DNA of 27,630 nt from a virus. A program made the translations under genes and the position numbers. Below the pieces are notes generated by a model. The model made no database searches. It was not told where the DNA came from and worked only from the letters and a program-made list of their open reading frames with translations. Shown piece after piece: positions 1-27,630 of the stretch; the first letter of the stretch is position 1; each line of letters starts with the position of its first letter. The stretch is taken from positions 6,853 through 34,482 of IMG/VR virus record IMGVR_UViG_3300016486_000019; one strand, written 5' to 3'.

Positions 1-1191
1 ACACAGACTACAGAAGTATTTAAACCTAGCAATGTTTATCAAGGTAGTAGTGATAATGATAATATTAATTATAATACACCTACAGTGAAAGAGGCTACAG
101 TAAAAGATGCTTCAGTTAGAAGTGCTGGTGATCCTATGACTAATATTGCATCACAGCAAACTAAAGCCATAGCAGCTGGACAAACTAAAGCAGATCAAGC
201 AGCACCACAAGAAAGTATTGGTGCTATAGATTCAATACAACCACAATATCAAGATGGAATTTTACGTGGTCAAACTGGTGTTAAGTATAGTAAGCCACCT
301 AGTTTAACTTCTAGAGCTACATCAGCGGTACAAGATACTGTATCAGGTGTAATAGATTCTGTTAAAAATAATAAAGCAATACAATTTGCTAGCACTGCAT
401 TAGGTTTTGCAATGAATCCACTTATGGGTGGAATTAAAGCGGTAGCAGGTACATTACAAGAAAGTCCTCAGGATAAATTTAATAAAGGATATTTTAATTT
501 AAATCCTGCAGAATCTGGTGGAAGAATATCTGGTAATCCTGCTAATAATGTATTTGCTGGAATGAATGCTGTATCTGCATTTGGGAATGTTAGAAGTGGT
601 GCATTAAATAGAGTTGATAAAAGAAACAAAACTTCTGAAAAATTATCAGGTGCAAAAAAAGAAAACTTTGATACAAAAACAAAAGAATTTCAAAACCAAA
701 TTAACGAGTATGATCAAAGTAGAGCAGATAAAAAAGATGCAGAAAGTGGAAATACTAAAACTAATGTTACAGGTTTTGGTAAATCAGGATTTGGTAGAGA
801 TACAAGCCAAGGTGGTGGTGATACAGGTGGTGGAGGTGGAAGAGTTATATGCACAGATCTACACAAAACAGGAGAATTATCTACTATAGATTGGATAAGA
901 GATACAAAATTTACATTTAAAAAATTAACTAAAACACATGTTAAAGGATATTTACTTTGGGCAGAACCTACTGTAAAACATATACAGAAATATCCTAGAT
1001 ATAGAAAAGTGTGGAAACACATTGCACAACACAGAGCAAATGATATTGCATGGAGATTAAATGAAGGTAAGTTTGATTTGCTTGGAAGAATATATGCAAG
1101 TATAGGTGAACCTGTATGTTGGGCACTAGGTAACTTTGTAAGTGATAAACAAATTAGTAAATATAATTTAACACATTGGAGAAGAGTATAA
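1..1191 (+). CDS. Virion-associated protein, 5' end cut by window
   Basis: The reading frame is open from the first base, so the GTG at 85 is not the true start; at least 396 residues are visible. The first two thirds are low-complexity, rich in Gln, Ala, Ser, Thr and Asn, with a small hydrophobic Ala/Gly stretch near nt 390-450. A glycine linker (nt 811-843) leads to a compact C-terminal domain starting with Cys-Thr-Asp-Leu-His and rich in Trp, Lys and Arg, ending near EPVCWALGNF. I recognise this C-terminal domain as recurring in marine phage structural proteins, but its function is not known to me. It lies just before the scaffold/capsid genes, where portal-proximal virion genes usually sit. 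Its TAA overlaps the next ATG. Confidence 0.6.
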   Translation, partial: TQTTEVFKPSNVYQGSSDNDNINYNTPTVKEATVKDASVRSAGDPMTNIASQQTKAIAAGQTKADQAAPQESIGAIDSIQPQYQDGILRGQTGVKYSKPPSLTSRATSAVQDTVSGVIDSVKNNKAIQFASTALGFAMNPLMGGIKAVAGTLQESPQDKFNKGYFNLNPAESGGRISGNPANNVFAGMNAVSAFGNVRSGALNRVDKRNKTSEKLSGAKKENFDTKTKEFQNQINEYDQSRADKKDAESGNTKTNVTGFGKSGFGRDTSQGGGDTGGGGGRVICTDLHKTGELSTIDWIRDTKFTFKKLTKTHVKGYLLWAEPTVKHIQKYPRYRKVWKHIAQHRANDIAWRLNEGKFDLLGRIYASIGEPVCWALGNFVSDKQISKYNLTHWRRV

Positions 1192-1754
1192 TGGCAATAG
1201 GACCAGATGGTAAAGTAACAACAACAGGCTTGATGGACAACTCAGCTAAGATACCTGAAGCACCTAACATGTCAGCAATGAAAATGGCTAAAGGTGAACC
1301 CTTACCACAAGATCCAACAAAACCAGTTAATCCTTTTGCACCTAAACCTACAGGACCAGTTTTACCTAAAGATCCTAAAATGATAGCTAAATTAGAAAGT
1401 CTATCAGACGAAGAAAAACAACAATTAGATATGGTACTATCACCAAGTCTATCACAGATTTTAACAAAGATTGTACCTGAAGCTAGTGACGTTATATCAC
1501 AGTTTACATCTGCTGAAGAAAACGTTATACTACCAGTATCAGTCGTAAAGAATTTCGCTAGAAAAAAATACCCTAGCAATACAGAACAAGAATCCATTCA
1601 AGGATTCATTACAGAATTATCTGAGTCACAATCAGATGATACCAATAATGTGCCACCTGAAAATGTACAAGCATCTAATCCTAATGGTATGATGGCTCAA
1701 GAGCCTAATGCTATGCCAGAAGATACAGATGCAATAGATCAAGGTCTAGTATAA
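1191..1754 (+). CDS. Small acidic, Pro/Met-rich hypothetical protein
   Basis: I chose the ATG at 1191, which overlaps the upstream stop as TAATG, rather than the TTG at 1176 inside the previous gene. The 187-residue product begins MAIGPDGKV, has a proline-rich first third (KPVNPFAPKPTGPV), a central mixed-charge segment that could be helical (about residues 60-120), and an acidic Asn/Pro/Met-rich tail. No signal peptide, membrane segment or catalytic motif is visible. Its place between a structural gene and the scaffold gene suggests a head-assembly or minor virion role, but that is position alone. I do not recognise a named family. Confidence 0.6.
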   Translation: MAIGPDGKVTTTGLMDNSAKIPEAPNMSAMKMAKGEPLPQDPTKPVNPFAPKPTGPVLPKDPKMIAKLESLSDEEKQQLDMVLSPSLSQILTKIVPEASDVISQFTSAEENVILPVSVVKNFARKKYPSNTEQESIQGFITELSESQSDDTNNVPPENVQASNPNGMMAQEPNAMPEDTDAIDQGLV

Positions 1755-1823
1755 TTTCAGCCCACAAATTATGGAAGTGAGCTACCCTTATCCATAAGGC
1801 ACTCAACCTATGAGGATAAAATA
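1755..1823 (+). promoter_or_regulatory. Candidate structured leader RNA before scaffold gene
   Basis: This 69-base gap is long for this operon. It can form a hairpin CCTTA (1786-1790), loop TCCA, TAAGG (1795-1799), with AGTG (1776-1779) able to pair with CACT (1800-1803) around it. A competing pairing joins TTATGG (1769-1774) to CCATAA (1792-1797), which would break the first hairpin. A GAGG ribosome site (1812-1815) sits 8 bases before the ATG at 1824. The leader could tune scaffold and capsid expression. Pairings were found by eye; I cannot name a known RNA class. Confidence 0.45.
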
Positions 1824-2771
1824 ATGGAAGAAGAAAAAAACTTAGCGGATGTTTCAAATGAAACAGAAGTTAAACAAGAAACTAAACTTTTTAAAAAGCC
1901 TGAAGGCAAAGCAATGTATCAAAAACACAGAGATGAAGTTGATGATGCAGAAACTGAAGCATTCGCAAAAGGTGAATTAAATAAGTTTAATCAAGAACAA
2001 GCAGAAGCAGCAACCGTTCAAGAGGACACAGAAACATCTGAAGAAATTGCAAGCTCGGATATTAATGCTACTCCTTCAACTGGACGCCCTGAAAATGCAG
2101 AAGATCGTGTCTTTAAGAAACGTTATGACGATTTAAAAAGACATTATGATTCTACTTTATCTAAGCACAAAGATCAAGTTAGAACTTTAAAAACACAGTT
2201 AGAAACATCTACTAAAGAGTTTGTTCCACCTAAATCTAAGGATGAATTAGATGCTTGGAAACAGGAGTATCCCGATGTTTATGATATGGTTGAAACCATA
2301 GCTATGACAAAGGCTGATGCTAGAGCAAAAGAGATTGAGGAGAAATACCAAAGTCTTCAAGTTCAACAAGAACAAGTTAGTAAAGAAAAAGCTGAAGTGG
2401 AGTTGTTAAAAGCACACCCTGACTTTAGTGAGATTCGTCAGAAAGATGAGTTTCATGAATGGGCTAGTAAGCAAGATCCAGTTATTCAAAGTTGGTTGTA
2501 TGAAAATACATCTAATGCACAATTAGCTGGCAGAGCAATTGATCTATATAAAATGGATCAAGGTACTAGTAAATTAAATAAGAAAGAGGGAACAGCTGTT
2601 AAGAAAGAAGCAGCTAAAGCTATAACAAAAACTAGTAAAGCTACAGAATCAGATATTCCCACAAAGAAAATCTGGTCTAATTCTGAAATTGGTAAGATGG
2701 ATAGACGAACGTTTGAGAAGTTTGAAGCAGAGATCGATGACGCATCAAGAGAAGGTAGGATTCAACCTTAA
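1824..2771 (+). CDS. Capsid assembly scaffolding protein
   Basis: The 315-residue product is highly charged, almost free of Cys and rich in Glu, Lys, Gln and Ala, with long predicted coiled-coil stretches (about residues 85-135 and 160-200). A Lys-rich segment (about 245-275) and a charged C-terminal end (KMDRRTFEKFEAEIDDASREGR) resemble the capsid-binding tails of podovirus scaffolds. It lies directly before the major capsid gene, the standard place for T7 gp9-type scaffolds, which line the procapsid interior and leave before or during DNA packaging. GAGG at 1812 gives a well-spaced ribosome site. The call rests on composition and position; I cannot confirm homology. Confidence 0.75.
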   Translation: MEEEKNLADVSNETEVKQETKLFKKPEGKAMYQKHRDEVDDAETEAFAKGELNKFNQEQAEAATVQEDTETSEEIASSDINATPSTGRPENAEDRVFKKRYDDLKRHYDSTLSKHKDQVRTLKTQLETSTKEFVPPKSKDELDAWKQEYPDVYDMVETIAMTKADARAKEIEEKYQSLQVQQEQVSKEKAEVELLKAHPDFSEIRQKDEFHEWASKQDPVIQSWLYENTSNAQLAGRAIDLYKMDQGTSKLNKKEGTAVKKEAAKAITKTSKATESDIPTKKIWSNSEIGKMDRRTFEKFEAEIDDASREGRIQP

Positions 2772-2800
2772 ACTAACAACTATAAACAAAGGCAAACATT

Positions 2801-3742
2801 ATGGCAACAATGGGAAAAGCAACTGGATACCAAAATTTACCATCAGGTAATTGGGCTCCAGCAATTTATAGTCAGAAGGTTCAAAAGTTTTTCAGAAGAG
2901 CATCAGTTGTAGAAGACATTACAAACACTGATTACGCTGGAGAAATTGAAAATTTTGGCGACACAGTAAATATAATAAAAGAGCCGACTATTACGGTGAA
3001 TGACTACGCTAGAGGTCAAACAGTAAACACAGAAACACTTGCAGACGATCAAATTCAATTGACTGTCGACCAAGGTTCGTACTTTGCGTTTAAAGTAGAT
3101 GACATCGAAGAAAGACAATCACATGTAAACTTTGAAGCTCTTGCAACTTCTTCAGGTGCTTATGCACTTAAAAAGAACTACGACTTTAATGTATTAAGTG
3201 CAATTTACTCTGGAGCGAGTACTTCAGCAGCTAATACAGGAACAGACGGTTCACCTATTGACGGTGATGCAGCAGTTGACACATTAACAGATATTATGTC
3301 AGCAGCTAAAACAGTTCTTGATGGTAACGATGTACCAGAAGAAAATAGATGGTTCGTTGCACCACCAGCTTTCTATCAACAACTTAGAAAAGCAGGTGCT
3401 AAAATCGTTGATCAATCTGTTATGGCAGACGGATCAGCTTCAGCTATGAGAAATGGTATGATTACAGATAGACCTTTATTTGGGTTTAGAATGTATACTA
3501 CTAATGCTATAGCCGTATCAAGTGGATCAGCAGCAAACAAAACATTTGGATCAGCAGGCTCTAACGAGTACGCTTTCCTTTATGGTCATCAAGGTGCAGT
3601 AGCAACTGCAAACCATATTGCGAAAACGGAACTTATCAGAGACCCTGATTCATTTTCAGACATCGTAAGAGGTCTTCACGTTTTTGGAAGAAAAATTCTA
3701 AGAACTGAAGCAGTTTACTCTGGTGTTATAACAATCGGTTAA
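2801..3742 (+). CDS. Major capsid protein
   Basis: The 313-residue protein starts MATMGKATGYQNLPSGNW and contains the segment NFGDTVNIIKEPTITVNDY (about residues 51-70), a pattern I associate with podovirus major capsid proteins of the HK97-fold group. It then has KVDDIEERQ, a long central helix-prone segment, and a C-terminal beta-rich part ending RTEAVYSGVITIG. Length fits the family. It follows the scaffold gene at 29 bases, with AAAGG before the start. Codon use differs from most neighbours, with more GAC, TAC and TTC, as expected for a very highly expressed gene. It forms the icosahedral shell. Confidence 0.85.
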   Translation: MATMGKATGYQNLPSGNWAPAIYSQKVQKFFRRASVVEDITNTDYAGEIENFGDTVNIIKEPTITVNDYARGQTVNTETLADDQIQLTVDQGSYFAFKVDDIEERQSHVNFEALATSSGAYALKKNYDFNVLSAIYSGASTSAANTGTDGSPIDGDAAVDTLTDIMSAAKTVLDGNDVPEENRWFVAPPAFYQQLRKAGAKIVDQSVMADGSASAMRNGMITDRPLFGFRMYTTNAIAVSSGSAANKTFGSAGSNEYAFLYGHQGAVATANHIAKTELIRDPDSFSDIVRGLHVFGRKILRTEAVYSGVITIG

Positions 3743-3768
3743 TTCTAACTTAGAAGGAGAAATAGAAT

Positions 3769-4206
3769 ATGGCAACTTACGACAAAACAGGAGTAGGTGG
3801 TACTACAGGACATCCGTCTAATGGTAGAACACCTTACTTAGTTGAAAACACAATTGATATATCAGCAATCAATGATGCAGCTGGTACTGCAGATGGAGAC
3901 GTTGTACAATGTCTTGATGTACCCGCAGAAACTTTAATCATGCAAGCAGGAGTTGAGGTGCTTACAGCACTCTCTGGTTCAGCTACTATTGATTTAGGTA
4001 TAACAGGTGGAGACGTTGACAACTTTGTTGATGGTGATACGAACGCAACAGGTTATAGTGTTCTTACAGCAACAGCTAATATTGTTAATGCTAGTGCAGA
4101 CACATTAGATGCTTTAATTGCAGGTGCAGCTTCAAGTGCGGGTAAAATCCGTGTTTGGGCAGTTCTATGTGATGTATCAGGCATTGATGAGACTGACCAC
4201 AATTAA
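3769..4206 (+). CDS. Small capsid-associated (decoration-like) protein
   Basis: The 145-residue product is rich in Ala, Gly, Thr, Asp and Val, has almost no Lys or Arg after residue 30, and alternates hydrophobic and small residues, as in beta-sandwich proteins. It begins MATYDKTGVGG and ends DVSGIDETDHN. A strong AGGAG ribosome site precedes the start, and codon use follows that of the capsid gene (GAC, CTT, GTT), implying high expression. It lies between the capsid gene and a hairpin terminator, so it probably shares the capsid transcript. A head decoration or cement protein is the best guess; I recognise similar proteins in marine phages only as structural unknowns. Confidence 0.6.
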   Translation: MATYDKTGVGGTTGHPSNGRTPYLVENTIDISAINDAAGTADGDVVQCLDVPAETLIMQAGVEVLTALSGSATIDLGITGGDVDNFVDGDTNATGYSVLTATANIVNASADTLDALIAGAASSAGKIRVWAVLCDVSGIDETDHN

Positions 4207-4221
4207 TATATAAGTAACTTT

Positions 4222-4243
4222 AGGGGGGTATTTATATCCCCCT
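4222..4243 (+). terminator. Hairpin, probable terminator after capsid genes
   Basis: AGGGGGGTA (4222-4230), loop TTTA (4231-4234) and TATCCCCCT (4235-4243) form a nine-pair stem with one G-U pair, sixteen bases after the stop of the preceding gene. The stem is very stable, but only two U residues follow directly (TTAGATAA), so it may attenuate or protect the transcript 3' end rather than stop transcription fully. It separates the highly expressed capsid genes from the tail genes. Confidence 0.65.
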
Positions 4244-4276
4244 TAGATAACACCCCTTATAACATTTAGAAAACTT

Positions 4277-4459
4277 ATGGCTACATATAATTTAATAAAC
4301 AAAACTAGTGCAAGCACAGGTCAAAAGATTATTGCATTAGGTAATAATAATGATGTAAGGTTAAAGAATTTAGAAGACAAAGTTGGAGAACAATCTGATA
4401 AACTAGATCAGATAACTTCACTATTAAATGCAATATCAGAAAAGACATCAGCTTCTTGA
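4277..4459 (+). CDS. Small coiled-coil hypothetical protein
   Basis: The 60-residue protein starts MATYNLINKTSASTGQ. From about residue 28 it has heptad spacing of Leu, Val and Ile among charged residues, giving a likely short coiled coil. It is the first gene after the 4222-4243 hairpin, with no obvious strong ribosome site. The first residues resemble the MATY start of the preceding capsid-associated gene, but the rest does not. No family recognised. A head-tail joining accessory is possible from position only. Confidence 0.5.
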   Translation: MATYNLINKTSASTGQKIIALGNNNDVRLKNLEDKVGEQSDKLDQITSLLNAISEKTSAS

Positions 4460-4610
4460 AATAATTTCTGAATACAAGTCTGACAATACTGCATTAAAAA
4501 AACAGATTGATGATTTAAAGAAACAATTAGATGATGCACAATCTCGTATTAAAAGATTATTAATTAGATGCGAACAGTTTGCAGAAGATAACAATACAAA
4601 AGAGGAATAA
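4428..4610 (+). CDS. Small coiled-coil hypothetical protein
   Basis: The 60-residue frame overlaps the preceding gene by 32 bases. Residues about 18-50 form a clear heptad pattern (TALKKQIDDLKKQLDDAQ) typical of a coiled coil. The ATG at 4428 has no visible ribosome site, so translation may depend on coupling to the upstream gene, or the true start may be a non-ATG codon near 4460. Both this and the preceding product are coiled coils, so they could act together or be parts of one ancestral gene. No family recognised. Confidence 0.45.
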   Translation: MQYQKRHQLLEIISEYKSDNTALKKQIDDLKKQLDDAQSRIKRLLIRCEQFAEDNNTKEE

Positions 4611-4614
4611 ATAA

Positions 4615-5721
4615 ATGGCTACCACTTACTTAGAATTATCCAACAGAACACTTAGAGAATTAAATGAGGTTGAATTAACTTCATCTACTTTTTCTAGTAG
4701 TCGTGGTATTCAAACTGCTGTTAAAGATTTTATTAATAAATCTGTTCACGATATTTACAATGAGAGTGTAGAGATACCTCTATTACACACATCAACGACT
4801 CAAACTACTTACACTGGTGACAGTGAATACACATTCCCAACGGATATGCGTAGAGTAGATTTTGAGTCTTTTTTTTTAAAGCCAAATGAATTACTTACTA
4901 ATGGTGAGTTTACTTCTAACATAACTAGCTGGACTACAATAGCTGGTGCAGGAAGTGCAGCTTATAATAGTGGTGGTAATGGTAGATTAAGATTAAATGA
5001 TTATGCAGCATACCAATCAATATCAACTGTAGTAAATCAAACTTATAATTTACAAGTTAGAGTGTTAGATTCTAATGGTACAGGTGCTGCTTTAAAAGTA
5101 CAAGTAGGTACAGCAGCAGAGGGTACACAAAATTTAAATACAACATTAACAGTAACAGACTTTAATGCAGGTGCAATATTAGATGTACAATTTACTGCAA
5201 CAGATCAAACAACATTTATAACTGTTAATAATACAACGACAGCTACTAACCTAGATGTAGATTATGTAAGAGTATCTAGAGCAGATATAATGACTAGAAA
5301 ATTAAGATACATATCTTATGATGATTACATGCAAAGATTTAAAGAACAAGATACACAAAATAATAGTGGTCACTATGGTCTACCCCAATACGTTTATAAA
5401 AAACCAGACTATAGTGCATTTGGATTAACTCCAATACCTGATAAAAATGATTACTTAATTAGTTATGAATACTATACAACTCATACAGATTTATCAGCAC
5501 ATGGTGATGTTATGTCATTGCCAGATAGATTTGGTTCATTGATTGTAGATAGATCTAAGTATTACACATATATGTTAAGATCAGATCCAGATCATGCTAG
5601 TATGTCTAATAGAGATTATCAAAGAAAATTACTTTTATTAAAAACTGATTATAGTTCTAGATCAGATTATATGAAAGACACTAGAACATCAGAAGGCAAC
5701 TCAAGGTTATCAATAGTATAA
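4615..5721 (+). CDS. Tail tube/gatekeeper protein with CBM-like insert
   Basis: Residues 1-90 (TYLELSNRTLRELNEVEL, then FPTDMRRVDFESFFL) and 222-368 (RKLRYISYDDYMQRF, LPDRFGSLIVDRSKYYTYML) look like the two halves of a T7 gp11-type tail tubular A protein, which closes the portal channel and carries the nozzle. Residues about 92-221 form an inserted beta domain beginning LLTNGEFTSNITSWTT and ending LDVDYVRVS, the N-G-x-F...W to D-x-V-x-V pattern of CBM4/9-type carbohydrate-binding jelly rolls. The gene stops one base before the nozzle ATG. The tail role is family knowledge plus position; sugar binding by the insert is inference. Confidence 0.65.
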   Translation: MATTYLELSNRTLRELNEVELTSSTFSSSRGIQTAVKDFINKSVHDIYNESVEIPLLHTSTTQTTYTGDSEYTFPTDMRRVDFESFFLKPNELLTNGEFTSNITSWTTIAGAGSAAYNSGGNGRLRLNDYAAYQSISTVVNQTYNLQVRVLDSNGTGAALKVQVGTAAEGTQNLNTTLTVTDFNAGAILDVQFTATDQTTFITVNNTTTATNLDVDYVRVSRADIMTRKLRYISYDDYMQRFKEQDTQNNSGHYGLPQYVYKKPDYSAFGLTPIPDKNDYLISYEYYTTHTDLSAHGDVMSLPDRFGSLIVDRSKYYTYMLRSDPDHASMSNRDYQRKLLLLKTDYSSRSDYMKDTRTSEGNSRLSIV

Positions 5722-5722
5722 T

Positions 5723-7267
5723 ATGGCTGATACTTCCCTATTAAAAAACTTTAATGCTACCTGTGGTGGTGGACTTGTTTTAAACAAAGATGTTTATGAC
5801 ATGCAACCAGGAGAAGCATTACAATTAATAAATTTTGAACCATCTACAGAAGGTGGATACAGAAGACTTAATGGGACTACAAAATACAATTCAACAATAG
5901 TACCTCAAGTAGCATTAGCTAATGAAAGAATACAAATGTCTGCAATCTTTAATGATAAAATAATTGCAGCTAGAGGTGGTACAGTATCTTATGGTGATAC
6001 AAGTGGAGCATGGACATCTCTTGCAACTAGTAAGGGTGCAACTAATACTTATGATTTTGATAAATTTAATTTTAATGGTACAAGTAAAATTATAGTAGCA
6101 ACAGGAGAAGCAGCAGCATTTACAGTAGACTCAAGTTTTAATGTAGATGTAATAAATGCATCAACTGGTGGCACTGCACCTACTAATCCTAAGTTTGTTA
6201 AAACATTTGCTAATCACGTATTTTATGGTGGTATGTCAAACTCTACACATAGTATATTATTTTCAGTACCTTTTTCAGAAGATGAGCTTACATCAGGTAG
6301 TGGTGCAGGTGAAGTTAAAGTTGGTGATATTGTTACAGGATTAAAAGTATTTAGAGATGAACTATTTATATTTTGTCAAAGAAAAATATATAAGTTAACA
6401 GGTACTACTAGTCTTACATTTGCATTAGCTGAAGTAGCTAAAAATGTAGGTACAATAGCCAATCACTCTATTCAAGAATTAGGTGGTGATTTAATATTTC
6501 TAGCAGCTGATGGTTTAAGAACTGTTGCAGGTACAGAAAGAATTGGTGACGTAGAACTTGGTACTATTTCAAAACAAGTACAAGAAAGAATTAATGAAAT
6601 TACATATGATAATGTTACAGCAACTGTTGTTAGAAATAAATCTCAATACAGATTATTTTATCCTAAAGATGCAGGATTAGAAGCAAGTCAAAAAGGTTTA
6701 TTAGCAGTTATTAAATCAAACCCTAATACAGGTCAATTAGGTTTTGAGTATTCAGATATAAAAGGTTTAAAAGTTTCATCATGTGATTCTGACTATGTTA
6801 GCAATATAGAAACTATTGTTCATGGTGGATATGACGGATATATATATTTACAAGAATCAGGAAATGTGTTTACAACAGCGAGCTCAACATCTGCTATTGA
6901 TGCAACATATAGATCACCAGACATGGTAATGGGTGATGCTGGTATTAGAAAATCAATGGATAGAGTTAACATAAACTGGGAACCTGAAGGTATCGTAAGT
7001 TCTAGTTTATTTATAAGATACAATTATGACGATATAGACACTCCTCAACCAAGTTTAATACCATTAGAATCATCTGGTAGTGGGGCTTATTTTGGAACAG
7101 GATCTTATGGTTTAGCAGCCTATGGTCAAGGGGATTTACCTATTACAAGGGAATCAGTAGAAGGATCAGGATTTGCAGTAGCATTAAAAATAACAGACAC
7201 AAGTACTAACGCACCCTTTGCAATTAAAGGGTTTCAATTAGAATTTACACCAGGGGGAAGAAGGTAA
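5723..7267 (+). CDS. Tail nozzle (tail tubular B-like) protein
   Basis: The 514-residue protein opens with MADTSLLKNFNATCGGGLVLN and LQLINFEPSTEGGYRRLNG, an N-terminal pattern I associate with podovirus tail tube/nozzle or stabilisation proteins. The body is a run of short beta strands with Gly/Asp turns, consistent with a beta-propeller (for example FKVKTFANHVFYGG-like and DELFIFCQRKIYKL segments). It has no signal peptide and no enzyme motif. It lies between the gatekeeper gene and the first fibre gene, matching the T7 gp11-gp12-fibre order. The protein would form the end of the short tail through which DNA leaves. Confidence 0.6.
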   Translation: MADTSLLKNFNATCGGGLVLNKDVYDMQPGEALQLINFEPSTEGGYRRLNGTTKYNSTIVPQVALANERIQMSAIFNDKIIAARGGTVSYGDTSGAWTSLATSKGATNTYDFDKFNFNGTSKIIVATGEAAAFTVDSSFNVDVINASTGGTAPTNPKFVKTFANHVFYGGMSNSTHSILFSVPFSEDELTSGSGAGEVKVGDIVTGLKVFRDELFIFCQRKIYKLTGTTSLTFALAEVAKNVGTIANHSIQELGGDLIFLAADGLRTVAGTERIGDVELGTISKQVQERINEITYDNVTATVVRNKSQYRLFYPKDAGLEASQKGLLAVIKSNPNTGQLGFEYSDIKGLKVSSCDSDYVSNIETIVHGGYDGYIYLQESGNVFTTASSTSAIDATYRSPDMVMGDAGIRKSMDRVNINWEPEGIVSSSLFIRYNYDDIDTPQPSLIPLESSGSGAYFGTGSYGLAAYGQGDLPITRESVEGSGFAVALKITDTSTNAPFAIKGFQLEFTPGGRR

Positions 7268-8275
7268 ATGGGAGCAACATATACAAGACAGAGTGCATCA
7301 GCTATTGTTGATGGTGCAGTTATTGAGGCATCAGATTTAAATGCGGAGTTTAATCAACTTCTTGCTGCATTTGCTGTAACTTCAGGACATACTCACGATG
7401 GGACAGCAGCAGAAGGTGGACCAATTACAAAATTATTAGGCACAGCAATCACTATAGGTGATGCTACAGCAGGGACAGATATTGCTGTAACATTCGATGG
7501 AGAGACTGCTGACGGTGTATTAACATGGATGGAAGATGAGGATTACTTTAAATTCTCTGATGACATCTTAATGAATAGCACAGAAAGATTAAACTTTGGC
7601 GACACTGGAACTTATATCTTTCAATCAACAGATGGTCAATTAGATATAGTAGCAGATACAGAAGTACAAATAGCTGCAACTACTATTGATATCAATGGTG
7701 CAGTAGATATATCAGGAGCATTAACTCTTGCTGGTACTACTTTAGCAGAAACTATCTCTGACACAGTTGGTGCTATGGTTACTTCAAATACTGAATCGGG
7801 TATTACAGTAGCATACGATGATGCTGATAATACTTTAGATTTTACAGTAGGTACTCTTAATCAAGATACTACAGGTACAGCAGCTACAGTAACAACTGCG
7901 GCACAACCTAATATTACATCTTTAGGAACTTTAACAACTTTAACTATTGATAGTATAATTGTTAATGGTACTAACATTGGTCATACTAGTGATACAGACT
8001 CAATTGCAATAGCATCAAATGGTGTTGTAACATTTAGTCAAACACCAGTACTTTCAGGGGCAGGTTTAACTGCAGGAACAACACCACTAGCAACATTAGA
8101 TATAGATGGTGGAACAGATATAGGTGCAGATTTAGTTGCAACAGATTTAATAGCTGTTGATGATGGGGCAGGTGGAACTAATAGAAAGTCTGCATTGTCT
8201 AGAGTAGAAACATTTATGACAGCACAGGGATTTTCAAAATCAGACCCAACTGCTTTAGCAATAGCTTTAGGATAA
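7268..8275 (+). CDS. Tail fibre protein
   Basis: The ATG follows directly after the nozzle stop, with a GGGGGAAGAAGG purine tract as ribosome site. The first 60 residues (TYTRQSASAIVDGAVIEASDLN, then GHTHDGTAAEGGPI) match an N-terminal virion-anchoring pattern common in marine phage fibres. The rest of the 335 residues is Ala/Thr/Asp/Gly-rich beta repeat (DINGAVDISGALTLAGTT; TLDIDGGTDIGADLVATDL), typical of trimeric fibre shafts. The end, KSALSRVETFMTAQGF, may be a trimerisation or partner-binding tip. It probably joins the tail to downstream adhesins. No enzymatic domain is visible. Confidence 0.65.
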   Translation: MGATYTRQSASAIVDGAVIEASDLNAEFNQLLAAFAVTSGHTHDGTAAEGGPITKLLGTAITIGDATAGTDIAVTFDGETADGVLTWMEDEDYFKFSDDILMNSTERLNFGDTGTYIFQSTDGQLDIVADTEVQIAATTIDINGAVDISGALTLAGTTLAETISDTVGAMVTSNTESGITVAYDDADNTLDFTVGTLNQDTTGTAATVTTAAQPNITSLGTLTTLTIDSIIVNGTNIGHTSDTDSIAIASNGVVTFSQTPVLSGAGLTAGTTPLATLDIDGGTDIGADLVATDLIAVDDGAGGTNRKSALSRVETFMTAQGFSKSDPTALAIALG

Positions 8276-8308
8276 TAATTAACAATAACAAATAGAGGAA
8301 AATAACAA

Positions 8309-8677
8309 ATGGCAAATACGTTTAGAGTTGTGACATTTGCAGCCGAACCAGCTTCCGCAGGCACTCCATATACTATGTATACGGTACCTGGTAGCACAAC
8401 AACAGTTGTCATTGGTTTGATTCTTGCAAATATACACACATCAGCAGTAACAGTAGAAGTAGAATTAGTTAGTGATACAGCAACAGGTGTAAATACAGGT
8501 GCAGCAGCAACTAATGGAACAGCATTTTTAGTTAAAGATGTGTCAATACCAGCAGGAAGTTCATTAGAACTTTTATCTGGTGGAAAAGTAATTTTACAAA
8601 CAACAGATATTCTTAGAGTAGATTGTTCAGTAGCTGATAAAGTTTCAGGTACACTTTCTATAATGGAAATAACATAG
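8309..8677 (+). CDS. Small beta-rich virion protein
   Basis: The 122-residue product begins MANTFRVVTFAAEP and alternates Val, Thr and Ala throughout, with VVIGLILANIHTSAVTVEVE in the middle and VDCSVADKVSGTLSIMEIT at the end. This is the look of a small beta-sandwich. Similar proteins occur next to fibre genes in marine myo- and podoviruses, where I know them only as structural unknowns. An AGAGGA ribosome site lies 11 bases before the ATG. It could be a fibre accessory or head decoration protein; position favours the former. Confidence 0.5.
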   Translation: MANTFRVVTFAAEPASAGTPYTMYTVPGSTTTVVIGLILANIHTSAVTVEVELVSDTATGVNTGAAATNGTAFLVKDVSIPAGSSLELLSGGKVILQTTDILRVDCSVADKVSGTLSIMEIT

Positions 8678-8686
8678 GATTAATTT

Positions 8687-9376
8687 ATGAGTTATATTGG
8701 AAAAAGTCCTGCAAACGTAGCATTAGCAGCTAGTGATATTGCAGATGGTGCAATAACTACAGCAAAAATAGCTGCAGATGCAGTAACAGATGCTAAGATA
8801 GCAGATGATGTAGTTGGAACAGAACATTTAACTGCTAATGAAGTAGACACAACTGCTCTTGGGGCAGATGCTGTTACAGGTGCACAACTTGCAGATAATG
8901 CTGTAAATTCAGAACACTACACAGATGCTAGTATTGATTTAGCTCACATGAGTATTAACTCTATAGATAGTGATCAGTATGTAGATGGTAGTATTGATAC
9001 AGCACACATAGCTGATGCACAAATTAACGAAGCTAAAATGTTAATTTCTAACGCACCAACAAATGGATATTTTTTATCAGCACAATCTGGCAATACTGGT
9101 GGAATGACTTGGGTTGAAGTACCAGCAGCAGACTTTAGTGCAGTTGGAGAACATCTTTTACCAAGTACAGATGATACTTATGATTTAGGAAGTGCAACTA
9201 AACAATGGTCTAACATTTATACTGGAGATTTGCATTTATCTAATGAATCTAAATCGACAGGTAACTCTGTTGATGGCACAAACGGAAATTGGACTATTCA
9301 AGAGGGTAATGACGATCTATTCATTCTTAATAATAAATCAGGCAAGAAATACAAGTTTAAACTAGAGGAGATTTAA
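8687..9376 (+). CDS. Repeat-containing tail fibre protein
   Basis: Residues about 17-117 consist of imperfect ten-residue repeats built on D-A-(V/I)-x-x-x-x-I-A-D (for example DGAITTAKIA, DAVTDAKIAD, DNAVNSEHYT, DGSIDTAHIA), a slender fibre-shaft pattern widespread in marine phages. Residues about 150-229 carry a separate end domain: LLPSTDDTYDLGSATKQWSN then NWTIQEGNDDLFILNN and a Lys-rich terminus. The D-L-G-S-x-x-x-x-W motif is shared by many fibre tips. GAGGAG inside the last codons provides the ribosome site for the next gene. It probably forms a shaft displaying a receptor-binding end. Confidence 0.65.
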   Translation: MSYIGKSPANVALAASDIADGAITTAKIAADAVTDAKIADDVVGTEHLTANEVDTTALGADAVTGAQLADNAVNSEHYTDASIDLAHMSINSIDSDQYVDGSIDTAHIADAQINEAKMLISNAPTNGYFLSAQSGNTGGMTWVEVPAADFSAVGEHLLPSTDDTYDLGSATKQWSNIYTGDLHLSNESKSTGNSVDGTNGNWTIQEGNDDLFILNNKSGKKYKFKLEEI

Positions 9377-9378
9377 GC

Positions 9379-10002
9379 ATGGCAATAATCTCTAATGCAA
9401 CAACGATTGCAGATGCTGGTGCATTTTCAGTTAGTTTAGGTTCAATGGTTCACATTAAAACTTTAACTGCTAGTAGTTCAGCTACATTAAGTTTTGTTGA
9501 TGGTACAGCAGATGTTGTATTAGATGATACTTATCCTATTTATGTTTTTAAATTTATTAATATTCACCCAGCAACTAATGGAACAACATTTCAATTTAAT
9601 ATGAGTATAGATAGTGGAAGTAATTATAATGTAACAAAAACAACAACTGCATTTAGACCATTTCATTACGAAAGTGATAGTACACCAGAGTTAGCTTACG
9701 AATCATATGAAGATTTAGCACAATCAACAGCTTTCCAAACTATTGTTACAAATTTAGGTAATGCTGATGATGAAAATTCAGGTGGAAGTATGACTTTATT
9801 CAATCCATCTTCAACTACATTTGTAAAACATTTTATATCTAGCACTAATATGTGTCATAGCAGTGCTTACCCAGCAAGTGTAAATTGGCATATAGCTGGG
9901 TATGGAAACACAACAAGTGCTGTAGATGCAATAAGATTTCAAATGTTATCAGGAAACATAGACGCTGGTCAAATTAAACTCTACGGAATAAAGGATAATT
10001 AA
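9379..10002 (+). CDS. Adhesin-like virion protein, paralogue A
   Basis: This 207-residue protein is the first of three tandem paralogues. Shared blocks are TLSFVDGT (36-43), VVLDDTY (46-52), DSGSNYNV.KTTT (78-90), LFNP.STTFVKHFI (140-153), AGYGNTTSAV (173-182) and SGNID.G.I.LYGI (191-204). Segments 91-112 and 155-172 differ between copies. The sequence looks all-beta, with no enzyme motif. Its place after the fibre genes suggests receptor-binding tips or fibre decorations. The ribosome site GAGGAG lies in the end of the preceding gene. Function is inferred. Confidence 0.6.
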   Translation: MAIISNATTIADAGAFSVSLGSMVHIKTLTASSSATLSFVDGTADVVLDDTYPIYVFKFINIHPATNGTTFQFNMSIDSGSNYNVTKTTTAFRPFHYESDSTPELAYESYEDLAQSTAFQTIVTNLGNADDENSGGSMTLFNPSSTTFVKHFISSTNMCHSSAYPASVNWHIAGYGNTTSAVDAIRFQMLSGNIDAGQIKLYGIKDN

Positions 10003-10005
10003 ATC

Positions 10006-10632
10006 ATGGCAGTAATATCAAACGGAACAACTTTAATAGACAATGGTATTTTAGATGCAGCAATACCAACTGGTAAAATGACTTTAATTAAAACCTTAAC
10101 TGCTTCAAGTTCATCAACCTTATCATTTGTAGATGGTACATCTGATGTAGTTCTTGATGACACCTATGATGAGTATGTATTTACTTTTAATAATATTCAC
10201 CCAGAAACTGATGCAGTACAATTTGAATTTAATTTAAGCACAGATTCTGGAAGTAACTACAATGTTGCTAAAACAACTACAGCATTTAGAGCTGGTCAAT
10301 ATGAAAATAACAGTGGTTCTTTTTTTGCTTATTTGACTGGTGCAGATTTAGCACAAGGAACAGGATTTCAACGTTTAGAAGAAGGTGACTCTATGGGTAA
10401 TGACAACGACCAATGTTTAGGTGGAACTTTAACATTATTTAATCCAGCTTCAACTACGTTTGTTAAACATTTTATTGCAAGAACTAATAATGCACATTGG
10501 GTTGATGTTAGCACAGATGGTTTTTTTGCTGGGTACGGAAACACAACAAGTGCAGTAAATGCTATTCAATTTAAAATGTCATCAGGCAACATAGATAGTG
10601 GAGTAATAAAATTATATGGGATTGGGGGATAG
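10006..10632 (+). CDS. Adhesin-like virion protein, paralogue B
   Basis: The second of the three paralogues (208 residues) begins MAVISNGTTLIDNG, three bases after the stop of copy A, with AAGGAT as ribosome site. It keeps all the shared blocks (TLSFVDGT, VVLDDTY, DSGSNYNV, LFNPASTTFVKHFI, AGYGNTTSAV, SGNIDSG). It differs most between FRAGQYENNSGSFF and GNDNDQC, and again around TNNAHWVDVSTDG. The pattern of fixed framework with variable loops fits duplicated receptor-binding proteins exploring different surface targets. Alternatively all three could assemble into one hetero-oligomer. Confidence 0.6.
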   Translation: MAVISNGTTLIDNGILDAAIPTGKMTLIKTLTASSSSTLSFVDGTSDVVLDDTYDEYVFTFNNIHPETDAVQFEFNLSTDSGSNYNVAKTTTAFRAGQYENNSGSFFAYLTGADLAQGTGFQRLEEGDSMGNDNDQCLGGTLTLFNPASTTFVKHFIARTNNAHWVDVSTDGFFAGYGNTTSAVNAIQFKMSSGNIDSGVIKLYGIGG

Positions 10633-10686
10633 ATGGCTTTTAATAAATTAAAAGAAATTCACAAAGGAGATTATTCATGGCTTTAA
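10633..10686 (+). pseudogene. 17-codon ORF, possible remnant of a fibre gene start
   Basis: An ATG directly after the stop of paralogue B opens a 17-residue frame, MAFNKLKEIHKGDYSWL, that ends inside the start of paralogue C. The opening MAFNKLK resembles N-termini I have seen on marine phage virion proteins. It also carries the ribosome site (AAAGGAGA) for paralogue C. It may be the leftover 5' end of a gene deleted when the paralogues were rearranged, or simply a leader peptide. Confidence 0.3.
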
Positions 10687-11294
10687 TTAGTAATGGTTCA
10701 ACAATATTTGATAATGGAAGTATGGCTTCTGGTTTTGGTGGAAGTATGACATTTATTAAAAAGCTAACAGCTTCTGGTTCTGCTACTTTATCTTTTGTAG
10801 ATGGTACGGATGGAGTGGTGTTAGATGATACTTATAAAGAGTATGTATTTACATTTAAGAATATTCACCCAAGTGCAACAGGTGAATTAAATTTTCAGTT
10901 TAATTTAAGTTCAGATAGTGGAAGTAATTATAATGTAACAAAAACAACAACTTTTTTTAAAGCACAACATAATGAAGCTGACAATATTGCTGATATGGAA
11001 TATGTACCGTCTAAAGATTTAGCACAAGGCACAGGATTTCAAGGACTTTCTATGGATTTGGGTTATGGTAATGATGAATGTTTAAGTGGTTCTTTAACAT
11101 TATTTAATCCAAGTTCTACAACTTTTGTTAAGCACTTTATATCAAGAACAACTCATTATATGAATAGTAGTAGAGCAATTGATATTAATATTGCTGGTTA
11201 TGGAAATACAACAAGTGCAGTAGACGCAATAAGATTTAAAATAGACTCTGGCAATATAGATGCTGGAGATATTTGCCTATATGGTATTGCTTAA
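10677..11294 (+). CDS. Adhesin-like virion protein, paralogue C
   Basis: The third paralogue (205 residues) starts MALISNGSTIFDNG behind a strong AAAGGAGATT ribosome site. It retains TLSFVDGT, VVLDDTY, NIHP, DSGSNYNVTKTTT, LAQGTGFQ, LFNPSSTTFVKHFI, AGYGNTTSAV and SGNIDAG. Its variable segments (KAQHNEADNIADMEY and TTHYMNSSRAIDIN) differ from both other copies. LAQGTGFQ and the VFTFxNIHP block are closer to copy B than to A, hinting that B and C separated most recently. The gene ends at a short direct repeat (11286-11323). Confidence 0.6.
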   Translation: MALISNGSTIFDNGSMASGFGGSMTFIKKLTASGSATLSFVDGTDGVVLDDTYKEYVFTFKNIHPSATGELNFQFNLSSDSGSNYNVTKTTTFFKAQHNEADNIADMEYVPSKDLAQGTGFQGLSMDLGYGNDECLSGSLTLFNPSSTTFVKHFISRTTHYMNSSRAIDINIAGYGNTTSAVDAIRFKIDSGNIDAGDICLYGIA

Positions 11295-11323
11295 CATTCA
11301 ATGCTGTTAGGCATTGCTTAACA
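11286..11323 (+). repeat. Short direct repeat with hairpin after paralogue C
   Basis: ATTGCTTAACA occurs at 11286-11296, containing the stop codon of paralogue C, and again at 11313-11323. Between and across them CAATGC (11299-11304), loop TGTTAG, GCATTG (11311-11316) forms a perfect six-pair hairpin. No U-run follows, so it is not a convincing terminator. The repeat may be a scar of recombination or slippage in the paralogue region. Confidence 0.5.
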
Positions 11324-11346
11324 ATTAACAACAACAAAGGAAAACA

Positions 11347-11634
11347 ATGACAAGACATCATAATATAAACGGAAACATAGTACCTTTTACTGCTGAAGAA
11401 GAAGCAGCAAGAGATACTGAAGAAGCAACTTTTGCAAGTGGTGCGTTCGATAGAGCAATGGCAGATTTAAGACAAAAAAGAAATAGTTTATTAGCTGCTA
11501 CAGATTATTTAGCTTTATCAGATAATACTTTAAGTGCAGGTATGAGTGCATACAGAACTGCATTAAGAGATCTACCAGATGGTAAAGATACAGTTGCAAA
11601 GTGTGAAAACGCTACGTTTCCAACTAAACCTTAA
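11347..11634 (+). CDS. Probable tail fibre assembly chaperone
   Basis: The 95-residue protein has a charged N-terminus (FTAEEEAARDTEEATF), then a helical segment LRQKRNSLLAATDYLAL (about 41-57), the motif YRTALRDLPDG (about 68-78) and an end FPTKP. The R-x-x-L-L-A-x-x-D...Y-R-x-A-L-R-D-(L/I)-P...F-P-x-x-P arrangement is typical of small phage tail assembly chaperones (Pfam Phage_tail_APC-like). Such proteins help fold or attach distal tail parts. It follows the fibre and adhesin genes directly, as expected. Ribosome site AAAGGAAA; the stop overlaps the next ATG (TAATG). Confidence 0.7.
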   Translation: MTRHHNINGNIVPFTAEEEAARDTEEATFASGAFDRAMADLRQKRNSLLAATDYLALSDNTLSAGMSAYRTALRDLPDGKDTVAKCENATFPTKP

Positions 11635-11768
11635 TGGCTAAACAAAATTTTTCACACTATATAAAAAGAGATAGACCACCAAAGAGACCAGGGGTTCATA
11701 AGAAATCAATGAATAAAGATGAGAAACGTCAAATGAAACTAACAAGATATAAAGGACAAGGAAGATAA
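11634..11768 (+). CDS. Tiny basic conserved phage protein (44 aa)
   Basis: The ATG overlaps the chaperone stop (TAATG). The 44-residue product MAKQNFSHYIKRDRPPKRPG then continues with HKKSMNKDEKRQMKL and ends KGQGR. About one third of residues are Lys or Arg, with almost no hydrophobic core, suggesting a nucleic-acid- or protein-binding peptide rather than a folded enzyme. I recognise near-identical tiny proteins from other marine phages at the same place before the internal virion genes, always of unknown role. A clean stop and tight packing (two bases before the next ATG) support it as real. Confidence 0.6.
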   Translation: MAKQNFSHYIKRDRPPKRPGVHKKSMNKDEKRQMKLTRYKGQGR

Positions 11769-11770
11769 AC

Positions 11771-12784
11771 ATGGTAGCAACAGTAGACACAGTAGCATTA
11801 CAGACAGGCTCAGTTAAACCTACATCTAGTAATCAAACTACATCAAGTAAAGCTACTTCACTGATTGAGTCTATAGTAGCTAATCCTACTATGCCTACGG
11901 GGACTACTATATCTCCACAATTACAAAACGTAGCAACAAATGAATTAATGAGTACTACAGGAGTTAGTGGTAGTGCAGCAGCAGCTTTACCTACAACTAC
12001 AGCAGCACCTACAATAGCAGGAACTACAGCACCTACAAGTACAGCTTCAACAGTACCTACAGCACAGACAGCTAATACTTATACACAAGCTGGAGTAGCA
12101 GGATCAACTCCTACTATGACTGCAGCTACAGGAACTGTAACAGCACCAGCAGTAGCACAAACAGGTGCAGTATCTACAGACTCTACAGTTAGAGGTCAGT
12201 TAGCAAGTTTACAAAGTGATGTTGAAACAGCAGTAGCAGCAGGAGATCCTTTACCCGTATGGGCTAGAGGTGCAGCTAAAGCAACTGAAGCAGCTATGGC
12301 TAATAGAGGTATGAGTCAAAGTTCTATGGCAGCTGAGGCATTAGCCGAAGGTATTATGAACTCTGCTATACCAATTGCTAAAGCAGATGCAGATACTTAT
12401 AAGCAAATGATATTTCAGAATCTTGCAAACAATCAACAAGCTGCAATTACAAATGCACAATCATATTTACAAATGGATATGCAAAACTTGTCTAATACAC
12501 AACAAGCTAGTTTATCTAACATGCAAGCAAGACAATCATTTTTATTATCAGATCAATCAGCAGCAAATGCAGCTTATCAGTTTAATGCTACTAGTCAGAA
12601 TCAAGTTAATCAATTCTATGATAACATGTCTTCTCAAATGTCAGAACAAAATGCAGCTAGAAATGATGCTATGGCACAGTATTCAGCTAGTGAAGCAAAT
12701 AAAATTTCAGCATTAAATGCACAGAATACAGTACAAGTAGAAGAAGCTAATGCAGCAAAGAGAGTCTGCTATCAATCAGTTTAA
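11771..12784 (+). CDS. Internal virion protein, N-terminal part (frame broken)
   Basis: The first 140 residues are Ala/Thr/Pro/Ser-rich low complexity. From about residue 160 (VWARGAAKATEAAMANRGMS) the protein is a Gln/Asn/Ala-rich helix with repeated units such as NLANNQQAAI, NLSNTQQASL and MQARQSFLL, a pattern typical of podovirus internal core/ejection proteins. The last eight codons (KRVCYQSV) look out of frame: the natural continuation lies in the frame of 12750-13145. Both parts together would give about 458 residues. The break sits in an AG dinucleotide tract at 12759-12764. Role in the ejection apparatus is inferred from composition and position. Confidence 0.65.
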   Translation: MVATVDTVALQTGSVKPTSSNQTTSSKATSLIESIVANPTMPTGTTISPQLQNVATNELMSTTGVSGSAAAALPTTTAAPTIAGTTAPTSTASTVPTAQTANTYTQAGVAGSTPTMTAATGTVTAPAVAQTGAVSTDSTVRGQLASLQSDVETAVAAGDPLPVWARGAAKATEAAMANRGMSQSSMAAEALAEGIMNSAIPIAKADADTYKQMIFQNLANNQQAAITNAQSYLQMDMQNLSNTQQASLSNMQARQSFLLSDQSAANAAYQFNATSQNQVNQFYDNMSSQMSEQNAARNDAMAQYSASEANKISALNAQNTVQVEEANAAKRVCYQSV

Positions 12785-13145
12785 CTCTACAATACAAAAT
12801 CAAAGAGACCAATTTAACGTTAACAATCAGAGAGAAATAGATCAGTCTAATGTAGTTTGGAGAAGAGGTATTAACACTGCAAACACTGCAGCAGTTAATG
12901 CAAGTAATCAAACTAATGCACAAAATCTACTAGGTTTATCTAACTGGGCAATGTCAGCAGCATGGCAACAATGGAGAGATGAAGCTTCATGGGTTAATAC
13001 TGCTTCTGAGAATGAACAGAATAGAAATCATAATTTAGCAATGGCTGCACTTGAAAGATCTACAGCAATAGATTTATCAGATCAGGCATCTAAAGATTCT
13101 ATGTATCAGATGATAGGTAAGTTTGGTTTTAATTTATTTAATTAA
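12750..13145 (+). CDS. Internal virion protein, C-terminal part (frame broken)
   Basis: The 131-codon frame begins with ATG at 12750, inside the previous frame and without a convincing ribosome site. Its content continues the Gln/Asn/Ala-rich helical pattern (SAINQFNSTIQNQRDQFN) and then has a Trp-rich stretch (NVVWRRGINTANTAAVN, WAMSAAWQQWRDEASW) and an end MIGKFGFNLFN. This reads as the C-terminal half of one protein with 11771-12784, not as an independent gene. If translated alone it would lack the N-terminal region. The Trp-rich segment may contact membrane or other ejection proteins; that is inference. Confidence 0.6.
   Translation: MQQRESAINQFNSTIQNQRDQFNVNNQREIDQSNVVWRRGINTANTAAVNASNQTNAQNLLGLSNWAMSAAWQQWRDEASWVNTASENEQNRNHNLAMAALERSTAIDLSDQASKDSMYQMIGKFGFNLFN
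12758..12764 (+). other. Frame junction: possible -2 recoding site or AG indel
   Basis: The bases AAGAGAG are read AAG AGA G in the upstream frame. Moving back two bases places the same tRNA on another AGA (12759-12761), and decoding then continues GAG TCT GCT ATC, giving R-E-S-A-I-N-Q in the downstream frame. Loss of one AG unit from the gene, or from the assembly, would look the same. The sequence cannot decide between slippage, mutation and error. Confidence 0.5.
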
Positions 13146-13157
13146 TAGGAGAGTATA

Positions 13158-13493
13158 ATGGCGTTTAGTTTATCAAGTATATTTAAAAAGGGAGTAACAG
13201 CAGCTGCAACATGGGCAGGAAATGCAATTGGTGGACCTACAGGTGGTAAAATAGGTGGTGCATTAGCATCTAGCCTTATGGGTAAAGGCGGAGTTGGTGG
13301 AGATTATCAAATACAAAGTACTGCTGTTCAAGCACCAAGTTATGGTGGTAGAATGGGTAGAGAAAGATCTGATGAAGCTGGTAGTACTGGAGTTGCTAAA
13401 ACTGTAGATGGTAAAGATTTAAATTACGAATGGGAAAGAAGACTAATGAATGCCATGGGTAAAGACAGAGAATATAAAAGAGATTTAACATAG
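13158..13493 (+). CDS. Small glycine-zipper virion protein
   Basis: The 111-residue product has an N-terminal amphipathic start (MAFSLSSIFKKGVTAAATWA) and then a glycine-zipper stretch GNAIGGPTGGKIGGALASSL (about residues 21-40), a pattern found in peptides that insert into or cross membranes. The C-terminal half is polar and charged (YGGRMGRERSDEAGS, WERRLMNAMGKDREYK). It sits inside the internal virion gene block behind a GGAGAG ribosome site. A role in membrane penetration during DNA entry is plausible from the zipper and position. No named family recognised. Confidence 0.55.
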   Translation: MAFSLSSIFKKGVTAAATWAGNAIGGPTGGKIGGALASSLMGKGGVGGDYQIQSTAVQAPSYGGRMGRERSDEAGSTGVAKTVDGKDLNYEWERRLMNAMGKDREYKRDLT

Positions 13494-13500
13494 GAAATAT

Positions 13501-14019
13501 ATGGATCAATTTAAAGAAGCACCGAATAACCCTTTTGACGCACCAGTTCCTGGTCAAGGAATGACAGATAAACCAGGTAATTATCCCTGGGAACATCCAC
13601 CACAGTACACAGATACTATGGAAGCTACAGAATTTGTTTGGGATAAATTGACTGAACCACAATTTGCTGAGCAAGTTATTGGTATGTTAGATGCAGGTAT
13701 TCCTGTAGAAGCTATTGGAAGAATTATTGTATTTAGTGGATTTTCAGAAGGTAAGTGGACTCCTGATGTTGCATTTATTATTACAGAACCTATTATGAAA
13801 ATGATAGCTACAATTGGTATTCAAGGTGGTGTTAAGAAATTTAGAATATCTACACAAGATTTAACAAATAATAGAGAGATGAAATCTATATTAGATGTTA
13901 AGAAAAACAAAGCAGAATTTGAGAAAGCTAGTAAAGGTGTACAAGCAGAAATAGAAAAACAACCTGAACAAAAAGGTTTAATGGCTGCACCACAACCTAA
14001 AGAAGAGGAGATGGTATAA
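13501..14019 (+). CDS. Conserved marine phage protein, unknown function
   Basis: The 172-residue protein begins MDQFKEAPNNPFDAPVPGQG, continues with NYPWEHPPQYTDTMEATEFV, and then has a compact central domain with FAEQVIGMLDAGIPVEAIGR and FIITEPIMKMIATIGIQGG (about residues 55-110). The C-terminus is a Lys/Glu-rich probable coiled coil. Similar PWEHPP-containing proteins occur in many marine phages next to internal virion genes, with no known role. The stop overlaps the next ATG (TAATG), indicating coupled translation with the 341-residue neighbour. No membrane segment or catalytic motif is clear. Confidence 0.55.
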   Translation: MDQFKEAPNNPFDAPVPGQGMTDKPGNYPWEHPPQYTDTMEATEFVWDKLTEPQFAEQVIGMLDAGIPVEAIGRIIVFSGFSEGKWTPDVAFIITEPIMKMIATIGIQGGVKKFRISTQDLTNNREMKSILDVKKNKAEFEKASKGVQAEIEKQPEQKGLMAAPQPKEEEMV

Positions 14020-15044
14020 TGGCAATAGATTTTGGAAGAATGATACAGGGTGTAGCTACAGGTGCTATGGGTCAATTTAATGCAGAAGTAGCAGCTAAAG
14101 ATAAAATGAAAGGTGAGATTATTCAAAGAGCAGGTTTAAACTTTTATGAAAATACTTTACCAGACTTTGAGAAAAAAGAAAAATCTAGAAAAGAAACTTA
14201 TGATAAACTCTCTGGACAATTTGGTGTAGACGTAGCAGAATTTATGGGTCAGAATAATTTTATTACAGGTGATGCTAATGATTATAAAAATATTTTAATT
14301 CAACTAGGTGATAACCCAGAAATTAAAGCAGATAAATTAAAACAATATTTAAAAACTACAGATAGTAGTTATACAAAAAGAGCTGAAAGTAGATTTGATG
14401 CTATAAAAGAAAGAGAAAAAACTATTATGGGATTAACTACAGGTGACTCTAAGATTGGTACTATGACTGCACAGTTACAGATACCCGAGTCTACTCCTAT
14501 AACTGAGACTACAGAAGAAGTTGTTACACCAGCTGTTGAAGGAACACAAGTTGGACCACAGGTAACTGAAGCTGTACCAGAAAAAACAGAAATGAAGACA
14601 ACTGCTTTACCTACATATGAGGAAATATTTGGGGATGGTAAAGAGAAAGTGGAACGTAATTTCTTTAATTTAAAAAGAGAAGATGTAGTATCTTTAAAAG
14701 GTGATTTTGATAAAGAATATAAAACTAAATATTTAAATCCTTTAACTGGACTGAGAGAAGACACAAAAAGATTTAAAGAAGATTATGATAATCTCCCAGA
14801 TGCAGAAAAAGCAGAACAAACTTTAGGTGGCTATGTTTATAATAGGCATTTTAGAGAAAATTATTTACCGAGTGTAGGTTATACATATGGTACTGCAGCA
14901 GCAGAAGCATCAGAGCCACCAGAAATAGCAAAAGGTAGACTTTATATAGATATGTATAAAGCTAATGGTGATGATAAAATGGTTGAGGAAGTTAGAACCC
15001 GTTTAAAAAATGCAGGTTTTGATCTTACAAAATATAGTTTATAA
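14019..15044 (+). CDS. Internal virion-type hypothetical protein
   Basis: The 341-residue protein starts MAIDFGRMIQGVATGAMGQF, a weakly hydrophobic helix, followed by long charged helices (VAAKDKMKGEII, FEKKEKSRKETYDKL). Around residues 150-195 it is Thr/Pro/Val/Glu-rich and probably disordered, then a charged C-terminal helical domain follows (REDVVSLKGDFDKEYKTKYL). No catalytic motif is visible. It lies between two internal virion candidates and two bases before the giant ejection protein, so it likely belongs to the internal core ejected with the DNA. I cannot match it to a specific T7 gp14/gp15 family member. Confidence 0.5.
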   Translation: MAIDFGRMIQGVATGAMGQFNAEVAAKDKMKGEIIQRAGLNFYENTLPDFEKKEKSRKETYDKLSGQFGVDVAEFMGQNNFITGDANDYKNILIQLGDNPEIKADKLKQYLKTTDSSYTKRAESRFDAIKEREKTIMGLTTGDSKIGTMTAQLQIPESTPITETTEEVVTPAVEGTQVGPQVTEAVPEKTEMKTTALPTYEEIFGDGKEKVERNFFNLKREDVVSLKGDFDKEYKTKYLNPLTGLREDTKRFKEDYDNLPDAEKAEQTLGGYVYNRHFRENYLPSVGYTYGTAAAEASEPPEIAKGRLYIDMYKANGDDKMVEEVRTRLKNAGFDLTKYSL

Positions 15045-15046
15045 TT

Positions 15047-18000
15047 ATGGCTGATATATTTCAAGGTCTACCAGATCTTAATACAGAAGCAAAAATACCT
15101 AACAACATTGAAGTTACTACTGATATGTTTAGTGACTTATTACCAGATGAAGAAAAATATAAATTTAAATTAACTACTGAGGGTAATAGGGGTTCTAATC
15201 TATCTGATAAAGATAAAACAGAACCTGGTCTATTTGATGATTTACCAGATATTAAAAGTGTAGAGTCTAAAAAACAATCTGATATATTTGATGGTTTAAA
15301 ATTACCTGAAGAAAATAAAAAAAATAGTGGATACTTAAAAGCACTAATGGCATTATCTCCATTAACTTCTATTGGTGAAAAAACAGAAGACCTAATAGAT
15401 GATATAGATGAAGATTCTACAAACTTAAAAAAGATAGCTTATGCTGCACAGTTAGGTTTCTTTGATACATACAGAGGTGCTAAACAGATTACAGGTATTG
15501 ATACAGAAAAGATGAAAGCTGATCAAAAAAAACTTTATGAGTTTATGGAGAATGAAGATGGCTCTACTAACTACGGAGTTGCAGCAGCTTACTTTGGTGG
15601 TGCTATATTAGATCCTGCAGGTTGGTTATTACCTATAACTAAAGCAAAAACATTATATGCAGCAGCTAAATACGGATTTGTAAACTCAGGTATAATAGGT
15701 GCATTAGGTTATGTTGATGAAGAGAGTATACTAGATACTAGAGCAAAACAAGCTGGGGCTAGTGCAATAGGTGGTACAATTTTGGGACCAGTTATTACGG
15801 GTGTCACAAAAAAAATAAAAGGTGAAAAAGTATTTACAAGAGAAAACATAGGTATTCCTGGATTTGATTCTCCTAGTATAAAGGTAGGTGCTGATAGTGA
15901 ATTACAAAAAATTAAACTACAGAATGAGGCAGGTTTAAAAGATAGAAATGTAGTTGCTAGAAAAAAAATTGAAATAGATGATTCAGAATTAATAAAAGAT
16001 ATGCCTACAGACAGATCAAAATTATTAAGAGGACCTAAACTTTGGTTTAGAGAAAATGTTGTAAAAGCATGGGAAAATAAAGTAGGAAAAAAAACATTAA
16101 ATTATTTAACTAATGGTGAATATGGTGCAGAAGCAGGTGCTGCTGGTACAGGTGCAGTTATAGGTTACGCTTCAGGAGATGAGGATACTCCTATTACAAC
16201 AAAATTTAGTAGGGCATTTACTGGTGCATTGTTAGGTGCAGGTGGTATTAAAGGTGCTAGAATGAAAACTTTTACTAAAACATTTGGTAAGGGTGAAGAT
16301 AAAACTGAAGAAGTAACTGAAAGTTTACTAGATTTTTTAGGTAGACAATTTGTAGATGGTTATGGATTGCCTAAAAATTTTAAAGGATTAAAAGCAGAGG
16401 CAGATGGATTTGCAAATTCTATGGGCAGTAAGTTTACTTATATGGCACAAAAAATACAAAAAAATTTAACACCAGATGAACAAAAAATATTAATTAATTT
16501 ACTTGAGGGTGATATTAAATTAAAAGTAGCACCAGCAAAACTACAAGAATTAAGTCAACAGTCTAGAAAGTTAATTAATGAAATGGCTCAAGACTATATA
16601 GACATGGGTCTTATTACAAAAGAAACATTTAATAGAAATAAAAATATTTATATTAAAAGATCTTACAGAGGTAAACTAGAAAATAGACCATTTGCAGAGG
16701 AGTTAAAGCACAGAGGTGCTACTCAAAAAACTACTATAAAAGAATTTGATGAAGTATATAAAGGTCAACAAGCCTACACTACAACTTCTCAAAAAGTATC
16801 TAAAGATGGTATTTTTAAAGAAGCAGAAGGGAAAAAAAAATTAATTAAAGGTCATAGAGGTTGGGAAATATTAGAAAGTTCTAAAGCTGAAATGCAAAAT
16901 ATAACTGATAAGTATAATAATAAAATTAAACTTACAAGAAATAAAAAGAAAAAAGCACAACTAATTTCAGATAAGAAAAAAGAATTAGATGAAATGCAAA
17001 TTAATATTAGATGGGATTATACTAAACCACAAAGAGTAGGATTAGGTGAAATTGAAGATGCGGCTTATGCTATCGCAGAAACAGGTAGAGCAGGATCTGC
17101 TACATTAAGTCAGTATAGATTGTTTGACAGTATATCTAAACAAGGCTATGTGTTTGATACATTTGCAAAAGTACCTAAAGATTTAAAAGCTGTGTATAAA
17201 CAAATACCTACTACCTCGTTAGGAAAAACAGGTGGTAAATTAAGGTATGGTAATCTAGCAGGTAAGTATGTACCTGATGAAGTTTACAAAAATTTAATTG
17301 CAACTAATGCTTATTACAGAAAAAGTAACTTCCTTAAAGGTTATAGATCATTAAATTCTTATTGGAAAGTATCTAAGACTGCATGGAATCCTACAGTACA
17401 TGTTAATAATGTTGTATCTAATGTTATGTTACATGACTTAGTAGACGCAGATTTTAAATATTTATTACCAGCATGGAAAGCTTTAATGAAACATAATAAA
17501 GCTAACAAAGCTGGAAAAATGCAAAAGTCAGAGCTAGTTGAAATAGCTACTAGATATGGTGTATTTGATGTAGATTTAGTAAGTACAGAATTAAAAAATA
17601 TTCAAGCAGCTTCAAGTGCAAAATTTCCATATACAATGGATGAAAGTGTAGATGCATTTAATAATTCTGTTAGTATGGCAAGAAATGTTTTTAAAGATAG
17701 TGTAGTTAATGGAAAACTCGGTCTTACAAAAATGACAGATTGGTACAGATTTGAAGATTCTGTATTTAGATTATCAGTATTTCAAGATAGACTTTCAAAA
17801 GGTTGGAAAGTACAAGATGCAGCATTAGATGCTAGAAAATCTTTTATAGATTATAACATTGATGCACCTGCTATTAACTGGATGAGAAATACTGTTACTC
17901 CTTTCTTAGCATACACATATAGAATTATACCTATACTTGCAGAAACAGCTATAGTTAGACCTTGGAAGTATGCAAAGTATGCAGCACTTGGATATGGCTT

Positions 18001-18781
18001 AAATAAATTAGGTGATACTGTAGGTGGAGGAGATGAAGATGCAGAACGTGCTGTTATGCCAGAAAGAAAATCAGGTAGATTTTTAAACATGGGATTTTTA
18101 CCATTTAGAAATATTAAAATACCTGTATCCCCTGATAAAAATGGCAATCCTCTATATATGGATTTTACTAGGTTTGTACCTGGTGGAGATATTATGGATT
18201 TAAATGGTACATTACCTGGAGTACCTGCACCTTTACAACCGTCAGGTGGACTAGCAGGAGAAATTTTATTTCCATTAGCGGGTTATGATTTATTTAAACA
18301 ACAAGAAATAAAAGGTTTGACTGGTAATTATAGTGAAGATTGGAATGTTAAATTAAAAGCTATTGCAAGTAAACTGATACCAAATATACCTTTTGTACCT
18401 GGTACATATTCTACTGAAAAAATAAAATCAACAAGATTAGGAATGGAATCAGGCTTTAGACCAGATCAAACAGAGTTTACAGCATTAGCACAAAGTCTTG
18501 GTTTTAAAATAGAAAGGGCAGATATTAGCAAACTTACAGCTGGTAAAGTATTTGAATTAAAAAGAGAGATAACAGGATACAAAGAACAGATTAGTGAATT
18601 AAGAAAAAGATATACAAAAGGTTTAATTAACCAAGAAACATTTACTACAAAAGCAGAAGCAATTGCAGAAAAAATAAAATTAGTAGCAGCTAAGTATCAA
18701 GTTAAATTTGATAAAGCTACCTATGCTGATACTAAAGAACCATTTGAAGATATTAAAAATCTATTCGAGGGTAAGAATTAA
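15047..18781 (+). CDS. Large internal virion / DNA ejection protein
   Basis: At 1244 residues this is the largest product, the size class of T7 gp16-type ejection proteins. The N-terminus has repeated acidic patches (DIFQGLPDL, DIFDGLKLP). Hydrophobic Gly/Ala-rich stretches occur at about 180-225 and 363-400. A Lys/Glu coiled coil lies near 615-655. Around residues 898-965 the segment WYRFEDSVFRLSVFQDRL, then SFIDYNIDAPAINWMRN and TVTPFLAYTYRI, resembles what I know as LPD38-type (large polyvalent protein-associated) regions of phage ejection proteins. I see no lysozyme or transglycosylase motif. It would be injected with the genome and help span the host envelope. Confidence 0.65.
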   Translation: MADIFQGLPDLNTEAKIPNNIEVTTDMFSDLLPDEEKYKFKLTTEGNRGSNLSDKDKTEPGLFDDLPDIKSVESKKQSDIFDGLKLPEENKKNSGYLKALMALSPLTSIGEKTEDLIDDIDEDSTNLKKIAYAAQLGFFDTYRGAKQITGIDTEKMKADQKKLYEFMENEDGSTNYGVAAAYFGGAILDPAGWLLPITKAKTLYAAAKYGFVNSGIIGALGYVDEESILDTRAKQAGASAIGGTILGPVITGVTKKIKGEKVFTRENIGIPGFDSPSIKVGADSELQKIKLQNEAGLKDRNVVARKKIEIDDSELIKDMPTDRSKLLRGPKLWFRENVVKAWENKVGKKTLNYLTNGEYGAEAGAAGTGAVIGYASGDEDTPITTKFSRAFTGALLGAGGIKGARMKTFTKTFGKGEDKTEEVTESLLDFLGRQFVDGYGLPKNFKGLKAEADGFANSMGSKFTYMAQKIQKNLTPDEQKILINLLEGDIKLKVAPAKLQELSQQSRKLINEMAQDYIDMGLITKETFNRNKNIYIKRSYRGKLENRPFAEELKHRGATQKTTIKEFDEVYKGQQAYTTTSQKVSKDGIFKEAEGKKKLIKGHRGWEILESSKAEMQNITDKYNNKIKLTRNKKKKAQLISDKKKELDEMQINIRWDYTKPQRVGLGEIEDAAYAIAETGRAGSATLSQYRLFDSISKQGYVFDTFAKVPKDLKAVYKQIPTTSLGKTGGKLRYGNLAGKYVPDEVYKNLIATNAYYRKSNFLKGYRSLNSYWKVSKTAWNPTVHVNNVVSNVMLHDLVDADFKYLLPAWKALMKHNKANKAGKMQKSELVEIATRYGVFDVDLVSTELKNIQAASSAKFPYTMDESVDAFNNSVSMARNVFKDSVVNGKLGLTKMTDWYRFEDSVFRLSVFQDRLSKGWKVQDAALDARKSFIDYNIDAPAINWMRNTVTPFLAYTYRIIPILAETAIVRPWKYAKYAALGYGLNKLGDTVGGGDEDAERAVMPERKSGRFLNMGFLPFRNIKIPVSPDKNGNPLYMDFTRFVPGGDIMDLNGTLPGVPAPLQPSGGLAGEILFPLAGYDLFKQQEIKGLTGNYSEDWNVKLKAIASKLIPNIPFVPGTYSTEKIKSTRLGMESGFRPDQTEFTALAQSLGFKIERADISKLTAGKVFELKREITGYKEQISELRKRYTKGLINQETFTTKAEAIAEKIKLVAAKYQVKFDKATYADTKEPFEDIKNLFEGKN

Positions 18782-18957
18782 TGCCTAGAAAATCAGCCAC
18801 AGAAGTTAAGATAGATTTCCTAGTAAGAGAGATTAAAGAACTTCGAAGTGAAACTAAACACTTAAGAGCTGATATTAACAAAGGCAAAGGTGCTATATGG
18901 GTACTTATACTTATTGCAAGTGCGATAGGTGGAGCATACAATTTTTTTAATAACTAA
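18781..18957 (+). CDS. Small membrane protein, XhlA/holin-accessory-like
   Basis: The ATG overlaps the ejection protein stop (TAATG). The 58-residue product has a charged helical N-terminus (VREIKELRSETKHLRADI, heptad-like) and one C-terminal membrane helix (GAIWVLILIASAIGGAYNF, about residues 37-55). A cytoplasmic coiled coil followed by a single membrane segment is the layout of XhlA-type phage proteins that aid holins. It opens the lysis cassette. Assignment is by topology only. Confidence 0.5.
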   Translation: MPRKSATEVKIDFLVREIKELRSETKHLRADINKGKGAIWVLILIASAIGGAYNFFNN

Positions 18958-18973
18958 ATTATAGGAGATAACA

Positions 18974-19075
18974 ATGGAAAACATTAAAAACAAAGCAAAA
19001 GAATTATGGGCAAACCATAGTCACTGTGTTATCAGTGCAGCTATAGGTTTTGTTCTAGGTGCAATAGTATTTTAA
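18974..19075 (+). CDS. Tiny membrane protein (33 aa)
   Basis: After an ATAGGAGAT ribosome site, this 33-residue frame encodes MENIKNKAKELWANHSHCVI followed by SAAIGFVLGAIVF. The last 16 residues form one short hydrophobic helix with a Gly-x-x-x-Gly spacing, so a small membrane peptide is likely. I recall similar tiny proteins in marine phage lysis regions. The strong ribosome site and tight packing against the holin candidate (one base) support translation. It may assist or antagonise the holin; this is inference from location. Confidence 0.5.
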   Translation: MENIKNKAKELWANHSHCVISAAIGFVLGAIVF

Positions 19076-19076
19076 T

Positions 19077-19478
19077 ATGTGGTTAGGTGCAATTAAACTA
19101 GCATTAAATGCTGGCACACATATATATAAAAAGAAACAAGAGACTAAGATGTTAATGGCTGATGCTCAGGCACAACATGCAGCTAAGATGGCTCGTGGAG
19201 ATCTAGAGTACTCTGGTAAATTACTAGAAGCTAGACAATCAGATTGGAAAGACGAAGCAGTTTTAATAATTCTCTCAACTCCCATAGCAATTCTAGCATG
19301 GGCAGTCCTAAGTGACGATCCTACAGCTATGGATAAAGTAGGATTATTCTTTGACATGTTTGCAGAACTACCAAGTTGGTTCACTAATTTGTGGATCCTT
19401 GTAGTAGCAAGTATATATGGAATTAAAGGTACGCAGATATTTAGAGGCGGCATGAATAAAACAGATGGTAAAAAATGA
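19077..19478 (+). CDS. Putative holin
   Basis: The 133-residue protein has a charged N-terminal helix (THIYKKKQETKMLMADAQAQ), the turn SDWKDE (55-60) and two clear membrane helices, about residues 61-79 (VLIILSTPIAILAWAVL) and 103-117 (TNLWILVVASIYGIK), with a short basic tail. The W-K-D-E followed by a Pro-containing helix resembles the 3TM holin group found in gene transfer agents and marine phages (GTA_holin_3TM-like). Holins release or trigger the endolysin by permeabilising the inner membrane. The endolysin gene lies 2.9 kb downstream in the same operon. Two rather than three obvious helices keep this tentative. Confidence 0.6.
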   Translation: MWLGAIKLALNAGTHIYKKKQETKMLMADAQAQHAAKMARGDLEYSGKLLEARQSDWKDEAVLIILSTPIAILAWAVLSDDPTAMDKVGLFFDMFAELPSWFTNLWILVVASIYGIKGTQIFRGGMNKTDGKK

Positions 19479-19585
19479 TTAAGCAAATAGTACTATTTAT
19501 ATACCACTACTCAACTAAGTTAAATTCTTGGTCATGGCAAAAATTATATAGTAATAGAAAAACAGGTTTAGGTTATAAAAAGTAA
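19475..19585 (+). CDS. Tiny basic aromatic protein (36 aa)
   Basis: An ATGA overlap with the holin stop starts a 36-residue frame, MIKQIVLFIYHYSTKLNSWS then WQKLYSNRKTGLGYKK. The N-terminus is hydrophobic and aromatic, the C-terminus basic, so it may sit at the membrane surface. Similar short Trp/Tyr-rich peptides occur between holin and later genes in marine phages; function unknown. The coupling overlap and intact frame are the main support. Confidence 0.45.
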   Translation: MIKQIVLFIYHYSTKLNSWSWQKLYSNRKTGLGYKK

Positions 19586-19599
19586 TGGAGGATCTCGAG

Positions 19600-20271
19600 A
19601 TGCACCCAGAATATGATTATAAATTTACAGCAATACTAATTGTATTGATTACATTATTAGCTTTATTTGGTGGACCTGCACGTTCAGATACCACTCAAAC
19701 AAATGTTAGTGGGTCTAATACATCTATTGACGGAGGTTATACATCAAGTGCAACTACTAATTATGCAACAGGAAGTTCCTCAAATTCTACTACAAACAGT
19801 ACATCAAATTCTAATATTAAATCAGCACCACCTTCAGCCTCTGCACCATCATATAATTCTATGACACAAGATGTGTGTGCAGTAGGTATATCTGCAGGTG
19901 TACAGACATTTGGTATTGGTATTAGTGGTGGTAGACATACGATTGATAAAAATTGTGAAAGATTAAAATTAGCCAGAATACTTAATGACTTTGGTATGAA
20001 GGTTGCAGCAGTTGCTATTCTCTGCCAAGATGAGCGTGTGTTTGAATCTATGATTCAAGCAGGTACTCCATGTCCAATTGATGGCAAGATAGGTAAAGAG
20101 GCAAAACAATTATGGTCTAAGTATGACCATGAAAGACCAGATTATTCTACATATGTTAAACGTATGAGAGATAGAGAAAAAGCTGACTTAGAAGCAGAAA
20201 AAAAAATGACTAAAGAACTAGATAAATTAGATAAAGAGTTTATAGATACTACACCTATTCATAAAAAATGA
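19600..20271 (+). CDS. Secreted Ser/Thr/Asn-rich protein with Cys-containing domain
   Basis: I chose the ATG at 19600 because GGAGG (19587-19591) lies eight bases before it; the in-frame ATG at 19585 would lie upstream of that site. The 223-residue product has a membrane/signal segment (KFTAILIVLITLLALFGG, about 8-25) with a plausible cleavage after PARS. A Ser/Thr/Asn-rich linker follows (to about residue 85), then a domain with VCAVGISAGVQTFGIGISGG, KNCERLKLARIL and ILCQDERVFESM, containing four Cys (near VCAV, KNCE, ILCQ and GTPC) that could form disulfides outside the cytoplasm. The C-terminus is charged and helical. It could act on the envelope during lysis. Family seen in marine phages; no function known to me. 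Confidence 0.6.
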   Translation: MHPEYDYKFTAILIVLITLLALFGGPARSDTTQTNVSGSNTSIDGGYTSSATTNYATGSSSNSTTNSTSNSNIKSAPPSASAPSYNSMTQDVCAVGISAGVQTFGIGISGGRHTIDKNCERLKLARILNDFGMKVAAVAILCQDERVFESMIQAGTPCPIDGKIGKEAKQLWSKYDHERPDYSTYVKRMRDREKADLEAEKKMTKELDKLDKEFIDTTPIHKK

Positions 20272-20384
20272 TAGATAGATTTTGTTATAAATTTTTTAGT
20301 ACGATGGATGATATTTGTGAATGGGTTGCTAATAAAATAGCAGGTCCAAGATGCAAGTGTAAAAAAAATGTCAAGAAAAACTAA
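20268..20384 (+). CDS. Tiny Cys-rich basic protein (38 aa)
   Basis: The frame opens with an ATGA overlap on the preceding stop and overlaps the next gene by 17 bases. The 38-residue product, MIDRFCYKFFSTMDDICEWV then ANKIAGPRCKCKKNVKKN, has four Cys and a lysine-rich end. The Cys-x-Cys pair near the C-terminus could bind metal or form a disulfide. The overlaps fit a translationally coupled chain. It is short, so chance is not excluded, but similar tiny proteins recur at this position in related phages as far as I recall. Confidence 0.4.
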   Translation: MIDRFCYKFFSTMDDICEWVANKIAGPRCKCKKNVKKN

Positions 20385-20556
20385 TACAGCATTAATTGCT
20401 TTATTGGGTACAATACTTATGGGTCTTAGTACATGGGTACTTATAACACTTATAGAATTACAAACAATAGTAGCTATGATGCAACAAGAATTAATGTCAC
20501 TTGATAAAGTTTTTGGTAGAATATATGCACATATGGACCGACTAGCTAGCAGATGA
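20368..20556 (+). CDS. Small single-pass membrane protein (62 aa)
   Basis: The 62-residue protein has a short basic N-terminus (MSRKTNT), one membrane helix (ALIALLGTILMGLSTWVLITL, about 8-28) and an amphipathic helical remainder with Met/Leu heptads (IVAMMQQELMSLDKVFGRIY). This N-in single helix plus periplasmic coil could fit an inner-membrane spanin-like or holin-accessory protein. Its stop overlaps the next start as ATGA. No family recognised. Confidence 0.55.
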   Translation: MSRKTNTALIALLGTILMGLSTWVLITLIELQTIVAMMQQELMSLDKVFGRIYAHMDRLASR

Positions 20557-21731
20557 AATGGTTAATTATATTATTATTTTTATTTACTACTATTAACGCT
20601 GAAGAGATTACTACAAATAATTTACTAGATAAAAATTTTGATAGTGAATCTTGGTCTGGTACTGCAGATGGTAGGCATGGCTCTAATGTTATTGCCTCCG
20701 AGCATAATACTTATATACAATCTGATGATATAAGTTTAAAGAATGATGCAGGTTTAACAGAATTACAAATACAAAATGGGTATACAACTGACCATGAATT
20801 TGAATATTGGCATTGGAATACTTATGAAAGTAGTGTGCAATCAACAGTAACTATAAAAGGAGCAGATGGCGAAACAACAACACAAATTAGGAATTATACT
20901 AGTGATAGCTGTGGCGGTAATAACTGTGGTAGTTACAGCACTGGCAGTGATACTTATACTGTACTTTCAAATTTACAAACCGACTATGACTTATCAGTTC
21001 GATATGATTTTACAGATTCATCGAATGATACAGACTCTCATTATGGGGTTGACCTCAGGGAACCTTCCCTCACTGTAACCTACGAGTCAGATCCTTTTGT
21101 TTTAAATGAAGATATTAGAGATGAGATAAGAGAATTACTAGAAGAATTTAAACCAGAAAAAGATTTATGGGTTAATGAAAAAGTTGAGTTTGTAAAAATT
21201 AAAGAAGAACCTGTTTACATGAATGAACCTAGAGAAAACTTTGAAGTAATGACAATGCAAGAACCAGAGTTTAAAGAAGAATTTTTTAAAGAAGAAATTG
21301 TTATGGAGATGAAAGAAGAAGTTGTAGACAATAATGAAACGTTTGTATCTATGTTTGATAACACTCCTGAAGAAGATATTATTGAAGAAAAGAATGAATT
21401 GATATCTAGTTTCTTACCACCCCCTAAGGATGAACCAGAGATAAAACGAGAAGAGATGGTTAAAGAAGAACCCCCAAAGGAGAGAGAAGAAATAGTTAAA
21501 GAAGAACCTAAAGAAATGGCTAGTGCCCCTACAGAAGAAAGAGAGAAAATAGAAGAAGAATCATCAACAGAAAAGGAACCAAAACCTATGGCACAACCAG
21601 ACAATGACAAAAAAAAGAAATTAAAGAAAAGAAATCTACTAGCAAGACTGCTAAGAAGTCCACTGTTCAGAGCAAGAAGCTTGCCAAACAAAAAGTTATA
21701 CAGCAGAAAAAAACAATTAGAGATAACTTAG
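20553..21731 (+). CDS. Secreted beta-domain protein with Glu/Lys/Pro-rich stalk, frame broken
   Basis: A clear signal peptide (MKWLIILLFLFTTINA, cleavage near Ala-Glu-Glu) precedes a beta-rich domain (residues about 17-180). That domain starts NNLLDKNFDSESWSGTADG and ends EPSLTVTYESDPF, resembling a lectin or carbohydrate-binding jelly roll; Cys appear in the segment SCGGNNCGSYS. Residues 185-350 form an acidic Glu/Lys/Pro stalk. After the A8 tract at 21609-21616 the frame becomes Arg/Leu-rich (RNLLARLLRSPLFRARSLP), unlike its neighbours. The real continuation appears to be the frame leading into 21740-22045, giving about 497 residues in total. An extracytoplasmic, perhaps wall- or envelope-binding role is inferred. 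Confidence 0.6.
   Translation: MKWLIILLFLFTTINAEEITTNNLLDKNFDSESWSGTADGRHGSNVIASEHNTYIQSDDISLKNDAGLTELQIQNGYTTDHEFEYWHWNTYESSVQSTVTIKGADGETTTQIRNYTSDSCGGNNCGSYSTGSDTYTVLSNLQTDYDLSVRYDFTDSSNDTDSHYGVDLREPSLTVTYESDPFVLNEDIRDEIRELLEEFKPEKDLWVNEKVEFVKIKEEPVYMNEPRENFEVMTMQEPEFKEEFFKEEIVMEMKEEVVDNNETFVSMFDNTPEEDIIEEKNELISSFLPPPKDEPEIKREEMVKEEPPKEREEIVKEEPKEMASAPTEEREKIEEESSTEKEPKPMAQPDNDKKKKLKKRNLLARLLRSPLFRARSLPNKKLYSRKKQLEIT
21611..21617 (+). other. Possible -1 frameshift site A_AAA_AAG
   Basis: In the frame of the gene starting at 20553, positions 21611-21617 read A AAA AAG, the same heptamer as the known E. coli dnaX site. A -1 slip gives KK|EIKEKKSTSKTAKKS and continues without a stop to 22045. 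A GCAAG (21642-21646) could pair with CTTGC (21680-21684) downstream, but it lies 25 bases away, and no Shine-Dalgarno-like enhancer sits at the usual distance upstream. A one-base indel in the A8 tract is the simple alternative. Confidence 0.45.
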
Positions 21732-21739
21732 TAAAAGTT

Positions 21740-22045
21740 ATGGATAAAGTAGATAGAGATATAAAAGATATATCAAAGAATTTACAGATTAAAAATATTA
21801 TTAAATTAGACGCTATGACAAGTGATCAGGTATCTCTTGATTCGTATGACGTACCCTTCTATAAAAGTAAAAATATATATTTAAATCAAATACAAATACA
21901 AGACATGAGACAGCTGTATACTGATATGAGTTTAAATAATTATATAGCTAATGATCCTGTAGTTATTATGGAAAATAAATTAAGAGACATAGAAAGTAGA
22001 AAACAACTACTAATAATGCAACTGGAGCAATTAAAAAATGGATAA
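21740..22045 (+). CDS. C-terminal part of the secreted protein (or separate small gene)
   Basis: From ATG 21740 this gives 101 residues: MDKVDRDIKDISKNLQIKN, then PFYKSKNIYLNQIQIQD and a helical end ENKLRDIESRKQLLIMQLEQ. No ribosome site precedes that ATG, and the frame is open upstream to 21608 with a Lys/Gln-rich sequence (KKLAKQKVIQQKKTIRDNL) that runs smoothly into it. I recall marine phage proteins where an equivalent KDISKNL...YLNQ domain ends a long signal-peptide protein. I therefore read it as the C-terminus of the 20553 gene. Its stop overlaps the next start by eight bases. Confidence 0.55.
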   Translation: MDKVDRDIKDISKNLQIKNIIKLDAMTSDQVSLDSYDVPFYKSKNIYLNQIQIQDMRQLYTDMSLNNYIANDPVVIMENKLRDIESRKQLLIMQLEQLKNG

Positions 22046-22370
22046 AATTAAAGGACAACTAGCAGGAGTAGCTGCATTACTTGGTGTTATTGCCGCAATA
22101 GGTGGTGGCTTTGTAAAGTATGGTGAAGTCATGACTAAACTAGAAATATTAGAAGGTGCGTCTAAGGGTATTGACATGAGTTTTTTATCTGAAATAAAAG
22201 TATTAGAAGAAAAAGTTAATAAGTTAGAAAATGCTGACTCCTCTCATTCACATGACACATCTCATTCTCATGATAACACTGCTGTTAAAGTTCTTGAAAA
22301 AGAAATAGAGTTATTAAAGGTACAGATAGAAGAGATTAAAGTTAAATCATCTAACCCACTGGCAAACTAA
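22038..22370 (+). CDS. Membrane-anchored coiled-coil protein with His/Asp/Ser cluster
   Basis: The 110-residue product has an N-terminal membrane helix rich in Ala and Gly (LAGVAALLGVIAAIGGGF, about 8-25). A coiled coil follows (SEIKVLEEKVNKLENA), then a His cluster at 69-79 (SHSHDTSHSHD), a second coiled coil (VKVLEKEIELLKVQIEEI) and the end KSSNPLAN. Single-pass anchoring plus coiled coil would suit an i-spanin-like or holin-accessory role beside the endolysin, whose ATG overlaps this stop (TAATG). The His/Asp cluster could bind metal ions. Family seen in marine phages; role inferred. Confidence 0.6.
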   Translation: MDKIKGQLAGVAALLGVIAAIGGGFVKYGEVMTKLEILEGASKGIDMSFLSEIKVLEEKVNKLENADSSHSHDTSHSHDNTAVKVLEKEIELLKVQIEEIKVKSSNPLAN

Positions 22371-22819
22371 TGCAGCTTAGTGGTCATTTTAGTTTAAGAG
22401 AATTAACACAATCTCAAACAGCATTACGTAAAGGTATAGACAATAAACCTACACAAGATCATATAGAAAATTTAACTGAGTTAGCAGTACAGATACTAGA
22501 ACCTACACGTAGGAATTTTGGTAAACCTATAGCAATCTCCAGTGGATATCGTAGTGAGGAATTATGTGAAGCAATAGGTAGCAAAACTACATCACAGCAT
22601 GCACAAGGAGAAGCGGCAGACTTTGAATGTTTTGGAGTCGACAATAAAGAATTGGCAAAGTACATTAAGAATAACCTAGTGTTTGATCAACTTATACTAG
22701 AATTTTATAATCCAGATGACCCCTCAAGTGGATGGGTGCATTGCTCATATAGTAAAGAAGAAAATAGAAAACAATCATTATTATATAACGGAAAGGATTA
22801 TACAGAATGGCTTACTTAA
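22370..22819 (+). CDS. Endolysin, M15-type peptidase
   Basis: This 149-residue protein matches peptidase family M15_3 (D-Ala-D-Ala carboxypeptidase / L-Ala-D-Glu endopeptidase type). Key features are LSGHFSLRELTQSQTA at the start, SSGYRS (57-62), SQHAQGEAADF (75-85, zinc ligands His77 and Asp84), a catalytic-acid candidate Glu111 in LILEFY, and GWVHCSY with ligand His124. Length is normal for a single-domain enzyme, and no signal peptide is present, so export would need a holin. It would cleave peptide cross-bridges of Gram-negative peptidoglycan at the end of infection. It sits downstream of the holin candidate and membrane proteins, completing the lysis cassette. Confidence 0.85.
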   Translation: MQLSGHFSLRELTQSQTALRKGIDNKPTQDHIENLTELAVQILEPTRRNFGKPIAISSGYRSEELCEAIGSKTTSQHAQGEAADFECFGVDNKELAKYIKNNLVFDQLILEFYNPDDPSSGWVHCSYSKEENRKQSLLYNGKDYTEWLT

Positions 22820-23472
22820 ACGCAAATATACCTGTAATAGAATGTTATGTTAGGGGTAATTTTTTAAGAGATCAAAAAGATTCACACGACAAATACTTTG
22901 AGGTTGGTGTATTTGGATTTAGTTCTATACCAAACAGAGTACCTATGTTTCATTTCTTAATGGAAGATGGTGGGCTATGGTGGAGAGCACCTATATCAGC
23001 TTTCTGTTCTAAGCCTGGAGTAAAAGAATTACCATTAGATGAGTTAGTAATGTGGGATAGTTTTAGTTATAATGTAAGTGTTACAACTTTTTATGAACTA
23101 GCTGGTGCTACTATGCAATACACATCTAGACGTAAAGTAAAACGTAAAGGTAAATACTTATTTACAATAGATTGGTGTGCAGGAGATTTTAATGAATTAA
23201 ATTTTGGTTATGCAGAGAAACCAGATCAACATAAATGTGGTCATGTGATTGCATTAGATGATGGGAACTATGCAATACAGCCAAACAATAGACTTAAAAT
23301 GTTTGATGCATCTATGGGTGTTGACCCAAACAAAAATTTAATTAATAGATTAGTAAGTAGTAAGATATACTCTGTAGAAAATTCATCTAAATGGATTACA
23401 GATGAACATGAGGAAGGAAGCTACGATTATAAAATTAGAAATTTAGAGGAGGAAAACGATGACAGTGAATAA
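22807..23472 (+). CDS. Conserved marine phage protein, unknown function
   Basis: The ATG overlaps the endolysin end by 13 bases. The 221-residue product starts MAYLNANIPVIECYVRGNFL and has aromatic-rich segments (MFHFLMEDGGLWWRAPISAF, LVMWDSFSYNVSVTTFYEL), a basic patch SRRKVKRKGKYLF, then FTIDWCAGD and QHKCGHVIALDDGNYAIQPN, and a very acidic C-terminus. I recognise this combination as a conserved unknown of marine phages. It has no signal peptide and no membrane helix. The sparse Cys/His (WCAGD, HKCGH) might hold a metal but do not form a standard motif. Confidence 0.6.
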   Translation: MAYLNANIPVIECYVRGNFLRDQKDSHDKYFEVGVFGFSSIPNRVPMFHFLMEDGGLWWRAPISAFCSKPGVKELPLDELVMWDSFSYNVSVTTFYELAGATMQYTSRRKVKRKGKYLFTIDWCAGDFNELNFGYAEKPDQHKCGHVIALDDGNYAIQPNNRLKMFDASMGVDPNKNLINRLVSSKIYSVENSSKWITDEHEEGSYDYKIRNLEEENDDSE

Positions 23473-23629
23473 AGCAAACAACTATACTCAACCTGGTAAA
23501 AGAAAACAAATATTTAATAGAATAAAAGGTTCAGCAACTCAAGGTACAGCTGCTGGAAAATGGTCTGCAAGAAAAGCACAAGCATTAGCTAAAGCTTATA
23601 AGAAAGCAGGTGGAGGCTATAAATCATAA
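23459..23629 (+). CDS. Small very basic protein (56 aa), first of three
   Basis: An ATG inside the end of the preceding gene, with GAGGAGGAAAA as a strong ribosome site, opens a 56-residue frame. It contains QPGKRKQIFNRIKGS, GTAAGKWSARKAQALAKAYK and ends KAGGGYKS. The (P)GKRK...GQ/GKWSARKAQ-x-x-x-x-Y-K-x-A-G-G-G-Y-K pattern is widespread in marine phages and also in some large DNA viruses. About 30 percent of residues are Lys or Arg, suggesting DNA or RNA binding or packaging into virions. The stop overlaps the next ATG. Confidence 0.6.
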   Translation: MTVNKANNYTQPGKRKQIFNRIKGSATQGTAAGKWSARKAQALAKAYKKAGGGYKS

Positions 23630-23877
23630 TGGCATTAGCAAAATCACAAAGAAGTTTACAGGCTTGGGGCAAACAGAAATGGAGAACAAAATCTGGTAAG
23701 CCTTCAAGTAAAACAGGTGAAAGATATCTACCTGCAAAAGCAATTAAATCTTTATCATCTTCTCAATATGCAGCTACAACTGCAGCTAAAAGAAAAGGTA
23801 AAGCAGCAGGTAAACAATTTGTTAAACAGCCTAAGAGTATAGCAAACAAAGTAAAACCATATAGGAGTTTTGCATAA
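23629..23877 (+). CDS. Small basic protein, DUF5872-like, second of three
   Basis: The 82-residue product begins MALAKSQRSLQAWGKQKWRT and continues with SGKPSSKTGERYLPAKAIKS, LSSSQYAATTAAKRKGKAAG and KQFVKQPKSIA. The K-S-Q-x-S-L-x-x-W-x-x-Q-K-W-R-T...R-Y-L-P...F-V-x-Q-P pattern is the one I associate with DUF5872; the name should be checked. It is highly basic with no membrane segment. Start and stop both overlap neighbours (TAATG). The three-gene run suggests co-function, perhaps in nucleic acid binding in the virion or infected cell. Confidence 0.65.
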   Translation: MALAKSQRSLQAWGKQKWRTKSGKPSSKTGERYLPAKAIKSLSSSQYAATTAAKRKGKAAGKQFVKQPKSIANKVKPYRSFA

Positions 23878-24122
23878 TGGCTAAAGCAGCATGGACTAGA
23901 AAGGAAGGTCAGAACTCTAAGGGTGGACTAAACCAGAAAGGAAGAGATAGTTATAACAGAGAAACTGGTGGTAATTTAAAAGCACCACAACCTGAGGGTG
24001 GCTCAAGAAGAGATTCTTTTTGTGCACGTATGCGTGGTATGAAGAAGAAACTTACTTCAAAGAAAACTGCTAATGATCCTCAGAGTAGAATTAATAAAGC
24101 TTTAAGAGCATGGAATTGTTAA
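23877..24122 (+). CDS. Small basic protein, DUF6321-like, third of three
   Basis: The 81-residue product starts MAKAAWTRKEGQNSKGGLNQ, with KGRDSYNRETGG, then SRRDSFCARMRGMKKKLTS and ANDPQSRINKALRAWNC at the end. The G-Q-N-x-K-G-G-L-N...S-F-C-A-R-M-x-G-M-K-K...A-N-D-P-x-S-R-I-N-K-A-L-R-x-W-x-C pattern is strongly conserved in marine phages and is what I know as DUF6321. Two Cys, one at the extreme C-terminus, could pair. The conserved region is basic and helical. Function is unknown; coupling with its neighbours suggests they act together. Confidence 0.65.
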   Translation: MAKAAWTRKEGQNSKGGLNQKGRDSYNRETGGNLKAPQPEGGSRRDSFCARMRGMKKKLTSKKTANDPQSRINKALRAWNC

Positions 24123-26714
24123 ATGGTAGCACTAGCAGCACAGCCAATACTAACAACTATAGGTAGAGTTGCAGTACCTAAACTAGCAGATACACTAGTA
24201 AGAACTGGTGCTAATAAATTTGTTAAACAGTATGGTCAAAAAGCTTTTGAAGCTGTACTAGGTACAACTGCAGGTCTTAAAGCTTACAAAGAAACTGAAG
24301 AATATTTAACTGAATATCTTAATCACATAGATAGTGGTGGAGATGAAGGATCTTTTGTACCTAAAGGTAGTATGCCAGGTACAGATAGAATGACACAGAT
24401 GGATGATGCAATGGCAGTACCTAATGTAAATGAAAGTGTACGAGAAACAGGACAAGGTTTAGTTATAGGTGGAGAAGCTAAAGAAATCCTACCACCACCA
24501 GAACCTTTTAGTACACCCATAGATAGTCAGACAGCTACAATATTATCAACACCTATTCCAGAAAAAGTAGATACAACTTTATCTACTCCTATCCCAGAAA
24601 AAATAGATACAAAAGAATCTTTTCCAGATCAATCTGGAGAATTAAATAAACCTATAATATATAATAAAGATGATGTATCAAAACAAACTAAAGATTTAGT
24701 ACCAGAAAAAGCAGAACTTGGACCTCTATCTGCAGTAGAAAAACAAACAGCATTAGCACTTAAGGGTGACAAACCAGATTTTTATTCAAGGGCTGTTGAA
24801 GCTATTGAAAATGCTAAACAAGATAAATCTACTAAAGGTAAGTGGAAAAGTATTGTACAGAGTAACTCTACTAAAGAAGAAATAAAGTACTTAGGCTTAG
24901 ACAAATACTTGCAAGGTAATGAATCTATAACTAAACAAGAGTTGTTAGATTTTGTAGATCAAAAAAATATTGCAGATAAATTAAATGTAATTGAAGTACC
25001 TTTGGCAGATCAGCTTGATTTTTCACAGTATTCTATTGGTGGTGCAGGTGGTAAGAGGGCTGGTGCTAGTGAAAGTACTAGAGAAGTATTAGGTGCAGGT
25101 AATGCTGAACTTCCTACAATGAAAGGGTATAAATCTACTGTAGAGCAATATGTTTTTCAAGTAGGTGGAGTAGATATAGGTATGGCTGATACAGCACACT
25201 TTCCTGAAAAATATGCAAAGGATACTATAGCACATGCTAGAGCACAAACAGGATACTTTAATGCAGATGCTGTAGAAAAAAGATTAGATTTAAAAGAAGC
25301 TGATGGAGAAAAATTAACTAACAATGATAAAGTTTTAAAAAATGCATCTAGACAATTAGAAGATACTTTTATTATAGACGAAATACAATCTGATATGATA
25401 CAAGATAGGCAAAAAAAAGGAACTAAAGAAGATTTTGTTATAATAAAAGGCAAAGATATAACACCAGAATTTATAAAAAAAAATTATCCTAATTATAATA
25501 TTAAAAATGAACCCTTAGATATACTAGTAGGTAAATCTTTAGATGAACTTAAAGAAAGGAATATTCAAAATAATTATAATGTTTTATATTCTGTAGATAG
25601 CACTACAGGTGTATCAGCACCAGAAGTTAGATTACAAGATAGCCGTTATTATGTTTTTGATAAGGGTAAATTAGTTTCTAAACTATCTTTTGATTTACAA
25701 AGCAGTGCACAGAAAGTGGTAGAAGATGAGGGACTAAACCCACTACCTATAACTGAATCTAAAAAGTATGTAGAGCTAGTATTAAATGCTATGATAAAAA
25801 AAGCAGTAGAAAAAAATTTAGATAGTATTGGTATAACTAATGGTCAGATACAATATGATAGATATACAGGTCAGCCTATTGAAGATAAAGAAGGATTAAA
25901 AAAATTTTATGATGAGATTGTATATAAACAATTAGAAAAAGTTGCTGATAAATACAACGTAAAATTAGAAACTGTTAAGTTACCTGGTAAAGGGGAGATA
26001 AAAGAATTTGATGATATAGGTTTAAATGAACCTACAGAATCAGGAGACGGTGCAGCAATAACTCGTAGAGCATCTAGAGCAATAAGAAATGGATTTGTTT
26101 TACGTAAAATTTCTGGTAATTTATTAGCTAGTACATTGGATGATTTAATTCAAGGTAGATTTGAAGATCCTGAAAGAGCTAATAATCCTGGTGCAGTGTT
26201 ACCAAATTATACAAGTATACTTACTGATACTGGTGTAGCATCTGGAGATATGGTATTAGAAAATTTAATTGAGGATAGTGCAGATACAGATGGTGATAAA
26301 AATTATTATATATGGGTAGCACCTAATACTCCAATAGATACTGCAATACAAGAAGGCACAGATCGGTATTCATCTTTGTCTGGTATATGGGATATTGAAG
26401 ATATAAATTTGCAAATGCCTATTTCACCAGCTATACAAACTGAAGGTGCAGATTTTGTACAAACTATTAGAGAAAATGAAGGAAGAGATCTTACAGATTA
26501 TTTTGATGAGTACGAACACTCAGTTAATAATTCAGTAGATGTAAATAACTATAATAATTATATAAATAATTTTTATAATAAAGAAAATGTTAATATTGGA
26601 TATAGTCATGAGATTATAAAAATGCCTTTACCTAAGAAACTCCAAAAGGATATACTAAGCAAGCCTATTAAACTTAGTAAACTTAAAACACAAACAAACA
26701 AAATGTTAACATAA
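24123..26714 (+). CDS. Large polyvalent-type protein (863 aa)
   Basis: The N-terminus is hydrophobic and Ala-rich (ALAAQPILTTIGRVAVPKLA), followed by an acidic Pro-rich linker containing STPIPEK twice (142-148 and 154-160). Residues 239-290 (GKWKSIVQSNSTKEEIKYLG then ITKQELLDFVDQ) and the region HFPEKYAKDTIAHARAQTGY (359-378) with FIIDEIQSDMIQD (416-428) match patterns of polyvalent phage and conjugative-element proteins. They are followed by KKYVELVLNAMIKKAVEKN (547-565) and DSIGITNGQ. Such domains occur in giant proteins that enter the cell with the DNA. The C-terminal 200 residues are not recognised. An injected effector or virion component is the best guess. Confidence 0.6.
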   Translation: MVALAAQPILTTIGRVAVPKLADTLVRTGANKFVKQYGQKAFEAVLGTTAGLKAYKETEEYLTEYLNHIDSGGDEGSFVPKGSMPGTDRMTQMDDAMAVPNVNESVRETGQGLVIGGEAKEILPPPEPFSTPIDSQTATILSTPIPEKVDTTLSTPIPEKIDTKESFPDQSGELNKPIIYNKDDVSKQTKDLVPEKAELGPLSAVEKQTALALKGDKPDFYSRAVEAIENAKQDKSTKGKWKSIVQSNSTKEEIKYLGLDKYLQGNESITKQELLDFVDQKNIADKLNVIEVPLADQLDFSQYSIGGAGGKRAGASESTREVLGAGNAELPTMKGYKSTVEQYVFQVGGVDIGMADTAHFPEKYAKDTIAHARAQTGYFNADAVEKRLDLKEADGEKLTNNDKVLKNASRQLEDTFIIDEIQSDMIQDRQKKGTKEDFVIIKGKDITPEFIKKNYPNYNIKNEPLDILVGKSLDELKERNIQNNYNVLYSVDSTTGVSAPEVRLQDSRYYVFDKGKLVSKLSFDLQSSAQKVVEDEGLNPLPITESKKYVELVLNAMIKKAVEKNLDSIGITNGQIQYDRYTGQPIEDKEGLKKFYDEIVYKQLEKVADKYNVKLETVKLPGKGEIKEFDDIGLNEPTESGDGAAITRRASRAIRNGFVLRKISGNLLASTLDDLIQGRFEDPERANNPGAVLPNYTSILTDTGVASGDMVLENLIEDSADTDGDKNYYIWVAPNTPIDTAIQEGTDRYSSLSGIWDIEDINLQMPISPAIQTEGADFVQTIRENEGRDLTDYFDEYEHSVNNSVDVNNYNNYINNFYNKENVNIGYSHEIIKMPLPKKLQKDILSKPIKLSKLKTQTNKMLT

Positions 26715-26718
26715 TATT

Positions 26719-26886
26719 ATGAGAGATACAAAACTTATTGATGCATACATAGCAAAAGAAAATAAAGACAAGAGAGAAAAAGAATTGTTTAAAGTTTTAA
26801 AAAAAGAAGTAGAGACAGGTGCTAATGGCACACAGAATTATATAATAAAAAAAGGTATTAATAAAAATACAATAGCTAAGACATAA
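26719..26886 (+). CDS. Small Lys-rich hypothetical protein (55 aa)
   Basis: The last plus-strand gene starts four bases after the polyvalent gene. The 55-residue product MRDTKLIDAYIAKENKDKRE continues with LFKVLKKEVETGANGT and ends IIKKGINKNTIAKT. It is highly charged and helical in the first half. No ribosome site stands out and no family is recognised. The stop codon lies in the A-tract of the minus-strand terminator. Weak support comes from tight packing and gene-like composition. Confidence 0.4.
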   Translation: MRDTKLIDAYIAKENKDKREKELFKVLKKEVETGANGTQNYIIKKGINKNTIAKT

Positions 26887-26910
26887 AAAAGGGGAAGCGT
26901 GAACTTCCCC
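26885..26910 (-). terminator. Rho-independent terminator of the minus-strand operon
   Basis: On the minus strand this reads GGGGAAG (26910-26904), loop TTCACG, CTTCCCC (26897-26891), then six T (26890-26885). The seven-pair GC-rich stem followed by a U-tract is a textbook intrinsic terminator for transcription coming from the minus-strand genes at 26978-27630. It overlaps the stop codon of the last plus-strand gene. Confidence 0.85.
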
Positions 26911-26929
26911 CAAGGTTTAGCAACACAGG

Positions 26930-26952
26930 GCTCTTTAAGGGAGCTTTTTTTT
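26930..26952 (+). terminator. Rho-independent terminator of the plus-strand late operon
   Basis: GCTCTT (26930-26935), loop TAA, GGGAGC (26939-26944) forms a six-pair stem with two G-U pairs, followed directly by eight T (26945-26952). It ends transcription of the plus-strand operon, just past the oppositely oriented terminator at 26885-26910. The 25 bases from 26953 to the first minus-strand stop hold nothing I can identify. Confidence 0.85.
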
Positions 26953-26977
26953 GGTGCAACTTCTTCAGACCAAAACT

Positions 26978-27211
26978 TTAAATTTTCTGAATCATTTCCT
27001 TAATGTCATCCTCTAGTTTTTTACCCGTAGAGTTAGCATGGTTAATAATTGCTGCACAAAGATTAGCTTGGTACTTAAAATCTTTAAGTGCTTCTCTTAT
27101 TTTACCCACGGGTTTTCCACCATAGTCAATCACAATTGAATTGTTTTTATTTAAACCTATCTTTAGTTCAAACAATAAACCTGTCTTATGTATTGAATTA
27201 TTTTTTTCCAT
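26978..27211 (-). CDS. Small conserved-type hypothetical protein (77 aa)
   Basis: The frame is open to 27250, but I start it at the ATG at 27211 because AGGTGA lies six bases before it on the minus strand, inside the preceding gene. The product begins MEKNNSIHKTGLLFELKIGL, has a short beta-like middle (IVIDYGGKPVGKIREAL) and a helical end (KLEDDIKEMIQKI). It is last in the minus-strand operon, before the terminator. No family recognised; small early or regulatory phage proteins often look like this. Confidence 0.55.
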   Translation of the reverse strand: MEKNNSIHKTGLLFELKIGLNKNNSIVIDYGGKPVGKIREALKDFKYQANLCAAIINHANSTGKKLEDDIKEMIQKI

Positions 27212-27401
27212 TGGTATCACCTGTTTGTTTCTTAACAAAGTCTGCACCAATGCTAGGATCTAGTTGATTTAATCTACTTAACATATTCATAAGCTGTACT
27301 ACTTCAGCGTAAGGTCTAGTCATTAGGTACCTCATTATATCTTGTAGCTGTATTGAGTCTATTAAATATGTTCTTGATCCTGTCTTTTCATTCTCTTTCA
27401 T
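27198..27401 (-). CDS. Small helical hypothetical protein (67 aa)
   Basis: The 67-residue product MKENEKTGSRTYLIDSIQLQ continues with DIMRYLMTRPYAEVVQLMNM and ends DFVKKQTGDTNGKK. It looks all-helical with a central amphipathic segment. It overlaps the next gene by 14 bases and the previous by four, with AAAGGGA before the start. I recognise the RTYLID...LMTRPY(A)EV pattern as occurring in marine phages, function unknown. Orientation opposite to the virion genes suggests membership of the early or middle gene set. Confidence 0.6.
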   Translation of the reverse strand: MKENEKTGSRTYLIDSIQLQDIMRYLMTRPYAEVVQLMNMLSRLNQLDPSIGADFVKKQTGDTNGKK

Positions 27402-27583
27402 ACGTTCCCTTTAAATTGATAATACTTATCTTCAATAAAATCTGCATTAATAAAGTATACATTATCTACCCTACTAAACTCATCTTCTGCATCTCTTATT
27501 GTTTGATTTAATGTTCTTCCTTTTTCTATACACTCATACACAAAGGCTTCCACCTCTAGTAGTGCGTTCTTAACTGCCCCCAT
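27398..27583 (-). CDS. Small acidic conserved phage protein (61 aa)
   Basis: A strong AGGAGG lies a few bases before the ATG on the minus strand. The 61-residue product MGAVKNALLEVEAFVYECIE continues with KGRTLNQTIRDAEDEFSRVD and ends NADFIEDKYYQFKGNV. I recognise this M-G-A-V-K-N-A-L-L-E-V-E opening as a conserved marine phage protein of unknown role, normally following a gene ending as the one upstream does here. It is helical, acidic and without membrane segments. Confidence 0.65.
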   Translation of the reverse strand: MGAVKNALLEVEAFVYECIEKGRTLNQTIRDAEDEFSRVDNVYFINADFIEDKYYQFKGNV

Positions 27584-27630
27584 TTTTAACCTCCTGTACT
27601 AATCTATTTAAATACCATTGTGCCTTCTCT
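27570..27630 (-). CDS. C-terminal end of a minus-strand gene, cut by window
   Basis: Reading inward from the window end on the minus strand, one frame gives EKAQWYLNRLVQEVKNGGS followed by TAA at 27572-27570. It overlaps the start of the next gene by 14 bases and contains that gene's ribosome site in the codons for Gln-Glu-Val. The rest of the gene lies outside the window. Overlap and a sensible helical C-terminus support it as coding; the product cannot be named. Confidence 0.5.
   Translation of the reverse strand, partial: EKAQWYLNRLVQEVKNGGS

Follow-up and report, generated by a model that had tools for sequence, protein, structure and literature searches.

Three adjacent paralogues in a SAR11-type ocean phage as the likely A, B and C chains of one heterotrimeric tail-fibre tip

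Receptor-binding tips of the T4 gp37 and T7 gp17 type are homotrimers in which an all-beta tip sits on a stalk, often with the help of an assembly chaperone, and in which a variable distal face is combined with a conserved proximal part. The globular head of vertebrate C1q has pseudo-threefold symmetry and consists of three related chains (A, B and C), each with a surface of its own. Pelagiphages, which infect SAR11, rank with the most abundant viruses known. A widely conserved trio of related tail genes stands in consecutive order in Dishui Lake virophage 2 (DSLV2); the three proteins co-purify upon co-expression and are reported to form a 1:1:1 heterotrimer with a receptor-binding end, and proteins of the same position cluster across viruses (PMC12724248).

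The window analysed here comprises 27,630 nucleotides (bases 6853-34482 of a 34,482-base virus record), and all coordinates refer to it unless a contig is named. Profile matches of the flanking genes point to a podovirus of the SU10-portal type (PF23899 portal, PF24175 adaptor), and the virus is a SAR11-type ocean phage. It also encodes a protein of 221 aa (22807-23472) that matches phrog_3704, annotated as ferredoxin in the auxiliary metabolic category (E 3.6e-55). Three adjacent head-to-tail open reading frames of 207, 208 and 205 aa occupy 9379-11294 on the plus strand. Copy 1 (9379..10002, +; phrog_14820, E 8.6e-88) is a class B subunit with P55 I56 and the C-terminus GIKDN, copy 2 (10006..10632, +; E 4.6e-84) a class A subunit with D55 E56, K202 and the C-terminus GIGG, and copy 3 (10677..11294, +; E 5e-85) a class C subunit with lysine at marker 30, K55 E56 and the C-terminus GDICLYGIA. 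All three match phrog_14820, whose function is not annotated, across nearly the full profile, and a Pfam search of the three copies returned no family above the cut-off. The copies are joined by direct repeats of 100-275 nt with 70-79% identity; in the protein alignment copies 2 and 3 are 61-62% identical to copy 1 and mean column identity is 75%. The sequence-only reading had described adjacent tandem paralogues with shared framework blocks (TLSFVDGT, AGYGNTTSAV and others) and two variable segments, and this description is confirmed: the blocks are present, and the segments are real, lying in copy 1 at about residues 91-111 (9649..9711, +) and 154-172 (9838..9894, +). Their counterparts are residues 93-113 (10282..10344, +) and 158-174 (10477..10527, +) of copy 2 and residues 93-113 (10953..11015, +) and 156-172 (11142..11192, +) of copy 3, as delimited by column entropy and, for copies 1 and 3, by alignment. 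The three genes most likely give rise to one obligate heterotrimeric tail-fibre tip, each contributing one of its chains A, B and C; to this reading we assign a probability of about 0.78. It builds on copy number, classes, layers of constraint, covariation, cassette exchange and module context, all of which were computed directly.

Among phage records the phrog_14820 family was found only in Pelagibacter phages, and many marine viral contigs carry it. HTVC010P (AGE60300-02), HTVC034P (gp35-37) and the T7-like HTVC019P (AGE60622-24) each have three adjacent copies in the same three-gene layout, followed by a small gene at the place of the chaperone; these copies are annotated only as hypothetical protein and stand in the order A-B-C, compared with B-A-C in the window. 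Scans of viral contigs yielded several hundred loci, and a genome scan added four more, three of which, among them one in a Pelagibacter MAG (L409) and one in a Pelagibacteraceae single-cell genome (L410), hold an intact triplet. In the single-cell contig (L410:674-4335), two extra chaperone-like genes lie upstream of the triplet and an ORF downstream of it matches only the first 51 positions. Since the loci were retrieved by similarity to single copies, there was no bias towards threes. After removal of near-duplicates, 125 complete runs remained: 94 triplets, 15 triplets behind a fused copy, one run of six and 15 others, the latter comprising single copies that have longer N-terminal parts fused to them, a short fused hit, the single copy of Lederberg EXVC029P and contig L142. 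Counting only distinct, complete, free-standing runs, 110 of 112 have three or six intact copies (three in 109, six in one). The two exceptions are the Lederberg copy, which lies beside a protein annotated as C1q-like, and L142, which reads as frameshifted; its triplet (L142:4000-5615) is in short pieces, consistent with assembly frameshifts. Runs of two, four or five intact free-standing copies were absent among the complete runs and were seen only at contig ends. Relatives with one invariant copy, the picture that the sequence-only reading had named as contrary to its own, are not what the family shows: free-standing singles are almost absent, Lederberg EXVC029P being the only one, and single copies are otherwise confined almost entirely to the C-terminus of fibre proteins, as a tip on a stalk that matches the gene upstream of copy 1. 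Two or three triplets per phage were observed in L179 (3494-9841; nine copies), L054, L195, L201 and L033.

Three old classes occur together, one member each, in nearly every triplet. By marker residues, 170 of 194 triplets contain one each of A, B and C, in the order ABC in 131, BAC (the order of the window) in 36 and CBA in 3. A mixture clustering that was blind to the arrays (K=5) placed the members in three different clusters for 169 of the 194 triplets, compared with a mean of 64 and a maximum of 81 after shuffling. Most of the approximately 24 triplets that do not sort cleanly by the marker rule come first in phages with six copies; these divergent triplets seem to comprise a separate set of three types. 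These two procedures replaced iterated whole-protein class HMMs, which drifted (one of each in 98-110 of 137 arrays) because features are mixed in the middle copies of the lineage to which the window belongs. Class-specific residues fall on strands 25-36, 56-66 and 196-206, and about 1 bit of class information is found at positions 27, 30, 55, 56, 60, 62, 200, 202, 207 and 208 (copy-2 numbering), on three strands in the AF2 model or adjacent to them. They lie outside the variable segments. Moreover, 409 of 411 copies have a nearer counterpart in another genome than among their sisters, which argues against recent duplication, and an origin of the triplets by concerted evolution or recent duplication was rejected on this basis. 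From the proposed small adhesin set formed by duplication, the tandem paralogy therefore remains, and the notion of a recent or expandable set has to be given up in view of a copy number fixed at three (or six, or nine) and of three old classes.

Constraint on the proteins was resolved in 118 arrays into three layers (copy-2 numbering): a tag common to the triplet, the class-specific strands and a hypervariable middle. Column entropy reaches 3-4 bits at most of positions 93/95/97/99, 104-113 and 159-174, with additional variable stretches at 70-77 and 123-130, and these largely hypervariable residues tell next to nothing about class. Variability at every second residue of 93-99 hints at a single exposed face, and the earlier idea of diversified surface segments is supported. 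In eight pairs of copies from different classes the hypervariable segments are 81-94% identical at the amino acid level, whereas the surrounding chassis stays at or near the different-class background (median 0.59 vs 0.589). The DNA of these pairs is mostly 70-100% identical from codon ~67 to ~190, as opposed to mostly 28-75% over codons 1-50 and 56-78% over codons 196-208. Copy 2 of the window (class A) shares its middle segment with a class C copy of L211 in the same cassette relation. Sharing of the middle across classes at the DNA level indicates that recognition segments are passed between classes without the chassis.

Pooled pairwise dN/dS, for which the choice of pairs favours shared cassettes, was 0.60 in the variable segments and 0.40 and 0.26 elsewhere. 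The comparison by segment that had been proposed thus ranked the variable segments highest but, with a value below 1, did not demonstrate positive selection on them. The earlier statement that nothing indicates a diversity-generating retroelement was borne out, as no template-like repeat matching the triplet occurs elsewhere in the 34 kb record and no reverse transcriptase was found among the ORFs scanned, which are part of all ORFs. A retroelement or rapid hypermutation is also unsupported by the close contig L157, in which the variable segments of copy 2 show no base substitutions relative to the window. In the comparison of this contig, ~97% identical to the window, with 9931-10940, substitutions cluster in the framework blocks 9931-10002, 10077-10125 and 10777-10940, with none across 10126-10520, the stretch of the copy 2 variable segments. 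In this contig (L157/L209) a single-base deletion relative to the window, around window position 10521, breaks the middle copy near residue 175, which could be a sequencing error or a real frameshift.

Residues 2-14, the N-terminal tag, have a cross-copy identity within arrays of 0.472 compared with 0.314 after shuffling (z 26.9), a signal that rests on few independent changes because the shared tags are of few types. Identity within arrays also exceeds that between same-position copies of different arrays (0.429), and in phages with two triplets each triplet bears its own tag. Covariation between the proteins was assessed by corrected mutual information on 170 arrays. The top inter-subunit pair was A56-B60 (z 12.9-14.1), whose raw value of 0.347 was never reached in 60 lineage-keeping shuffles (maximum 0.183). 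Observed and expected counts were 85 vs 68 for E-K, 19 vs 4.5 for S-E and 3 vs 15.8 for S-K, and we read them as a probable charge pair. The matched-pair Fisher test gave p=4e-5, and the trend recurs in the BAC-order lineage, which includes the window. B56-C60 (z 4.9) and A56-C60 (z 5.7) are raised as well, and the latter leaves A-B-C as no more than the favoured cyclic order. Hardly any variation is seen at C56 (E) and A60 (K); they would form a second E-K pair in most arrays, as opposed to E-T in the window. The top 10 inter-subunit pairs all fall in the class-residue strands (0.3 expected), a residue set that was picked from the same sequences by between-class differences and not by within-class covariation. 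Six of the top 40 are same-position pairs (207-207, 31-31, 39-39 and 24-24; 0.25 expected), as would be expected near a threefold axis.

These data bear on whether the three proteins could instead be separate homotrimeric receptor-binding proteins, each at its own fibre or baseplate position and used for alternative or combined host recognition, which is close to the sequence-only reading. Most characterised phage fibre tips are homotrimeric, and in relatives the domain occurs as a single fused tip that is necessarily self-complementary; independent variation of the cassettes would suit this arrangement too. However, covariation inside a single protein would be expected of a homotrimer interface, and A56-A60 has a z of 0.0; the interface-like signal lies between classes. 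Covariation requires contact and not a trimer, and adjacent homotrimers that touch could give some of it. Still, the strict threes with one member of each class are not accounted for by separate homotrimers, and the tag is common to the triplet rather than class-specific, so that the three proteins seem to dock at one place. We therefore consider separate homotrimers unlikely. Of the two words used in the sequence-only reading, "combined" suits the three proteins better than "alternative", as they most likely form one heterotrimeric tip.

The preferred reading of one heterotrimer at a fibre tip also depends on the surroundings of the triplet. A fibre stalk protein of 229 aa (8687..9376, +; phrog_892 tail fiber protein, E 1.4e-32), whose repeat region reaches about residue 118-145, is encoded directly upstream of copy 1, and a tail-fibre assembly chaperone of 95 aa (11347..11634, +; phrog_4912, E 6.5e-16; Pfam PF16778 Phage_tail_APC, E 6.2e-9, above the cut-off) follows copy 3. 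Behind 135 of 150 triplets there is such a chaperone gene, at a median offset of 29 nt, and the triplet genes themselves nearly overlap, with a median spacing of -1 nt and 89% at no more than 10 nt. In L212, L222 and L224 one phrog_14820-type tip domain is fused straight behind a stalk of the window's type, which links the domain to fibre tips, and in L232, L261 and L264 it forms the C-terminus behind related stalks. Taken together, stalk gene, chaperone and fused relatives support the fibre or adhesin context that had been proposed. An apparent further fusion in L411 (4380-4940), titled Roseovarius MAG, was rejected as natural, as the contig appears to be a chimera of bacterial and pelagiphage-like sequence and is no evidence that Roseovarius is a host. 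Where a fibre protein with its own fused tip lies directly upstream of a triplet, the phage has single-gene and three-gene tips side by side, as in L036, L057, L071, L164 and L189 (15 distinct complete cases in all). The AF2 model of copy 2 is all-beta (pLDDT 88.4). Fold matches in BFVD reach a TM of 0.80 and include a few that bear the name tail fiber or Stf side tail fibre, and a PDB search gave no relatives of the family by sequence and none by fold at E <= 0.001. A hetero-oligomer might also sit elsewhere, for example as a heterotrimeric head fibre or as a layer of the tail collar or hub, and the virophage DSLV2 heterotrimers are modelled on capsid capsomers (PMC12724248). The position of the triplet directly between a tail-fibre stalk gene and a tail-fibre assembly chaperone and the relatives fused to fibre stalks make such a location very improbable. 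As for a repertoire of adhesins grown by tandem duplication, with copies freely gained and lost, the tandem paralogues with variable segments and the phages with six or nine copies are compatible with it, but it is already disfavoured and hardly credible given that complete free-standing intact runs of two, four or five are lacking, that for 409 of 411 copies the closest relative lies in another genome and not among the sisters and that expansions come as whole triplets with their own tags.

From the computed patterns we infer that the three chains physically form a trimer, that the tag docks and, on the ground of its variability, that the hypervariable face contacts the receptor. Each chain of the proposed tip would consist of a chassis and a cassette. 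In the chassis, the N-terminal tag common to the triplet would dock to a shared stalk or hub, and the class-specific strands would fit only the neighbouring classes, in the order A, B, C about a pseudo-threefold axis. Residues ~67-190, the cassette, would bear the hypervariable outer face, probably the part in touch with the host surface. Near-overlapping genes would suit synthesis in a 1:1:1 ratio, with assembly probably aided by the chaperone encoded downstream. One fibre tip could thus display three different binding faces, because cassettes vary independently and move between classes while the chassis residues stay put. In the multi-triplet phages the divergent triplet has a different N-terminal tag (NYNAIKYD/TYQDSRYN type), which suggests parallel fibre tips in one virion. 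More broadly, we think it probable that obligate A:B:C tips are built from three chassis with exchangeable cassettes by abundant marine podoviruses whose backbones are of at least two unrelated kinds (HTVC010P type and T7-like HTVC019P), so that one tip equals three independently evolving faces, and that private N-terminal tags separate the parallel heterotrimers in phages with two or three triplets.

If the heterotrimeric tip is real, three surfaces instead of one define adsorption on each fibre, and a three-gene cluster annotated only as hypothetical would be explained. The split into chassis and cassette would show how recognition surfaces are exchanged without breaking assembly. In the open-licence literature we found no description of the triplet in pelagiphages and none of heterotrimeric tips of three paralogues in tailed phages. 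Proteomic evidence for the three proteins in virions did not turn up. Tips of the T4 gp37 and T7 gp17 type use one gene for all three chains, whereas here three non-interchangeable genes appear to make one tip. The C1q head is an analogy of working principle, and homology to the phrog_14820 family is not claimed. DSLV2 appears to be the nearest precedent, though unrelated, and makes a heterotrimer plausible and limits the novelty. Both systems have exactly three consecutive genes whose same-class proteins group across viruses. On the other hand, DSLV2 is a virophage and the virus of the window a tailed phage, and by domain description the DSLV2 proteins, with a T4 gp37-like collar domain (PF07484), are set apart from the copies of the window, which match no Pfam family. 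The triplet-specific docking tag, cross-class exchange of cassettes and covariation between subunits were found here and do not appear for DSLV2 in the excerpted text (PMC12724248). Independent appearance in virophages would make heterotrimeric tips a recurring design and not an oddity.
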